DNA of 64,000 bases, taken from the NCBI RefSeq assembly GCF_020524285.1, contig NZ_JAIVKX010000002.1, forward strand, positions 248,001-312,000, in the 5' to 3' direction. Position 1 is the stretch's first letter. Every line of letters begins with the position of its first letter. The stretch is from Alloyangia pacifica. GTDB taxonomy: Bacteria; Pseudomonadota; Alphaproteobacteria; Rhodobacterales; Rhodobacteraceae. Positions 1-64,000 of this stretch are shown in pieces. The translations under genes were made by a program, and so were the position numbers. The notes under the pieces are model-generated. The model made no database searches and was not told where the DNA came from. It saw only the letters and a list, made by a program, of their open reading frames with translations.

Positions 1-897
1 TTCGGCCTCGGCGAGCACCACCGCCCGAACTACGCGATCTCGTCGCCTGCCACGGTGCTGGCCGGCGCGGCGCGCAGCACGAAGAATATCAAGCTCAGCT
101 CGGCGGTGACGGTGCTCAGTTCGGACGATCCGATCCGCGTGTACCAGCAGTTCGCGACGCTCGACAATCTGACCGGCGGGCGCGCCGAGATCATGGTGGG
201 CCGCGGCAGTTTCATCGAGAGCTTCCCGCTCTTCGGCTACGATCTCGACGACTACAACGAGCTCTTCGAAGAGAAGCTGCAGATGCTGCTCGCGATCAAC
301 GCGCAGGAGCGGCTGAACTGGCCGGGCAGCACGCATACGCCCAAGGTCGAAGGGCTCGGGGTCTACCCGCGTCCCGCGCAGGACAAGCTGCCGATATGGG
401 TCGCCGCGGGCGGCACGCCGCAGAGCATGGTGCGTGCCGGTGCGCTCGGGGCGCCGCTGGCGCTGGCGATCATCGGCGGCCAGCCGCGCCGCTTCGCGCC
501 GCTGGCCGATCTCTACCGCAAGGCCGCCGCGCAGACCGGCCACGCCGAGCAGGCGCGGGTCTCGCTCAACGTGCATGGCTTCGTCGGCGAGGATGGCAAG
601 AAGGCCGCCGATCTGTTCTTCCCGGCGCAAAAGCAGGTGATGGACCAGCTCGGCCGCGAACGCGGCTGGCCGCCGCAGAGCCGGGCGCAATACGACGAGA
701 GCATGAGCCCCGAGGGCGCGATGTTCGTCGGCAGCCCGGCGCAGCTGGTCGACAAGATCCTCGGGCTGCGCGAGGATCTCGGCTTCGACCGGGTGACCAT
801 CCAGATGGCCATCGGGGTGATCGAACATTCCGAGATGCTGAAGGCGATCGAGGTGCTGGGCACCAAGGTCGCGCCCGAGCTGCGCAAGGCAGGCTGA
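1..897 (+). CDS. LLM-class flavin-dependent oxidoreductase (5' end outside window)
   Basis: The reading frame is open from the first base, so the N-terminus lies outside the window and at least 298 residues are present. The text shows the luciferase-like monooxygenase pattern: an early GLGEHH stretch, then a TGGRAEIMVGRGSF segment typical of the bacterial luciferase-like TIM barrel, and PIWVAAGGTP further on. Family members use reduced flavin (FMN or F420) to oxidise small organic substrates. The substrate cannot be told from sequence. The C-terminus is complete and ends ELRKAG. The next gene starts about 180 bp downstream on the same strand. Confidence 0.88.
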   Translation, partial: FGLGEHHRPNYAISSPATVLAGAARSTKNIKLSSAVTVLSSDDPIRVYQQFATLDNLTGGRAEIMVGRGSFIESFPLFGYDLDDYNELFEEKLQMLLAINAQERLNWPGSTHTPKVEGLGVYPRPAQDKLPIWVAAGGTPQSMVRAGALGAPLALAIIGGQPRRFAPLADLYRKAAAQTGHAEQARVSLNVHGFVGEDGKKAADLFFPAQKQVMDQLGRERGWPPQSRAQYDESMSPEGAMFVGSPAQLVDKILGLREDLGFDRVTIQMAIGVIEHSEMLKAIEVLGTKVAPELRKAG

Positions 898-1076
898 CGG
901 CTGAATACCGGCGCCGGGGCAGGGTGACTTGCCCCCGGCGCAAGGGCGCCTTGCCTTTCGCCTGTCCCCGCCGCGCTTGATTTGCGGCACCGGAGCCTCT
1001 AGGTATCCGCGCCGAGAGGACGACCTCCCCCATATCGGGACAGCAGACGGGACGGCCCGATGCCAAGGAGCGTATC

Positions 1077-1508
1077 ATGCGCAGCCGGTCCGACCGTATC
1101 CGTCACGCCCTCAGCTTCGAGCTGCTGGGCCTTGCCCTCATCACCCCGCTTGGCGCCTGGGCCTTCGATCGCGAGATGCACGAGATTGGCCTCGTTGCGC
1201 TGGTCTGCGCCACGGTGGCGACGGGCTGGAACTACCTCTACAACCTGCTGTTCGACCTGTGGATGTCGCGCCGCTACGGCCACACCCGCAAGAGCCTGCG
1301 CCTGCGGGTGATCCACGCCGCGCTCTTCGAGCTTGGCCTGTTGCTGGGCCTGGCGCCCTATATCGCCTGGGAGCTGGGGGTGAGCCTCGGCCATGCGCTG
1401 GTGATGGACATGGGCTTCGCGGGCTTCTACCTGGTCTATGCCTTCGTCTTCAACTGGGCCTACGACCTGATCTTCCCGGTGCCGGCCTCGCGGCCCGCGC
1501 GCGGCTGA
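1077..1508 (+). CDS. PACE-family (AceI-like) biocide efflux transporter
   Basis: This 143-residue protein has four predicted membrane helices arranged as two similar halves. Each half carries the bacterial transmembrane pair pattern: an FELLGLALITPLGAW helix and a later FELGLLLGLAPYIAW helix, each followed by a GFAGFYLVYAFVFNW-type or WNYLYNLLFDLW-type helix. Known PACE proteins such as AceI export chlorhexidine, acriflavine or polyamines using the proton gradient. The length matches the family (about 140-150 residues). The first ATG after an upstream purine-rich stretch was taken as start. Substrate is unknown; polyamine or biocide export is an inference from the family. Confidence 0.85.
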   Translation: MRSRSDRIRHALSFELLGLALITPLGAWAFDREMHEIGLVALVCATVATGWNYLYNLLFDLWMSRRYGHTRKSLRLRVIHAALFELGLLLGLAPYIAWELGVSLGHALVMDMGFAGFYLVYAFVFNWAYDLIFPVPASRPARG

Positions 1509-1524
1509 TCCCGCGCCTTCTTCT

Positions 1525-1581
1525 CTTTCAAAATACGCCGGGGGAGCCGCGCGAAGCGCGGCGGGGGCGGAGCCCCCTCTC
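1525..1581 (+). repeat. Dispersed GC-rich intergenic repeat, copy A
   Basis: An AAATA-type block followed by CCGGGGG, a short GC-rich inverted repeat (CCGCGC/GCGCGG) and a GGGGGCGGAGCCCCC hairpin. It begins 17 bp after the PACE stop codon, in the same orientation. Similar elements occur near 8942, 10478 (reverse strand) and 53029. Confidence 0.6.
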
Positions 1582-1752
1582 GTCTGATGTGCCCGGCTGC
1601 GTTGGGCGGGCGCGGGGCGGGCGTGGGGCGCTCTGTTGTCTGATCTGCGGATGTGCCGGGACGGGAGGGCAGAAAGCCCTTGAGTTGACCAGCCAGAGCA
1701 TGCCGCGCGAGGGGGGCGTCGGCTCTCTGGCGCATCGCTGCCACGTCTCATC

Positions 1753-1896
1753 TCAGAGCGCGCAGCCGCCCTCGGTCTCGGCGCAGGCGGACGCCGGCAC
1801 GGGGGCCGGTTGCTGCTGCGCGCGGGCGCCCTGATAGGCGCCGAAGACGACAAGGGCCACCAGGGCCCCAAGCTGGATAAGGGTTGTACGGTTCAT
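1753..1896 (-). CDS. Small exported or membrane-anchored protein (47 aa)
   Basis: A 47-residue frame on the minus strand, MNRTTLIQLGALVALVVFGA at the start, then an Ala/Gln/Pro-rich stretch and a C-terminal tail with two cysteines (ACAETEGGCAL). One hydrophobic helix occupies residues 5-21 and could be a signal peptide ending at GARA or a signal anchor. A GAGG motif sits about 8 bp before the ATG. No family is recognised. The order (hydrophobic helix, short linker, paired Cys) resembles other small periplasmic proteins of this group. It may be real but is short enough to be chance. Confidence 0.5.
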   Translation of the reverse strand: MNRTTLIQLGALVALVVFGAYQGARAQQQPAPVPASACAETEGGCAL

Positions 1897-2118
1897 CTTC
1901 TGCCTCGCCCGGGTTGCCTGGGGTCGTTGCCCTGCACCCTGTGTTGCGCCCTCACATGGGGAGCTTGCAGGCAGAATACATCAGTCGGCGGGCGGGCCGG
2001 TGTCGCGAATGCGACGCGAGGGCAGAGTTTTGCTCAAATGCCGCTCATCTGCGCGAAAACCCGGCATTTCGTGGCTTTCGCGTCACGGTTTGGCGCCTGA
2101 CGTTGCGCCAGGGGAACG

Positions 2119-2150
2119 CAAGACCGCCCGGAGCGGGGCTCCGGACGGTC
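2119..2150 (-). terminator. Probable terminator after acnA
   Basis: A 13-bp inverted repeat (2122-2134 with 2138-2150) with one mismatch lies about 50 bp beyond the aconitase stop codon. Only a weak T-rich tail follows on the minus strand, so termination efficiency is uncertain. Confidence 0.45.
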
Positions 2151-2202
2151 GGTTTGCGACAGGCCCCGTGGCGGGCGGGGCCTCGGATGGCCCCGCGCCG
2201 GA

Positions 2203-4971
<2,769 letters not shown>

Positions 4972-5187
4972 GAGTGGCTCCCTCTCAATTGGTGGAGAAA
5001 AATGGGTCGCTACTGGGTAGATGGCGCAGCGAGGGGGTTGGATCAAGTCTGAAGGCGTAGAATTTGTATCCGATGGTATACAGTGCCCCGGAATCCTGCA
5101 TCACCCGCTCTCGCAAAACCTTGATTGGTTATTTCAATGAGGGTTTTGTACCCCAGATGGGGCAGAGCTACGGGGAAAACTGGCCAG

Positions 5188-5895
5188 ATGATCCGACTCA
5201 CGACTTGGATGGCACCCATGGCCATGTTGCTTGCAGGCAGCGTGGCCCATGCACAGCAGGACAATCCGATACTGGTCGAGCTCTTCACCTCGCAGGGCTG
5301 CGCCGCCTGTCCGCCCGCCGACGCGGTGCTCTCGGAGCTCAGCGCGCGCGAGGACGTCATCCCGCTGGCGCTGCACGTGGACTACTGGGACTACATCGGC
5401 TGGAAGGATGAATTCGCCGATCCGGCCTTCACCAAGCGCCAGAAGGGCTATGCCCGCGCCGCCGGGCGCCGCTCGCTCTACACGCCGCAGATGATCGTCG
5501 CCGGGCGCTACGACGTGGTCGGCTCGCGCCCGATGAAGGTGGTGGATGCGATCCGCAGCGCGGCGAGCCACGAGCCGCCGGTGAAGCTGCTGCTGGCGCG
5601 CGACGGCGACGCGCTGGTGATCCGTGCCGAGCCGCTGACCACGCTGCCGCCGGAAACCGTGGTGCACCTCGTGCGCTATGCGCCTGAAAAGACGGTGGAT
5701 ATCGAGGACGGCGAGAATGCCGGGCTCGAGATGACCTATACCAATATCGCCCATGGCTGGCAGGTGATCGGCAGCTGGGACGGGCAGGGCGCCTTCGAGA
5801 CCTCGGTGCCTCTCGAGGGCGACGATCCGGCGGTTGTGCTCGTCCAGGAGCCGCCCTTCGGCCCGGTGCTCGCCGCCGCACGCTGGCGCGACTGA
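5188..5895 (+). CDS. DUF1223 family exported thioredoxin-like protein
   Basis: A 235-residue protein with an N-terminal signal peptide (a hydrophobic MAPMAMLLAGSVAHA stretch, cleavage likely after AHA). The mature part opens with VELFTSQGCAACPPAD, the hallmark CxxC-like segment of DUF1223, followed by HVDYWDYIGWKDEFADP and a YTPQMIV stretch where thioredoxin folds carry the cis-proline. Members have a thioredoxin-like fold and are found in the periplasm of alphaproteobacteria; their biochemical role is not established. The ATG at 5188 was chosen because the signal peptide begins there. It is divergent from acnA. Confidence 0.85.
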   Translation: MIRLTTWMAPMAMLLAGSVAHAQQDNPILVELFTSQGCAACPPADAVLSELSAREDVIPLALHVDYWDYIGWKDEFADPAFTKRQKGYARAAGRRSLYTPQMIVAGRYDVVGSRPMKVVDAIRSAASHEPPVKLLLARDGDALVIRAEPLTTLPPETVVHLVRYAPEKTVDIEDGENAGLEMTYTNIAHGWQVIGSWDGQGAFETSVPLEGDDPAVVLVQEPPFGPVLAAARWRD

Positions 5896-5918
5896 GCGGC
5901 GTTTGCCCGCAGAGCGGC

Positions 5919-6281
5919 TCAGGCCGCGCCCTCGTCTCCCATGAACATCAGCTCGGGATTGCTGCCGTCCGGTGCGACGAGGCAGCGCCAGGGCGCGCCG
6001 TTGGCACCGACCCGCATGTAGATCGCCGTGGCCGCCTCGGAGGTCTCGCTGCCCACCACCGTCACGCCGCCCTCGGTCTGCGCCGTGATCGCCGATTGGC
6101 AGGCCGAGACGGCGGCGTTGCTGGCATCCGGCGACATGGTGGTGATGAAGGGCGGGCCGTCCGGCGCGGCGGGCATGGGCGAAGAGGGCATGGGCGCAGA
6201 CATCGACGCGCTGTCCGCTTCGGTACATGCGGCGAGCGCGAGAGTTGCTGCTAAGGCGGTGAGCAGTTTCGCGGTGGGCAT
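5919..6281 (-). CDS. Small lipoprotein of unknown function
   Basis: A 120-residue protein with a lipoprotein signal: a positively charged start (MPTAKLL), a hydrophobic helix and a lipobox ending LALAAC, so Cys18 is probably lipidated. A Met/Ser/Pro-rich linker follows, then a compact domain containing two more cysteines (SACQSAI, WRCLVAP). A strong GAGGAGA ribosome site precedes the ATG at 6281; the extension upstream is rejected. The domain text resembles small peptidase-inhibitor-like or heme-binding periplasmic modules, but no family can be assigned from reading alone. Confidence 0.75.
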   Translation of the reverse strand: MPTAKLLTALAATLALAACTEADSASMSAPMPSSPMPAAPDGPPFITTMSPDASNAAVSACQSAITAQTEGGVTVVGSETSEAATAIYMRVGANGAPWRCLVAPDGSNPELMFMGDEGAA

Positions 6282-6359
6282 TCTTGGTCTCCTCGGCTGA
6301 CGGACGATCCTGAAATGTCCGGGCGAGGATAGCACGGCGCCGCGCAGCCCGCGCAGGGC

Positions 6360-7430
6360 TCAGTCGTCGCCCTGATGCCGCGCGCGCTTTTCCGCCCGCT
6401 TGCGCTGCCGCTTGGGTTTCCAGCGGCGGTGGATCCAGAACCATTGCCCCGGGTCCGCCTCGATCCGCGCCTCGAGACGGCGGGTGACCTCGCGCATCAT
6501 CTCCACCGGGTCGCCATGCGGGATCGGCGCCTCGAAGACTGCCTCGAAGTTCACCCCGTCGGGCTGTCGGATGCCGAAGAAGGGCACGAAGAGCGCCCCG
6601 GTCTTCACCGCGATCTCGGCGGCGGAGGTCAGCGTGGGCGCGGGCTGGCCGAGGAAGTCGATGGGCACGCCGGCGCTGTCGTAGACGTCGAAGAGCAACA
6701 CGCCCATGCCGCCGCTCCGGATGTGCTTGAGCAGCCCCATGGTGCCGCGCCGGCCCTGCTCGAAGACCGGATCGCTCAGCGCATGCATGTTGGCGGCGTA
6801 ATGTTCGTTGAAGAAGGGGTTGGCCATGGGCCGGTAGAGCCCGCCGATGCGCCAGCCGCGGGCGACCAGCGCGGCGCGCGGCGCTTCGAAGTTGCCGTAA
6901 TGGCCGGTGACGAAGAGAATGGGCTTGCCCTCGACGCGGGCCGCCTCGATCGCCGCGACGCCATCGCCGGTGACCGGTGTGGCCTTCATCCGCGCCAGCA
7001 GCCCCGGCACGTCGTAATTCTCGATCATCGTGCGCCCGGCGTTGCGCGCCACCGCGCGGGCGATGCGGCGGCGTTCTGCCTCGGGCATCTCGGGCCAGAC
7101 GTGGGCGAGGTTGGCCATGGCGCGGTCGCGGTAGCCGGCGAGCGGCGCGACCACCCGCGAGATCAGCGCGGCCATCATCCGGCCCCGGGTGGCGGGCGGA
7201 AGCAGCAGCGCGAGCCTGATCATTGCGCGCAGCGCCTTGTCGGACAGGTAGTCGGCCAGGCCGCCGCGGGTCTCGGCGGGAGCCGTCTCCGGCGCCGCGG
7301 CTTTTGCAGGTGCCTGCTTGCGTGCCGCGCGCTTGCCCGCGGCATCTCGGTCTGCTGCATCTGGACCTGCCGCGTTCTCGCCTGCCGCGTCTTGGTCCGC
7401 CGCGTCTTTGTCTGTCGTGCCCTGGGTCAC
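6360..7430 (-). CDS. LpxL/HtrB-like lysophospholipid (lipid A) acyltransferase
   Basis: A 356-residue protein. From about residue 57 it matches the LpxL/LpxM acyltransferase family: an amphipathic and hydrophobic start, then FVTGHYGNFE carrying the catalytic H-x4-E motif, RPMANPFF, and a C-terminal WFWIHRRWK stretch typical of the family. Such enzymes add secondary acyl chains to lipid A at the inner membrane. The first 55 residues are unusual: a soluble low-complexity segment built from DAADxDAAG-like units followed by a Lys/Ala/Pro linker. A start near residue 57 without this segment is possible, but no clear alternative ATG is visible. Confidence 0.85.
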   Translation of the reverse strand: MTQGTTDKDAADQDAAGENAAGPDAADRDAAGKRAARKQAPAKAAAPETAPAETRGGLADYLSDKALRAMIRLALLLPPATRGRMMAALISRVVAPLAGYRDRAMANLAHVWPEMPEAERRRIARAVARNAGRTMIENYDVPGLLARMKATPVTGDGVAAIEAARVEGKPILFVTGHYGNFEAPRAALVARGWRIGGLYRPMANPFFNEHYAANMHALSDPVFEQGRRGTMGLLKHIRSGGMGVLLFDVYDSAGVPIDFLGQPAPTLTSAAEIAVKTGALFVPFFGIRQPDGVNFEAVFEAPIPHGDPVEMMREVTRRLEARIEADPGQWFWIHRRWKPKRQRKRAEKRARHQGDD

Positions 7431-7494
7431 ATCCCGCTCCGCTGGTCTGAGCGGCAGACTTAAGCCGAGGGAGGGCGCGGCACAAGTTCCTGGG

Positions 7495-8541
7495 CTACTC
7501 CTCGTCCTCCTCGTCCGACTTCAGCTCGATCTCGCCGACGCTCACCAGCTCGCGGATGGCACTCACCACGGCGTTCATCGCCGCCTCGCCCTTCTTGCCC
7601 TTGACGCTCATCCCGGCGGCATCCTCGCGCAGCGCGGCGGCCATGCGTTTCGACATGTTTTCGAGCAGGTATTCGGCGGCGGGCAGGTCAACCTCGGAGC
7701 TGGCGGCAGCGATGGCGACGGTGAGCTGCTCGGGCGGCACGTCGCGGGTGATTTTCGGCACGTCCTGCTTGCGCAGCCGCGCGGGGATGTCGGCGAAGGT
7801 GAAGATGGCGCGGCGCACCGCCTCGGCGAAGTCCCTATCCGTCTCCTCGAGGCCTTCGAGCACCTCGTCGCGCTTGGCCGAGACGGCATAGTTGAGGATC
7901 GCGCCCACGCGCTCGTCGGCGCGCTTGGCGAAGGCCTTCGGCGGCTCGGCGTCGAGCTGCGCGGCGAGGCTGAGGCCGATGCGGTCCACGGCCTCGGGGG
8001 AGATGCCGGCGGTCATCGACACGGCGTAGGTGATGCGCCGGGCACGGTCGCCGGGCAAATGCGCCAGCACGGCGGCGGCCTTGGCGGTGTTGATCTTGGA
8101 AAGCATGACGGCGGCCACCTCGGTCGCCTCGGCGCTGGCGATGGCGGCGATGCGGTCTTCCGGCAGGGCGCCGATGCGCTCCCAGGGATCGCCGCTCTGC
8201 CGCACGCCCGCCTCCTTGCGCAGCCGCGCCGCGGTGCGGGCGCTGATCCTGCCCTCGAGCGCCGAGAGCGCCCCCGCCATGTCGCCGGGAAAGGACAGGC
8301 CGACGCCATCGAGCTCCTCGGAGAACTCCTCGACCACGGCATTGAGCGTGGCCCGGTCGATATAGCGCATGCGCCCGAGCTGCAGGGTCAGCTCGGCCTG
8401 CAGGTCCTCGGGCAGCGCAGAGAGCGGCACCTCGGTCCCCTCGTTGAGCAGGAACTGCACGATGATCGCCGCCTTGGCGCGGCGCGACAGCGGCGGCCTG
8501 CCGGAGGGCGCGAGATCTGAGGGCGAGGGCAGATGCGACAT
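7495..8541 (-). CDS. FliG-like flagellar motor switch protein, divergent and isolated
   Basis: A 348-residue protein with the length and overall pattern of FliG: an N-terminal LSRRAKAAIIVQFLLNEG segment, a helical ARM-like middle and a C-terminal MNAVVSAIRELVSVGEIEL that matches the FliG C-terminal end. FliG forms part of the C-ring and contacts the stator. The middle-domain EHPQ motif is not seen (the aligned text reads AEAT). The C-domain helix that carries paired Asp in E. coli FliG reads ARLRKQDVPK here. No other flagellar gene is in the window. It may be a working variant or a repurposed paralogue. Confidence 0.75.
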   Translation of the reverse strand: MSHLPSPSDLAPSGRPPLSRRAKAAIIVQFLLNEGTEVPLSALPEDLQAELTLQLGRMRYIDRATLNAVVEEFSEELDGVGLSFPGDMAGALSALEGRISARTAARLRKEAGVRQSGDPWERIGALPEDRIAAIASAEATEVAAVMLSKINTAKAAAVLAHLPGDRARRITYAVSMTAGISPEAVDRIGLSLAAQLDAEPPKAFAKRADERVGAILNYAVSAKRDEVLEGLEETDRDFAEAVRRAIFTFADIPARLRKQDVPKITRDVPPEQLTVAIAAASSEVDLPAAEYLLENMSKRMAAALREDAAGMSVKGKKGEAAMNAVVSAIRELVSVGEIELKSDEEDEE

Positions 8542-8612
8542 GGTGGAGTTCCGGGCTCTTGCTGATGCCAGAGCTAGCGCAGCGAGGTTAACGATCCCTC
8601 ATCCCGGCAGGG

Positions 8613-8640
8613 AAAAGGGCAGCCGCGGCGGGCTGCCCTT
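8613..8640 (-). terminator. Rho-independent terminator
   Basis: A perfect 9-bp stem (8616-8624 with 8631-8639) with a 6-nt loop, followed on the minus strand by TTTT. It lies about 30 bp after the stop codon of the 51-residue exported protein. Confidence 0.75.
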
Positions 8641-8671
8641 CGATGGCGGGTCGGATGTGCCGCTTGCGCGG

Positions 8672-8827
8672 TCAGCCCGAGACGACCTTGCAGGTGCCGC
8701 TCGCGGAATCGTATTCCGAGCCTTCGGCGCAGGTCATCTTGGCCTGTTCGTGGTAGCTGCAGTCTGCCCATGCAACGAGCGGGGCGGCCACGAGGGCGGC
8801 TGCGGTCAACAGGGTCTTGATCGTCAT
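8672..8827 (-). CDS. Small Cys-containing exported protein (51 aa)
   Basis: A 51-residue protein starting MTIKTLLTAAALVAAPLVAW, a signal peptide ending AWA, then a 30-residue mature part with three cysteines (DCSYHEQAKMTCAEGSEYD, GTCKVV). The spacing resembles a small chitin-binding-like or EGF-like Cys module with a partner left free. The start at 8827 has a GGAGG ribosome site; the longer upstream frame is rejected. A strong terminator follows. Similar small proteins next to purB are common in Rhodobacteraceae as far as I recall; the function is unknown. Confidence 0.7.
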   Translation of the reverse strand: MTIKTLLTAAALVAAPLVAWADCSYHEQAKMTCAEGSEYDSASGTCKVVSG

Positions 8828-8941
8828 GCTTCGTCCTCCGAGTGGAATGCCCGCAAGGCTAGCACAGCTTTGCCCGTCGCCAAAAAGAAACGGGCCGGCG
8901 CTTCGGCTCACGTTCCCGCGAGCGCCGCGCCGGCCCTTCGT

Positions 8942-8997
8942 CTAGATGCAAATATCCCGGGGGTCCCGCCGGAGGCGGGCGGGGGCAGGGCCTCCTG
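8942..8997 (+). repeat. Dispersed GC-rich intergenic repeat, copy B
   Basis: TCTAGATGCAAATATCCCGG, then GGG, an inverted repeat (CCCGCC/GGCGGG) and GGGGGCAGGGCC. It lies 37 bp beyond the purB stop codon, oriented against purB. It matches the copies near 1525, 10478 and 53029. Confidence 0.6.
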
Positions 8998-9033
8998 ACC
9001 TTCGTCCGCCCCTTGAGCCCGCCCCGAGACCGA

Positions 9034-10341
9034 TCAGCTCTCGCCGAACACCCGGCGGAAGATCGTGTCCACGTGCTTTGTGTGGTAGCCCATGTCGAAC
9101 TTCTCGTTGATGCCGTCGACGCCGAGCGCTTTCACCACCTCTTCGTCGGCCAGCAGCAACTCACGGAAGTCGAGACGCTCTTCCCAGACCTTGAGCGCGT
9201 TGCGCTGGACCATCGAATAGGCGTCCTCGCGGCTCACGCCGGCCTGGGTGAGCGCCAGCAGCACGCGCTGCGACATCACGAGGCCCGGGAACTTGTTCAT
9301 GTTGTCGAGCATGTTCTGCGGGTAGATGATCATCTTGTCGACCACGCCCGCGAGGCGGTTCAGCGCGAAGTCGAGGGTGATGGTGGCGTCCGGGCCGATG
9401 CCGCGCTCGACGGAGGAGTGCGAGATGTCGCGCTCGTGCCAGAGGGCCACGTTCTCCATCGCCGGGATCACCGTCATGCGCACGAGCCGCGCGAGGCCGG
9501 TGAGGTTTTCGGTCAGCACCGGGTTCTTCTTGTGCGGCATTGCCGACGAGCCCTTCTGGCCCATCGAGAAGAACTCCGCGCCTTCCAGCACTTCGGTGCG
9601 CTGCATGTGGCGGATCTCGATGGCGACGTTCTCGATCGAGGACGCGATGACGCCGAGCGTGGCGAAGAACATGGCGTGGCGGTCGCGCGGGATCACTTGG
9701 GTCGAGATCGGTTCGGGGCGCAGGCCCAGCTTCTCGCAGACGTGCTCTTCGACCGCCGGGTCGATATTGGCGAAGGTGCCGACGGCGCCGGAGATCGCGC
9801 CGGTGGCGATCTCCCACTTGGCCTTCTCGAGGCGGTTCTTGTTGCGGTCCATTTCGGCGTAGAAGCGCGCGAAGGTCAGGCCCATTGTGGTCGGCTCGGC
9901 GTGGATGCCGTGCGAGCGACCGACGCGGACGGTCATCTTGTGCTCGAGGGCGCGCTTCTTCAGCGCGGCCAGCACCTTGTCCATGCCCTCGAGCAGGATG
10001 TCGGCGGCGCGCACGAGCTGCACGTTGAGGCAGGTGTCGAGCACGTCCGAGGAGGTCATGCCCTGGTGCACGAAGCGCGCTTCCTCGCTGCCCACATGCT
10101 CGGCGAGGTGGGTCAGGAAGGCGATGACGTCATGCTTGGTGACGGCCTCGATCTCGTCGATGCGGGCGACGTCGAATTCCACGTCCTTGGCCTTCCAGAC
10201 AGCCTCGGCGTTCTCCTTGGGGATCACCCCCAGCTCGGCCATGGCGTCGCAGGCGTGCGCCTCGATCTCGTACCAGATGCGGAACTTGGTGGCAGGTTCC
10301 CAGATGGCGGTCATCTCGGGGCGGGCGTAGCGGGGGATCAT
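9034..10341 (-). CDS. purB: Adenylosuccinate lyase
   Basis: A 435-residue enzyme of the fumarase/aspartase superfamily that splits adenylosuccinate (and SAICAR) with release of fumarate, two steps of purine synthesis. The superfamily signature GSSAMPHKKNP is at about residue 265. Other supporting segments are TSSDVLDTCLN and GRSHGIHAEPTTMG, which holds a catalytic His. The start MIPRYARPEMTAIW is typical of the alphaproteobacterial form. It is followed downstream by the small exported protein and separated from it by a dispersed repeat. Confidence 0.97.
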   Translation of the reverse strand: MIPRYARPEMTAIWEPATKFRIWYEIEAHACDAMAELGVIPKENAEAVWKAKDVEFDVARIDEIEAVTKHDVIAFLTHLAEHVGSEEARFVHQGMTSSDVLDTCLNVQLVRAADILLEGMDKVLAALKKRALEHKMTVRVGRSHGIHAEPTTMGLTFARFYAEMDRNKNRLEKAKWEIATGAISGAVGTFANIDPAVEEHVCEKLGLRPEPISTQVIPRDRHAMFFATLGVIASSIENVAIEIRHMQRTEVLEGAEFFSMGQKGSSAMPHKKNPVLTENLTGLARLVRMTVIPAMENVALWHERDISHSSVERGIGPDATITLDFALNRLAGVVDKMIIYPQNMLDNMNKFPGLVMSQRVLLALTQAGVSREDAYSMVQRNALKVWEERLDFRELLLADEEVVKALGVDGINEKFDMGYHTKHVDTIFRRVFGES

Positions 10342-10477
10342 CGGCTAACCTTCCGTCTCATGCGTGGCAGACGCGGGCGTCATAGGGCGGAAGTGGCGCG
10401 GCGGCAAGGGCGGTGAGGCGGTGGTGGTGTCGGGGGCGGGGCTTGGCGGTGGGGGATGTGGCTGTTGCGGGGCCGGG

Positions 10478-10534
10478 TTGGGGGCTCTGCCCCCGCCCGC
10501 TGCGCGGCCTCCCCCGGGGTATTTCGGTCTAGAC
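10478..10534 (-). repeat. Dispersed GC-rich intergenic repeat, copy C
   Basis: Read on the minus strand: TCTAGACCGAAATACCCCGG, then GGG, a GC-rich variable middle and GGGGGCAGAGCCCCC. It lies 32 bp after the stop of the ribbon-helix-helix gene, in the same orientation as that gene. Confidence 0.6.
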
Positions 10535-10565
10535 GAAGCGGCCGGAGCGCTGCGCTGGGGCGGCG

Positions 10566-10799
10566 TCAAGACAGCCCGTCGAGGCGGGCGCGGAGGTGTT
10601 CGAGCACATGCACGCGGATTGCCGAGGCCAGCCCGGCCTCGACGCCGCGGCGGGCGTCGATCTCGGTGGCCAGCGCGTTCAGCGTCTTGCCCTCGGTCTC
10701 GGCGATGCGGCGGAACTCGTCCCAGAACGGCGCCTCGAGCGACACCGAGGTGCGGTGGCCGCGAATGGTGAGCGAGTGCTTGATCGGCCGGCCGGTCAT
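10566..10799 (-). CDS. Ribbon-helix-helix domain protein
   Basis: A 77-residue protein. The pattern IRGHRTSVSLEAPFWDEFRR followed by IAETEGKTLNALATEIDARR is that of the ribbon-helix-helix fold: a short beta strand (TSVSLE) and two helices. Proteins of this kind form dimers that bind DNA, often as autorepressors, but these stand-alone forms have no known target. Its start overlaps the stop of the upstream DUF4169 gene by an ATGA junction, so the two are probably translated together. No toxin-like partner is seen. Confidence 0.8.
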   Translation of the reverse strand: MTGRPIKHSLTIRGHRTSVSLEAPFWDEFRRIAETEGKTLNALATEIDARRGVEAGLASAIRVHVLEHLRARLDGLS

Positions 10800-11008
10800 G
10801 TCTCGGAGGTCGGCTCGGCCGTAGGGTCGGCGGCCGCGTCCAGCTTGTGGCCCTCGAGGTCACGCTCGGATTTCTTGGCCTCGGCGGCCTCGCGCTGTTT
10901 CTCGGCCTTGCTGCGGCCGTGGCGCGCGGCATTCTCGTCGGCCTGCGCGCGTTTCTCGGCGCGGGCGCGATCCTTGCGGACGCGGTTGAGGTTGATCACG
11001 TTGCTCAT
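10796..11008 (-). CDS. DUF4169 family small charged protein
   Basis: A 70-residue, highly charged protein beginning MSNVINLNRVRKDRARAEKR, which matches the DUF4169 pattern (a short conserved N-terminus followed by an Arg/Lys/Ala/Glu-rich helix). The middle is likely one long helix, rich in K, E, R and A. The tail is acidic and Thr/Pro-rich. It is the first gene of a two-gene unit with the ribbon-helix-helix protein (ATGA overlap). Function is unknown. The pairing with an RHH protein is conserved in related bacteria as far as I recall. Confidence 0.78.
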   Translation of the reverse strand: MSNVINLNRVRKDRARAEKRAQADENAARHGRSKAEKQREAAEAKKSERDLEGHKLDAAADPTAEPTSET

Positions 11009-11111
11009 GGCAGCGGAGAATAGCGCGGCGCCCGGGGGCGGCAATGGCCAAGGCGCAAATGCCGCAGGGGTGGAGCGACTCCGCGCTTGAGGCGGCGGGA
11101 AATGCGCATAG

Positions 11112-11138
11112 AAAAACGGGGCCACGCGGGCCCCGTTC
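11112..11138 (-). terminator. Rho-independent terminator after fumC
   Basis: A perfect 8-bp GC-rich stem (11116-11123 with 11129-11136) and a run of five T on the minus strand. It lies just beyond the fumarase stop codon. Confidence 0.85.
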
Positions 11139-11159
11139 ATGGTCATGGCGCGGGAACGC

Positions 11160-12554
11160 TCAGCCCTTCGGGCCGACCATGTCCTCGGGGCGCACGATGC
11201 GGTCGAAGGTTTCGGCATCGACGAAGCCGAGGGCGATCGCCTCTTCCTTCAGCGTGGTGCCGTTCTTATGCGCGGTCTTGGCGACCTTGGTGGCATTGTC
11301 GTAGCCGATGGTCGGCGCCAGCGCCGTCACCAGCATCAGCGATTCCTTCATCAGCTTGTCGATGCGCGCCACGTTCGCCTGCGTACCTACGACCATATTG
11401 TCGGTGAAGGCCGAGGCGCTGTCGCCGAGCAGCTGCATCGACTGCAGCACGTTGTAGCTCATCATCGGGTTGTAGACGTTGAGCTCGAAGTGACCCTGGC
11501 TGCCAGCCATGCCGACGGCGGCGTCATTGCCCATGACGTGCGCGCAGACCATGGTCAGCGCCTCGGCCTGGGTCGGGTTGACCTTGCCGGGCATGATCGA
11601 CGAGCCGGGTTCGTTTTCCGGCAGGATCAGCTCGCCCAGACCCGAGCGCGGGCCGGAGCCCAGCAGGCGCATGTCGTTGGCGATCTTGAACAGCGAGGCC
11701 GCCACGGTCTTCAGCGCGCCGGAGAACATGACCATCGCGTCATGCGCGGCGAGCGCCTCGAACTTGTTGGGCGCGGTGACGAAGGGCAGGTCGGTGATCT
11801 GCGCCATGTTCGCCGCGACCATCTCGGCCCAGCCCTTCTGAGTGTTGAGCCCGGTGCCGACGGCGGTGCCGCCCTGCGCCAGCTCGTAGATGTCGCCAAG
11901 GCAGGCCTCGACGCGCGCGATGCCCTTCTTCACCTGGTGGGCGTAGCCGCCGAATTCCTGGCCCAGCGTCAGCGGCGTGGCATCCTGCGTGTGGGTGCGG
12001 CCGATCTTGATGATGTCCTTGAACTCGTCGGACTTCGCCTCGAGCGCCGCGTGCAGCTTGCGCAGGCCCGGCAGCAGCACGTCGCGCGCCTGCATGGCGA
12101 TGCCCACGTGCATGGCGGTCGGGAAGGTGTCGTTGGACGACTGGCCCATGTTGCAGTGATCGTTCGGGTGCACGGGCTTCTTCGAGCCCATCTCGCCGCC
12201 GAGCATCTCGATGGCGCGGTTCGAGATCACCTCGTTGGCGTTCATGTTCGACTGGGTGCCCGAGCCGGTCTGCCAGACCACCAGCGGGAAGTTGTCGTCG
12301 AACTTGCCCTCGATGACCTCACCGGCGGCGGCGATGATCGCGTCGGCGACCTCGGCCTCCATCGTACCCAGCTCCTTGTTGGCCATGGCACAGGCCTTCT
12401 TCACCACGCCGAGCGCGCGGATGATCGGAACCGGCTGCTTCTCCCAGCCGATGGGGAAGTTCATGATCGACCGCTGGGTCTGTGCGCCCCAGTACTTGTC
12501 GGCGGGAACCTCGAGCGGGCCGAAGCTGTCGGTCTCGGTGCGGGTGTTGGCCAT
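11160..12554 (-). CDS. fumC: Class II fumarate hydratase
   Basis: A 464-residue fumarase that hydrates fumarate to L-malate in the TCA cycle; class II enzymes are iron-free tetramers. The signature [11 protein letters not shown] is at about residue 316 and carries the mobile catalytic loop. Further marks are [12 protein letters not shown] and [13 protein letters not shown] in the active-site regions. The start [17 protein letters not shown] has an AGGAGG ribosome site; a slightly longer start is rejected. The gene stands alone with its own terminator. A half-site resembling the LacI-type operator found before gap lies about 85 bp upstream. Confidence 0.97.
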
Positions 12555-12778
12555 CTGTGCCTCCTGCAAAGCATACCATTGTGTGCCGTTTAGCCGCCTC
12601 CCGGTCCGGGGGCAACGGTCAAGCGGCGGGCAAATGGGGTGTTAGCGCCGCGAAAGCACGGCTTTGGCGCGCGCGCCGACCCTGCGGGGCCGAAAACGCA
12701 ACCGTAAACGCAACCGCGCCGGGCCTTGCGGGCTCCGGCGCGGGGAAATTCGGGTGAGGGGCGAGAGGCCCCGCCGGG

Positions 12779-13252
12779 TCACTTGCGGAAGGAGTCGAGG
12801 CGGACCACCTCGGCATCGTGCTTGACCGGCTCGCCGTCGCCGTCGTCCGGGCCACCCTCGGGCGGGGTGGGCTCGTCATCGTCGTCGTCGTCCTCTTCGT
12901 CATGCGTCTCGAAGCGCAGGCCGAACTCGACCGAGGGGTCGACGAAGGTCTTGATCGCATCGTAGGGGATGTAGAGCCGCTCGGGCGCGTCGCCGAAGTT
13001 CAGCGTCACGGCGAAGCCGTCCTCGGTGACCTCGAGGTCCTCGTACCAATGCTGCATCACCACGGTCATCTCGCCCGGGTAGCGGTCCGACAGCCAGTCG
13101 GCCAGTTCCACGTCGGGATGCTGCGTGTCGAAGGTGATGAAGAAGTGGTGATCTCCGGGCAGGCCAGTTTCCTGGACCCCAGCGAGCACGTCATTGATGA
13201 GCCCGCGCATGGCGCGGTGCATGAGATTGCCATAGTCGATGCCGCCGGGCAT
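12779..13252 (-). CDS. sspB: SspB-like ClpXP adaptor protein
   Basis: A 157-residue protein matching the alphaproteobacterial SspB homologue: a conserved start (IDYGNLMHRAMRGLINDVL), HHFFITFDTQHPDVELADWL in the substrate-binding fold, PYDAIKTFVDPSVEFGLRF, then a long acidic tail rich in Asp/Glu and a short C-terminal VVRLDSFRK. In characterised SspB proteins the body binds ssrA-tagged substrates and the C-terminal peptide docks on ClpX, after a flexible acidic linker. That layout is visible here. The tmRNA gene that makes the tags is 2.3 kb away. Confidence 0.85.
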   Translation of the reverse strand: MPGGIDYGNLMHRAMRGLINDVLAGVQETGLPGDHHFFITFDTQHPDVELADWLSDRYPGEMTVVMQHWYEDLEVTEDGFAVTLNFGDAPERLYIPYDAIKTFVDPSVEFGLRFETHDEEDDDDDDEPTPPEGGPDDGDGEPVKHDAEVVRLDSFRK

Positions 13253-13359
13253 TGGCTGCTCCTCGTCGCTTTCTTTTCACCATATTAGATTTGGCGGCGA
13301 GGAAAAGGGGACATGGCGGAAAAATACCGTGCCATGTGGTTTTCCACGAAAGCCATTAA

Positions 13360-14646
13360 TTAATAAATAGTTAATGCGTAGGATATGAATGCCGTAACGG
13401 CAAGCGTCAGCGGGACCGAGCGGCGCAGCGGTCCGAGCAGCAGCGCGGCGAGAAGCGTGAGCGCCAGGGCGCCGGGCTGCAGGCTGGACAGCACGGGCAG
13501 CTCGGGCGCCAGCGGGCCGAGCTTCGGCAGCCAAGTCTGCGCGAAGAGCACGTGCAGTGCAAACCACAGGGCGAGATTGGCCACCACCCCGAGCACCGCG
13601 GCGGTGATCGCCTCGAGCGCGGCCTGCAGGCGGGGCCGGGCGAGCAGCCGCTCGAGATGCGGCGCGAAGGCGAAGATCCACAGGAAACAGGGGATGAAGG
13701 TGACCCAGAGCACCATGGCGCCCGCCGCCAGCGCCATCTGCCAGCCGCCCGCCGCGAAGCCGGTGATCATGCCGACGAACTGCGTCACGAGAATCAGCGG
13801 GCCCGGGGTGGTTTCTGCCAGCCCCAGCGCGTCGGCCATCTGTGCCGGGTCGAGCCAGCCGCGGGCGGTGACCGCCTCCTGCGCGAGCCAGGCGAGCACC
13901 GCGTAGGCACCGCCGAAGGAGAAAACCGCCAGCTTCGAGAACAGCATGCCGATGTCGTAGAGCAGGGTCTGACCGGCGAGCCCGGCGGCGACCATCGGCG
14001 CGAACCAAAGCGTCACCCAGAGCGGCCAGACCCAGAGCCGTTCGGTCACCGGGGCGGGCACGGGCTGCACCTCCTGCGCGGCGGGCGCGGGCTGGCCGAG
14101 CCAGCCGACAAGCGCGGCGCAGGCGATCACCAGCGGAAAGGGCAGGTGCAGCACGTAGAGCGCGGCAAAGGCGGCGATGGAGATCAGCAGGGCGGAGGGC
14201 CGGGCCAGCACCTTGCGGCCGAGCTTCAGCAACGCCTGGGCCACCAGCGCGATGACCGTGGCCTTGACGCCGAGCATCAGCCCGGCGACCTCGGGGCGCG
14301 CGCCGTAGCTCGCGTAGGCCAGCGCCAGCGCCGCGATCACCAGCGCGCCGGGCAGCACGAAGAGCCCGCCCGAGATCAGCCCGCCCGCGGTGCCGCGCAG
14401 CCGCCAGCCGACCCAGGTGGCAAGCTGCATGGCCTCCGGCCCGGGCAGCAGCATGCAGAAGGAGAGCGCCCGCAGGTATTGCCGCTCGGTGAGCCATTGC
14501 CGCTCCTCGACAATCTCGCGGTGCAGCAGGGCGATCTGCGCCGCCGGTCCGCCGAAGCTCAGCAGGCCGATGCGCAGGAAGGTCAGGAAAAGCTGGGAAA
14601 GGGATGCCATGGCGGGCATTTGCGCCGGGGCCTGTGACGCTTTCAT
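13360..14646 (-). CDS. chrA: Chromate transporter, long-chain CHR type
   Basis: A 428-residue membrane protein made of two related halves. Each has the CHR pattern: SFGGPAAQIALLHREIVEE with ALSFCMLLPGPEAMQLA in the first, and FSFGGAYAVLAWLAQEAV with LGLAETTPGPLILVTQFVG in the second. Long-chain ChrA proteins export chromate, probably by proton-coupled transport; sulfate-linked roles are also proposed. The ATG at 14646 was chosen over a TTG 15 bp upstream, though the TTG would give a short overlap with the preceding gene. About 10-12 membrane helices are expected. Confidence 0.92.
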   Translation of the reverse strand: MKASQAPAQMPAMASLSQLFLTFLRIGLLSFGGPAAQIALLHREIVEERQWLTERQYLRALSFCMLLPGPEAMQLATWVGWRLRGTAGGLISGGLFVLPGALVIAALALAYASYGARPEVAGLMLGVKATVIALVAQALLKLGRKVLARPSALLISIAAFAALYVLHLPFPLVIACAALVGWLGQPAPAAQEVQPVPAPVTERLWVWPLWVTLWFAPMVAAGLAGQTLLYDIGMLFSKLAVFSFGGAYAVLAWLAQEAVTARGWLDPAQMADALGLAETTPGPLILVTQFVGMITGFAAGGWQMALAAGAMVLWVTFIPCFLWIFAFAPHLERLLARPRLQAALEAITAAVLGVVANLALWFALHVLFAQTWLPKLGPLAPELPVLSSLQPGALALTLLAALLLGPLRRSVPLTLAVTAFISYALTIY

Positions 14647-14653
14647 GACGCGT

Positions 14654-15328
14654 TCAGCCAAGCACCCGCGCGATCTCGCGCAGGATCTTGCGGCGCAGCG
14701 TTTCGCTGTATTCGCGGTGGCTGCGGGCGGTCATCACGAAGCCGTCGCGGGTGATCAGCACCTGCCGGTAGTAGTTGCTCACCGGCAGCCCGTGGCCGGG
14801 CCCCTCGATGGCGAGCCCGTTGACCGTCACCCCCATGCGCTCGGCACGGACCCGCGCCGCCGAGGCGGAGGGGCCGGCGTTCGGTGTGCCGTCGCCCGAG
14901 ACGTCGATCACCCGCCGCTTGCAGGCGGGGGCGGTCTCGATGGCGTCGAGCGCCGCCTCGAGCGCGGCGCCGGGGGCGGTGTCGGACAGGACGAAGGCGC
15001 GCTCCATGACGCCGGCGGCGGCGGCGAAGGTCTCGAGGTCGGCGGGCTCGGCGATCTCGGTCCAGCCCAGCGTCAGCGCCTGGTGGCCGGGGCCGGACCA
15101 TTGCAGCACCGCGAGCGCGATGCGGTCGTCGACCATGATCGCCGCGATCTCTGGGTCACTCAGGGCAAGCGCCAGCCCCTCGGCCTGAATGGCGAATTCG
15201 GCGTGGTCGATGGAGTTCGAGACGTCCATGGCCAGCAGCAGCGCGGTCTCGCAGGCGTGGAGCTTCGGCGCGCAAAGCGCAGCAAGCAGGGCAAAACTGG
15301 CTACAGGGACCGGGGCCATGCCGACCAT
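14654..15328 (-). CDS. DUF1194 (von Willebrand factor A-like) secreted protein
   Basis: A protein of about 224 residues with a signal peptide ending near KLHA. The mature part begins with LLLAMDVSNSIDHAEF, a DxSxS metal-ion site of the VWA fold, and continues with CKRRVIDVSGDGTPN, which holds the second conserved Asp. DUF1194 members are exported alphaproteobacterial proteins with no fixed role; VWA folds usually bind protein partners through a divalent metal. The ATG at 15328 was chosen; 15319 is also possible. It lies just upstream of chrA and may be co-transcribed with it. Confidence 0.82.
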   Translation of the reverse strand: MVGMAPVPVASFALLAALCAPKLHACETALLLAMDVSNSIDHAEFAIQAEGLALALSDPEIAAIMVDDRIALAVLQWSGPGHQALTLGWTEIAEPADLETFAAAAGVMERAFVLSDTAPGAALEAALDAIETAPACKRRVIDVSGDGTPNAGPSASAARVRAERMGVTVNGLAIEGPGHGLPVSNYYRQVLITRDGFVMTARSHREYSETLRRKILREIARVLG

Positions 15329-15462
15329 GCTGACAGGCGGCTTCCCTTGGGTCAATCGGCTTGCATTCCGAAGGCTGAATGTCGCGGAAGCGCGCGCCGC
15401 GTCGCGATCACGTTGCTGATGCCTGTGGGGAGAGCCGACGTCTGTGGAGGGGGGGGGAGAAG

Positions 15463-15771
15463 TGCAGGTTTCTGTTGCCAGGTACCTGCGAACCCCGCCT
15501 TAAGCTGCTAGGCCCAAGGGCTTAAATTTCGGTTTTTCGGACTGCTTACGCAGCCAGAGCAACCGGAGCACGATTGTTGTTGGCAACTATGCTTTATGAA
15601 CCGATAACGGTGGTATCTCACCGGGACAAAGCTACATCTTTACGCGTTCGTCGATCCTATTTCGGCCCCATGAACCCCCAACAAGGGTTTATTGGTGGAG
15701 CCGCCGGGTACCGCCCCCGGGTCCGATCCGTTTATTACATGCGCGTTTATGCCCATAGTCCCTCGCGGGAC
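15463..15771 (-). ncRNA. ssrA: Two-piece (circularly permuted) tmRNA
   Basis: On the minus strand the acceptor piece comes first and ends at 15693 with CGGCGGCTCCACCA. A short spacer follows, and the coding piece begins at 15669 with GGGGCCGAAATAGGATCGAC, the tmRNA 5' consensus. GGGGCCG pairs with CGGCUCC over seven bases (one G-U) to close the tRNA-like acceptor stem. The tag reading frame runs from 15584 to 15546 and encodes ANNNRAPVALAA before TAA; the LAA ending is typical of proteolysis tags. The layout is the permuted form known in alphaproteobacteria. The outer ends are estimates: 15771 from the promoter and about 15463 from the last hairpin. Confidence 0.92.
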
Positions 15772-15777
15772 AGGCTT

Positions 15778-15806
15778 GATATAGGACGGCGCGGCGCGGC
15801 TTTCAA
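15778..15806 (-). promoter_or_regulatory. Sigma-70 type promoter of tmRNA
   Basis: On the minus strand TTGAAA (15801-15806), a 17-bp spacer and TATATC (15778-15783). The predicted start site is near 15771, just ahead of the acceptor piece. Confidence 0.8.
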
Positions 15807-15836
15807 TGGGGGATCTGTGTCAGATCCGCTTCGCGA

Positions 15837-16256
15837 TCACGAGGTCGCGGCGAAAAGTGCTGACAGGTGCAGCTCGCGCTGCCCGAGGCAGGCGAGCGCC
15901 GACATCTCGTCGCGGAACACATAGATCTCAAAGGGAAGGCTGGCCGAGAGCATCTGCTGCGCCATGCGCCCGATTCCGAATCCGAGGTCCGACGGCGCGA
16001 AATAGGCGACCGGCACGCAGGCGCCTTCGAACACGCGGGACTCTTCGAGTTCCCTGCAGAAGACCTGCATTTCCGAGAAATCGCCGATGTAGGAGGTGAG
16101 TTCCGAATTGTCGACAAGTATCGCAAAGCTGGGTTGCCATTCCGGGTGCGCCATGACCTTCGCAATGGTGGCGTGACATTCCGAGATATGGGCATCGCTG
16201 AAGAACTTCATATATACCAAGCGGCGCTCGGGAATAACGCTGAAATTTGCAGGCAT
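15837..16256 (-). CDS. STAS-like protein, tandem paralogue 1
   Basis: A 139-residue soluble protein. The order beta-rich start (NFSVIPERRLVYMKFFSDA), helix with VMAHPEW, a LVDNSELTSYIGDF segment, and a later ACVPVAYFAPSDLGFGIGRM matches the small SpoIIAA-like/STAS fold seen in many alphaproteobacterial proteins. The start MPANFS is preceded by GAGGGA and gives a protein of exactly the same length as its neighbour at 16381-16800. In both, the motif D-(N/L)-S-x-L-T-S and the later YFAP stretch line up. It is probably a regulatory or sensory protein; the partner is unknown. Confidence 0.7.
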   Translation of the reverse strand: MPANFSVIPERRLVYMKFFSDAHISECHATIAKVMAHPEWQPSFAILVDNSELTSYIGDFSEMQVFCRELEESRVFEGACVPVAYFAPSDLGFGIGRMAQQMLSASLPFEIYVFRDEMSALACLGQRELHLSALFAATS

Positions 16257-16380
16257 ATCGAGTCCCTCAAAGAGCTGGCAGCTGCTGGCACTAAGAGTCA
16301 TCTGCTATTTCTAAAAGGGCCTGTCAAATGTTATGTCGCGCAGGTGACACTTCCCCAAGGATGACTACGCGGAAACCCTT

Positions 16381-16800
16381 TCAACCTGCGGCTTCAAGGA
16401 GTTCAGCAATGCTGCGTTCCCTGAGGCCCAGAAGCGTCAGGCAATCCTCTTCGTTCTGTTGAACGCGGGCCACAGCGCAGTCGAGCCCATCCCAGCAATT
16501 CAGCGCGAGCGTGCTGACCTGGAAAGCCACGGCGGTCGGTGCGAAATAGAGCAGGATGGCGGTGCTTCCCATGCCGCAGAAAACCTCGGCCCTTTTTGCC
16601 TGGATCTTCATGAGCTCCACATAGTCGTGGTCCCAGCTGGTCAGACCCGAGAGATCCACAAGGTGTTTGTGGCCCTGCCGGAAATCGGGGTGGGACATCA
16701 AATCGTCGATCGCCCGCGTCGTGTCGGAAAGACGCGCGTGGCCCTCGTATCGCGCGTAGACGAGGCCGTGGTTCCTGAGAATGCGGAAGCTAACGGGCAT
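16381..16800 (-). CDS. STAS-like protein, tandem paralogue 2
   Basis: A 139-residue protein paralogous to the next gene downstream. Shared landmarks, in order: a MP-x-x-F start, an R-x-x-(G/V)-YxR/YMK strand, MSHPDFRQGHKHLVDLSGLT (compare MAHPEWQPSFAILVDNSELT), and ILLYFAPTAVAF (compare VAYFAPSDLGF). The fold is probably STAS-like. No catalytic residues stand out. The duplication appears old, since identity by eye is low except at the landmarks. Spacing between the two genes is 124 bp, so they may form one unit. Function is unknown. Confidence 0.7.
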   Translation of the reverse strand: MPVSFRILRNHGLVYARYEGHARLSDTTRAIDDLMSHPDFRQGHKHLVDLSGLTSWDHDYVELMKIQAKRAEVFCGMGSTAILLYFAPTAVAFQVSTLALNCWDGLDCAVARVQQNEEDCLTLLGLRERSIAELLEAAG

Positions 16801-16907
16801 GTTCCACCGGAATAGTGTGTTTCGGACCGATGGTGGCGGAGAGCCTGTCGTTACGTCAATACTGACTCTCAATTGAATCTTTTGACGTGCAATAGTCTGC
16901 CCCGCAG

Positions 16908-16940
16908 AAAAGGTCCGCCCGGATTGCTCCGGGCGGACCC
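16908..16940 (-). terminator. Rho-independent terminator after mmsA
   Basis: A perfect 12-bp stem (16912-16923 with 16928-16939), a TTGC loop, and TTTT on the minus strand just beyond. It lies about 30 bp after the mmsA stop codon. Confidence 0.85.
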
Positions 16941-16968
16941 TGTCTTGATTTCTTGGTGGGCCTGGACG

Positions 16969-18468
16969 TCAGTCCATCGCCTTGAAGTTGAACTCGCCGC
17001 CTTCCTTGATGCCCGAGAACCAGCGCGCGGTGACGGTCTTGGTCTTGGTGTAGAAGCGGAAGGCGTCGGGGCCGTACTGGTTGAGATCGCCGAAGGCCGA
17101 TTTCTTCCAGCCGCCGAAGGTGTGGTACGACAGCGGCACCGGGATCGGGAAGTTGATGCCGACCATGCCCACGTTCACCCGGTGCGCGAAGTCGCGCGCG
17201 GTGTCGCCGTCGGCGGTGTAGATCGCCGTGCCGTTGCCATAGGGGTTGTCGATCACCAGCTCGAGCGCTTCCTCGTAGGAGCCGGCGCGGACCTGGCTCA
17301 GCACCGGGCCGAAAATCTCTTCCTTGTAGATGTCCATGTCGGGTGTAACGTTGTCGAACAGCGACGGCCCGACGAAGAAGCCGTCCTCGTAGCCCTGCAG
17401 TTTGAAGTCACGGCCGTCGACGACCAGCGTCGCGCCCTGATCGACACCCGAGTTCACGAGCCCCTCGATGCGGCTCTTGGCGGCGGCGGTGATGACGGGG
17501 CCGTAGTCCACGTCGTCGCCCGCGGTGTAGGGGCCGACCTTCAGCTTCTCGATGCGCGGCACCAGCTTCTCGATCAGCGCGTCAGCGGTCTCCGCGCCCA
17601 CCGGTACGGCCACCGAGATCGCCATGCAACGCTCGCCCGCGGCGCCGTAGCCGGCACCGACCAGCGCGTCGGCGGCCTTGTCGAGGTCGGCGTCAGGCAT
17701 GATGATCATGTGGTTCTTGGCGCCGCCGAAGCACTGGGCGCGCTTGCCGTTGGTGGCGGCGCGGCCGTAGATGTACTGCGCGATCGGGGTCGAGCCGACG
17801 AAGCCCACGGCCTGCACGGTTTCGTTGTCGAGGATCGCATCGACCACTTCCTTGTCGCCGTTGACCACCTGCAGGACGCCTTCGGGCAGGCCGGCCTCGA
17901 GCAGCAGCTCCGCCAGGCGCAGCGAGGTCGAGGGGCAGCGCTCGGACGGCTTGAGCACCATGGCATTCCCGGAAACGAGCGCCGGGGCCATCTTCCACAG
18001 CGGGATCATCGCCGGGAAGTTGAACGGCGTGATGCCGGCGACCACGCCAAGCGGCTGGCGCATGGAGTAGAGGTCGATGCCCGGGCCGCCGTTGTCGGTG
18101 AACTCGCCCTTGAGCATGTGCGGGGCGCCCATGCAGACCTCGACGACCTCGAGGCCGCGCTGCACGTCGCCGCGCGCATCGGGCAGGGTCTTGCCGTGTT
18201 CCTTGGAGACCAGCTCGGCCAGCTCATCCATGTGTTCGTTGATCAGCGCGCCGAACTTCATCATCACGCGGGCGCGGCGCTGCGGGTTGGTCGCACCCCA
18301 CTTGATCTGGGCCTCGGCGGCCTTGGCCACCGCGTCGTTCAGCTCGTCCACGGTCGCCAGCGGCACCTTGGCCTGAACCTCGCCGGTGGCGGGGTTGAAG
18401 ATCTCGGTGAAGCGGCCGGACGTGCCCTTCACATGTGCGCCGTTGATGAAATGCGTAAGTTCCTGCAT
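16969..18468 (-). CDS. mmsA: Methylmalonate-semialdehyde dehydrogenase (CoA-acylating)
   Basis: A 499-residue aldehyde dehydrogenase. FNFPAMIPLWKMAPALVSGN and the GERCMAIS segment with the catalytic Cys (about residue 280) match the MmsA/IolA group rather than ordinary ALDH. MmsA converts methylmalonate or malonate semialdehyde to propionyl- or acetyl-CoA in valine, thymine and inositol breakdown. Its length fits the family. The gene is divergent from a LysR regulator (96 bp apart) and ends in a strong terminator; control by that regulator is an inference from position. Confidence 0.95.
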   Translation of the reverse strand: MQELTHFINGAHVKGTSGRFTEIFNPATGEVQAKVPLATVDELNDAVAKAAEAQIKWGATNPQRRARVMMKFGALINEHMDELAELVSKEHGKTLPDARGDVQRGLEVVEVCMGAPHMLKGEFTDNGGPGIDLYSMRQPLGVVAGITPFNFPAMIPLWKMAPALVSGNAMVLKPSERCPSTSLRLAELLLEAGLPEGVLQVVNGDKEVVDAILDNETVQAVGFVGSTPIAQYIYGRAATNGKRAQCFGGAKNHMIIMPDADLDKAADALVGAGYGAAGERCMAISVAVPVGAETADALIEKLVPRIEKLKVGPYTAGDDVDYGPVITAAAKSRIEGLVNSGVDQGATLVVDGRDFKLQGYEDGFFVGPSLFDNVTPDMDIYKEEIFGPVLSQVRAGSYEEALELVIDNPYGNGTAIYTADGDTARDFAHRVNVGMVGINFPIPVPLSYHTFGGWKKSAFGDLNQYGPDAFRFYTKTKTVTARWFSGIKEGGEFNFKAMD

Positions 18469-18532
18469 GGGACCCTCCTTCTGTTGGCCGGTACAGTAGC
18501 CTTGCGGAAATGCAGCGAACAGGGGTAATTAA

Positions 18533-18547
18533 GCAAATAGGTTTTGC
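18533..18547. promoter_or_regulatory. Possible LysR operator between mmsA and its divergent regulator
   Basis: An inverted repeat GCAAA-N5-TTTGC in the divergent intergenic region. LysR sites often take the form T-N11-A with such dyads. The assignment is inferred from position and symmetry only. Confidence 0.4.
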
Positions 18548-18564
18548 AAAAATTCAGGTATGCC

Positions 18565-19461
18565 ATGCGCGAGAACTGGGACGACCTGCGGATTTTCCTC
18601 GCCGTGGCCCGCGGCGAGAGCCTCTCGGCGGCCGGGCGCGTGCTGCGCATGGACCCGGCGACGGTGGGGCGGCGCGTGGCGCGGCTGGAGCAGGCGCTGG
18701 GGCATCCGCTCTTTGCCAAATCACCGCAGGGCTACACGCTGACCGAGGCGGGGGCGCGGCTGCTGGTGCACACGGAAACCGCCGAGCAGGCGCTGGGGCA
18801 GGGCGCGCAGGCGCTGATGGGCTCGTCCGAGGGGTTTGCCGGCCAGATTCGCATCGGGGCGCCCGACGGCTGCGCCAACTTCCTGTTGCCGCAGGTCTGC
18901 GCGAAGATCGCCGAGGCCAACCCGGGGCTCGACCTGCAGATCGTCTCGCTGCCGCGGGTGGTGAATCTGTCGCGGCGCGAGGCCGACATGGCGATCGCCG
19001 TCTCGGCACCCACGGCGGGGCGGCTGGTGGTGCAGAAAATCTCGGACTACCGGCTGCATCTCGCCGCCTCCGAGGATTATCTCGCGCAGCATCCGCCGAT
19101 CCGCGCGCGCGCCGACCTGCAGGGGCACCGGATCGTCGGCTATATCCCCGACATGATTTTTGACCGCGAGCTGGACTACCTTGCCGATCTCGGGCTCGAC
19201 CGGGTGCGGCTGGCCTCGAACTCGGTGGCGGTGCAGTTCCACTGGCTGCGGCTCGGGGCAGGGCTCGGGATCGTGCACGACTTCGCGCTGCCCGCGGCGC
19301 CGGGGCTGCGCCGGGTGCTGCCCGACGAGGTCGCGCTCACCCGCAGCTTCTACCTCGTGCGCCACGCCGACGACCGGCGCCATGCCCGCCTTAACGGATT
19401 CGCAGCGCTTCTGGCCGAGGCTGTGCGCAGTGAACTCGCGGCGCTCGAAGCGGCGGCATAG
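18565..19461 (+). CDS. LysR-family transcriptional regulator
   Basis: A 298-residue LysR regulator. Residues about 3-60 form the winged HTH: WDDLRIFLAVARGESLSAAG then MDPATVGRRVARLEQALG and GYTLTEAGARLL. The rest is a substrate-binding-like effector domain. The ATG at 18565 was chosen over an upstream TTG. It is transcribed divergently from mmsA and probably controls it and itself; the effector is unknown but could be a valine or branched-chain breakdown intermediate. Some roseobacter genomes carry a similar regulator next to mmsA as far as I recall. Confidence 0.92.
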   Translation: MRENWDDLRIFLAVARGESLSAAGRVLRMDPATVGRRVARLEQALGHPLFAKSPQGYTLTEAGARLLVHTETAEQALGQGAQALMGSSEGFAGQIRIGAPDGCANFLLPQVCAKIAEANPGLDLQIVSLPRVVNLSRREADMAIAVSAPTAGRLVVQKISDYRLHLAASEDYLAQHPPIRARADLQGHRIVGYIPDMIFDRELDYLADLGLDRVRLASNSVAVQFHWLRLGAGLGIVHDFALPAAPGLRRVLPDEVALTRSFYLVRHADDRRHARLNGFAALLAEAVRSELAALEAAA

Positions 19462-19559
19462 GGCCGGCGCCGCGCGCTATAGACCGGACGTCGCTGTTGA
19501 CAGAACCTCGCGGCGGGCGGACGCTAGGTTGTCTCAGCAGCGCTTAGGAGGAAAGCCGC

Positions 19560-19994
19560 ATGCAGGTACAACAGATTCTCAAGGACAAGTCCGACGATGG
19601 CGTGGTCACCGTCGCCCCGGGCAGCAGCGTCGGCGATGCCGCGCAGGTGCTGGCCGAACGCCGGATCGGCGGGGTGGTGATCTCGGAGGATGGTCAGACG
19701 CCCGTGGGGATCCTTTCGGAGCGCGACATCGTGCGCGCGCTGGCCGCGCAGGGCGCAAGCGTTCTGTCGATGACCTGCGAGGTTCTGATGACCCGCAAGC
19801 TTCAGGTCTGCACCCGCGACGAGGACACCAACGTGGTGCTTGCCCGGATGACCGAGGGGCGCTTCCGCCACATGCCCGTGGTCGAGGACGGCGTGCTGGT
19901 CGGGATCATCTCGATCGGCGACGTGGTCAAGGCGCAGATCGCCGAGCTCGCGATGGAGAAGGATGCCTTGCAAGGGATGATCATGGGCTTCTGA
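19560..19994 (+). CDS. CBS-domain protein
   Basis: A 144-residue protein made of two CBS motifs: first about residues 10-65 (VTVAPGSSVGDAAQVL, RIGGVVISEDGQTPVGILSE), second about 75-130 (VCTRDEDTNVVLARMTEGRF, HMPVVEDGVLVGIISIGDV). Two CBS motifs form a Bateman module that binds adenosyl nucleotides and senses energy state or ionic conditions. No other domain is fused, so it probably acts in trans. A consensus AGGAGG ribosome site precedes the ATG. The gene stands between the LysR regulator and coaD on the same strand. Confidence 0.92.
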   Translation: MQVQQILKDKSDDGVVTVAPGSSVGDAAQVLAERRIGGVVISEDGQTPVGILSERDIVRALAAQGASVLSMTCEVLMTRKLQVCTRDEDTNVVLARMTEGRFRHMPVVEDGVLVGIISIGDVVKAQIAELAMEKDALQGMIMGF

Positions 19995-20096
19995 TCGGGT
20001 TTCCTCGCCGGGGCTGCCGGTTTCGGGGTTGCATTCCGAAACGCAATATTGTTGCGTGCGCCGGACTGCCCACGCTGGCATTCCTGGAGGACCCTC

Positions 20097-20594
20097 ATGC
20101 GCATCGGCCTTTATCCCGGCACCTTCGATCCGATCACGCTTGGCCACGTGGACATTATCCGCCGCGCCGCGGCCTTGGTGGACCGCCTCGTGATCGGCGT
20201 CGCGATCAATCGTGACAAGGGGCCGCTCTTCACCCTCGAAGAGCGCGTGGCGATGATCGAGACCGAATGCGCGGAATTGTCCAGGGAAACCGGGACCGAG
20301 ATCGTCCCGCATCCCTTCGAGAACCTGCTGATCGACTGCGCCCGCGACGTGGGGGCGCAGATCATCATCCGCGGCCTGCGCGCCGTGGCGGATTTCGAGT
20401 ATGAATTCCAGATGGTCGGGATGAACCGCGCGCTCGACACCAGCATCGAGACGGTCTTCCTGATGGCCGAAGCCCGGCATCAGGCGATCGCGTCCAAGCT
20501 GGTGAAGGAGATCGCGCGTCTGGACGGCGACGTGAGCAAGTTTGTCACGCCCACCGTCAACGATGCGCTGAAGGCGCGCTTCGCGAAGGGTTGA
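20097..20594 (+). CDS. coaD: Phosphopantetheine adenylyltransferase
   Basis: A 165-residue nucleotidyltransferase that makes dephospho-CoA from 4'-phosphopantetheine and ATP, the fourth step of CoA synthesis. The start MRIGLYPGTFDPITLGHVDI carries the (T/H)xGH motif; later FLMAEARHQAIASKLVKEIA matches the ISSxxxR-type region. The length is typical (about 160-165). The ATG at 20097 has a GGAGG site; the longer upstream frame is rejected. Confidence 0.97.
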   Translation: MRIGLYPGTFDPITLGHVDIIRRAAALVDRLVIGVAINRDKGPLFTLEERVAMIETECAELSRETGTEIVPHPFENLLIDCARDVGAQIIIRGLRAVADFEYEFQMVGMNRALDTSIETVFLMAEARHQAIASKLVKEIARLDGDVSKFVTPTVNDALKARFAKG

Positions 20595-20605
20595 TCAGCC
20601 GCTGA

Positions 20606-20785
20606 TCAGCGGCCGTAGACGGCGAGACGGGCGGTCTCGTCCTCGCGTCCGATCAGGTCGCAGTCGATGCGGGTGCGCATCGGCAGGGACATCAGCGCCT
20701 GGCGGGTGCGGCGATAGGCGAAGCGGCGGGAGAAGCTGTCACGGACGGCATTGATGGCTTTGGTCATGGCTCTGTTCCATTTCAT
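20606..20785 (-). CDS. DUF1127-like small basic protein
   Basis: A 59-residue Arg-rich protein (MKWNRAMTKAINAVRDSFSR, then YRRTRQALMSLPMRTRID). The layout of a basic N-terminal helix followed by RTRxxLMSLPxRxxxD recalls the DUF1127 family of short Arg-rich proteins. In alphaproteobacteria such proteins have been linked to RNA regulation and phosphate or carbon use; transfer to this one is tentative. A GGAGG site precedes the ATG at 20785. A possible LacI-type operator lies about 90 bp upstream. It converges with coaD. Confidence 0.6.
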   Translation of the reverse strand: MKWNRAMTKAINAVRDSFSRRFAYRRTRQALMSLPMRTRIDCDLIGREDETARLAVYGR

Positions 20786-20875
20786 CGGCGGCGCCTCCAT
20801 CGGGAAGGCGCTGCATTTGCGGATTGGTCTGTGTGAAAACATGAAGGTCGTAAGCGCGGCGAACGTTACGTCGTC

Positions 20876-20887
20876 GTTGGCGCTAAC
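20876..20887. promoter_or_regulatory. Candidate LacI-family (CceR/GntR-type) operator
   Basis: GTTGGCGCTAAC, which differs from a perfect GTTAGCGCTAAC palindrome at one base. It lies about 90 bp upstream of the DUF1127-like start codon. The centre GCGC is typical of LacI-family sites. A similar site precedes gap at 22756-22769. Confidence 0.45.
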
Positions 20888-21077
20888 CTAGGCTTTGCTG
20901 CGCCGCAGAACAATTGACGGTTTTCCATTCCCGCCTTGCAAATGCTGCATGGCGGCGCGGGGGCCGGGGCGGGGCCTCGTCAAGTGGATGTAAACCTTTG
21001 GGGATTAGCTTGGGCGGCGCCGCCTGGCGCGGGCCGTGCCGGCGCCTGCCGCGGTGGAAGGGCGGTTTTTGCCCTGC

Positions 21078-21119
21078 CAGTCAGCCTTGCCAGAAGGGCA
21101 GTCAGCCTTGCCAGAAGGG
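21078..21119 (+). repeat. Two tandem 21-bp direct repeats
   Basis: The unit CAGTCAGCCTTGCCAGAAGGG occurs twice in a row with no differences. The pair ends 8 bp before the start of a doubtful small frame and contributes its AAGGG element. Confidence 0.9.
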
Positions 21120-21127
21120 TATGTGCG

Positions 21128-21382
21128 ATGGAAATTCCCCGCGAGACGACCGGATACGCCCGGTCGATCCGCCCGAATCCGACCTCTTCGCGCGATGCGG
21201 GCGCCGATCCTCCGCCCGAGTCGCGGCGTGGCCCGATGCTGTCACCGATGCCGCCACCTGTACCGGTCGCCGCACAGAGCCTGCCGGCTGCTCAGCTGTC
21301 GCAGGTCAGGCTCCAGGCGCGACCTCCCGGGCTGGTCGCCGAGCAGGGATACCGTGCAGCGCTCGGGGTCGTGCGAGCGTGA
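21128..21382 (+). CDS. Doubtful small Pro-rich frame (84 aa)
   Basis: An 84-residue frame starting MEIPRETTGYARSIRPNPTS, Pro/Arg/Ala-rich with no clear fold. GC-rich third positions and an AAGGG element before the ATG favour coding, but it lies in a long intergenic area with no family match. It might be real, or a chance frame in GC-rich DNA. Confidence 0.3.
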   Translation: MEIPRETTGYARSIRPNPTSSRDAGADPPPESRRGPMLSPMPPPVPVAAQSLPAAQLSQVRLQARPPGLVAEQGYRAALGVVRA

Positions 21383-21598
21383 GGCGATGGCCGGGCGGGC
21401 GGCGCGGGGCGAATGGAGCGAGGGCGGGGGAAGCGTGGACCTGTGAGAAGGAGAGGCGCTCAAAGCTCAAGAAAGCCATGGCGCAGGGCATCACTCGGCA
21501 TAACGGCATAGTAGAGCGGTGCGCGTGCGAAGCGTGATCCCACGCGGAAAGCCACGGCCCACGAAAAAGGCGGGACCCTCGAAAAAGCGAAGGCTCAC

Positions 21599-21628
21599 AA
21601 AAAAGGCGAGGCCCATCGCCCCGCCTTT
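21599..21628 (-). terminator. Rho-independent terminator after gap
   Basis: AAGGCG paired with CGCCTT around a GC-rich loop (21603-21608 with 21622-21627), followed by six T on the minus strand. It lies about 50 bp past the gap stop codon. Confidence 0.75.
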
Positions 21629-21677
21629 CGGTACTAAAATGATCGCGCATGGTTGTCGCGCGCGGATCGGTCCTTGG

Positions 21678-22679
21678 TCAGAGCAGCTTGCCCATGGCGA
21701 CGGCGGTGTCGGACATGCGGTTCGAGAAGCCCCACTCGTTGTCGTACCAGGACAGGATGCGCACCATGCTGCCGTCCATGACTTTCGTCTGGTCGGTGTG
21801 GAAGATCGAGCTGTGCGGGTCGTGGTTGAAGTCGATCGAGACGTTCTTCTTGTCGGTATAGCCGAGGATACCGTTGAGCTTGCCGTTGGCCGCGACGCGG
21901 ATCGCGTCGTTGATCTCTTCCACGGTGGTCTCGCGCTCGGCCTCGAACACCAGGTCCACGACCGAGACGTTCGGCGTCGGGACGCGGATTGCCACGCCGT
22001 CGAGCTTGCCGTTGAGTTCGGGCAGCACGAGGCCCACGGCCTTGGCGGCACCGGTCGAGGTCGGGATCATCGACATGGCCGCGGCGCGGGCGCGGTAGAG
22101 ATCCTTGTGCATCGTGTCCAGCGTCGGCTGATCGCCGGTATAGCTGTGGATCGTGGTCATGAAGCCTTTCTTGATGCCGACGGTGTCGTTCAGCACCTTG
22201 GCGACGGGCGACAGGCAGTTGGTGGTGCAGGACGCGTTGGAGACCACGAGGTCATCCTTGGTCAGCGTGTCGTCGTTGACGCCGTAGACGATGGTCTTGT
22301 CGGCCCCGGCGGAGGGGGCGGAGACCAGCACGCGGCTGGCGCCGTTGGCGAGGTGCGCGGCGGCCTTCTCGCGCGAGGTGAAGATGCCGGTGCATTCCAT
22401 CACCACGTCCACATGCGCCCAGGGCAGATCGGCGGGGTTGCGCTCGGCGCTCACCTTGATCGGGCCACGGCCCACGTCGATGCTGTCGCCGGACACGCTC
22501 ACCGGGTGCGGGAACCGGCCGTGCACGCTGTCGAACTGCAGCAGATGCGCGTTGGTCTCGACCGGGCCGAGGTCGTTAATCGCGACCACCTCGATGTCGG
22601 TGCGGCCGGATTCGATGATTGCGCGCAGCACGTTGCGCCCGATGCGGCCGAAGCCGTTGATCGCTACCTTGACGGTCAT
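21678..22679 (-). CDS. gap: Glyceraldehyde-3-phosphate dehydrogenase, type I
   Basis: A 333-residue enzyme that oxidises and phosphorylates glyceraldehyde-3-phosphate with NAD(P)+. The Rossmann start [20 protein letters not shown] and the catalytic [13 protein letters not shown] (Cys at about 151) are clear. The end has [14 protein letters not shown]. The start at 22679 was chosen because the longer frame lacks homology. A candidate LacI-type operator (22756-22769) lies about 77 bp upstream, and the operator overlaps the stop of the upstream small gene. A terminator follows. Confidence 0.97.
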
Positions 22680-22755
22680 GATGTCTCCTCGCTGTCCGAG
22701 AGTCTGCGGTTGTCCAGAGGTCAACAGGATACGTCAGGCAAGTCAATACTGGGAC

Positions 22756-22769
22756 TGTTAGCGCTCACC
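22756..22769. promoter_or_regulatory. Candidate LacI-family (CceR/GntR-type) operator before gap
   Basis: TGTTAGCGCTCACC, a near-palindrome with centre GCGC. It resembles the TGTTA...TAACA sites bound by central-carbon LacI regulators such as CceR in Rhodobacter. It overlaps the stop codon of the 47-residue membrane protein and lies about 77 bp upstream of gap. Confidence 0.5.
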
Positions 22770-22908
22770 GCCAAAATGCCATCCAATCGAGCAGAATGAA
22801 AATCTTCCGCCCGAGGAACACCAGGGTCCGGCTGTCGAACAGCATGATATCCAGCGCGATGGCGGCGATCAGCAGGGCGCCGATCCAGAGGGCGATGCGA
22901 TTGGTCAT
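22765..22908 (-). CDS. Small membrane protein upstream of gap (47 aa)
   Basis: A 47-residue protein starting MTNRIALWIGALLIAAIALD with one membrane helix (about residues 4-22) and a C-terminal half FLGRKIFILLDWMAFWR. The ending FLGRK...DWxAFWR is characteristic and recalled from other Rhodobacteraceae, where it is annotated hypothetical. It ends 85 bp before gap and begins 31 bp after the membrane LuxR gene, so it may belong to either unit. Function is unknown. Confidence 0.7.
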   Translation of the reverse strand: MTNRIALWIGALLIAAIALDIMLFDSRTLVFLGRKIFILLDWMAFWR

Positions 22909-22939
22909 TTTCTCGTGATGCCAGAGCCTTGCGTCGCTG

Positions 22940-23476
22940 TCATCCCTCTTTCGCAGCGGCGGGGTGCGGCGTGTCCTCGGCACCGGCGCCGGTCATCAGC
23001 TCCTCGATGAAGAGGCTGAGCAGCCCGCCGCGGCCCGACACGCCGGCCTTGCGATAAATGGCATTGAGGTGGGATTTGACCGTGCCCTCTGCCGAACCAC
23101 GCAGCGCCGCGATCTCGGGGATGGTCATGCCCTTGAGGGTGAACATGGCAACGTCGCGCTCCGATCCGGTCAGCTCCCAGGCCGCAAACTGCGCCTCGAC
23201 GATCTCGTGGAAGGCGCCGGTGGCCAGCGAGACCTGCCGCTCGAGGTGGGCGTTGTGCCGCAGCAGCCGCAGCAGGAAGCGCATCTCGACCCAGACCGCG
23301 GCGGCGAGGCAGAGCACCATGCTGCCCTCGAGGAAGGCTTCCGGGTCGTGCACCGGATTCCACCCGGCCTCGGTGGCGTCGAAGATCACGTCGACCACGA
23401 AGAAGGCCGTGCAGATGAGCTGCACGGCGATCAGCAGGGTGAGGATCAGGGGGCGTTGCGAGGTTTGCGGCGTCAT
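22940..23476 (-). CDS. Membrane-anchored LuxR-type regulator
   Basis: A 178-residue protein. Two hydrophobic helices (about residues 9-30 and 48-65) are followed by a coil region (LRHNAHLERQVSL) and a C-terminal LuxR/GerE HTH: WELTGSERDVAMFTLKGMTI then GSAEGTVKSHLNAIYRKAGV. This places a DNA-binding domain on a small membrane sensor. The start overlaps the stop of the upstream cytochrome b gene by ATGA, so the regulator is probably coupled to that protein. No cognate histidine kinase is in the window. Confidence 0.88.
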   Translation of the reverse strand: MTPQTSQRPLILTLLIAVQLICTAFFVVDVIFDATEAGWNPVHDPEAFLEGSMVLCLAAAVWVEMRFLLRLLRHNAHLERQVSLATGAFHEIVEAQFAAWELTGSERDVAMFTLKGMTIPEIAALRGSAEGTVKSHLNAIYRKAGVSGRGGLLSLFIEELMTGAGAEDTPHPAAAKEG

Positions 23477-24024
23477 GCCTCGATCTTTGCGTCATCCGGC
23501 ACGCATTTGACACCCGTGACCATGGCCTTGGGCAGATTTACCCCGGTGCGGCGGCTTTCCCAAAGCACCGCTCCCACGTGCAGCGCCACCGAAACCTCGG
23601 CCCAGCTCACCAGTACCTCGTGCATCTCCTCGACCCAGCCCACGCCCCAGAAGGCGTCGGTGGTCATCATGACGCCGGTGGCGATGATGCCGCAGAGGGT
23701 CAGCAGCAGGTTGAAGATCATCAGCGCGCCGAGCGGCGTGTGCATCAGGTGCACTCGGCGGCGCCCGGTGGCCATGTCGGTGATCTGCCGGATCAGCCCG
23801 GCGCGGGTCGGCAGAAAACTCGCGAAGCGGGCCGAATGGGGGCCGGCGAAGCCCCAGAGCAGGCGCAGCACGATCAGCCCACCGATGGTGTAGCCGATCC
23901 AGCGGTGCAGCTTCGACTCCGGATTGTCGAAAAGCGCGTTCGTGGCGAAGAGGGCGACGAGGCTCCAGTGAAAGATCCGCAGCAGCGGATCCCAGACGAA
24001 ATGGCGGGACATGCGCTCGGGCAT
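23473..24024 (-). CDS. Cytochrome b561-type membrane protein
   Basis: A 183-residue protein with four membrane helices and the cytochrome b561/Ni-Fe hydrogenase b-subunit pattern: VWDPLLRIFHWSLVALFATN near the start, HRWIGYTIGGLIVLRLLWGF, MHTPLGALMIFNLLL, and a final EVSVALHVGAVLWESRR. His residues in these helices (HW, HRW, MH, LH) are the likely haem b ligands. Such proteins pass electrons between quinone and periplasmic partners. It is coupled to the PepSY gene upstream (about 80 bp) and to the LuxR regulator (ATGA overlap). Confidence 0.9.
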   Translation of the reverse strand: MPERMSRHFVWDPLLRIFHWSLVALFATNALFDNPESKLHRWIGYTIGGLIVLRLLWGFAGPHSARFASFLPTRAGLIRQITDMATGRRRVHLMHTPLGALMIFNLLLTLCGIIATGVMMTTDAFWGVGWVEEMHEVLVSWAEVSVALHVGAVLWESRRTGVNLPKAMVTGVKCVPDDAKIEA

Positions 24025-24074
24025 CGGGACAGACCTTGTAGAATGTGCGGAAGGGGGGACGCGGGGAAAGCTGC

Positions 24075-24096
24075 GGCCCCGCGCGATGGCGGGGCC
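24075..24096 (-). terminator. Hairpin between PepSY and cytochrome b genes
   Basis: A perfect 8-bp GC stem (24075-24082 with 24089-24096) and a 6-nt loop, without a T run. It may be an attenuator or RNA-processing hairpin that lowers expression of the downstream genes rather than a full terminator. Confidence 0.4.
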
Positions 24097-24105
24097 GACA
24101 GGGCG

Positions 24106-24366
24106 TCAGTCGGTCTTGCTGCGCACGATCTTCAGGTCTTCGTCGAGGTAGAGCTCGAGCTTCTTGCCGTCCTTCAGGGCGTAGACCTCGATCATGCCGT
24201 CCTCGCTGTCGATACGGCGCACCTCGTAGCCCTCGGCGGTGAGCTTCTCGCGCACCTGGGCCTGGGTCTGTTCCGGGATCGCCGGGGAGGCGGTGACGGC
24301 GCCGGCGGTCAGCAGGACGGCGAGCAGGCCGGACGTGAGTCCGGAGGTCACAAGGCGGTAAGTCAT
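24106..24366 (-). CDS. PepSY-domain exported protein
   Basis: An 86-residue protein with a signal peptide (hydrophobic SGLLAVLLTAGAVTASPA). The mature part contains a PepSY pattern: VREKLTAEGYEVRRIDSEDG then IEVYALKDGKKLELYLDEDL. Small PepSY proteins are periplasmic and often sit with b-type cytochromes; they are thought to be inhibitory or accessory domains. A TAGGAGA ribosome site precedes the ATG. The gene is first in the unit PepSY - cytochrome b - LuxR. Confidence 0.88.
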   Translation of the reverse strand: MTYRLVTSGLTSGLLAVLLTAGAVTASPAIPEQTQAQVREKLTAEGYEVRRIDSEDGMIEVYALKDGKKLELYLDEDLKIVRSKTD

Positions 24367-24509
24367 CGATCGGTCTCCTAAGTGGGGGCGCGGAACATCC
24401 GGGCCTCGGGGACCGATCTGGCGTGGGGCTGGCGGGACCGCCATGCACCGCAGGGGGCAGATTCCGCCCCCTGCAACTTTGGTTGAGGGCCGTCTTCGGG
24501 ACGTGCGGC

Positions 24510-24977
24510 TCAGGCGGTGCGGCGCCAGGCCGCGATCCACACCAGCACGAGTCCGAAGGAAATCAAGGCGTTCCAGCTTGCCATCGACAGGCCGAAGAGC
24601 TGCCAGGCGACCTCGTCGCAGCGCACCAGCGGCGCGTTCATGATCTGGTTCAGCAGGTCGTCTGCGGACATGCCGCCGACCGGGCCGGAGGTGCAGGTGG
24701 TCGGGCCTTCCCACCAGCCGCGCTCGACGCCGGTGTGATAGACGCCGATACCCGAGGTGGTCAGCGCCGCGAGCGCGCCGAGCAGCGGCAGCAGGCGGGC
24801 CCGGAAGGCCAGCGCCAGCGCGCCGATCAGCACCGCGGCGGCATGCGGCCAGCGCTGCAGGATGCACAGGTGGCAAGGCGCGAGCCCGCCGATGTATTGC
24901 GAGCCGATGGCGCCGAGCAGCACGGCGGCCGATCCGCCGGCGGCGATCAGGATGAGGAACTTGCGCAGGTCAGTCAT
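24510..24977 (-). CDS. dsbB: Disulfide bond formation protein B
   Basis: A 155-residue four-helix membrane protein that reoxidises DsbA and passes electrons to quinone. The first redox pair is Cys35-Cys38 in APCHLCILQRWPH; a second pair is Cys95 and Cys120 in the periplasmic loop (PTTCTSG, VRCDEV). The length and helix layout fit the family. The gene is followed upstream on the same strand by a DedA/YqaA membrane protein with only a few bp between them. Confidence 0.95.
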   Translation of the reverse strand: MTDLRKFLILIAAGGSAAVLLGAIGSQYIGGLAPCHLCILQRWPHAAAVLIGALALAFRARLLPLLGALAALTTSGIGVYHTGVERGWWEGPTTCTSGPVGGMSADDLLNQIMNAPLVRCDEVAWQLFGLSMASWNALISFGLVLVWIAAWRRTA

Positions 24978-24981
24978 GGTC

Positions 24982-25560
24982 TCAGAGGTATTTTACCAGG
25001 AAGAAGCCGCCGGCGAGCAGCAGCACGAAGACAGTAAACACCAGGCCGAGCCGCTTTTCGATGAAATCCCGGATCGGCGCGCCGAAGGCCCGCAGCAGCC
25101 CCGCGACGATGAAGAAGCGGAAAGCGCGGGCGATGACGGCGGTGGTGACGAAGACGCCGAGCGGCATCGCGGTCCAGCCCGACATGATGGTGATCACCTT
25201 GAACGGGAAGGGGGTGATGCCGGCGATCAGCACCGCCCAGAAGCCGACGCCGTTGAAGCGGGCGTTGAAGGCCTCCATCGCGTCGGCCTTGCCCAGCGTC
25301 TCGAGGATCGGCCGGCCGATGCTGTCGAAGAAGAAATGCCCGATGGCGTAGCCGAAGAGCCCGCCGACCACCGAGGCCACGGTGGCCACCAGCGCGATCA
25401 GCCAGGCCCGGCGCGGCGCGGCGAGGATCATCGGGATCATCAGCACGTCGGGCGGAATCGGGAAGACCGAGGCTTCGATGAAGGAAACTGCCGCCAGCGC
25501 CCAGAGCGCCTTGGGGTGATCGGCAAGCGACATGGTCCAGTCGTAGAGGCGGCGCAGCAT
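24982..25560 (-). CDS. YqaA/DedA-family membrane protein
   Basis: A 192-residue membrane protein with four to five helices. The pattern VSFIEASVFPIPPDVLMIPM with GGLFGYAIGHFFFDSIGRP and AGITPFPFKVITIMSG is that of YqaA/DedA (SNARE-associated/VTT) proteins, which act as lipid or undecaprenyl-phosphate flippases or help keep membrane potential. The conserved Glu (FIEASVFP) and the Pro-rich loop are present. The start ATG at 25560 gives the expected length; a much longer upstream frame is rejected. It ends 4 bp before dsbB. Confidence 0.92.
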   Translation of the reverse strand: MLRRLYDWTMSLADHPKALWALAAVSFIEASVFPIPPDVLMIPMILAAPRRAWLIALVATVASVVGGLFGYAIGHFFFDSIGRPILETLGKADAMEAFNARFNGVGFWAVLIAGITPFPFKVITIMSGWTAMPLGVFVTTAVIARAFRFFIVAGLLRAFGAPIRDFIEKRLGLVFTVFVLLLAGGFFLVKYL

Positions 25561-25779
25561 CGTCGGGTCGGTCTCCGGCGGTTGTTTCCATCGCAGGAAG
25601 CACGCGAGGCGGCGGGGTGCAAGCCATTGGGGCGCCTTTGCGTGTGACAGTTCCGTCAGTGTGTCGCGATAGGCTGTCGATTGCCGCTTTACGCGGCGCG
25701 GTGCGGCGGATAAATCGAGGTCAGTGCCCGAGTGGCTGGCTGGTAGAGGCCGGAGATACCGATATCTTAGCATCTGCGC

Positions 25780-25865
25780 GCGAGTGTGGCGGAATGGTAG
25801 ACGCGACGGATTCAAAATCCGTTTCCCGAGAGGGAGTGTGGGTTCGAGTCCCACCACTCGTACCA
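25780..25865 (+). tRNA. tRNA-Leu(CAA)
   Basis: An 86-nt class II tRNA with encoded CCA. The acceptor stem pairs GCGAGTG with CACTCGT (one G-U at the end). The anticodon stem GACGGATT...AATCCGTTT carries CAA at 25813-25815. The variable arm is TCCCGAGAGGGAG and the T arm is GTGGGTTCGAGTCCCAC. Confidence 0.95.
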
Positions 25866-26207
25866 CAGGGCAGGCCGCCTGAAGGCCTTTCTCCGCAAGA
25901 GGATCACCGATCGAGCGCGCCGCCGTCTGGCAAGGGGTGAGACCGCGTGCCGCAGCGGCTGTCGGACACCTATTTGCGTCTCGCCGCGTTCGCCAGCTTG
26001 CCGGGCCCAACCGTGAGGTCCGATCACCTTCGGCCCGCCTCAACTTGAATCGTAGTGGTCTGAACGCCTGCAACGCGCGGCGGTAAATCCTGCGCGGGAG
26101 CGCCCATGGGCACGGGTGCAACGCCGTGGAGACACCGCGCAATGGCCGTAATTGTTCCTTAATTCGCGATCAAACGTTCCGCGTACTGTTTTGAAAGGTG
26201 TATCTAC
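25866..26207. other. Intergenic stretch after tRNA-Leu
   Basis: About 340 bp between the tRNA and the acidic protein gene. No second copy of the tRNA 3' end, integrase fragment or convincing frame was found. The last 60 bp before the gene are slightly AT-richer and probably hold its promoter, but no clear -35/-10 pair could be chosen. Confidence 0.5.
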
Positions 26208-26729
26208 ATGTCAGGTTTGATTTCCGGGGTTGGGTCTTCGGCGCAACTCGGCCTCTTCGGCGGGCTCGCGAATGCCGTCAGTGCGATGGCGTCCCAGCAG
26301 CAGACCGCCGCGACCGACACGCAGGACGCAGAGGATGCGGAGGTCACCGCCGTCGAGGCGAGTGCCGACGCAAGCGCCGGCGAAACAACCGCAGCGCAGC
26401 AATCGGACGAGACGAGCGGCGCTTCTGCGCAAAGCACGCAGAAGGCGGATTCGGCCTCCGACGTCTCCGGCGATGGCGTCGCGCTGCGCGCCGGCTCCGA
26501 TGGGGACGCGGCTGCGTCGGGCGATGAGGACGCGCTCGCAAAGGCCCGGGCAAAGGCGATCTCCACGCAGGAGAGCTTCACGAAGTCGCTGCTGCTTGCC
26601 CAGATGGCGGCCGGACCCGACGAAGACGGGCTGGCCCAGCGTCTGCGCCAGGGGGCCGAGAGCTATGCAAACGCCAGCACTCCCGCAGCGGAGGAAGGTG
26701 GCGCCGAACGCACCAGCGTCGCGGCCTGA
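26208..26729 (+). CDS. Acidic low-complexity protein of unknown function
   Basis: A 173-residue protein. Residues 1-35 are Gly/Ala/Gln-rich with a possible amphipathic helix (SSAQLGLFGGLANAVSAMAS). Residues 35-110 form an Ala/Asp/Glu/Thr/Ser/Gln-rich acidic region with no predicted fold. The C-terminal part (ISTQESFTKSLLLAQMAAGP, then AQRLRQGAESYANAS) is helical. There is no signal peptide and no recognised family. A strong terminator follows at 26760, so it is a separate unit from the membrane protein further on. It might be a secreted or surface-linked intrinsically disordered protein. Confidence 0.65.
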   Translation: MSGLISGVGSSAQLGLFGGLANAVSAMASQQQTAATDTQDAEDAEVTAVEASADASAGETTAAQQSDETSGASAQSTQKADSASDVSGDGVALRAGSDGDAAASGDEDALAKARAKAISTQESFTKSLLLAQMAAGPDEDGLAQRLRQGAESYANASTPAAEEGGAERTSVAA

Positions 26730-26759
26730 CGGTCAGGCGCTCAACTGATAGAACTGCTG

Positions 26760-26790
26760 CGGCGCGCGGATCTCTCCGCGCGCCGTTTTG
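26760..26790 (+). terminator. Rho-independent terminator
   Basis: A perfect 11-bp stem (26760-26770 with 26775-26785), a TCTC loop and TTTT. It closes the transcript of the acidic protein gene. Confidence 0.9.
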
Positions 26791-27171
26791 CTTTAACAGA
26801 CCGTTCTTGCGTCTGATGTATGGTCGCCCCGCGCTCGCACGGGTTTTTCCGAGACCCGCCCACAAGGTCAAGGCGCGAGACCGCTGCGCCCGCAGAGCGT
26901 GCGGCTCGGACGTTCTGGTGGCCGGTTCAACTCGCCCGGGCGGGAATGAAAATCCGATTTGAGGCCCGTTGTGCCGCGCGTTGCAACAGACATCGGGCAA
27001 GGCGCGCCGACGCGCGAGTTCGCGCAAAAGGTCGGGAAATCCAGACCTGCCGGCGCGCGTGTTTCGTGTTATGGTTGAAAAATCTATCAGTTTTTGTTAA
27101 AATCCACTCCTTAGAATTCGGTATGTCAAAGATGTTGCAAGATAATTTCTAGCAAAACCGGAGATTTACCT
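26791..27171. other. Intergenic stretch with AT-rich end
   Basis: About 380 bp with no convincing gene. The last 110 bp (from about 27060) are clearly AT-richer than the surroundings, with several T and A runs and a GATAAT-like box near 27140. It is the likely control region of the peptide/membrane-protein unit that follows. Confidence 0.5.
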
Positions 27172-27285
27172 ATGCGCATTTTGCTACTTTCGTTGAGCCT
27201 TCTCGTGACGATCCCGTCTGCGCTCGCGGTGTCCCAGCCCGCCATGGCTGCTGCCTGCGTGCCGACACAGCCCGATTGCCGGTAA
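27172..27285 (+). CDS. Small exported peptide (37 aa) heading the membrane-protein unit
   Basis: A 37-residue frame: MRILLLSLSLLVTIPSALAV, then a short mature part ending ACVPTQPDCR with two cysteines eight residues apart. The first 26 residues form a convincing signal peptide (cleavage near AMA). A CCGGAG element lies 11 bp before the ATG. The gene ends 59 bp before the 654-residue membrane protein on the same strand. It could be a small secreted peptide, or a leader whose translation controls the downstream genes. No family is recognised. Confidence 0.5.
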   Translation: MRILLLSLSLLVTIPSALAVSQPAMAAACVPTQPDCR

Positions 27286-27344
27286 GGCCGACCTGATTGC
27301 CTTTGGGGCCAAGAGCCTGAACTCACCGAACCGAGAGCACCGAC

Positions 27345-29309
27345 ATGTCAGAGATCGGAGCACTGCTCTTCGGGGCGGTCATCATCGTGTTTTTCTCGTA
27401 CGAGCGGTTCAACCGCGTCAGCTACGAGGGGAACGGTCGTCTTGAACGACTCGTCTACCTTCTGTCGCCTGACAAGCTGCGCGCGCGGCGCATCGTGCTG
27501 CGCGCCTATTTTGTCTACGTCGCGACGCAGCTGATGCTCTACCTATTCTTCTGCGCCTATGCCGAGGTGCTGCCGCTGATCGGTGGCCCGGTGCTGGGAG
27601 GCGGAGATATCGGCGCCAGCGAACTGCCGACCGTGGCCACCGAGGCCGCCGCCACCGCGGCGACGGGCTACTCCCCCGACAGCGACCTGATCTCCTGGAA
27701 CCAGCCGCTCGGCGCGGTGGAAGAACCTTCGCCCGGGTGGACCCTGGGGATCGCGCCCGAGGTGTCCCTGGCGGTTGCGCTGATCATGGTCGGGCTGGCG
27801 CCGAGCTTTCCGATCCTGCAGCGCTTCGAAGCCTGGATGCGAGACGCCACCCATCGCCTTGCGGGCATTCCCACCCATGTCATCGGCGCGGCAGAGGATC
27901 TGCGGCGCCGCACCCTCGACATCGGTCTCAAGAAAAGCGGAACGGGCCGCGCCGCGGACCCCAGGCCTGCCTTGCTGCCACGGGGCGATCTCGAGCGGCT
28001 GAAGGTCTACATGGAGGCCGAGGGCGGGAAGCTGCGGGCGCCGCTGGATTTCCGCAACGATCTGATCATCATCTTTGCCGTCTCCGATTGGGTCCTGTCG
28101 CGTGGTTTGAAGCTTTCGCACCTTGAGGTGCGGCACCGGTTCGAACCGCTGGAACGCGAATTGGCCGAGCGCGCCGAGAGCCTGATCCTCGCGCTCGACG
28201 AGCGCTCGGGCTTTCATCGCTCGGGCCTGCCGCAGCCCGCCGTACAAGAGCCCGCGGAAGAGGCGCCGGAGGACGTACGACAGGGCGCGAACTGGGAGCG
28301 GCTCGCGGGTGACGCCGAGAAGCTGGCAGACGACATGTGCCTGCTGCTGGCGCTCTACAACGAGCACGGGATCATCGATCTCGAAGCGGAGGACATTCCC
28401 GACACCGACTCTGCGACCGAAACCGTTCGGAAACATGGTCTTGCACTGGAAAGTTTGCGCAAGTTCTTTCAGTCGGGCAATGGGGATGCGGTGCCCCATG
28501 TTCCCGCCTCCAACACCCTGCCGGCCTGGATCTGGAGCACGGCGGCCGTGCTGGCGGTTACCTTCCTGTGGTATTCGCTGGGGCCGGGGCGGCTGGAGGT
28601 GGGGCTCGTCGGCTACTCGGGGTCGTTTTTCCTGCGCAGCCTGAGTGAGCTCATTTCCGCCTTCAACATCTTCGCGATTCCGATGATCGTGTCGCTCGGC
28701 ATCCGGGACGGCGGTCTGCATACGCATCGCTGGAACTACATGTCACGGCTGCACTGGACGCAATGGCTGCCACAGGCGGCGCTCGCGCTCTCGGCGTCCT
28801 GGGTGGTCGCCACGGTGATCATCGGCGGCCTTGTGCTCTGGTCTCCGCGAACCGTGGGAAGCTGGAACTTCGAAGAGTTGCTCGCCGTCTTCGCGTTCAA
28901 TGGTCCGATCGTCCTGAGGGGCGCCATCCTCTCGCTCATTGTGATCTGCGTTCTGGATTCGCCAGTTGCCCGTCGCCCGGACCGCCATCGCGCGTCCCGG
29001 TGGCGCAGCCTTGTCTGGGCGCTTCGCGCCGCGGTCTTGATGGGGCTGGTCGGGGCGCTGACCCGAATCCTGAACACCAAGGTCGCCGCCTCGAGCGCGC
29101 GTCCGCCCCGTCTCTGGCCCGACGGGATCGACTATGGCTTGATCGTCTACGCGACGGGGTACTCCGCACTGATCGGCTTCGTCGTCGTGTTTTGCGTGGC
29201 CGAGGCGGTGCAGAACCCGCAGCGCCGCTTTGGGGCGCGCACGACACCCGGGGGCGAATCCAAGTCCGGGACAGGACAACGCCGTGCCAAAGAAGCGGCC
29301 GCGGAGTGA
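27345..29309 (+). CDS. Large multi-pass membrane protein of unknown family
   Basis: A 654-residue protein. Membrane helices by eye: 4-19, 53-78, 137-157, 392-412, 428-452, 476-499, 512-536, 556-577 and 598-622. A soluble region of about 230 residues (160-390) lies between helices 3 and 4 and contains a coiled part (RFEPLERELAERAESLILAL) and an acidic stretch (QEPAEEAPED). The tail is basic. No known transporter, kinase, channel or transferase motif was recognised. Its stop overlaps a GTG of the next gene, so translation of the two is probably coupled. Base composition resembles the rest of the chromosome. It may be a sensor or channel partner for the binding-protein gene. Confidence 0.8.
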   Translation: MSEIGALLFGAVIIVFFSYERFNRVSYEGNGRLERLVYLLSPDKLRARRIVLRAYFVYVATQLMLYLFFCAYAEVLPLIGGPVLGGGDIGASELPTVATEAAATAATGYSPDSDLISWNQPLGAVEEPSPGWTLGIAPEVSLAVALIMVGLAPSFPILQRFEAWMRDATHRLAGIPTHVIGAAEDLRRRTLDIGLKKSGTGRAADPRPALLPRGDLERLKVYMEAEGGKLRAPLDFRNDLIIIFAVSDWVLSRGLKLSHLEVRHRFEPLERELAERAESLILALDERSGFHRSGLPQPAVQEPAEEAPEDVRQGANWERLAGDAEKLADDMCLLLALYNEHGIIDLEAEDIPDTDSATETVRKHGLALESLRKFFQSGNGDAVPHVPASNTLPAWIWSTAAVLAVTFLWYSLGPGRLEVGLVGYSGSFFLRSLSELISAFNIFAIPMIVSLGIRDGGLHTHRWNYMSRLHWTQWLPQAALALSASWVVATVIIGGLVLWSPRTVGSWNFEELLAVFAFNGPIVLRGAILSLIVICVLDSPVARRPDRHRASRWRSLVWALRAAVLMGLVGALTRILNTKVAASSARPPRLWPDGIDYGLIVYATGYSALIGFVVVFCVAEAVQNPQRRFGARTTPGGESKSGTGQRRAKEAAAE

Positions 29310-29314
29310 AGCGC

Positions 29315-30649
29315 ATGAAGGCACCGATTATTGCCGCGCTGCTTGTGCTGATGCTCTCGAGCATGCCCCTGCGCGCACAGACCACTTCGTTCGGAGACAT
29401 AAGGATCGGGGCGCGGGCCGATGCCCGGCCGTTTGTCTGGAAGGAGGCGCGCAGCGGCGCCATGCCCGTCGAGGGGCGTGAGACAGGGGAATTCCTCGGG
29501 TTTTTCTGGGACATCTGCACCGAGGCCGTTGCGCGGGCCGGCTATGATTACGGCGGTAGTGTCGAGGAGGTGGATAGCGAAATGCGCCAGGCGTTTCTGC
29601 AAAGCGGTGAAGGGGGATACGACCTTCTGTGCGATCCGACCACGATCACCCTGTCTCGGATGGCAGGCTTCGCGCCGGGCGCACCCGCGGCCGCGCTGGA
29701 ATTCTCCCCGATCATCTTCGTTGCAAATGGCACCTTCGTTCAGCAGGAGCGCGGCGCGTCAGCGCCCTTCGCCTCGGGAAAGCTGCCGATCGGAAAGGCA
29801 GAGGCTGCGGAGGTGGCGGTGGAGCTCACGGCGCGCGGCGTGGATGCTCCGCCGCAGCAGGATGGCGCTGCGGCGCCGCTGGAGATGTGCCGCCATGTCA
29901 GGGCATGGCTCGACACTTCGACAGGCTCCGCCCCGTCCGAGGAGTTTCCGTGGCCACCGTCTGACAGCGCGGAACAGCCGGTCGATGAAAGCCCTTCCGA
30001 GGATGAGGCCCCGTCAGGGGAGGAGGCAGAGGCGGCCGACGCGGGCGGCACGAAGACGCGCTGGCCGGGACTGGAGACCGTTGGGACCTGGTTCAAGTCC
30101 TTCGTCGAAGAGGCCATGCTGGTCCGGCCGCCGGCGACCAAAACGGATGATTTGCACTTCCGGGTCTGGGGCTACGTGGCTGGTTCGACCATCGGCGCGG
30201 AACTCGAGCGGGACTTCCGGCCGGGCGGGACCACGCGGCAGGCCGAGAGCGACGTCAACCTGATCACCTGCCTCACGCCATTCGCGTCCCATGCCGAGGC
30301 GGCAGAGGCTTTCTGCCAGGGTCGGCTGGCGCAGTATTTCGGCGATGCGGAGATCGTGAAGGCGGCGCTGCGGACATACCGCGAGGCGAGCGGAGAGGCC
30401 TGTGCGGCCGACCTGAATCCGACCCGGCAGGGCACCTACGAGCCCTATGCGTTCGTCCTTTCGCGCGCGCGCTATCCGGATTTCCCCGAGCGGTTTGTCC
30501 TGGCGCTCTACGGCATGTTCGAAGACGAGACGGTGGAGCGCCTGTTCCGCGGACATTTCCCGGACGTCGAAGCTTCGGACTACCTGCAGACGCTGTTCCG
30601 GATCAACCGCATCCCGCGCGGCAGTGGCGCCGGGGCCGGTGAGCCATAG
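29315..30649 (+). CDS. Periplasmic binding-protein-like protein with acidic insert
   Basis: A 444-residue protein with a signal peptide (residues 1-21, cleavage after LRA). Residues 26-145 match the first lobe of the family-3 solute-binding fold: IRIGARADARPFVW, GFFWDICTEAVARAGYDYGG and YDLLCDPTTITLSRM (the usual CDPTTIT ligand-loop region). Residues 145-275 form an acidic Ser/Pro/Glu insert. Residues 280-435 match the second lobe (VWGYVAGSTIGAELERDF, YEPYAFVLSRARYPDF, LYGMFEDETVERLFRGHF). The start codon lies 5 bp after the stop of the membrane protein (a GTG overlapping it is the alternative). No permease or ATPase is nearby. Confidence 0.8.
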   Translation: MKAPIIAALLVLMLSSMPLRAQTTSFGDIRIGARADARPFVWKEARSGAMPVEGRETGEFLGFFWDICTEAVARAGYDYGGSVEEVDSEMRQAFLQSGEGGYDLLCDPTTITLSRMAGFAPGAPAAALEFSPIIFVANGTFVQQERGASAPFASGKLPIGKAEAAEVAVELTARGVDAPPQQDGAAAPLEMCRHVRAWLDTSTGSAPSEEFPWPPSDSAEQPVDESPSEDEAPSGEEAEAADAGGTKTRWPGLETVGTWFKSFVEEAMLVRPPATKTDDLHFRVWGYVAGSTIGAELERDFRPGGTTRQAESDVNLITCLTPFASHAEAAEAFCQGRLAQYFGDAEIVKAALRTYREASGEACAADLNPTRQGTYEPYAFVLSRARYPDFPERFVLALYGMFEDETVERLFRGHFPDVEASDYLQTLFRINRIPRGSGAGAGEP

Positions 30650-30815
30650 CGCCCGGCGACTGCCGCTTGCAGGTCGTGGTGGGCCGGGTTGTGGAGCACC
30701 ACTTGCGGGGCAGGCCGTGAAGGCGCGGGAGCGGGCAACGACAGAGCGCCATGGCGCCTTGCGGTGTCTTGAAGACACGGCAGGCAATCCATGGCGCTAT
30801 CCGAAGTAAATAGCT

Positions 30816-30832
30816 ACTTTCCCGAAGGAAAG
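30816..30832 (-). terminator. Terminator of tRNA-Ser
   Basis: ACTTTCC paired with GGAAAG(T), loop CGAA, directly after the tRNA-Ser CCA end on the minus strand; the last base pair uses position 30833. Confidence 0.6.
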
Positions 30833-30922
30833 TGGCGGAGAGACAGGGATTCGAACCCTGGGACCCCGTGAAGGGTCAACGGTTTTCGAGACCGCCCCGT
30901 TCGACCACTCCGGCACCTCTCC
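30833..30922 (-). tRNA. tRNA-Ser(CGA)
   Basis: A 90-nt class II tRNA with encoded CCA. The acceptor stem pairs GGAGAGG with TCTCTCC. The anticodon CGA is at 30886-30888 (reverse strand) within GGTCTCGAAAACC. A long variable arm and a GGGTTCGAATCCC T arm follow. Confidence 0.95.
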
Positions 30923-31107
30923 GCGGGGGTCGTGGGGGGCCGTTTAACGACAAGCTCGGGGGGGTGCAACAGGGAATTTTGAAGTTTTTTCGTCCGGGCG
31001 AAATTCTTTTCCGGCGAAGCTCCGCCGCCGCGGGATCTCGTCACCTTGGAAATGCCGGAGCCCGGCCCTAGGCTATGAGGCTGTCACATCCGGAGTACCC
31101 GCGTCCC

Positions 31108-31917
31108 ATGTTCCCGCGCCTTGCCGTCTGCGCCTTTGCCGCCAGCCTTGCCATGCCCGCCCATGCGGAACCCGCAGAGGAAATTCTCGATGCGCTGAAG
31201 ATCGGCGAGATCGTCGAGCTCATGCGCGAGGAGGGGCAGGGATACTCGGCCGAGATGGCCCAGGACTTGCTCCCCGCCGGCGAGACCGAGGCTTGGCGGG
31301 ACGCCGTCGCGCGGCTCTATGCGCCCGAGGCCATGGAAGAGGTCGTGCGTGCGGGATTCCTCGAGAGCTTCGGCGACACCGACGCCGGGCCGCTGCTCGA
31401 CTATTTCTCCAGCGAGGCCGGGCAGCGGGTCGTCGATCTGGAGATCGAGGCCCGGCGCGAGATGATCAACCCCGAGGTCGAGGCCGCCGCGCGCGAGGCC
31501 TGGCGCGAAGGGGCAGGGGGCGGCGACGCCCGGCTCGCGCAACTCGATGCCTTCGTCGCGGCGAACGACCTGCTGGACACCAATGTGACCGGCGCGCTAA
31601 ATGCCAGCTTCCAGTTCTATCTCGGCCTCGTGGATGGCGGCGGGCTGGAAATGACCGAATCCGAGATCGTCGAAGAGGTCTGGATGCAGGAGGAGGTGAC
31701 GCGGGCCGACACCCGCGAATGGCTCTACAGCTACCTTCTGCTGGCCTACCAGCCGCTCACGGACGCGGAGCTGCAGGACTATCTCGATGTGTCCGCGACG
31801 CCCGAGGGCAAGGCGATGAACCGCGCGCTGTTCGCCGGCTTCAATCACATGTATAACGAGATCTCTTATGGCCTTGGATTGGCCGCCGCGCGCGAGATGC
31901 TGGGCCAGGACCTTTAA
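31108..31917 (+). CDS. DUF2059 domain exported protein
   Basis: A 269-residue protein with a signal peptide (RLAVCAFAASLAMPAHA). The mature part is helical and carries two repeats of the DUF2059 pattern: a helix followed by (L/Y)(L/F)xYFSSEAGQR and QDYLDVSATPEGKAMNRALF. DUF2059 proteins are exported helical proteins of unknown role. The internal ATG at 31108 was chosen because the signal peptide begins there. It stands alone between the tRNA and the ribosomal protein genes. Confidence 0.82.
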   Translation: MFPRLAVCAFAASLAMPAHAEPAEEILDALKIGEIVELMREEGQGYSAEMAQDLLPAGETEAWRDAVARLYAPEAMEEVVRAGFLESFGDTDAGPLLDYFSSEAGQRVVDLEIEARREMINPEVEAAAREAWREGAGGGDARLAQLDAFVAANDLLDTNVTGALNASFQFYLGLVDGGGLEMTESEIVEEVWMQEEVTRADTREWLYSYLLLAYQPLTDAELQDYLDVSATPEGKAMNRALFAGFNHMYNEISYGLGLAAAREMLGQDL

Positions 31918-32228
31918 TCCGGGCTTTCGGCGCCTCAGGAGGGGGCTGGCGGTAACGCGGGCGAGAAAAGCGCGGCTCGGCGCGCGGAAAACCCGCCAAA
32001 TGCGCGGCAAAAGCCCGTGGCGCGGGTTGACAGATCGGGGAATTGCCCCGATAAGCCGGGCCTCGTGACGGGGCCATTGCGCGCCCCGCTTTCGATTCTT
32101 ATATCCATACAGCCCGCAAGGGCGCGCTGTTCGACGGCGGAGCGGGTCTTCCCGCACCACGAAGTCCCCCAGTACTTAGCGGTACGCATCGGGGCGCCTC
32201 AGGACGCGGTAGACAAAGGAAGACGCAG
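31918..32228. other. Promoter and long leader of rplU-rpmA
   Basis: About 310 bp containing the rplU promoter (32027-32055) and a GC-rich transcribed leader of about 165 nt. The leader has several possible stems and no frame. It may hold a ribosomal-protein regulatory RNA, but no known motif was identified with confidence. Confidence 0.5.
32027..32055 (+). promoter_or_regulatory. Sigma-70 promoter of rplU-rpmA
   Basis: TTGACA (32027-32032), a 17-bp spacer and GATAAG (32050-32055). The predicted transcript starts near 32062, leaving a 165-nt leader before rplU. Confidence 0.8.
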
Positions 32229-32798
32229 ATGTTCGCGGTGATGAAAACCGGCGGCAAGCAATACAAGGTCCAGGCGGGCGACGTGCTCCGCGTGGAAAAG
32301 CTGGCTGCAGACGCGGGTGAAACCGTCCAGTTCAACGAAGTCCTGATCCTCGGCGGCGACGACGTCACCGTGGGTGCCCCGCTGGTGTCCGGTGCCGCCG
32401 TCCAGGCGACCGTGATCGACCAGATCAAGGGCGACAAGGTCATCAAGTTCGTCAAGCGCCGCCGTAAGCACGGCTCGCAGCGGACCCGCGGCCACCGCCA
32501 GCAGCTCACCCTGCTGCGCGTGACCGAGATCCTCGCATCCGGCGCCGAAGGCACCGGCGTGAAGTCCGCCACCGGCGCTGCCTCCGCTCCGAAGGCCGCT
32601 CCGGCCGCAGCTGCTCCGAAAGCAGCCGCCGCTGGCGACGACCTGACCCAGATCACCGGTGTCGGCCCCGCCGCCGCCAAAAAGCTGAACGAAGCCGGCA
32701 TCGCCACCTTCGCCCAGCTCGCAGCCGTTGACCCCGAGAGCTTCGACGCCGTCAAGGTGAAGCCCGAGTGGGTCGAGCAGGCCAAGACCCTGGCCTGA
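32229..32798 (+). CDS. rplU: Ribosomal protein L21 with C-terminal helix-hairpin-helix-like extension
   Basis: A 189-residue protein. Residues 1-103 are ordinary L21 (MFAVMKTGGKQYKVQAGDVL, then FVKRRRKHGSQRTRGHRQQL), which binds 23S rRNA in the large subunit. Residues 104-136 form an Ala/Pro/Lys linker. Residues 137-189 (DDLTQITGVGPAAAKKLNEA, then GIATFAQLAAVDPESFDAV) look like a helix-hairpin-helix module of the type that binds nucleic acid. The extension seems normal for this group of bacteria but is absent from E. coli L21. The gene is followed by rpmA after 23 bp. Confidence 0.95.
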   Translation: MFAVMKTGGKQYKVQAGDVLRVEKLAADAGETVQFNEVLILGGDDVTVGAPLVSGAAVQATVIDQIKGDKVIKFVKRRRKHGSQRTRGHRQQLTLLRVTEILASGAEGTGVKSATGAASAPKAAPAAAAPKAAAAGDDLTQITGVGPAAAKKLNEAGIATFAQLAAVDPESFDAVKVKPEWVEQAKTLA

Positions 32799-32821
32799 TA
32801 GACAGTTAAGGAGACCAACCC

Positions 32822-33091
32822 ATGGCACATAAAAAAGCAGGCGGTAGCTCCCGTAACGGCCGCGATTCCGCTGGCCGCCGTCTCGGCGTGAAACTCTACG
32901 GTGGCCAGTCGGCCAACCCGGGCAACATCATCATCCGTCAGCGCGGCACCAAGTTCTGGCCGGGCGAAGGCGTGGACATGGGCAAGGATCACACCATCTT
33001 TGCCGTGGCCGAAGGTTCGGTCAAGTTCCACAAAGGCCTGAAAGGCCGCACCTTCGTGTCCGTCCTGCCGATGGCGGAGGCTGCCGAGTAA
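32822..33091 (+). CDS. rpmA: Ribosomal protein L27
   Basis: An 89-residue large-subunit protein whose N-terminus reaches the peptidyl transferase centre. [20 protein letters not shown] and the following [20 protein letters not shown] are diagnostic. No N-terminal extension needing cleavage is present. It is the second gene of the rplU unit and is followed by a strong hairpin. Confidence 0.98.
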
Positions 33092-33111
33092 TCCGATCCC
33101 GGATTGAAAAA

Positions 33112-33150
33112 ATGAAGGGGATCGGCACGGGCCGGTCCCCTTCTCCGTTT
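33112..33150 (+). terminator. Terminator after rpmA
   Basis: A 13-bp stem with one G-U (33114-33126 with 33131-33143), loop ACGG, then a T/C-rich tail. Confidence 0.8.
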
Positions 33151-33203
33151 CGGGGGGAGACGAAGCGGCCCGCGAGAGTTCTCGCGACAAGAGGAGAAAG
33201 ACG

Positions 33204-33755
33204 ATGAGTCTGGCCGAAGACGACCAGCTGACCGCGCAACCGGTCATCGAGACACCCCGCTTCGTGCTGCGGCCGCTGCGCCGCTCCGATGCCGGGATGA
33301 TCGCGCATTACACTTCGGAGCTGCGTCTTGCACGCATGACCACCTCGATTCCGCACCCGCTTCCGCCGGGCGCGACCGAGGCCTTCATCACCCGTGCCAT
33401 GGACCCCAAGCGGGTCGAGGACGTCTGGGCGATGGATGCCTCCGACCAGGATGGTGCCGAGGTGATGGGTCTGATCTCGCTCGAACGTCTCACCGATGGA
33501 AACCAGGCCGAGATCGGCTACTGGGTCGCGCCGCCGTTCTGGAACACCGGCCACGCCTCGGAGGCGGTGCGCGCGCTGGTGCAGGCCAACCCCTTCGGAA
33601 GCGCCACGATGTTCGCCTCGGTGTTCCAGGACAACGCGGCCTCGGCCCGTGTGCTGACCAACTGTGGCTTCGAGTACATCGGCGACGCCGAGGCCTTCTC
33701 GGTTGCCCGCAATTCCGCGGTGCCCACCTGGACCTATCTGCGCCGGATGGACTGA
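33204..33755 (+). CDS. GNAT-family N-acetyltransferase (RimJ/RimL type)
   Basis: A 183-residue protein. ETPRFVLRPLRRSDAGMIAH near the start is the RimJ/RimL-like entry; IGYWVAPPFWNTGHASEAVR matches motif A, where acetyl-CoA binds; SVFQDNAASARVLTNCGFEY is motif B. Such enzymes acetylate protein N-termini or small molecules, and the substrate cannot be told. An RBS-like GAGGAG precedes the ATG. Its position after rplU-rpmA is common in related genomes, where it is usually followed by obgE; here ccmF follows instead. Confidence 0.92.
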   Translation: MSLAEDDQLTAQPVIETPRFVLRPLRRSDAGMIAHYTSELRLARMTTSIPHPLPPGATEAFITRAMDPKRVEDVWAMDASDQDGAEVMGLISLERLTDGNQAEIGYWVAPPFWNTGHASEAVRALVQANPFGSATMFASVFQDNAASARVLTNCGFEYIGDAEAFSVARNSAVPTWTYLRRMD

Positions 33756-33798
33756 GCGCGCGCCCGCGCGACGTCGACACCCGCGACAAAGTGATGCC

Positions 33799-33832
33799 GC
33801 CCGGCCGATGATTTCCATTGGCCGGGCGTTCT
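33799..33832 (+). terminator. Probable terminator after the acetyltransferase
   Basis: GCCCGGCC pairs with GGCCGGGC (33799-33806 with 33820-33827) and is followed by TTCT. It lies about 45 bp past the stop and just before ccmF. Confidence 0.55.
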
Positions 33833-33853
33833 CTTGGTGCCTATAAGCAAGGC

Positions 33854-35821
33854 ATGATCACCGAATTCGGACATTTCGCGCTCATCCTCGCCTTCCTCGT
33901 CGCCTGCGTGCAGGCGGTGGTTCCGATGATCGGCGCGCACAAGCGATGGCCCGGCTGGATGGCCGTCGCCGAGCCCGCCGCAACGGCGCAATTCCTGCTT
34001 GTCGCGCTGTCCTTCGGCGCCCTGATGCATGCCTTCATCACCTCGGACTTCTCGCTGCGGCTTGTGGTGATGAACTCGCATTCCGCCAAGCCGCTGCTCT
34101 ACAAGATCAGCGGCGTCTGGGGGAACCACGAGGGCTCGATGCTGCTCTGGGTGCTGATCCTGTCGCTCTTCGGCGCGATGGCGGCCTGGTTCGGGGGCAA
34201 CCTGCCGCCGACGCTGCGGGCGCGCGTGCTGTCGGTGCAGGCGGCGGTGGGCGTGGCCTTCTTCGCCTTCATCCTGTTCACCTCGAACCCCTTCCTGCGT
34301 CTTGCGGTGCCGCCCTTCGACGGGCAGGATCTGAACCCGCTGCTGCAGGACCCGGGGCTCGCCTTCCACCCGCCGTTCCTCTACCTCGGCTACGTCGGCC
34401 TCTCGATCTGCTTCAGCTTCGCGGTCGCCGCGCTGATCGAGGGTCGGGTCGATGCCGCCTGGGGCCGCTGGGTGCGCCCCTGGACGCTGCTGAGCTGGGT
34501 GTTCCTGACCGTCGGCATCGCGCTCGGCTCCTGGTGGGCCTACTACGAGCTCGGCTGGGGCGGCTTCTGGTTCTGGGACCCGGTCGAGAACGCCTCCTTC
34601 ATGCCTTGGCTGCTGGCCGCCGCGCTGCTGCATTCGGCCATCGTGGTCGAAAAGCGCGAAGCCCTGAAGAGCTGGACCATCCTGCTGGCGATCCTCGCCT
34701 TCGGCTTCTCGCTGATCGGCACCTTCATCGTGCGCTCGGGCGTGCTGACCTCGGTGCACGCTTTCGCCACCGACCCGCAGCGCGGCGTGTTCATCCTCGG
34801 CATCCTTGTGTTCTTCACAGGCGGGGCGTTGACGCTCTACGCGGCGCGGGCGGGGATCATGCAGGCCAAGGGCGTGTTCGGCATCGTCAGCCGCGAGTCG
34901 GCGCTGGTGGTGAACAACATCCTGCTCGCCGTGGCCTGCTTCGTGGTCTTTACCGGCACGCTCTGGCCGCTGGTCGCCGAGATGCTCTTCGGCCGCAAGC
35001 TCTCGGTCGGCGCGCCCTTCTTCAACATGGCCTTCACCCCCTTCATGGTGCTGCTTGGCCTGATCCTGCCGATCGGCGGCATGATCAGCTGGAAGCGCGG
35101 CAAGATCGGCCGGGTGCTGCGCCAGCTCGCTCCGGCGCTGGGGCTGGCGTTGGCGTTGGCCGGGCTCGTTTGGGCGATGCAGACCGGGCGCAGCCTGATG
35201 GGCCCCATTGGCGTCTTCCTCGGCACCTGGCTGGTTGCGGGGTCGATCACCGACCTGCTCAGCCGCATCGGTCAGAACCGCGACTGGCGCCGCCTCGCGC
35301 GGCTGCCGCGCGCCGACTGGGGCAAGGCGGTTGCTCACGCGGGGCTTGGGGTCACCATGCTGGGCATCGCCGGGCTGATGGCCTGGCAGCAGGAGGACAT
35401 CCGCGTCGCCCATGTGAACGAGCCCTTCACCGTCGGCGCCTACGAGCTGGAACTGCTCGGCGTCGAGCGGGTGCAGGGGCCGAACTATTTCTCTGACATG
35501 GGCGAGGTCTCGTTGCGCCGGGATGGTGCCGAGGTGGCGCATCTCTACCCGGAAAAACGCACTTATCCCGTCGCCGGGATGCCGACCACCGAGGCGGCCA
35601 TCGACGGCGGTGTCCTGCGCGATGTCTACGTGGTGCTCGGCGATGCGCAGGGCGGCGGGAGCTGGACCATGCGGACCTATGTCAAACCGCTCGCCAACTG
35701 GATCTGGGGCGGGGCGATCCTCATGGCCCTCGGCGGCGCGCTGAGTCTGTCGGACCGCCGCTTCCGCGTTGCCGCAGGCGCGCGCAAGGCGGCCCCGGCA
35801 CGGGGAGTGCCCGCGGAATGA
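33854..35821 (+). CDS. ccmF: Cytochrome c haem lyase subunit CcmF
   Basis: A 655-residue multi-pass membrane protein of cytochrome c maturation system I, which attaches haem to apocytochrome c with CcmH. The tryptophan-rich haem-handling region is GWGGFWFWDPVENASFMPWL, and WGNHEGSMLLW is the other family mark. About 14-15 helices are expected. The ATG at 33854 was chosen over an upstream in-frame start. It overlaps ccmH (ATGA). Confidence 0.97.
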   Translation: MITEFGHFALILAFLVACVQAVVPMIGAHKRWPGWMAVAEPAATAQFLLVALSFGALMHAFITSDFSLRLVVMNSHSAKPLLYKISGVWGNHEGSMLLWVLILSLFGAMAAWFGGNLPPTLRARVLSVQAAVGVAFFAFILFTSNPFLRLAVPPFDGQDLNPLLQDPGLAFHPPFLYLGYVGLSICFSFAVAALIEGRVDAAWGRWVRPWTLLSWVFLTVGIALGSWWAYYELGWGGFWFWDPVENASFMPWLLAAALLHSAIVVEKREALKSWTILLAILAFGFSLIGTFIVRSGVLTSVHAFATDPQRGVFILGILVFFTGGALTLYAARAGIMQAKGVFGIVSRESALVVNNILLAVACFVVFTGTLWPLVAEMLFGRKLSVGAPFFNMAFTPFMVLLGLILPIGGMISWKRGKIGRVLRQLAPALGLALALAGLVWAMQTGRSLMGPIGVFLGTWLVAGSITDLLSRIGQNRDWRRLARLPRADWGKAVAHAGLGVTMLGIAGLMAWQQEDIRVAHVNEPFTVGAYELELLGVERVQGPNYFSDMGEVSLRRDGAEVAHLYPEKRTYPVAGMPTTEAAIDGGVLRDVYVVLGDAQGGGSWTMRTYVKPLANWIWGGAILMALGGALSLSDRRFRVAAGARKAAPARGVPAE

Positions 35822-36315
35822 CCCTGCCGAAACCCTTCCGCGCGCTGCTGCTGCTGGCGCTTCTGGCGCTCCCGCTGATGCAGGCGACGCCGGCGCAGGC
35901 CGTGCAGCCGGACGAGATGCTCGCGGACCCGGCGCTCGAGGCGCGGGCGCGTGAGCTGTCCAAGCACCTGCGCTGTCTGGTCTGCCAGAACGAGAACATT
36001 GACGATTCCAATGCCGCGCTCGCGCGTGACCTGCGCCTGCTGGTGCGCGAGCGGCTGGTGGCGGGGGACAGCGACGAGGAGGCGGTGGCCTACCTCGTGG
36101 ACCGCTACGGCGAGTTCGTGCTGCTGCAGCCCACCACGCGCGGCTGGAACTGGCTGCTCTGGGCCGCCGGGCCGATCCTCTTCGTGCTGGCGCTGATCCT
36201 CGCGGCGGTCTACCTGCGCGGCCGCGCGCGCGCCGAGCCGAGCACGGAGGCCGGCCTCAGCGCCGAGGAAGAGGCCCGGCTGAAGCGCATTCTGGACGAA
36301 AACCGCTCCTCCTGA
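35818..36315 (+). CDS. ccmH: Cytochrome c maturation protein CcmH (CcmL)
   Basis: A 165-residue protein with a signal anchor at the N-terminus, the conserved redox motif LRCLVCQN (residues about 56-63), and a membrane helix near residues 118-138. It reduces or holds apocytochrome c thiols for haem attachment. This is the short alphaproteobacterial form, without the TPR part (CcmI). Its start overlaps the ccmF stop by ATGA. Confidence 0.96.
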   Translation: MTLPKPFRALLLLALLALPLMQATPAQAVQPDEMLADPALEARARELSKHLRCLVCQNENIDDSNAALARDLRLLVRERLVAGDSDEEAVAYLVDRYGEFVLLQPTTRGWNWLLWAAGPILFVLALILAAVYLRGRARAEPSTEAGLSAEEEARLKRILDENRSS

Positions 36316-36497
36316 TAGGACTGCCGGCAGGGTCGGCAGTTCACCCAGTCTCCGCCGTCCGGATGTTCCGGGCACGCTGAACCTGCTTTTGGGATCGCAG
36401 ACCTCTCCGGACATGCCGGCGATGCCTGACGGACAAGGGCGGAACTCCAGCCCCGCGAGGGTTCGGGCAAAAGGCGCCGGAGGATCTGGAGGATCCG

Positions 36498-37031
36498 ATG
36501 ACCCATCCGATGAAGATCAACGCCCCGTCGCGGGAGGCAATCCCGCTTGCCATCGACGATCTTTCGCAATTTGCCCGTGCGCTTCGGGCCGGCCTCGAGA
36601 CAGCGCCGTCGCATCAGCAGATGCTCGGGCTGATTGCAAAGGCTGCGGGCTACCGCAACTACCAGCACCTGCGCGCGCAGACCGAACCCGCTCCGCGGCC
36701 TGACCTCAGACAGGTCTCGCGCGCTCTGCGCCACTTCGACGGGCAGGGGCGCTTGCTTCGATTTCCCGGACGGACGGCGATGCAGGCGCTCTGCCTCTGG
36801 CCGCTCTGGGCGCGCATTCCACCGCGGCAGAGCTTCACCGAGCGCGAGATCAGTGCCCGGATCGACACGCTCTGCGCTTTCCGGGACGCCGCGCAGATCC
36901 GCCGGACAATGGTCGAGAACCGCATGTTGGAGCGCACTCGCGACGGTGCCGTCTACACCCGCATCGAGACCCGCCCGAGTGCGGACGCGCTGGCGCTGAT
37001 CGCGGCGCTGGGTCGGGTCTGCGGCAGGTAA
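36498..37031 (+). CDS. DUF2087 domain protein
   Basis: A 177-residue protein. The C-terminal half has the DUF2087 pattern: HFDGQGRLLRFPGRTAMQAL, ISARIDTLCAFRDAAQIRRT and MLERTRDGAVYTRIE. DUF2087 often occurs as a C-terminal part of transcription regulators and is thought to bind nucleic acid or a ligand. The N-terminal half (a helix pair LSQFARALRAGLE and MLGLIAKAAGYRNYQHLRAQ) matches the small glyoxalase-like or helical extension of such proteins. It lies between ccmH and an enoyl-CoA hydratase that usually follow each other directly. Confidence 0.75.
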   Translation: MTHPMKINAPSREAIPLAIDDLSQFARALRAGLETAPSHQQMLGLIAKAAGYRNYQHLRAQTEPAPRPDLRQVSRALRHFDGQGRLLRFPGRTAMQALCLWPLWARIPPRQSFTEREISARIDTLCAFRDAAQIRRTMVENRMLERTRDGAVYTRIETRPSADALALIAALGRVCGR

Positions 37032-37100
37032 GGGGACTTGCGCACCGGGCGCGCGCGGGGGAGAGTTCCCGCGCGCAACCGCGCCAGCCCGGAGGACCCC

Positions 37101-37877
37101 ATGCACTACGACACCATCCGCTACGAGATCGAAGACGACGTGGCGCTGATCACCCTGGCGCGGCCCGAGGTGATGAACGCGCTCTCGGCGTCGATGCGGG
37201 CCGAGCTGACCCATGCCATCCAGGCGGGCGGCAAGGAGGCGCGGGTGGTGGTGCTGACCGGCGAGGGCCGGGCCTTCTGCTCGGGGCAGGACCTCGGCGA
37301 TCGCGAGAGCGCGGCGAACATCGACCTCGAACGGGTGCTGCGCGACGAATACATGCCGATGCTGAGCGCGCTGGTGGCGTGCCCGCGACCGACCATCGCC
37401 GCGGTGAACGGCGCGGCGGCGGGGGCCGGGGCCAACCTCGCGCTGGCCGCAGACGTGGTGATCGCCGCCGAAAGCGCCTTTTTCATGCAGGCCTTCACCC
37501 GCATCGGACTGATGCCGGACGCGGGCGGGACATGGATGCTGCCGCGGCAGATGGGCATGGCCAAGGCCATGGGCGCGGCGCTCTTCGCCGACCGCATCAG
37601 CGCGGCGCAGGCCGAGCGCTGGGGGATGATCTGGGAGGCGGTGCCCGATGCCGAGTTCGAGGCGATCTGGAAGTCCCGCGCCGCGCATCTGGCGCAGGGG
37701 CCCTCCGAGGCCTATGCCCGCATCAAGCGCGCCATCCGCGGCGCCTTCGAGAAGGACTTCGACGGCCAGCTTCTGCTCGAGGCACAGCTGCAGGGCGAAT
37801 GCGGCATGACCCGGGACTTCAAGGAAGGCGTGGTCGCCTTTCACGAAAAGCGCCCGGCGAAGTTCGAGGGGCGCTGA
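37101..37877 (+). CDS. Enoyl-CoA hydratase/isomerase (PaaG-like)
   Basis: A 258-residue crotonase-fold enzyme. GRAFCSGQDLGDRES carries the oxyanion-hole region and AAVNGAAAGAGANLALAADV the second. IGLMPDAGGTWMLPRQMGMA contains an Asp in place of the usual second catalytic Glu, as in PaaG-type epoxyphenylacetyl-CoA isomerases. In Rhodobacteraceae it follows ccmH. The ATG at 37101 was chosen over an upstream frame. Its 3' end overlaps the end of the CoA-transferase gene on the opposite strand by 59 bp. Confidence 0.88.
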   Translation: MHYDTIRYEIEDDVALITLARPEVMNALSASMRAELTHAIQAGGKEARVVVLTGEGRAFCSGQDLGDRESAANIDLERVLRDEYMPMLSALVACPRPTIAAVNGAAAGAGANLALAADVVIAAESAFFMQAFTRIGLMPDAGGTWMLPRQMGMAKAMGAALFADRISAAQAERWGMIWEAVPDAEFEAIWKSRAAHLAQGPSEAYARIKRAIRGAFEKDFDGQLLLEAQLQGECGMTRDFKEGVVAFHEKRPAKFEGR

Positions 37878-39234
37878 GCGCCTCGCCCGCGTCGGTGGTC
37901 TCCTTCGCCTGCCAAGACGGCGGATCCACCCTCAGCGGCCCCGCCGGAATGTCCCACCGGGGCGGCTGGCGATCCAGCGTCACCGGAAAGCGCAAACGCC
38001 GGGCCGGTCCCCAGCCGGTTTGCTCGATCTCGGGCGCGAGATCGGCTCCGGTCTCCGCGATGGGCGCGCCGGTGACGTCCCGAACACCTCCCGAGACCAG
38101 CAGCGCGCCGGTGCGGGCCAGCGACAGCCGTGCCGAGACCACCCGCCCGTTTGCCTGCCGCTGCCGCAACGCGCGCAGCACGGTGGCGGCCATGAGGCAG
38201 CCCGTGGCGTGATCCAGTGCCTGCACCGGCAGCGGCACCGGGCGCGGGGCCGCACGGCGGCGCATGCCCTCGGCGGCAATGCCGCAGCTCATCTGCACAA
38301 GGCTGTCGAAGCCGCGCCGCCCGGCCCAGGGGCCGGTCCGGCCGAAGGCGCAAAGGCTCACGTCGATCATCCCGGGCGAGAGTTTGCGCCGGGCCTCCTC
38401 GCCATAGCCCAAGCCCTCCAGCGCGCCGGGGCGATAGCCGTGCACCAGCACGTCGGTCGTCCTGAGGAGGTCTTCGAAGGTCGCACGATCTTCGCGCCGG
38501 GTCAGGTCCAGCCCGGCACGACGTTTGCCCAGTGTGACCTCGGGCTCGACGCCCGGCTCGGACCATCCCGGCGGGTCGATGCGCAGCACCTCGGCGCCAT
38601 ATCCGGCGAGGAACCGCGTTACCACCGGCCCGGCGAGCACGCGGGTCAGGTCGAGCACGCGGAGGCCGCTCATGGAAACCGGGGCCGACGAGGCACCGGT
38701 CTCCTGCCAGGCGATCAGCGGCTCGGCGGCCACCGCCTTGCCCTGCGGATGCGTCGCCCATTCGTCCAAGCTGTGCATGGCCGCCGCAGCACCGCCCGCC
38801 GCCACCACGGCGGCCTCTAGCGCGGCCTTGTCCCATGTGGCGACGGCCTCGGTGACGTGACCTCGCTCGGCGCGGCAGCCAAGCACCGACAGCGCCGCGG
38901 CGCGGTGGTGCGGGGCATTGGTGTGCAGCCGGATCCAGCCGTCCGCCGCCGCGTAGTCCCCGGCGATCGGGTCCCAGGCCGAGGGCAGTTCCCAGCCGAT
39001 CGGGCGCAGCGTCATGTCGAACCACAGCGAGGCGAGACGCCGGTCGATCACCGCATGTCGCGCGCCGCGCAGCGCCGCCATCTCTCGCGCCGCGGCCTTC
39101 AGCGAGGCCGTGGCGAGCTCCGAGACCCGAAAGCAAGAGGGCAACTCGGCCTCCCCGGTTTCCATCACCTCGGCTCCGGGTGCGAGATCGCTGCCGAGCG
39201 CCTCGGAAATCAGAAGATCGAAGGGGGATGTCAT
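37819..39234 (-). CDS. CaiB/BaiF-family CoA-transferase
   Basis: A 471-residue class III CoA-transferase. The first 160 residues hold a lobe with no clear motif and the main body follows from LRVLDLTRVLAGPVVTRFLA, with GYGAEVLRIDPPGWSE, a DLLRTTDVLVHGYRPGALEG segment and SLCAFGRTGPWAGRRGFDSL. The catalytic Asp position could not be fixed by eye. Such enzymes move CoA between organic acids. The start at 39234 has a GGAGG site inside the ATGGAGGCC of an earlier start. It is divergent from the HTH-citrate synthase fusion, suggesting shared control. Confidence 0.85.
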   Translation of the reverse strand: MTSPFDLLISEALGSDLAPGAEVMETGEAELPSCFRVSELATASLKAAAREMAALRGARHAVIDRRLASLWFDMTLRPIGWELPSAWDPIAGDYAAADGWIRLHTNAPHHRAAALSVLGCRAERGHVTEAVATWDKAALEAAVVAAGGAAAAMHSLDEWATHPQGKAVAAEPLIAWQETGASSAPVSMSGLRVLDLTRVLAGPVVTRFLAGYGAEVLRIDPPGWSEPGVEPEVTLGKRRAGLDLTRREDRATFEDLLRTTDVLVHGYRPGALEGLGYGEEARRKLSPGMIDVSLCAFGRTGPWAGRRGFDSLVQMSCGIAAEGMRRRAAPRPVPLPVQALDHATGCLMAATVLRALRQRQANGRVVSARLSLARTGALLVSGGVRDVTGAPIAETGADLAPEIEQTGWGPARRLRFPVTLDRQPPRWDIPAGPLRVDPPSWQAKETTDAGEALSAPRTSPGAFRERRPRLP

Positions 39235-39274
39235 GACGGCCTCCATGCTTGCCTGCCGCCATGAAACGCGCCGA

Positions 39275-39308
39275 TTGACCGGCTGTAAATCTTGATCAAT
39301 ATAATCAA
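39275..39308 (+). promoter_or_regulatory. Promoter and operator of the HTH-citrate synthase gene
   Basis: TTGACC (39275-39280) and a perfect TATAAT (39300-39305; spacer 19 bp). An inverted repeat TTGAT-N7-ATCAA (39292-39308) overlaps the -10 box. The ATG at 39310 is 5 bp after the -10 box, so the mRNA is predicted to be leaderless. Confidence 0.65.
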
Positions 39309-39309
39309 T

Positions 39310-40446
39310 ATGAACTCTCTGGATTGGATCGACGCCGCTGCCGCCTGCACCTTGCTCGGGGTGAAGCCCCAGACCCTCTACGCCTACGTCAGCCGCGGGC
39401 AATTGCGGGCCGAGGCGGATGCGCAGGACGCGCGGCGCAGCCTCTATTTCCGCCCAGATGTCGAGACGTTGCTGCGCCAGAACCGCCGCCCGCGCGCCCG
39501 CGGCGAGGTGGCCGAGCAGGCGATCCGTTGGGGCGATCCGGTGCTGGTGACGGCCATTTCCGAGGTGCGGGACGGGATGCTCTGGCTGCGCGGGCGCTCG
39601 GTCGAGGACTGCGCCGAGACGATGACACCCGAGCAGATGGCGGCGCATCTCTGCGGGCTGAGCAGAGTGGATCTGCCGGACGTGGAGACAAGCGTCACGG
39701 GCAGCACGCCCGTCGCACGGGCCATGCAGGCGCTGGCGGGCGCGGTGGAGGGGGCGGCGCCACTGACCGCGCTCTCCGAGCCTGAGATTGCCTGCGAGGC
39801 GGGCAGGCTGATCTCTCTCGTGGCCAATGCGCTGCTTGGCGGCAGCCAAGGCGGTTCGTTGCAGCAGCGTTTCGCCGGGGCCTGGGCGCTTGATGGTTCC
39901 GGCGAAGACGACCTGCGCCGCGCGCTTGTGCTGCTCAGCGATCACGAATTGAACCCCTCGACCTTTGCCGTGCGGATCGCCGCCTCGACCGGGGCCAGCC
40001 TTCCCGCGGCGCTGCTTTGCGGCCTGTCGACGCTGAGCGGGGCGCGGCATGGCGGCGCCTCGGCTCTGGCGCGCAGCGCGCTGGAAGCGGCGATGCGGTG
40101 GGATATGGAGGCCTTCCTGAACGCGCAGGCGGGGCACTCCGCCTATGGCTTCGGCTATGGCCATCCGCTCTATCCGGACGGCGATCCCCGGGCGCGGCTC
40201 ATGCTGGCGCGCCTGGACCCGGAGCACCCGGCCCGCCGCGCTGAGCGCCAACTCTCCGAGCGGCTGGCATTGGCGCCGAACGTCGACACCGGGCTGGCGG
40301 CGCTTGGTCTGGCGCATGGCCTGCCAGCGGACGCAGGCTTCGCGATCTTTGCCGCGGGGCGGCTCGCCGGCTGGATCGCCCATGCGCTCGAACAGGCGCG
40401 CAGCGGTGCGTTGATCCGGCCGCGGGCGCGCTACGTTCCGGGCTGA
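39310..40446 (+). CDS. DNA-binding HTH domain fused to a citrate synthase domain
   Basis: A 378-residue protein. Residues 1-60 form a MerR/excisionase-type HTH (LDWIDAAAACTLLGVKPQTL, then YAYVSRGQLRAE). Residues about 80-378 are citrate synthase-like: HELNPSTFAVRIAASTGA, LSGARHGGASALA, YGFGYGHPLYPDGDPRARLM and NVDTGLAALG. The histidines near 212, 247 and 285 and the Asp near 326 line up with the substrate- and catalysis-related residues of gltA, so activity is plausible. It may sense CoA esters or oxaloacetate and regulate itself and the divergent CoA-transferase. Confidence 0.9.
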   Translation: MNSLDWIDAAAACTLLGVKPQTLYAYVSRGQLRAEADAQDARRSLYFRPDVETLLRQNRRPRARGEVAEQAIRWGDPVLVTAISEVRDGMLWLRGRSVEDCAETMTPEQMAAHLCGLSRVDLPDVETSVTGSTPVARAMQALAGAVEGAAPLTALSEPEIACEAGRLISLVANALLGGSQGGSLQQRFAGAWALDGSGEDDLRRALVLLSDHELNPSTFAVRIAASTGASLPAALLCGLSTLSGARHGGASALARSALEAAMRWDMEAFLNAQAGHSAYGFGYGHPLYPDGDPRARLMLARLDPEHPARRAERQLSERLALAPNVDTGLAALGLAHGLPADAGFAIFAAGRLAGWIAHALEQARSGALIRPRARYVPG

Positions 40447-40466
40447 CAAAGCCTTGCCGCAAAAGC

Positions 40467-40494
40467 AAAAGGCCCCGCAAAAGCGGGGCCTTTC
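40467..40494. terminator. Bidirectional terminator between two citrate synthase genes
   Basis: GGCCCCGC pairs with GCGGGGCC (40471-40478 with 40483-40490), with an AAAA loop and A/T runs on both sides (extra A-T pairs extend the stem). It serves both convergent genes. Confidence 0.9.
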
Positions 40495-40512
40495 GTATCT
40501 CTGAAAGCAGGA

Positions 40513-41808
<1,296 letters not shown>

Positions 41809-41915
41809 GCTTGCTTGTCCCTTCATCTGGAATGGGCCAGGCGCGTCGGGCGCGCCCGGTCAGTATCTGTCACACATGGCCCGGGGCGGGGTCGGGCTGG
41901 CTGAAAATCAGCCCG

Positions 41916-43346
41916 TCACGCCGCCTCGGAAGCCGCTGCCTGTTCGAGCCGGAGGAGGCTTTCCTCGCGGCCGAGCACCAGCATCATGTCGAACACGCTC
42001 GGGGTCACGGATCGGCCCGCGAGAGCCGCACGAAGCGGCCCGGCCAGCTTGCCGAATTTGGTGTTCTGCTCGTCGGCGAAACGCGCCGTTACCCCCTCGA
42101 GTTCTTCACGCGACCAGCTAGCACTTTGCAACTGCGGCGTCAACGAGGCCAGTATACCACGGGATACAGGATCGAGGTTTTTCGCTGCCTTCTCGTCCGG
42201 CACGACGGGGGTATCGGTCAGGATGAAATGCGCTTTTTCAAGGAGTTCCGGGAAAGTCTTGGCGCGATCTTTCAGGCAGTACATACCCTGCGTCATCCCG
42301 GCTTTTTGAGCCTCGGTCAGTGCCGGAAGCCTCGCCGCGTCAAGATATGCCTCGATTTCATGCAGCAGTGCGGCATCGTCCCCGGCCGCGATGTGCTGGC
42401 CGCAGATGTTTTCGAGTTTCTTGAAGTCGAGCCGCGCCGGCGACTTTCCGATTCCCGACAGGTCGAACCATTCCTTTGCCTGCGCATCGGTGAAGAACTC
42501 GTCATCGCCGTGGCTCCAGCCGAGCCGCGCCAGGTAGTTGCGCATGCCCGCGGACGGGTAGCCGAGCTTCTGGTATTCATCGACGCCGAGCGCGCCATGG
42601 CGCTTGCTGAGCTTCTTGCCGTCCGGCCCGTGGATTAGCGGAATGTGCGCGTAGACCGGCAGCGGCCAGCCCATGGCGGTGTAGATGCCCATCTGCCGTG
42701 CGGCGTTGTTGAGGTGGTCGTCGCCGCGGATCACATGGGTGACGCCCATGTCGCGGTCGTCGACCACCACCGCCAGCATGTAGACCGGCGTGCCGTCCGA
42801 GCGCAGCAGGATCATGTCGTCGAGCTGGTCGTTGCGGATCCGCACCGTGCCCTGCACCTCGTCTTCGATCACCGTCTCGCCCGCTTCGGGCGTGCGCAGG
42901 CGGATGACGTAGGGCGCGTCGGGGTGGCTGGCCGGATCGGCGTCGCGCCAGGGGCTGCGGAATAGCGTCGAGGTGCCGGCCTCGCGGGCCTTTTCGCGGA
43001 AGGCCTCGATTTCCTCCTGGGTCGAGAAGCACTTGTAGGCAGCGCCCTTGGCGAGCAGCTCGCGGGCGACCTCGGCATGGCGGGGCGCGCGCTCGAACTG
43101 GCTGATCACCTCGCCGTCATGGTCGAGCCCGAGCCAGTCGAGCCCCTTGAGGATCGCGGCGGTCGCCTCGGGGGTCGAGCGCGCGCGGTCGGTGTCCTCG
43201 ATGCGCAGCAGGAACTTGCCGCCGCGGCCGCGGGCGTAGAGCCAGTTGAACAGCGCGGTGCGGGCGCCGCCAATGTGAAGATAGCCGGTGGGAGAAGGAG
43301 CGAAACGGGTAACGACTGCCTGGGTGCTCGGGGAGGGGCTCGTCAT
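41916..43346 (-). CDS. gltX: Glutamate--tRNA ligase
   Basis: A 476-residue class I aminoacyl-tRNA synthetase. HIGH-type [19 protein letters not shown] and KLSKRHG (in [14 protein letters not shown]) are both present. The C-terminus is the alphaproteobacterial anticodon-binding form. The ATG at 43346 was chosen; a much longer upstream frame is overlapped by comEC and rejected. It is divergent from comEC (78 bp apart). Confidence 0.97.
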
Positions 43347-43424
43347 GGGTCTTAACCTCGCGGTAACCGTGGTGGGCCTAGGGTTTTGCAGGTTCCTTAA
43401 CCAGCGTGGGGGGCGGGGGCAAGC

Positions 43425-45506
43425 ATGGGCCGATGGCTGACCTTGCTGCGCGCGGCTCCGGCGGTTGCCATGCGGCGCGGTCGCGCGGCGCTCGCGGCGC
43501 AGCGCGGTCATCTCTTTGTTTGGGCACCGGTCTGCCTTGGCGCCGGGATCGGGGTCTATTTCTCCCTGCCGGTCGAGCCGCCGGAGGCGGCGCTGCTTGC
43601 GGCGGGGGTCTGCGGCTGTCTGCTGTTGGTGGGCGCGCGGCTTTGGTCCGGCGGGTGGTCTGCGCCGGGGATCGGCCTGGGGCTGCTGCTGCTCGGGCTG
43701 GCGCTGGCCGGGGCGCGCGCGCATCACGTCGCAGCGCCGCAGCTGGGGTTTCGCCACTACGGGCCGATCGAGGGGCGGGTGATCGCCATGGACCGCTCGG
43801 CCTCGGATGTGCCGCGGCTGACGCTGGACCATGTGCGCCTACTGCGCCTGGCGCCCGAGCGGACGCCGCAGCGCGTCCGCGTTGCGTTGCATGGCGCGCC
43901 GGAGCTGCAGGCGCGGACGCTTGACCTGTCCGTCGGGCAGACCGTGGCGCTGACCGGCCACCTGATGGCACCGGGCGGACCGGTGGAGCCCGGAGGGTTC
44001 GACTTCCGGCGCAACGCCTGGTTCGCGCGGATTGGCGCGGTGGGGTACAGCCGCACCCCGGTGGTGCTGGTGGCACCTGCGCAGGGCGGGCAATGGCTGG
44101 TCCGGGCAAGGATGGCGCTCTCGGCGCGGGTTCAGGCCAAGCTGCCGGGCGAGATCGGGGCCTTTGCCGCGGCGCTGATGACCGGGGATCGCAGCGCGAT
44201 GGGGCAGGACACGCGCGATGCCCTGCGCCACACCAACCTCGCGCATCTGCTGGCCATCTCCGGCCTGCACATGGGGCTGCTGAGCGGCTTCGTCTTCGGC
44301 GCGGCGCGTCTGTTGCTGCTGCTTGCGCCGCGCAGCCGCCATCACTGGCCCGGCAAGAAGATCGCGGCCATTGTCGCGCTGCTGGCGGCGGCGGGATACC
44401 TGGCGCTTTCGGGCGGCAATGTCGCAACGCAGCGCGCCTTCATCATGGTGGCGGTGATGCTCGGGGCGGTTCTGGCGGACTTGCGTGCGCTCTCCCTGCG
44501 CGCGGTGGCGCTGGCGGCGCTGCTGCTCCTGGTCCTCCGCCCCGAGGCGCTGCTTGGCCCGGGGTTCCAGATGTCCTTTGCCGCAACCACGGCGCTGGTC
44601 TGCGTGTTCGGCGCGCTCCGCGCGCAGACCCCGCTGCCAAGATGGGCGCGGCCCGCATTGGCCCTGCTGCTGTCCTCGGCCGTCGCCTCGGCGGCCACGG
44701 CACCCTTCTCCATGGCGCATTTCAACATGGTGTCGCGCTACGGGCTGCTGGCGAACCTGCTGGCGGTGCCGGCCATGGGACTGCTGGCGGTGCCGATGGC
44801 GGTGCTGGCGGCGCTGCTGATGCCGCTCGGCCTCGACGGTCTGGCACTGCAGGGCATGGCGCTGGGGCTGCGCTGGATCCTGGCGGTCGCGCAGGAGGTG
44901 GCGAGCTGGGACGCTGCGCTCGGCCATGTGGTCGCGCCGACCGGTGCGGTCCTTCCCCTGATCGCCCTGGGCGGGCTCTTTGTGATGCTCTGGCAGGGGC
45001 TTGGACGCTGGGCGGGGCTGATACCATTGGCGCTTGGGGTGTTCCTCTGGAGCAAGACGGAGCGCCCGTCGATCCTGATTTCCCAGAGTGGTGCGCTCGT
45101 CGGGGTCATGACGGAAAGGGGCCGCGCCCTGTCACGGGAGGTCGGCGAGGGGTTCACCGCGAAACTCTGGCTCGAGAACGACGGCCAGCCCGCCGACCAG
45201 GCCGCTGCGGCGGCCCTCTGGCCCGGAGCTGTTAGTCGTCTCCGTCGCGCGCAAGTCGCGCAGACCGAGGTGCTGCACGTTTCGGGCACAAGGGCCGCGG
45301 CCACGATCTCGGGCTGCGACGGGGCGGCACTGCTCGTGTCCAACGTGCCCCTGCCGGCGCCGCCGGGCTGCGAGGTCTTCGACCCGGACCGATTGAAAAC
45401 AACAGGGGCCGTCGCCTTTCAGCGCGGCCCCGGCGGCTTGCAGATGCAGGTCTCGCGGCGCAGTCCCCCGCGTTTGTGGGAGGGCGGCGCGTCTTGGGGT
45501 CAGTAG
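43425..45506 (+). CDS. comEC: ComEC/Rec2-family DNA-uptake membrane protein
   Basis: A 693-residue protein with about ten helices. The competence domain is seen in [20 protein letters not shown]. An N-terminal OB-like region ([20 protein letters not shown]) precedes it. The C-terminal part (from about 545) is a short domain without the metal ligands of a full metallo-beta-lactamase. In transformable bacteria this protein brings single-stranded DNA across the inner membrane. Its 3' end overlaps the lexA stop on the other strand by 7 bp. The gene pair lexA/comEC is common in this group. Confidence 0.93.
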
Positions 45507-46195
45507 GAGCGGATCAGCCCGACGAGGCGGCCCTGCACCGAGACCGACCCCGAGGGCAGCACGCGGGCTTCATAGGCGGGATTGGCCGCTTCGAGCACGA
45601 TGCTGCTGCCCTTGCGGCGGAAGCGCTTGAGGGTGGATTCATAGCCTTCGACCTGAGCGACGACGATCTGTCCGTTCTCGGCCGAGCTGGTTTCGCGGAT
45701 GATCACCACGTCGCCGTCGTTGATCCCGGCCTCGATCATCGAGTCGCCCTTCACCTCGAGCGCGTAATGGCGGCCATTGCTGGCGAGCATCGCCGAGGGG
45801 ACGGCGACATTCGGCGGAATGTCGGAGATCGACTCGATGGGGACACCGGCGGCGATCCGGCCCATCAGCGGCAGTTCCATCGCCCCGACCAATTCGAGCG
45901 GATCCTTGGCCGGCGCCTTCGGCGCGGCGCGATCACCGTCGATCACCTGCGGCACGAAGCCGGTCGGGCGCCCCGCGAGGCTGTCGGGCAGCTTGACGAT
46001 TTCGATGGCGCGGGCGCGGTGGGCAAGGCGGCGGATGAAGCCACGTTCCTCGAGCGCGGTGATCAGCCGGTGGATGCCGGATTTGGAGCGCAGGTCCAGC
46101 GCATCCTTCATCTCGTCAAAACTGGGCGGAACGCCGTCGCGCGCTAGGCGCTTGTTGATGAAATCCAGCAGATCGAGCTGTTTCTTGGTCAGCAT
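45500..46195 (-). CDS. lexA: LexA repressor
   Basis: A 231-residue SOS repressor. The N-terminal winged HTH is seen in [20 protein letters not shown] and [20 protein letters not shown]. The cleavage site Ala-Gly lies in RIAAGVP (about residue 115); the catalytic Ser is in KGDSMIEAG (about 152) and the Lys in STLKRF (about 189). It represses DNA-damage genes until RecA-stimulated self-cleavage. Two GTTC elements with the alphaproteobacterial 7-bp spacing lie 43 bp upstream, so it represses itself. Confidence 0.97.
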
Positions 46196-46237
46196 GCGCC
46201 TTGTCCCGGGTCTTTGCCTGAAGAGATGTTCGACTAT

Positions 46238-46252
46238 GTTCTAGCCATGTTC
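46238..46252 (-). promoter_or_regulatory. LexA (SOS) box before lexA
   Basis: On the plus strand GTTC-N7-GTTC (GAACATGGCTAGAAC on the minus strand), the alphaproteobacterial LexA site. A third GTTC lies at 46228-46231, one base out of phase. Confidence 0.8.
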
Positions 46253-46339
46253 CCGTTTTGTGTCAATCCCCGCAATCGTTAAAGCAAGGTTAAAGACGGG
46301 TTAATTCTTGTGGCTATGCAAGCGGTTCAAAAGGGAAAC

Positions 46340-46366
46340 CTTGCGTTTCGGGTGAACCCGAAACGC
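46340..46366 (-). terminator. Terminator after moeA
   Basis: A perfect 11-bp stem (46343-46353 with 46356-46366) with a 2-nt loop; a TTTCCC/TTTT stretch lies a little further on. Confidence 0.65.
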
Positions 46367-46369
46367 GGC

Positions 46370-47536
46370 TCAGAGGCGGATCACCTCGATCTCGTCCCCG
46401 GCGGCGCGCGCGCCATCGTGCGGCGGGCGCACCGCAAGCGCATTGGCGGCGCCCAGCACGCTCAGCAGGGCGCTGTCCTGGCGGTCGAACACCGCGACCC
46501 CCTCGGGGGTGATCTTCGCGCGCATGTAGTGCTCGCGCGGACCGTTCTCGCCGATGGGCGCCGCGAGGCGCAGCGTCTCGCGCGCGGCGGGCGCTGCACC
46601 GAGGCCGAGCATGGCGCGGATCACCGGCGCCAGGAAGACATGGCCGCAGACCATGGCAGAGACCGGGTTGCCCGGCAGGCCGACCATCATCGCCTCACCA
46701 AAACGTCCTGACATCAAGGGCTTGCCCGGGCGCATCGCCACCTTGTGGAAGGCGCGTTCGAGCCCCATGCCCTCGGCCACGCGGGCGACAAGATCATGAT
46801 CGCCCACCGAGGCGCCGCCGATGGTCACCACGAGGTCGGCATCGCCGACCATGCCGAAGATCGTGCGGAGCGAGGCCTCGCTGTCGCGGGCGATGGGCAG
46901 CAGGCGGGGTTCGGCGCCGAGCAGCTGCATCAGCACGTAAAGACCGAAGGTGTTCGAGGCGATGATCTGGTCGGGGCCGGGATCTTCGCCGGGCATCACC
47001 AGCTCGTCGCCGGTGGAGATCAGCGCGACTTTCGGGCGGCGCGTCACGGGCACGCTGGCAATGTTCATCGCGGCCAGCAGGGCAATCTCCTGCGGTCCGA
47101 GCAGGCGCGGCGCCTCGACCGTGAGGCCGGCGCGAAAGTCATTGCCGTAGGGGCGGATATTGTCGCCTGCGCCAAGCCGGTCGGTGATGGTGATCCGGTC
47201 GCCATCGCGGGTGACATCTTCTTGGATTACAACGGTTTTCACGCCATCCGGCACCGGCGCGCCGGTGAAAATCCGGACCGCTTCGCCGGCACCGACCCGG
47301 CCCTGGAAGGCGCGGCCCGCGGCGGCTTCGCCGATCACAGAGAAACTCATGCCGGGCGCGGCGGAGGCCACGCCATAGCCGTCCATCGCCGAGGCGGCAA
47401 AGGGCGGCTGGTCGCGGCGCGCGGCGACGGGGCGGGCGAGCACCCGGCCTCCGGCTTCGCGCAGCGGCACCTCCTCGACATCCAGCGGACGTGCAAGAGC
47501 GAAGAGGTGGTCCAGCGCTTCCGAGACGGGGATCAT
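46370..47536 (-). CDS. moeA: Molybdopterin molybdenumtransferase
   Basis: A 388-residue Moe[30 protein letters not shown] and STGDELV, with [11 protein letters not shown] and [11 protein letters not shown], are the domain marks. It inserts molybdate into adenylated molybdopterin. The ATG at 47536 overlaps the moaC stop. The unit moaC-moeA follows trpC, as in other Rhodobacteraceae. Confidence 0.96.
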
Positions 47537-48009
47537 CTGGCCTCGTAACGCCCGGATTTGCCGCCGTCCTTCAGCAGAACGCGCAATCCGCCGATCTCCA
47601 TGCCACGGTCCACGGCTTTCACCATGTCGTAGACGGTCAGCGCCGCTGTCGAGGCAGCGGTCAGCGCCTCCATCTCGACGCCGGTCTGGCCGGTGGTCTT
47701 GACGGTGGCCTCGATCTGCAGGCCGGGCAGGGAAGCGTCGGGGGTGATCTCGACGGTCACCTTGGTCACCGGGAGCGGGTGGCAGAGCGGGATCAGCTCG
47801 GGGGTCTTCTTGGCACCCATGATGCCCGCCAGACGCGCCACGCCGATGACATCGCCCTTCTTGGCCTTGCCCTCGGTGACGAGGTCGAAGGTCGCCTGCT
47901 CCATGCGGATCCACGCGCCGGCGGTGGCGATGCGGGACGTTACGGGTTTATCCGAAACGTCGACCATATGGGCATCGCCCTTCGCGTCGAAATGGGTCAG
48001 GCCGCTCAT
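47533..48009 (-). CDS. moaC: Cyclic pyranopterin monophosphate synthase
   Basis: A 158-residue MoaC, which forms cyclic pyranopterin monophosphate with Moa[17 protein letters not shown] and [20 protein letters not shown] carry catalytic residues. Its start overlaps the trpC stop by ATGA and its stop overlaps moeA. No moaA is present in the window. Confidence 0.97.
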
Positions 48010-48809
48010 GCGGGCACCGGGTCGGCGAGCAGAGTGCGGGTGGCTTGCTCGACGTTCTCCTGCCGCATCAGGCTCTCGCCGATGAGGAAGGCGCGGGCAC
48101 CGTATTGCGCCATGTCCGCCAGATCGGCCGGCGTGTTGAGCCCGGACTCGGAAATCAGGAAGCGGCCCTCGGGTACGGTCTTCGAGAGCGTGCGCGTGAT
48201 GTCGAGCGAGGTCTCGAAGGTCTTGAGGTTGCGGTTGTTGACCCCGATCAGCGGCGATTTGAGTGTGAGCGCACGCTCGAGTTCCTCGCCGTCATGTACC
48301 TCGATCAGCGCGTCCATGCCCCAGCCGAAGGCGGCATCTTCGAGCTCGGCGGCCAGCGTGTCCGACACCGAGGCCATGATGATCAGGATGCAGTCGGCGC
48401 CAAGCGCGCGGGCCTCGGCGACCTGATAGGGGTCGTACATGAAATCCTTGCGCAGCGCGGGCATGTTCGTGGCCGAGCGCGCCTCGGTCAGGAAGCTCTT
48501 GGCACCCTGGAAGGACGGCGTGTCGGTCAGCACCGAGAGGCAGGTCGCACCGCCGCGCTCGTAGGCCCGGGCCAGCGTGGCGGGGTGGAAGTCCTCGCGG
48601 ATCAGACCCTTGGAAGGCGACGCCTTCTTCACTTCCGAGATCAGACCATAGCCGGTCTTGGCCGCCGCGAAGAGCGCCTGTGCAAAGGGCCGCACGGGGC
48701 TTGCGGCACGGGCCTCGGCCTCGACCTCGGCGATGGGTTTCGCGGCCTTGTCGGCGGCGACCTCTTCGAGCTTGTAGGCCTTGATCTTGTCGAGGATCGT
48801 CTGGGTCAT
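48006..48809 (-). CDS. trpC: Indole-3-glycerol phosphate synthase
   Basis: A 267-residue TIM-barrel enzyme of tryptophan synthesis. [16 protein letters not shown] carries the catalytic Lys region; [15 protein letters not shown] and [14 protein letters not shown] are later barrel loops. It is the last trp gene of the cluster and overlaps moaC. Upstream, the ung gene separates it from trpD. Confidence 0.97.
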
Positions 48810-48841
48810 GGCGGGCTCCGTATCGTTCTCGCGCCGGTCCG

Positions 48842-49495
48842 TCAGGCCGCGCCGGGCGTGGTCCAGTTGATCGGCGTGTCCCCTCTGGCTTTAAGCCAGT
48901 CGTTGACGCGGGAAAAGGGGCGCGAGCCGAAAAAGCCGCGCCGCGCCGAGAGCGGTGAGGGGTGGGCCGAGGTCAGGATCAGGTGATCCTCGCCCTGGAT
49001 GTGCGGCGCGAACTTCTGCGCGTGGCCGCCCCAGAGGATGAAGGCCCGCGGCTGGTCCGAAAGCGCCTCGAGCACCTGGGCCGTCAGCTTCGACCAGCCG
49101 AGCTTGGCATGGGCCCCGGCATTGCCCGCGGGCACCGAGAGCGCGGTGTTGAGCAGCAGCACGCCCTGACGCGCCCAGAACCGCAGGTCGCCGTTCGGCG
49201 GCACGGCGCCGAACTCTTCGTGCAATTCCTTGTAGATATTGGTCAGCGAACGCGGCAGCGGGCGTACTTCGGGTTCTACCGAAAAGGCGAGCCCATGCGC
49301 ATGGCCCGGCGTCGGGTAGGGATCCTGCCCGAGGATCACCACCCGCACCTCGCCCGGCGCACAGGCATCCAGCGCGGCGAAGCGCTGCGGCTCGGGAGGC
49401 AGGATTTGCCGGGTGTCCTCCGCAAGCACCGCGGCGATGCGGGGGAACTCCTCGGTGAAAAAGGGCAGGTGGCCCCAGCGTGCGGGAAGGCTCAT
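48842..49495 (-). CDS. ung: Uracil-DNA glycosylase
   Basis: A 217-residue family 1 UDG that removes uracil from DNA. The catalytic Asp58 is in [30 protein letters not shown] and the final [19 protein letters not shown] loop with the catalytic His are present. Its ATG overlaps the trpD stop, so it is translated as part of the trp operon. The ung gene inside trpD-trpC is unusual. Confidence 0.96.
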
Positions 49496-50514
49496 GCGGC
49501 GGCTTGCGTGGCCTTGGCGAGCGCCTCGACCTTTCCCTTGGCCGCGCCGCTGTCGATGCTCTCGCGGGCCATGGCAACGCCTTCCTGGAGGTCGGTGGCC
49601 TTGCCCGAAACGACGATCGCGGCGGCGGAGTTCAGCAGCACTGCGTCGCGGTAGGCGTTCTGCGCCCCGTCCAGCAGCGCGCGCATGGCGGCGGCGTTCT
49701 CGGCCGGATCCCCGCCGACGATCTCCTCGAACGGGTGTTCGGGAAGACCCGCATCCTCGGGGTGCAGTTCGACCTCGCGGATGCTGCCATCCTCTTCCAG
49801 CGCGGCGACCCAGCTCACGCCGGAGATGGCCAGCTCGTCGGTGCCGTCCGAGCCGTGCACCAGCCAGGCGCGTTCGGATCCGAGCTGGCCCAGCACCTCG
49901 GCCATCGGCCGGATGAGATCGCGCGAGAAGGCGCCGGTGAGCTGGCGCTTGACGCCGGCCGGGTTGGTCATCGGCCCGAGAATATTGAAGATCGTCCGGG
50001 TGCCCAGCTCCATGCGCGGCGGGCCGACGTGTTTCATCGCCGGGTGGTGCATGGTCGCCATCATGAAGCAGATGCCGACCTCGTTCAGGATGGGGGCGAT
50101 GGCCGGGGCGGGCAGCATGACGTTGATGCCCATCTGGCCGAGCGCATCCGCCGAGCCCGATTTCGACGACAGGTTGCGGTTGCCGTGCTTGGCCACGGTC
50201 ACGCCCGCGCCGGCGACGACGAAGGCGGTGGCGGTCGAGATGTTCAGCGTGCCCTTGCCATCACCGCCGGTGCCGACGATGTCGATGGCGCCCTCGGGCG
50301 CGATGACCTTGTTGCACTTGGCACGCATCACCGCGGCGGCGGCGGCATATTCGGCCACCGTCTCGCCACGGGTGCGCAGGCTCATCAGCAGGCCGCCGAT
50401 CTGCGCCGGGGTGGCCTCGCCCTCGAAGAGGATCTCAAAGGCGGCCTCGGCCTCCTCCCGGCTCAGCGGACGGGTACAGGCGGCGCCGATCAGCGGCTTC
50501 AGTCGATCGCTCAT
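49492..50514 (-). CDS. trpD: Anthranilate phosphoribosyltransferase
   Basis: A 340-residue enzyme that attaches phosphoribose to anthranilate. [20 protein letters not shown] and [20 protein letters not shown] are the PRPP-binding segments. The start overlaps the trpG stop by ATGA; the stop overlaps the ung start. Confidence 0.97.
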
Positions 50515-51092
50515 GCAGGGACTTTCATGGTCTTCAGGAAATTCTCGATGAGGGCATGGCCGTGCTGCGAGGCGATGCTCTCGGGGTGGAACTGCACGCC
50601 GTGGATCGGCAGCTCGCGGTGACGCAGCCCCATGATCGTGCCGTCCTCGAGCCAGGCGTTTGCGATCAGTTCCTCGGGCAGATCGTCGCGGGCGACAACC
50701 AGCGAGTGATACCGCGTCGCCTCGAAGGGCGAGGGCAGCCCGGCGAAGACCCCGGTGTCGTCGTGGTGCATCAGGCCGACCTTGCCGTGCACGATCTCGT
50801 CGTGGCGCTTGACGGTGCCGCCAAAGGCCTGGCCGATGGTCTGATGGCCGAGGCAGACGCCGAAGAGCGGCGTGCGGGTCTCGGCGGCGGCGGCGGTGAG
50901 CGACAGGCAGATGCCCGCCTCGGTCGGCGTGCAGGGCCCGGGCGACAGCAGGATGCCGGCGGGCTTCAGCGCCATCGCCGCCTGCACGTCGATCTGGTCG
51001 TTGCGCACGACCTTCGCCTCCACGCCCAACTCGCCCACGTAATGCACGAGGTTCCAGGTGAAACTGTCGTAATTGTCGATGAGAAGCAGCAT
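50511..51092 (-). CDS. trpG: Anthranilate synthase component II (glutamine amidotransferase)
   Basis: A 193-residue class I amidotransferase. The nucleophile Cys80 is in [14 protein letters not shown], and the His/Glu of the triad are in VQFHPESI. It supplies ammonia to TrpE. It is the first gene of the trpG-trpD-ung-trpC-moaC-moeA unit and is separated from trpE by about 9 kb. Confidence 0.97.
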
Positions 51093-51267
51093 GGTAGACT
51101 CTTCAGGCTGGCGGGCGGACCCGCGGTGGGGGTATACATGCGCCCGCAGGTGGTGCAGCGTCAAGGCCATGTCCCGAACATCTGATCGGGACCGACGATA
51201 GCGCCGTACCACGGCGACAAAGGGTCCGGCAACGGGGCCCGGGGCAGAGCAGAGGACGGGCAGGGAC

Positions 51268-53016
51268 ATGGCACGCGGTTTCTTGGCAGGGGCGATCTGG
51301 GGGCTGGTGGTTTCGGGAGTGGGGGCCGGGGTGCTTTCGGTGGCCATGGGGCCGCCGGCCAACCGCACCGCGCCGCCCGAGGCGCCGATCGCCACCGACC
51401 CCGTTGCGGAAGCTGTTGACAGCCTCAGCGAACGCGCGGCGCCGGTTGCCGAGGCGCCGGTTGCCGAAGCACCCGAGACCGAGGAGCCGGAAGAGGCGGC
51501 GGCCGCGCCCGATGGGGCGCCCGGGGACACGCTGGAAGACGGCTCGGCTTCGCAGGCGCCCGACGAGATCGCCGGAGCGGCGGCGGACGCAACGAAGGAC
51601 ATGACGAGCGACATGGCGGATGACATGGCGGTCGCCGAGCCCGCCGAAGGCCCCGACGAAACGGTTGTCGAACCCGCCCCCGAAACCCGTTCCGAAAACA
51701 CCGAAACGCCGCCGCCCGCCCGCCGTCCGAGCGAAGAGCGCGGCGTCGCGCCCTCCGAGGCTGGCCCGGTGCTCTCCGCGCCCTCGCTCGCCGAGGGCAG
51801 CGCGCCGGACACCAACCCGCTGCAGCGCCCCGACCCGATCCCCGCACCCGATGCGCCGGATGCCCCCGGCGCCTCCGAGGCCGCGCGGCTCGCGGTGGGC
51901 GGGGACGCGCCGGTGCAGCCCGGCCTGCCCGCGTTGCCCCCCGAGGCGCCGCTGGCCGAGGCGCAGCCGGCGCTCTCCACCGATCCGGCGCAGCCGCCGC
52001 AGCCCGCCGAGGACAGCGGTCTCGCCGCGGCCCCCGCGCCCGCGCCGGAAGTCGCTTCGGAAGACCCCGAAATGCCGGTCGCGGAGCCGGAAGCCTCCGA
52101 GCCGCCGCGGGTGACCGCGCTGATCCCCGAGCGCCCGGCCGAGGCACCCGGCTCCGACGGCCCGGGCATTGGCCGTCCCGCGACCTCTCTGGTGGACCGG
52201 GCTTCGGAGGTGCAGGAGCCGCAGGTGGAGGCAGGCGAGCCGGACGCCGCTCCGCGGGTCGGCACCGCGCCCGAGAGCCGCCTGCCGGTGATCACCGACG
52301 AGGCGCCTGCCGCGGCGCCCGTGACTGCCGAAGATGCACCGCTGCGCCGGTTCGCCGCCGCCGCCGATCTCGCGCCCGGCGAGCCGGCCCTGTCCATCGT
52401 CCTCATCGATGATGGCACCGGACCGCTCGGTCCCGAGACGGTCGAAGCCTTTCCCTTCCCAGTGAGCTTCGCCATCGCCGCGACCCATCCCGATCCCGTT
52501 GGCGCCGCCAGCGGCTACCGCGCGCGCGGCTTCGAGGTGCTGGCCCTCGCCGAGCTGCCGGAGAACGCCACGCCGAGCGACACCGAGGTCGCCCTCGAGG
52601 GAGCCCTTACCACGGTTCCCGAGGCCATCGGCGTGCTCGAGGGCGCGGACCTCGTGCTGCAGCATGACCGCGCGGTGGCCGAGCAGGCGGCGGATATCCT
52701 TGCGGCCAGCGGACACGGGCTGCTGTTGATGCCGAACGGGCTCAACACCGCCGAGGCGCTGGCGCGCCGCGCCGGTGTGCCGAGTCTGACGGTGTTCCGC
52801 GATTTCGACGGCAAGGGGCAGGAGCCGCGGGTGATGCGGCGCTTCCTCGACCAGGCGGCCTTCAAGGCGCGGCAGGACGAGAACGTGGTGATGCTGGGCC
52901 GGCTGCGCGCCGACACGGTCTCGGCGCTGCTGCTCTGGGGCCTGCAGGACCGCGCCAACAGCGTCGCGCTGGTGCCGGTCTCGGCGCTGCTGCTGCGGCA
53001 GGGCGCGGCGGAGTGA
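51268..53016 (+). CDS. Divergent polysaccharide deacetylase-family protein with long acidic linker
   Basis: A 582-residue protein. Residues 5-25 form a signal anchor. Residues 30-360 are a Pro/Ala/Glu/Asp-rich region without a fold. Residues about 370-582 match the divergent polysaccharide deacetylase (YibQ-like) fold: LSIVLIDDGTGPLGPETVEA, FAIAATHPDP, and VLALAELPENATPSDTEVAL. Members lack the full metal triad of true deacetylases, so activity is unsure; they act at the cell envelope. It is divergent from trpG. Its long linker may span the peptidoglycan layer. A dispersed repeat follows directly. Confidence 0.85.
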   Translation: MARGFLAGAIWGLVVSGVGAGVLSVAMGPPANRTAPPEAPIATDPVAEAVDSLSERAAPVAEAPVAEAPETEEPEEAAAAPDGAPGDTLEDGSASQAPDEIAGAAADATKDMTSDMADDMAVAEPAEGPDETVVEPAPETRSENTETPPPARRPSEERGVAPSEAGPVLSAPSLAEGSAPDTNPLQRPDPIPAPDAPDAPGASEAARLAVGGDAPVQPGLPALPPEAPLAEAQPALSTDPAQPPQPAEDSGLAAAPAPAPEVASEDPEMPVAEPEASEPPRVTALIPERPAEAPGSDGPGIGRPATSLVDRASEVQEPQVEAGEPDAAPRVGTAPESRLPVITDEAPAAAPVTAEDAPLRRFAAAADLAPGEPALSIVLIDDGTGPLGPETVEAFPFPVSFAIAATHPDPVGAASGYRARGFEVLALAELPENATPSDTEVALEGALTTVPEAIGVLEGADLVLQHDRAVAEQAADILAASGHGLLLMPNGLNTAEALARRAGVPSLTVFRDFDGKGQEPRVMRRFLDQAAFKARQDENVVMLGRLRADTVSALLLWGLQDRANSVALVPVSALLLRQGAAE

Positions 53017-53028
53017 TCCCGGCTTTCG

Positions 53029-53090
53029 CCTAGGTTCAAATATCCCGGGGAGCGTGGCCCGCAGGGCCGCGCGGGGCAGAGCCCCGGCTA
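53029..53090 (+). repeat. Dispersed GC-rich intergenic repeat, copy D
   Basis: CCTAGGTTCAAATATCCCGG, then GG, a GC inverted repeat (GTGGCCC/GGGCCGC-like) and GGGGCAGAGCCCC. It begins 13 bp after the deacetylase stop codon, in the same orientation. Confidence 0.6.
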
Positions 53091-53837
53091 GCTTCCCGCC
53101 CGCGCCCACCCCTCGAGCGCCGCGCCGAGATCGCCGTATCCTGTCGTGCGACGCTCGAAGGCGAGTCCGAGCCGCGCGGCATGGCGCGCCGCCAGTTCCG
53201 AGGTCGCGGCATCCTCGACCTGCGCCAGATGCACCAACTTTCGGTAATTGCCGAAATAGGCATCGCGCAGCTCTGGATGGCGGTCGAGGCCCAGCGGTCG
53301 CCAGACGAAGGCGTCGAACTGGCGCACGAGGAAATCGGTCAGGAAGAAGCTGGTGACCTCGCCGCGCGCGGCGAAGGTCTCGACCCCGTCGAAAACCGCA
53401 TAGCAATGCGCGCCGGGCAGCATCTCGATCCCCAGCTCATCGCAGAGCGCGGTGAGCCGGCCACCGGTGCCGCAATCGGCGTAGAGCAGCTTGATCTCTT
53501 TGTAGCCTGCGCGGTGCCTCTCCGCCGCGGCGCGGACGGCGTCCGGGATGCGCTCGGGGGTGTTGTGCAGCTTGGCGGGCAGGCAGGTGAGGTCGAGATG
53601 GTCAAAGCCGCGCTGCCTGCGCAGCGCAAGCACCTCATGCGCAAGCGCGCCGCAGGCGATGAGCAGGATGCGGTCGGGGGAAAGGGCGGGTGCGGCCAGC
53701 GGAAGACCGCGCTCTGTAAGCCAGATGTCCGCGGACACCGTGTTCGGAGCCGGAGGGTCTGAATTCGGGGTATCTGGTGACGGGAAATCTTGGGATGGAT
53801 CGGATCGACGCGCGCGGCGGTCAGGCGCGGGTGTCAT
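53088..53837 (-). CDS. DUF1638 protein
   Basis: A 249-residue protein. The first 50 residues are Pro/Asp/Ser-rich without fold. From ILLIACGALAHEVLAL it follows DUF1638: HLDLTCLPAKLHNTPERIPD, IKLLYADCGTGGRLTALCDE and PGAHCYAVFDG, with several conserved Cys. DUF1638 genes often stand next to corrinoid-protein and methyltransferase genes, as here, so a role in corrinoid or methyl-transfer chemistry is inferred. The start overlaps the small upstream gene by 17 bp; an internal start is possible. Confidence 0.83.
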   Translation of the reverse strand: MTPAPDRRARRSDPSQDFPSPDTPNSDPPAPNTVSADIWLTERGLPLAAPALSPDRILLIACGALAHEVLALRRQRGFDHLDLTCLPAKLHNTPERIPDAVRAAAERHRAGYKEIKLLYADCGTGGRLTALCDELGIEMLPGAHCYAVFDGVETFAARGEVTSFFLTDFLVRQFDAFVWRPLGLDRHPELRDAYFGNYRKLVHLAQVEDAATSELAARHAARLGLAFERRTTGYGDLGAALEGWARAGS

Positions 53838-53994
53838 CCGCGGGCACCGAGGCCATGCCCCAGCGGATCAGCAGCGCGATGCCGAGGAGCAGCGGGATAA
53901 CCTTGCTGGCACCCCAGGCGAAGAGGGCCCAGATCGTGAACCCTGCGGAGGCAAGCACCGCGATCAAGAGTGTTACGAGAGTGGTCACCGGCAT
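53821..53994 (-). CDS. Small membrane protein (57 aa)
   Basis: A 57-residue protein with two hydrophobic helices: TLVTLLIAVLASAGFTIWAL and GASKVIPLLLGIALLIRWGM, and a short tail PADDTRA. An AAAGGAGA element precedes its ATG. Its 3' end overlaps the start of the DUF1638 gene by 17 bp in another frame, which suggests coupled translation. No family is recognised. Confidence 0.65.
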   Translation of the reverse strand: MPVTTLVTLLIAVLASAGFTIWALFAWGASKVIPLLLGIALLIRWGMASVPADDTRA

Positions 53995-54138
53995 CGGGGT
54001 CTCCTTTCCCTTCCCTTGAAGATAGGGGCCGGATCCCCCGAAAGCAAAGGGAAATCCGCATTTTCGTCACAGTGGGCGCCGAAAACCCTGCGATTTCTTG
54101 CCGGTCCGGACGCGGGGCCCGGCGTGCGCGTCGCGGGC

Positions 54139-54849
<711 letters not shown>

Positions 54850-54960
54850 GGGCACCTCCCTTGCGCTCCCTCCAGCCTGCGCCCGGCAGGCGCTGCGCAC
54901 ATGGCCGATTGCGACATGGCCGGGGCCGGAGGCGACGCCGCAGCGGCGGGACTTGCGCAT

Positions 54961-54975
54961 GTTCGCCATATGTTC
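54961..54975 (+). promoter_or_regulatory. LexA (SOS) box before the radical SAM gene
   Basis: GTTC-GCCATAT-GTTC, which matches the alphaproteobacterial GTTC-N7-GTTC consensus and the spacing of the lexA box at 46238. It ends 12 bp before the ATG at 54988 and lies in the divergent region shared with the corrinoid gene. Confidence 0.65.
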
Positions 54976-54987
54976 CATATCTGGCGC

Positions 54988-56073
54988 ATGTGCGCCGCCA
55001 GCCGATCCGTCGAGAAGGAGCGCCGCAAGGGGCGCGGCGCCGCCTCCCGCGACAGCGGGCGGTTCGAGCGGCTTGCCTACGAGGATGCCCATGACGGCTG
55101 GGAGATCCCCGAGGCGCTGCCACCGTTGCGCACCGAGGTCAGCGAGGAGCGCCCGCGCAGCCTGATCAACTACGTGCGCTCGCCGGATCTGCCCTTTGAC
55201 CGGACGATCAACCCGTACCGCGGCTGCGAGCACGGCTGCATCTACTGCTTCGCCCGGCCCACCCACGCCTATCTCGGGCTCTCGTCGGGGCTGGATTTCG
55301 AGACCAGGCTGGTGGCGCGTCCGGAGGCGCCCGCCGTGCTGGCGCGCGAGTTGCGGGCGAAGCGCTATGCGCCCGCGCCGCTGGCCATCGGCACAAACAC
55401 CGATCCCTACCAGCCGATCGAGCGCGACCGCGGCATCATGCGCGCCTGCCTCGAGGTGCTGCGCGACTTCCGGCACCCGGTGGCCATCGTCACCAAGGGC
55501 ACGCTGATCGAGCGCGATATCGACATCCTTTCCGACATGGCGGCGCAGGGGCTGGCGCGGGTGGGCGTCTCTGTCACCACGCTCGACGCGGACCTCTCGC
55601 GCCGGATGGAGCCGCGGGTGCCGTCGCCCGCCCGTCGGCTTGCGACGATCCGGCGGCTGAGCGCGGCGGGCATCCCGGTGCGGGTCATGGCCTCGCCGAT
55701 CGTGCCTGCGCTCACCGATCCCGAGCTGGAGCATATCCTTGAGGCCGGGGCCGACGCGGGGGCGTGCTCGGCAAGCTGGATCATGCTGCGCCTGCCGCTG
55801 GAGGTGGCGCCGCTCTGGCGCGCCTGGCTCGAGGAGCACTACTCGGGCCGCGCCGCGCGCGTGATGGCGCGGCTGCGCGAGATGCACGGCGGGCAGGACT
55901 ACTCGGCGCAGTGGCACAGGCGAATGCGCGGCGAGGGCACCTATGCGCAGCTCATCGCGCAGCGCTTCGACAAGGCGGTGCGGCGGCTGGGGCTGGATGC
56001 AGAGCAACCGGCACTGCGCAGCGATCTCTTCCGGCTGCCGCCGCGGGCGGGGGATCAGATGTCGCTGTTTTGA
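54988..56073 (+). CDS. PA0069/SplB-like radical SAM protein
   Basis: A 361-residue protein. NPYRGCEHGCIYCFARPTHA contains the CxxxCxxC cluster motif (Cys about 80, 84 and 87). LAIGTNTDPYQPIERD and GVSVTTLDADLSRRMEPRVP are typical of the PA0069 family, which shares a fold with spore photoproduct lyase. Function of the family is unknown; a DNA- or RNA-repair role is suspected. Upstream frames reach further, but a LexA box sits just before 54988, so the start is likely there or slightly later. No strong ribosome site is seen. Confidence 0.85.
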   Translation: MCAASRSVEKERRKGRGAASRDSGRFERLAYEDAHDGWEIPEALPPLRTEVSEERPRSLINYVRSPDLPFDRTINPYRGCEHGCIYCFARPTHAYLGLSSGLDFETRLVARPEAPAVLARELRAKRYAPAPLAIGTNTDPYQPIERDRGIMRACLEVLRDFRHPVAIVTKGTLIERDIDILSDMAAQGLARVGVSVTTLDADLSRRMEPRVPSPARRLATIRRLSAAGIPVRVMASPIVPALTDPELEHILEAGADAGACSASWIMLRLPLEVAPLWRAWLEEHYSGRAARVMARLREMHGGQDYSAQWHRRMRGEGTYAQLIAQRFDKAVRRLGLDAEQPALRSDLFRLPPRAGDQMSLF

Positions 56074-56080
56074 GCCGGGC

Positions 56081-56100
56081 AAATCTCTTCGAAGAGATTT
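56081..56100. repeat. Perfect 20-bp palindrome
   Basis: AAATCTCTTCGAAGAGATTT, centred on TTCGAA. It begins 7 bp after the radical SAM stop codon. As RNA it would fold into a hairpin on either strand. Confidence 0.95.
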
Positions 56101-56101
56101 G

Positions 56102-56123
56102 CACCTTCCTTCGAAGGAAGGTG
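56102..56123. repeat. Perfect 22-bp palindrome
   Basis: CACCTTCCTT followed by CGAAGGAAGGTG, also centred on TTCGAA. It lies one base after the previous palindrome and ends one base before the stop codon of the decayed gene on the minus strand. Confidence 0.95.
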
Positions 56124-56124
56124 T

Positions 56125-56400
56125 CTAGCGCATGATCTGCACCGGCTCGCGGTTGCAGAAGATGATCGTCTGACCGGCATCCTCGACCGCGCGAAACCCG
56201 CACCGCTCCAGCTCCGCCAGGACCCTCTCAGGCCCGACGATGCGGCCGATGTACCGTGTCTTGGTCCCATGTCTTGCGCCGGACCACGTCATCCTGCGCC
56301 GCCGCGCGGCTGACGAAGAGATGGCGCAGCCCGTCGTCGGATCGAATCGGAAGCGGCAGGTCGGTCGGGCCGCAGCCTGCCGCTTTCCTCGTTCATTCGT
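56125..56400 (-). pseudogene. Decayed gene, remnant with frameshift (methyltransferase-like?)
   Basis: On the minus strand a readable stretch DLPLPIRSDDGLRHLFVSRA, AAQDDVVRRKTWDQDTV runs to about 56250 in one frame and continues in another as YIGRIVGPERVLAELERCGF, RAVEDAGQTIIFCNREPVQ, ending at a stop at 56125. The two halves read as one protein joined by a frameshift. No start or complete domain remains. The C-terminal style resembles SAM-dependent methyltransferase ends, but this is a guess from text. Confidence 0.5.
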
Positions 56401-56434
56401 GGCTAGCGCCTTGGTGACAGCGCCATCAAGCAGC

Positions 56435-57448
56435 TCAGCCGCGACGCCGCCCTCCGCGCCGCACGCGCGCCGGGCCGTCCTCGCCTAGCCCGTCGCTTTC
56501 CGAGCTGAAGGCGCCGAGCTTGCCGGCGATCAACTCGAGCGTCGGGCGCGGCCCCAGTGGACGGCTTTCCAGCGCGGCGCGCATGGCCCGCAGGTGCTCG
56601 GGCGTTGTGCCGCAGCAACCGCCGATGATCCGCGCCCCGGCATCGCGCGCCATGACCGCGTAATCGGCCATCAGCTCCGGCGTGCCGTCGTAGTGGATAT
56701 GCCCGCCCTCGTAGCGCGGGATCCCGGCGTTGCCCTTGGCGATGATCGGCCGCTCGGTGCCGCTGGCGGCAAAGCCGAGCACCGTGCGCAGAAGGTCCGA
56801 GGCGCCGGTGCCGCAGTTCGCACCGAAGCCGATCGGCGGGTTGGGCAGGGTCTCGACCATCCGGCCGAACTCGGCCGAGGTGACCCCCATCATCGTGCGC
56901 CCGGCGGTGTCGAAGCTCATCGTGCCGCACCAGGGCATGCCGACATTGGCAAAAGCCTCGGCGGCGGCGCGGAACTCCTCGGGTGCCGAGATGGTCTCGA
57001 GCCAGAGCACGTCGGCGCCACCGTCCTTGAGGCCACTTGCGGTCTCCTCGAACATCTCTACGGCCAGCGCATGCGACAGCGGGCCGATGGGGGCCAGGAT
57101 CTCGCCGGTCGGCCCGACGGAGCCCGCCACCACCACCGGGCGCCCGGCGGCATCGGCGACCTCGCGCCCCAGCTCGGCGGCCCGGCGCGAGAGCTCGCGG
57201 GCGCGCGACGCGGCGTCGTGCAGCTTCAGACGCGACGCGTTGGCACCGAAGGAATTGGTAAGGAAGATGTCGGAGCCCGCGTCCACCGCCCCCTGGTAAA
57301 GCGCGCGGATGTTGTCCGGATGCGTCTCGTTCCAGAACTCCGGGGCGTCGCCGGCGGTGAGCCCCATGTTGAACAGCGTGGTGCCGGTGGCCCCGTCAGC
57401 GAGCAGCCAGTCCCGCTCTGCGAGCAGCTTGGTAAGCGCGTCGGTCAT
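56435..57448 (-). CDS. Homocysteine/betaine-homocysteine S-methyltransferase
   Basis: A 337-residue TIM barrel of the homocysteine methyltransferase family. The zinc ligands are in GFGANCGTGASDLLR and IIGGCCGTTPEHLRAM (about residues 210 and 277). LLADGATGTTLFNMGL is the usual start. Together with the corrinoid protein it can transfer a methyl group to homocysteine to make methionine. It could also be a betaine or dimethylsulfoniopropionate enzyme. The C-terminal tail is basic and probably not structured. Confidence 0.9.
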   Translation of the reverse strand: MTDALTKLLAERDWLLADGATGTTLFNMGLTAGDAPEFWNETHPDNIRALYQGAVDAGSDIFLTNSFGANASRLKLHDAASRARELSRRAAELGREVADAAGRPVVVAGSVGPTGEILAPIGPLSHALAVEMFEETASGLKDGGADVLWLETISAPEEFRAAAEAFANVGMPWCGTMSFDTAGRTMMGVTSAEFGRMVETLPNPPIGFGANCGTGASDLLRTVLGFAASGTERPIIAKGNAGIPRYEGGHIHYDGTPELMADYAVMARDAGARIIGGCCGTTPEHLRAMRAALESRPLGPRPTLELIAGKLGAFSSESDGLGEDGPARVRRGGRRRG

Positions 57449-57555
57449 TCAATGCCTCTTGGAAATGTCTCCCCCGGGCGCGGCATTCCATATCCGGCGC
57501 CGCGCCGCAATCCCTCGCGCGGCGGCAGCGGGCTGCCGCGCAATCTCGGCGCGGG

Positions 57556-58629
57556 TCAGCCGGTCATCGCCGGGCCGCGCAGCACCATCAGCTCGCCGAC
57601 GTTCTCGCGCGTGACATAGCCCAGCACATGCGCCTTGGCGTCGACCACCGCCACGGCGGGCGCTTCTGCCAGCGCGTCGAGCACCGATTGCAGCGGGGCG
57701 CCGAGGGGCAATTGCGGGACCTCGGTCATGAACTCGGCGACCTGCCGTGTCGCGTGTTCCTCGGCGATGCCGCGGAACAGCGCATCGCGGGTCAGGAACC
57801 CGGCGAGTTGGCCCTCCGGGGCGAGCACCGGGAACTCGTGCTGGGTCGTGCGGATCAGCGTCTGCCCTGCGGTGGCGAGCGTGTCCTCGGGGCGCAGCGA
57901 CTCGAAGCTGGTTATCATCGCGTCGCGCGCCAGCAGGTCATGCGCCACGGCGCGGCTGGCGACGTCCTGGCTCTCGGCCTGGCCGGCGAAGAAGACGAAG
58001 ATGGCGATGAGGATCAGGATGAAGTTGCCCGAGCTGAGCCCCCAGAAGGCCAGCCCGAAGGCGAGGATCTGCCCGGTGACCGCCGCTGCGCGGGTGGCGC
58101 GCACGCGGTCGGTACGCAGCGCCAGCACCGCGCGCAGCACCCGCCCGCCGTCCATCGGGAAGGCCGGGATCATGTTGAACAGCGCCAGCGCGAGGTTGAT
58201 CGCCGCAAGCTGGCTGAGAAAGGCCCCCGTGCCCTCGCCGAGCGCCGAGAGCGCGCCCATGCCGGAATTGGCCCCCAGCAGCACCAGCACCAGCCAGATC
58301 GCCACGTTGACCAGCGGGCCGGCGATGGCCACGGCGATCTCCTGCATGGGTTTCTCGGGCATGCGCTCGAGCCGGGCGAGCCCGCCGATCGGCAACAGGG
58401 TGATGTCGGGGGTCTTGATGCCGAAGCGCCGGGCGGTCAGCGCGTGGCCGAACTCATGCGCCACGACGCAGGCGAAGAGCGCGAGGATGAAGAGCACGTT
58501 CTGCACCGCCGCGGCCATGCCGCCCGCCGACCATGCCGCGACGCCGATCCAGAGCAGCAGCAGGAAGAAGGTCGCATGCACGCGCAGCTCCGAGCCGAAG
58601 AGGCGGCCAATGGGAAAGGACCAATGCAT
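57556..58629 (-). CDS. Site-2 protease (M50) with CBS domains
   Basis: A 357-residue membrane protein. The zinc motif HEFGH (about residue 58) and NMIPAFPMDGGRVLRAVL (about 150) with its Asp ligand identify an M50 intramembrane protease. The C-terminal 110 residues contain two CBS motifs (AHDLLARDAMITSF..., and AEFMTEVPQLPLGAPLQSVL), a known fusion. Such enzymes cleave anti-sigma factors or other membrane proteins. The ATG at 58629 was chosen over an upstream in-frame start. Confidence 0.93.
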   Translation of the reverse strand: MHWSFPIGRLFGSELRVHATFFLLLLWIGVAAWSAGGMAAAVQNVLFILALFACVVAHEFGHALTARRFGIKTPDITLLPIGGLARLERMPEKPMQEIAVAIAGPLVNVAIWLVLVLLGANSGMGALSALGEGTGAFLSQLAAINLALALFNMIPAFPMDGGRVLRAVLALRTDRVRATRAAAVTGQILAFGLAFWGLSSGNFILILIAIFVFFAGQAESQDVASRAVAHDLLARDAMITSFESLRPEDTLATAGQTLIRTTQHEFPVLAPEGQLAGFLTRDALFRGIAEEHATRQVAEFMTEVPQLPLGAPLQSVLDALAEAPAVAVVDAKAHVLGYVTRENVGELMVLRGPAMTG

Positions 58630-58842
58630 GAGGCGACTCCTTGCCGGCAATCTCCGGGGCCCGTGCAGACCCCTTTAGAAACGTTACGCTTTTCCCGTCA
58701 GCATGTAAGGGGGCATTTCCGCGGCGCGATGCCGCGCCGGTCTTTTCTGCGTGAGCGCGCAACTGCGGCGCGCGAGCCGCGTTGGGATCACAGCGCCTCG
58801 CGTGGCACATGCGCCCGGGGCGACCTGGAACTGGAGGACCTC

Positions 58843-59343
58843 ATGAAGACCATCGCCCTAGCCACCACGCTGCTCGGTTTCGCCGCCGCGCCCGCCATGG
58901 CCGCCACCGTCACCGCAAACCTCACCGGCACCGACGGGAGCGAGATCGGCACGGTCACCGTGACCGACACGCCCTCGGGCATGGCGCATGCCACCGTCGA
59001 ATTGCAGGGCCTGCCGGAAGGCGTGCACGGCATCCACATCCACGAGACCGGCGATTGCTCGGCCTCCGACTTCACCTCGGCCGGTGGCCACCTCGCCGCG
59101 GGCGCCGAGCACGGCGTGATGGTCGAGGGCGGCCCGCACCCGGGCGACCTGCCCAACGCCCACGTGCCCGCCGATGGCGCGGTGACGGTCGAGGCATTTC
59201 TGCCAGCGGTATCGGTGGAAGAGCTGATGATGGACGACGACGGCTCGGCCTTCATCGTCCACGCCGGTGCCGACGACTACGAGAGCCAGCCCTCGGGCGA
59301 CGCGGGCAGCCGCCTGGCCTGCGGTGTCTTCGAGCCGGAATGA
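58843..59343 (+). CDS. Cu/Zn superoxide dismutase-family protein
   Basis: A 166-residue exported protein. The signal peptide is MKTIALATTLLGFAAAPAMA. The mature part contains copper ligands in GIHIHETGDCSASDF and the bridging and zinc region SAGGHLAAGAEHGVMVEGGP with HPGDLPN, then FIVHAGADDYESQPSGDAGS. Two Cys (in GDC and LACGV) form the usual disulfide. It differs from classical SodC in the loop between the ligands (a GAEHGV insertion) but appears to keep all ligands. It stands alone, divergent from the protease. Confidence 0.85.
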   Translation: MKTIALATTLLGFAAAPAMAATVTANLTGTDGSEIGTVTVTDTPSGMAHATVELQGLPEGVHGIHIHETGDCSASDFTSAGGHLAAGAEHGVMVEGGPHPGDLPNAHVPADGAVTVEAFLPAVSVEELMMDDDGSAFIVHAGADDYESQPSGDAGSRLACGVFEPE

Positions 59344-59370
59344 TCGGGGCCTGAACCGGCAGGCGTGGGC

Positions 59371-59964
59371 CTAGGACCCGCGCCGTGCCCAGGCGATGGC
59401 GTCATCCAGATGGTCGTCACCCCAGAACATCTCGTGTCCGACCGCGAAGGTGGGCGAGCCGAAGACGCCCAGCGTCATCGCATCGGCGGTGGCGCTGGAC
59501 AGCGCGTGCACGATTTCCTCGGACCCCGCGCGCTCCAGCACCCGCTCCGGATCCTGGCCGACCTCGCGCAGGCTCTCCGAGAGGTTCGGCTCCTCTCCGG
59601 CGGGTTCGCCCAGCTCGAACCAGCGCCGGTAGGTCGCGCGGGTGTAGTCGATCCCCCAGCCTTCCTGCATGCCCAGCACCGCGACCTCGTTGGCGGTGAC
59701 CAGCCCGGACAGCGGGTAGGGCGCGGGCAGGACCGGGCGGAGCCCGTACTGCTCGGCGCGCCGGGCGATGTCGCGCCACATGTAGGCGGTCTTTATCGGC
59801 TTGTCCTTGAAGGGAATGTTGTTCTGCGCCGTCATCACGTGACGCACGTTGAACGGGCGCCAGGTGAAGTCGATCCCGTCGGTCTGCGCCACCTGTGGCA
59901 GGCGCATCACGGTCAGGTAGCTGTAGGTGCTGCCGACGGAATACCAGAAGTCGATCGTGGTCAT
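59371..59964 (-). CDS. 2-Hydroxychromene-2-carboxylate isomerase (DsbA/kappa GST family)
   Basis: A 197-residue protein. IDFWYSVGSTYSYLTVMRLP starts the thioredoxin-like fold with a Ser at the active site, as in HCCA isomerase and kappa-class GST. NIPFKDKPIKTAYMWRDIAR and GVFGSPTFAVGHEMFWGDDH follow the family pattern. HCCA isomerase acts in naphthalene-type breakdown, but many members have other roles. Start MTTIDFWYS was chosen. Confidence 0.9.
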   Translation of the reverse strand: MTTIDFWYSVGSTYSYLTVMRLPQVAQTDGIDFTWRPFNVRHVMTAQNNIPFKDKPIKTAYMWRDIARRAEQYGLRPVLPAPYPLSGLVTANEVAVLGMQEGWGIDYTRATYRRWFELGEPAGEEPNLSESLREVGQDPERVLERAGSEEIVHALSSATADAMTLGVFGSPTFAVGHEMFWGDDHLDDAIAWARRGS

Positions 59965-60127
59965 GCGCAATCCCCCCCTGAGCAAAGACTAGCAGACCTT
60001 TGCGCAGAAATCGCCCTGCTGCCTCGGGCAAACGAGAGGGCGCAGGATCAGGGACCGGACCCCGCCGTTGCGTGGCAGGGTCGGGAGGGCGCCGCAGGGA
60101 GGCCCAGCAGGCCGCCCCGGAGCAAAA

Positions 60128-61642
60128 TCACGCGTTGCCCGAACCGGTGAAGCGCGCCGCGTCCGCCGCCGCGCGCCGGATGGCGTTCGACTTGTGCACG
60201 GTCTCCATGTACTCGGCCTCGGGGTCGCTGTCGTAGACCACGCCGCCGCCCGCCTGGATGTAGAGCTTTTCGTCCTTCACGATGGCCGTACGCAGGGCGA
60301 TGCACATGTCCATGTCGCCGCCCGCGCTGAAGTATCCCACACCGCCGGCGTAGACGCCGCGCTTCTCGGGCTCGAGCTCATCGATGATTTCCATCGCGCG
60401 CACCTTCGGTGCACCCGAGACGGTGCCCGCGGGCATGCCGGCGAAGAAGGCCGACAGCGCGTCCTGATCCTCGGCCAGCTCGCCGACGACGTTCGACACG
60501 ATGTGCATCACGTGGCTGTAGCGCTCGATGGTGAACTGCTCGGTCGGGCGCACGGTGCCGATCTTCGAGACCTTGCCGGTGTCGTTGCGGCCCAGGTCGA
60601 GCAGCATGAGGTGCTCGGCCAGCTCCTTCTTGTCGGCCAGCAGGTCGGCCTCGAGCGCGCGGTCTTCCTCGGGCGTTGCGCCGCGCGGGCGGGTGCCGGC
60701 GATCGGGCGGATGGTGACCTCTCGCCCGAAGACCCGTACGAGGATTTCCGGCGAGGCGCCGACCACCTGGAAGCCGCCGAAGTTGAAATAGAACATGAAG
60801 GGCGAGGGGTTGGTGCGCCGCAGGCTGCGGTAGAGCGAGAAGGGCGGCAGCGGGAAATCCTGCGTCCAGCGCTGTGCCGGGACCACCTGGAAGATGTCGC
60901 CCGCGCGGATGTACTCCTTGGCCTTCTCGACCGCGGCCTTGTAGCTCTCGCGGGTGAAGTTCGACACCGGCTCGCCCACCTCGCGCGCCTCGCCCAGCTC
61001 GCGGCCCGCCTGCGGCAGGGCGCGTTCCAGATCGCGCACGGCGTCCATCACCCGTTCGGCGGCCTGCGCATAGGCGGCGCGCGCCGATTGGCCCGACTGC
61101 ACCCAAGCGGGGGCCACCACCGTCACTTCGCCCTTCACCCCGTCGAGCACCGCCACCACCGAGGGGCGCAGCATCACCGCGTCGGGCAGGCCGAGCGGAT
61201 CGGGGTTCACGTCGGGCAGGCGCTCGACCAGCCGGATCATGTCGTAGCCGAGGTAGCCGAATAGCCCCGCTGCGGCCTGCGGCAGATCCTCGGGCAGGTC
61301 GATCTTGCTCTCGGCGATCAGCGCCCGCAGCGAGGCGAGCGGATCGAGGGTCTCCTCCTCGAAAGCCTCGGGATCGAAGCGCGCCTGGCGGTTCAGCCGC
61401 GCCTGCTGGCCGTGGCATTTCCACACGAGGTCGGGCTTCATGCCGATGATCGAGTAGCGCCCGCGCACCTCGCCGCCGGTGACCGACTCCAGCATGAAGG
61501 CGTCCTTGGCCGCCCCCGTGAGCTTGAGCATCAGCGACACCGGCGTGTCGAGGTCGGCGGCGAGCCGGGTGTAGACCACCTGGTTCTCGCCCGCCTCGTA
61601 GGCGCGGGCGAAGTCGTCGTAGGAAGGTGTGAGAGATGCCAT
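60128..61642 (-). CDS. trpE: Anthranilate synthase component I
   Basis: A 504-residue enzyme that makes anthranilate from chorismate with TrpG. RPIAGTRPRGATPEEDRALE, LVDLGRND-type LLDLGRNDTGKVSKIGTVRP and GTVSGAPKVRAMEIIDELEP are active-site segments; AAGLFGYLGYDMIRL is in the N-terminal half. The gene follows ppiD on the same strand with 4 bp between them. It is separated from trpGDC by a block of unrelated genes. Confidence 0.97.
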   Translation of the reverse strand: MASLTPSYDDFARAYEAGENQVVYTRLAADLDTPVSLMLKLTGAAKDAFMLESVTGGEVRGRYSIIGMKPDLVWKCHGQQARLNRQARFDPEAFEEETLDPLASLRALIAESKIDLPEDLPQAAAGLFGYLGYDMIRLVERLPDVNPDPLGLPDAVMLRPSVVAVLDGVKGEVTVVAPAWVQSGQSARAAYAQAAERVMDAVRDLERALPQAGRELGEAREVGEPVSNFTRESYKAAVEKAKEYIRAGDIFQVVPAQRWTQDFPLPPFSLYRSLRRTNPSPFMFYFNFGGFQVVGASPEILVRVFGREVTIRPIAGTRPRGATPEEDRALEADLLADKKELAEHLMLLDLGRNDTGKVSKIGTVRPTEQFTIERYSHVMHIVSNVVGELAEDQDALSAFFAGMPAGTVSGAPKVRAMEIIDELEPEKRGVYAGGVGYFSAGGDMDMCIALRTAIVKDEKLYIQAGGGVVYDSDPEAEYMETVHKSNAIRRAAADAARFTGSGNA

Positions 61643-61646
61643 GGTC

Positions 61647-63494
61647 TTACCGGAAGTTGGTGTGAACGGCATTCACCGCCTGCTGGTCGATATTGACGCC
61701 GGCGCGCTCCTGAATGTCGGTGACGAAGGCGCGGAAGAGATCCTGCGCCACGCTGTTTGCGGCGCGGTCCCTCAGCATGCCTTCGAGCTGCTGCGAGGCG
61801 TCGCTCTCGCGATCGACCGGGGTCACCCCATCGAGCTGCAGGACCAGCGCGGCACCGTCACCCGGCAGCGTGCGGGTCTCGCCCGGCTGCATCTCGAAGG
61901 CCGCCTCGATCAGCCCGGCGGGCATGTCGGAGATCTGAGCGTCGCGGGTCAGCGTCTGCTCCTGGTTGGGCTCGAGGCCGAGGTCGGCGAAGCTCGCACC
62001 GTCGGCGATCTGCTGCGCGAGATCCTCCGCCTGCGTGACCAGCAGCTCGGTTGTCTTGTCGGCATCCCAGCCGGCAGCAACCTCGTCGCGCACCTCCTCG
62101 AAGGGACGCGGCGCGGGCGGGCGGATCTCGTCGAGGCGGATGGCGAAGACGCCGCCGTCACCCAGATCGCTGATCGTCGGGTAGTCGTCCTCGCTGACCG
62201 CCTGCGCGGCCTCGCGGAAGGCGTCATAGCCGGCGATGGTCTCGTCGCTCAGCTCGTTCCATTCGATCGTGCCCAGCTCCATCTCGGTGTCGCCCGCCAG
62301 CTCTTCCAGCGTCGCGCCACCGGCCAGCTCGTCGTCGAGGCTCTGCGCCATGCCCTCGATCACCCGGCGGGCGCGGTCGAGCGCCAGCTCGTCGCGCAGC
62401 ATCGGCACTGCCTGCTCGAAGGGGGTCTCCTGCGCGTGCAGGATGGCGTTGACGCGGTAGAGCGCCGGGCCGAGGTTCGAGGGCAGCGGGCCGGCGACCT
62501 CGCCGGTGTCGATGGCGTAGACGCCGTCGCCCGCTTCGCCGAGCTCGGCCTTGGTCACATCGCCGAGGTCGGTGTCTGCCAGTTGCAGGCCGCGCTCCTC
62601 GACCAGCCCTTCGAAGCCGATCTCGCCCGAGGTGATGCGATCCATCGCCTGCTGTGCCTCGGCCTCGTTGGCGAAGACCAGACGCTCGACGAGGCGGCGC
62701 TCGGGCAGGTTGAACTCGGCGCTGCGCTCGTCATAGGCGGCGCGCAGGGTTTCCTCGTCCAGCTCGACGCTGTCGACGATCATGTCCGGCGTGATCCAGG
62801 CGTAGGTGATGACCTTGGTCTCGGGCAGGGTGAACTGCGCAATGTGGTCGTCGTACCAGGCCTGCAGCTCCGCGTCGGAGGGCACCGGCAGGCCGGTCTC
62901 CAGCGCGTCGGCGCCGAGCCGCGCCCAGGTGAAGTCGCGCGTCTCGCCGGCCCAGCCGAGCAGCGTGTCGACATAGGTGTCGGGCAGGGCGGTGCCGGAA
63001 TAGATGGCCGCGTTCAGCAGGTTGCGGGCGCTTTCGTTGCGCAGGCTCGCCTCGAACTCGGCCTCGGTCAGTCCGGCGTTGCGCAGGGCGAAGGAATAGC
63101 TCTCGCGGCTGAACTTCCCGTCCGGCCCCTGGAAGGAGGAGACCTGGCTCAGCGCCTCGGCCACCTGCTCGTCGCCGACCGAAAGCCCGATCCGGCTTGT
63201 TTCGTCGTCGAGCGCGGCATTGGTCACCACCTGCGCCAGCACCTGGCGGTCGATGCCGAACTGCTGCGCCTGCTCCAGCGTCATCGGCTGGCCGGTCTGC
63301 GCCTCGAAGGCGCGCATCTCGTTCTGCAGCGCGCGGCTGTAGTCGTTCACCGAGATCTCGGTATCGCCGACGGAGCCGATGCCACGCAGGCCGCCGCTGA
63401 AGTTCACCGTGCCGAAGGCGCCGAAGCCCATCACCACGAGGATCAGGAGACCCCATACGAGAGTCTTGCCGATGCTGCTCTTGCCGCGTGCCAT
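61647..63494 (-). CDS. ppiD: PpiD-type periplasmic peptidylprolyl isomerase/chaperone
   Basis: A 615-residue protein with a signal-anchor helix (GKTLVWGLLILVVMGFGAFG) followed by a SurA/PpiD N-terminal chaperone domain and one or more parvulin-like regions (a LVFANEAEAQQAMDRITSGE segment is consistent). It helps outer membrane and exported proteins to fold. The start MARGKSSIGKT is close to typical for the group. It precedes trpE, as in many Rhodobacteraceae. Confidence 0.93.
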   Translation of the reverse strand: MARGKSSIGKTLVWGLLILVVMGFGAFGTVNFSGGLRGIGSVGDTEISVNDYSRALQNEMRAFEAQTGQPMTLEQAQQFGIDRQVLAQVVTNAALDDETSRIGLSVGDEQVAEALSQVSSFQGPDGKFSRESYSFALRNAGLTEAEFEASLRNESARNLLNAAIYSGTALPDTYVDTLLGWAGETRDFTWARLGADALETGLPVPSDAELQAWYDDHIAQFTLPETKVITYAWITPDMIVDSVELDEETLRAAYDERSAEFNLPERRLVERLVFANEAEAQQAMDRITSGEIGFEGLVEERGLQLADTDLGDVTKAELGEAGDGVYAIDTGEVAGPLPSNLGPALYRVNAILHAQETPFEQAVPMLRDELALDRARRVIEGMAQSLDDELAGGATLEELAGDTEMELGTIEWNELSDETIAGYDAFREAAQAVSEDDYPTISDLGDGGVFAIRLDEIRPPAPRPFEEVRDEVAAGWDADKTTELLVTQAEDLAQQIADGASFADLGLEPNQEQTLTRDAQISDMPAGLIEAAFEMQPGETRTLPGDGAALVLQLDGVTPVDRESDASQQLEGMLRDRAANSVAQDLFRAFVTDIQERAGVNIDQQAVNAVHTNFR

Positions 63495-63531
63495 GCGCTG
63501 CCTCTTGATCGTGTGTTTCTGGCGTCGGGGT

Positions 63532-64000
63532 TTACTGGGCCAAGTCCTTGCTCGCAAGGGCTGTTGCGCCCGCGAGCTCGCCAGTACCGTCCCCCGTGCC
63601 GTCCAAGGACCAGTCCAGTGCCTCGAGCCGTGCGAAGAGTTCGCCGATCTCCGCGCGGTTCACATTCGCGAAGGCGAAGCGGAACTGCCGGGCGCCGCGC
63701 GGGTCGGTCTCGGGCATGAACATGGTTCCCGGAAGCGTCAGCACGCCCGCTTCGCGCACCAGCTTTGGCGCGAGCTGCGCCGAGCTTTCCGCGAAGGGAT
63801 GCTCGAGATAGGCGAAATAGGCCCCGAGGCCGAGCAGCTTCCAGCCCTTGGCCTCGAGCCGGGGCATGTTTTCGGCGATGGCGGCGCGGCGGTCGAGGAT
63901 CTCGTCCCGCTCTCCGGCCACCCATTGCCCGAGGTTCTGCAGCCCCCAGAGCGCCGCACTTTGCCCGAGCTGCGTCGCGCAAATGGTTACGGTGTCGAGG
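63532..64000 (-). CDS. Aminotransferase-family protein, partial (start outside window)
   Basis: The minus-strand frame is open to the edge, so the N-terminal part, including the PLP lysine, lies outside. The remaining 155 residues show ATQLGQSAALWGLQN, then LLGLGAYFAYLEHPFAESSA and a later PETDPRGARQFRFAFANVNR, which matches the C-terminal domain of class I/II (aspartate-type) aminotransferases with the substrate-binding Arg (FRFAFANV). The exact substrate is unknown. It lies 37 bp before ppiD. Confidence 0.78.
   Translation of the reverse strand, partial: LDTVTICATQLGQSAALWGLQNLGQWVAGERDEILDRRAAIAENMPRLEAKGWKLLGLGAYFAYLEHPFAESSAQLAPKLVREAGVLTLPGTMFMPETDPRGARQFRFAFANVNRAEIGELFARLEALDWSLDGTGDGTGELAGATALASKDLAQ

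Follow-up and report, generated by a model that had tools for sequence, protein, structure and literature searches.

A three-gene alphaproteobacterial cassette of an exported two-cysteine peptide, a membrane protein and a binding protein that may form a periplasm-facing receptor complex

The window, meaning the whole 64,000-nucleotide stretch of Alloyangia pacifica DNA analyzed here, contains only two tRNA genes according to ARAGORN: tRNA-Leu(CAA) (25780-25865, + strand) and tRNA-Ser(CGA) (30833-30922, - strand). Four genes lie between them on the + strand, and their positions as first described in a sequence-only reading were verified. They encode a 173-residue acidic protein (26208-26729); a 37-residue exported peptide with a signal peptide and a two-cysteine tail (...AACVPTQPDCR) recognized from its sequence (27172-27285); a 654-residue membrane protein, here called MEM (27345-29309), assigned from its open reading frame, hydropathy and an AlphaFold2 model; and a 444-residue exported binding protein, here called SBP (29315-30649), assigned from its open reading frame and from comparison of its profile and model with the family-3 fold. 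MEM and SBP were proposed to be translationally coupled. Coupling is likely in the window because the two genes are only 5 nt apart, although they do not overlap there; over the 28 loci measured, the spacing ranges from -43 to +33 nt.

Blastn similarity to G009 and G010, two congeners that lack a MEM match, was found to stop at 26730/26729 and to resume from 30742, and the gap between tRNA-Leu and tRNA-Ser is 1035 and 996 bp in these genomes versus 4967 bp in the window. By this comparison, a cassette of about 4.0 kb comprising the peptide, MEM and SBP genes (approximately 26730-30741) was evidently gained between an older acidic gene, which marks its left edge, and tRNA-Ser, about 90 bp beyond its right edge. 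The acidic protein has matches in 7 of the 12 other congeners searched and in none of 8 more distant genomes, and its gene adjoins tRNA-Ser without MEM or SBP in four of five fetched stretches. It had been counted as a member of the island; since it belongs to the older site, it was ruled out as a component of the device. The MEM family is recurrent but sporadic in alphaproteobacteria, in genome searches that scored the best three candidates per genome (best two for the papain-like family discussed below) and whose counts are thus lower bounds, and it looks to have spread horizontally. The proposal of an accessory insertion is supported because the cassette is sporadic, 4 kb long and absent from the equivalent site in the four related species examined. 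The tRNA genes, by contrast, do not hold as its boundaries, both being older neighbors that are separated by about 1 kb in two congeners. No common word of at least 11 bases, direct or inverted, was found between 26600-27200 and 30600-31000, so the tRNA genes are neighborhood markers, not a demonstrated integration end. None of the four genes between them matches an integrase family in Pfam either. A tRNA-integrated island was rejected for its lack of edge repeats and for the greater age of the two tRNA genes at the site. A phage origin was likewise set aside: the window MEM, used as a single query, had no relative in viral_contigs, a search that detects close relatives only, and viral models gave no significant match.

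SBP has a family-3 amino-acid binding fold by both profile and model, in agreement with its first description as resembling a solute-binding protein, and the window protein carries an acidic insert at approximately residues 180-280. A profile of 29 SBPs matched AncQR (4zv1; E = 1.6e-12) and DEBP (2vha/2ia4; E = 9.9e-11) in the PDB, and the SBP model matched DEBP at E = 7.0e-11. The window SBP alone falls under the Pfam cut-off for SBP_bac_3 (PF00497; 15.9 versus 26.4 bits), and the SBP of a relative (L012) matches that family at 2.3e-10. Arg115 and Asp344, neither of which lies within the search motif, are invariant in 29 of 29 SBP rows; in an earlier set, Arg115 was absent from one of 12 rows (L027). 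The two residues align with TITEER and with the D of VTD in AncQR, which are family-3 ligand-site positions; they correspond to the TxxR arginine and the lobe-2 aspartate that contact ligand in family-3 binding proteins. Four cysteines, one of them within the search motif, are also invariant across the SBP family.

MEM was first taken for a multi-pass membrane protein of no recognized family with a cytosolic domain of about 230 residues, and both parts of this description were borne out. Hydropathy and the AlphaFold2 model, which is of middling confidence (pLDDT 74.9, pTM 0.65), agree on approximately nine transmembrane helices, the helix limits being our reading, arranged as three plus six around a helical cytosolic stretch of about 232 residues (approximately 159-390). 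HMM searches of Pfam, NCBIfam and PADLOC at E up to 1 gave no family, comparison of the fold with the PDB gave nothing below E = 1.7, no enzyme, kinase or DNA-binding domain was recognized, and no similarity to an ABC permease or transporter appeared in the libraries searched. Thirty MEM columns have the same residue in 22 or more of 27 rows; 18 of them are assigned to the cytosolic side, ten of these at 162-186. The family consensus at 162-176 is a juxtamembrane motif, ExxxRxxAHRxAGIP.

How regularly do MEM and SBP occur together? A scan with the SBP motif matched 44 stretches; confirmation left 32, which represent 30 distinct loci, and 29 of these 30 have MEM directly upstream. Seven of the 30 (L041, L045, L048, L052, L061, L062 and L068) were already known, with their SBPs in the query; among the remainder the figure is 22 of 23. 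The sole miss (L065) has SBP without MEM. When loci were found starting from MEM, SBP was adjacent or fused in 12 of 15, window included, and over all MEM loci in 35 of 38, the exceptions being L010, L025 and L039. Not counted among the 38 were a MEM truncated at a contig end and merged with part of an SBP (L040, in G002), a fragment (L074, in G1022), and an SBP with proteases and no MEM on a 9.3-kb contig (L012). The gene order is peptide, MEM, SBP, on the same strand and closely spaced. The association of MEM with SBP is, on these counts of gene order, evidently more than chance, and the pairing proposed from the window alone is kept in relatives. In three loci (L026, L027 and L053), the two proteins form one polypeptide with the SBP part C-terminal, which supports the earlier idea of one two-part device. 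A joint alignment of the fused L053 protein with separate MEM and SBP rows pulled MEM C-termini into SBP and was rejected.

The peptide had been listed in the sequence-only reading, but was not seen there as a key component. All 38 MEM loci have a short open reading frame with a hydrophobic start and a two-cysteine tail 16-122 bp before the MEM gene, and in 31 of them the tail has the form C[ND]PxxxxC. A control scan upstream of 480 other genes, which include two MEM genes called with later starts (L064 and L066) and some SBP genes, gave nine matches without the hydrophobic-start rule and one with it; this single match is itself a MEM called with a later start (L030). An earlier scan with a 100-bp limit and without L088 had found the peptide at 36 of 37 MEM genes versus 0 of 468 others; it missed L038, where the peptide is 122 bp away, and L038 and L039 were first spotted by eye. 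The peptide is kept at the three MEM loci without SBP and therefore belongs with MEM. Seven loci chosen for an identical CNPAVQQC differ silently in six of the eight codons. The two cysteines are retained where the remaining tail changes, some peptides are only about 32 residues long, and a permissive cleavage-site pattern is satisfied by 28 of 38. The window peptide matches no family in Pfam or NCBIfam, and the shortness of such genes makes them likely to be overlooked in annotation. Judged by its occurrence, the peptide is the most constant partner of MEM. That the three-part device is real is considered very likely on this genomic evidence, because the peptide accompanies 38 of 38 MEM genes versus one of 480 other genes, itself MEM.

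The reading that we prefer, with a probability of roughly 0.48, is that the three genes form a cassette, spread horizontally, whose products assemble into one periplasm-facing receptor complex. Removal of the signal peptide would release a peptide of approximately 9-14 residues, closed by a disulfide between cysteines that are mostly six residues apart. SBP would close on an amino-acid-like ligand via Arg115 and Asp344, and the loaded SBP would dock on MEM from the periplasmic side; the peptide would take part as an obligate ligand or a structural subunit. MEM may then relay the change inward, first through its conserved juxtamembrane helix (residues 162-176) and then into the helical cytosolic domain, which would signal inside the cell. 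The MEM-SBP pairing, the fusions, the constancy of the peptide, the silent codon changes, the SBP ligand positions, the cytosolic share of the near-invariant MEM columns (18 of 30) and the lack of a recurrent ABC partner support this reading at the sequence level. Counted against it are the lack of a recognized output domain in MEM, the lack of a constant downstream regulator among the families listed for neighboring genes, a cytosolic domain that is overall less conserved than TM1-3, the three of 38 MEM loci without SBP and the middling MEM model. A further point against it is that the putative peptide ring is common to different genera, which sets it apart from most strain-specific pheromones. 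A more specific and tentative form of the reading is that the disulfide-closed exported peptide (mostly C-x6-C) is the dedicated ligand of MEM, with SBP adding an amino-acid-like input, in a receptor for sensing self or neighbors. Literature searches, for which most subscription papers were outside reach, listed no such peptide-based receptor in Gram-negative Alphaproteobacteria.

SBPs usually feed transporters, and a doubtful alternative, though the best of those considered, is an SBP-dependent importer in which MEM would be a single new permease replacing the ABC, TRAP or TTT parts and the peptide would serve as a small subunit or an assembly factor. The approximately nine transmembrane helices of MEM, the amino-acid-site residues kept by SBP and the MEM-SBP fusions in some genomes would all suit an importer. 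So would the mean conservation of MEM, which is 0.34 in the cytosolic domain versus 0.48-0.53 in TM1-3, on average the best conserved parts of the protein; this would also suit a channel. However, the libraries searched gave no transporter family or fold that MEM matches, the conserved charged residues within its assigned transmembrane helices are few and all at helix ends (E74, R454 and D538), three MEM loci lack SBP, and an importer would account for neither the juxtamembrane motif nor the large cytosolic domain. The absence of an ABC partner noted in the window was upheld: no ABC permease or ATPase lies among the genes between the tRNAs, and none recurs beside relatives. ABC_tran was found in 3 of 127 near neighbors (127 of 133 listed, the six unscanned being the four genes of the window and two short open reading frames) versus 3 of 127 distal genes (a random subset of 142, from 29 loci only). 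BPD_transp_1 is not among the 25 families listed for near neighbors and was found in 3 of the 127 distal genes.

It is unlikely that the peptide gene is only a regulatory leader of MEM and SBP, that is, an export- or metal-sensing upstream open reading frame or a translation-arrest peptide with no function after release. Its arrangement fits, as it is a short exported open reading frame with a conserved end directly before a membrane-protein gene, and there are precedents: ApdP arrest peptides are reported upstream of secDF in Alphaproteobacteria, and the CruR and CutF upstream open reading frames are mentioned before other genes (PMC10987492). However, the tails close with C[ND]PxxxxCx or a similar sequence and show no RAPP-like C-terminal motif, the downstream gene is MEM, and the last residue is variable (R, N, P, L, W, I, T, C and others). 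The junction between the peptide and MEM genes shows no more RNA structure (mean z -0.29, 1 of 37 below -2) than a control stretch within MEM (mean z -0.40, 2 of 37 below -2). The retention of the cysteine pair despite tail changes and the small size of some peptides also argue against a leader.

Quite improbable is a ligand-gated channel, in which MEM would have a pore that opens upon binding by SBP, in the manner of ionotropic glutamate receptors (iGluRs). The SBP model matches iGluR ligand-binding domains as well as DEBP, and the SBP profile reaches Slr1257, which we take to be GluR0, at E = 0.006. Against this, SBP is whole and either separate or C-terminal, the cytosolic domain of MEM is set between three helices and six, and no channel fold was found for MEM.

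Genes for Trypsin_2, S8, papain-like, caspase, M15, nuclease or lysozyme proteins lie beside several copies of the cassette, and the papain-like family and MEM occur together in at least 3 of 394 family genomes, versus about 0.45 expected (one-sided Fisher p = 0.007). The two are adjacent in only one of these three genomes (G387, locus L023) and, outside that sample, in L056. A conflict system, in which the peptide would be an effector or recognition tag and MEM-SBP would provide immunity or release together with neighboring hydrolases, is very improbable, even with trypsin-NucA systems reported in alphaproteobacteria (PMC7159879), given that adjacency is this rare, that MEM and SBP are absent from all 14 stretches fetched around papain-like loci (out of 15 such loci other than G387), and that most copies, window included, have no hydrolase neighbors among the genes examined. 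The link to hydrolase cassettes was thus judged weak, and a known defense family was rejected, as MEM, SBP and the acidic protein match no PADLOC family.

On the preferred reading of a receptor complex, the cassette may be an unrecognized way for cells to sense their surroundings, and an orphan SBP may be explained by its neighbors instead of by a lost ABC transporter. Should the peptide prove to be a ligand, the cassette would reveal a new form of peptide sensing in Gram-negative bacteria; should MEM prove to be a permease, it would represent a new class of SBP-dependent transporter.

How does the cassette compare with known systems? Family-3 binding proteins (SBP_bac_3, PF00497; DEBP and AncQR) share the fold and the ligand-site Arg and Asp positions, whereas no ABC partner was found for the cassette SBPs, which have four invariant cysteines, and that of the window has a long acidic insert. 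In LuxP/LuxQ and ChvE/VirA, the ligand is sensed by a free SBP, which passes the signal on to a membrane protein; the working idea is alike, but MEM has no kinase or other recognized output domain. TRAP and TTT transporters likewise combine an SBP with membrane protein and no ATPase, usually with two membrane subunits, whereas MEM matches none of their membrane families (DctM/DctQ and TctA/TctB; Pfam and NCBIfam, E up to 1). SecM, VemP and ApdP are also short exported open reading frames that precede another gene and have a conserved end, but the cassette peptide has a two-cysteine end, no RAPP-like motif and no excess RNA structure at the junction. Two-gene membrane systems of the EACC1-caspase "System 4" type include some proteins with transmembrane helices and an extracellular PBP domain (PMC7159879); the window cassette has no caspase family, and MEM and SBP are its constant parts. 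Prokaryotic iGluRs (GluR0 and its kin) likewise tie an SBP-type amino-acid domain to a membrane protein, with SBP sections flanking two transmembrane helices (PMC2950845), whereas the cassette SBP is not split around a pore and is usually encoded by a separate gene, next to a MEM with approximately nine transmembrane helices and a cytosolic domain.

Between tRNA-Leu(CAA) (25780-25865, forward strand) and tRNA-Ser(CGA) (30833-30922, reverse strand), the only two tRNA genes detected by ARAGORN in the whole window, lie four forward-strand genes encoding an acidic protein (26208-26729), a 37-residue exported peptide (27172-27285), a 654-residue membrane protein, here MEM (27345-29309), and a 444-residue family-3-type binding protein, here SBP (29315-30649). 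All four were already placed there by the sequence-only reading, which also assigned MEM to no recognised family. Consistent with this, MEM matched no Pfam, NCBIfam or PADLOC family at E up to 1, and Foldseek returned no PDB fold below E 1.7 and no significant match among viral models. The exported peptide likewise matched no Pfam or NCBIfam family at E up to 1. No account of these genes as a cassette was found in the literature searched, which left out most subscription papers.

MEM and SBP were found to occur together in both search directions. Pooling gives 38 distinct MEM loci, 35 with SBP, but SBP served as query for many of the 35, and the two directions are therefore reported separately. 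MEM-first searches yielded 15 judgeable loci, the window counted, and SBP adjoins or is fused to MEM in 12; it was not found in the stretches of L010 (genome G023), L025 (G126) and L039 (G497). For the reverse test, genome contigs were scanned with the SBP alignment, the sole motif being D[LI]LCDP[TAV]T[IV], giving 44 stretches, 32 confirmed and 30 distinct loci, all alphaproteobacterial. According to a MEM profile made before that scan, MEM lies immediately upstream of SBP in 29/30, the exception being L065; since seven of the 30 are pairs known from previous searches, the count among newly found loci is 22/23. The pairing seen in the window is thus retained in relatives. The intergenic gap ranges from -43 to +33 nt (28 loci measured), and is larger in L028 because MEM appears split there. 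Three loci encode a single MEM-SBP polypeptide (L026, 1066 aa; L027, 975 aa; L053, 997 aa), and in L026 and L027 an additional hydrophobic stretch separates the two parts, an arrangement compatible with MEM ending in the cytosol and SBP lying in the periplasm.

Some individual loci depart from this arrangement. In one congener (L040:101-2131), a MEM piece runs in frame into an SBP piece, apparently as a remnant, on a 6.3-kb contig with ORFs that read as resolvase-like and Tn3-transposase-like. In another congener (L012:2222-7587), closely spaced genes encode a subtilase, a trypsin-like protease and a relative of SBP, and MEM was not found on that 9.3-kb contig. At L031:2046-3980, the gene for a membrane protein with pentapeptide-like repeats, by reading, lies 7 bp downstream of SBP in the same orientation, and is possibly a fourth cassette member in that genome.

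A receptor is the favoured reading of the peptide-MEM-SBP set, and its main rival is a transporter. At 34 loci, 133 neighbours (up to two per side) were collected and 127 scanned; ABC_tran occurred in three, and BPD_transp_1 was absent from the 25 families listed out of 188. Among 127 more distant genes from 29 loci, each family occurred three times. The lack of an ABC permease or ATPase between the tRNAs extends to relatives, no recurrent ABC partner being seen among the genes scanned. Nor was a constant fourth gene seen among the families listed for near neighbours, the most frequent being Trypsin_2 (4/127). Protease, nuclease or lysozyme genes do adjoin several MEM-SBP copies. A papain-like family occurs in 16/394 genomes of the window's family and together with MEM in three (0.45 expected, Fisher p 0.007), and adjoins MEM-SBP in G387 and, beyond that sample, in L056. 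Neither MEM nor SBP was found near the gene in the 14 other papain-like loci fetched, and the hydrolase link is mostly negative.

The papain-like gene belongs to a separate Rhodobacterales module (L104-L117, for example L104:4808-10432 and L105:8983-13783, and L056:11259-16871), often adjoining a second large protein; L056 and L030 have a protein of this module type combining GDSL, caspase or amidase, and M15 peptidase domains. At L010:8522-14013, a row of genes for an animal-type haem peroxidase, a subtilase and a PAP2 protein (with GNA repeats) adjoins a MEM that has the peptide without SBP.

Counterparts of the window's peptide, with the same tail, were seen in the 500 bp upstream of MEM as short ORFs with a hydrophobic start. 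Under uniform criteria (two-cysteine tail, ORF end at most 135 bp from the gene), such an ORF was found at 38/38 MEM loci, each with a hydrophobic start, 16-122 bp upstream of MEM on the same strand. The tail, placed after the hydrophobic segment, takes the strict form C[ND]Px4C in 31/38; six residues separate the cysteines in 35 peptides, and seven, five or four in one each. Among 480 other genes at these loci, nine had such a tail when a hydrophobic start was not required and one when it was, this one being the MEM of L030 with its start called further downstream; a previous scan under slightly different rules gave 36/37 MEM genes versus 0/468 others. Across seven loci picked for an identical CNPAVQQC, six of the eight codons differ at silent positions, indicating that the amino acids are held while the DNA drifts. 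The peptide is present at all three SBP-less MEM loci (with a looser tail in L039), and was not found by pattern scan near the MEM-less SBP loci L012 and L065; on this distribution, it seems to belong with MEM. Two tandem peptide ORFs, with tails CNPLIQKC and CNPEIQKC, precede the fused gene of L027 (upstream of 7257, reverse strand). A role of the ORF as a leader peptide is less likely, because the peptide-MEM junction has no excess RNA structure (mean z -0.29 versus -0.40 in the control), the peptide end is not RAPP-like and the cysteines are conserved.

MEM is sporadic. It was detected in at least 11/394 genomes of the family, at least 3/385 of the class sample and at least 4/398 of the phylum sample (one a fragment, all four of the window's class), own genome counted; these are lower bounds, the best three candidates per genome being scored. 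Within the genus, 4/20 genomes have it, own genome counted. The window's copy clusters in the MEM tree with rows from Rhizobiaceae, Stappiaceae, Cereibacter and Roseobacteraceae (nine rows, support 97/96); Salipiger thiooxidans is placed in the other deep clade and an A. pacifica row in a third set, both flagged as long branches of unsure placement. In these three near relatives the copies differ strongly and each has a site of its own, for which horizontal spread is the best explanation. Vertical inheritance seems to account for part of the distribution, as several second-clade copies share neighbourhoods: L031, L057 and L058 have Band_7/NfeD-like genes upstream, and L057 and L058 Fe-S assembly genes downstream (both partly by reading of sequences).

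Matches to the acidic protein were found in 7/12 other congeners searched and 0/8 more distant genomes. G009 and G010, in which no MEM match was found, preserve the order tRNA-Leu, acidic gene, tRNA-Ser and next genes, with inter-tRNA spacings of 1035 and 996 bp versus 4967 bp in the window; blastn similarity to them stops at 26730 and 26729 and restarts at 30742. The acidic gene adjoins tRNA-Ser without MEM/SBP in four of five stretches fetched (G005, G009, G010, G011; no tRNA-Leu by ARAGORN in that of G011), and sits elsewhere in G007. In G005, the inter-tRNA stretch is 1881 bp and the MEM-SBP pair lies at a different place. As judged from these congeners, the peptide, MEM and SBP genes form a cassette of roughly 4.0 kb that was gained between genes already in place, or else lost in others. 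Of the proposed tRNA-bounded island, the insertion between the tRNAs is supported; its approximate edges are at 26730 and 30742, and the tRNAs are older neighbours. No word of 11 or more bases, direct or inverted, is common to the two edges, in line with the earlier failure to find a repeated tRNA end, and GC content is 0.652 in the cassette versus 0.658 and 0.670 in the flanks. Past tRNA-Ser, a DUF2059 protein gene (31075-31917) is kept at the same site in congeners.

How might the receptor work? The comparisons of loci show which genes make up the set, their order, the fusions and the conservation of the peptide; SBP would sense an amino-acid-like ligand, MEM would relay the signal inward, and the peptide would be an obligate ligand or subunit, with cleavage (a permissive A-x-A-like pattern occurs in 28/38 peptides), disulphide, binding, docking and output all putative. 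Hydropathy and an AlphaFold2 model (pLDDT 74.9, pTM 0.65) are consistent with three and six transmembrane helices around a predicted cytosolic stretch at about 159-390, as the 230-residue domain first described. Thirty MEM columns carry one and the same residue in 22 or more of 27 rows, 18 assigned to the cytosol and 10 to transmembrane helices; the strongest cluster is ExxxRxxAHRxAGIP (162-176), and mean conservation is higher in TM1-3 (0.48-0.53) than in the whole cytosolic domain (0.34). In SBP, Arg115 (the TxxR position), Asp344 and Cys 68, 106, 334 and 363 are invariant in 29/29 sequences, Cys106 lying inside the search motif; Arg is absent in one of 12 rows of a previous set (L027). In family 3, residues at the Arg115 and Asp344 positions presumably bind amino acids by their carboxylate and amino groups. 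SBP alone scored below threshold against SBP_bac_3 (15.9 bits, cut-off 26.4). The profile of 29 SBPs matched AncQR (1.6e-12), DEBP (9.9e-11) and Slr1257/GluR0 (0.006) in the PDB, and the AlphaFold2 model (pLDDT 76.3, pTM 0.73) best matched DEBP (E 7.0e-11, TM 0.70 by target), with the ligand domains of ionotropic glutamate receptors following from rank 10 onward.
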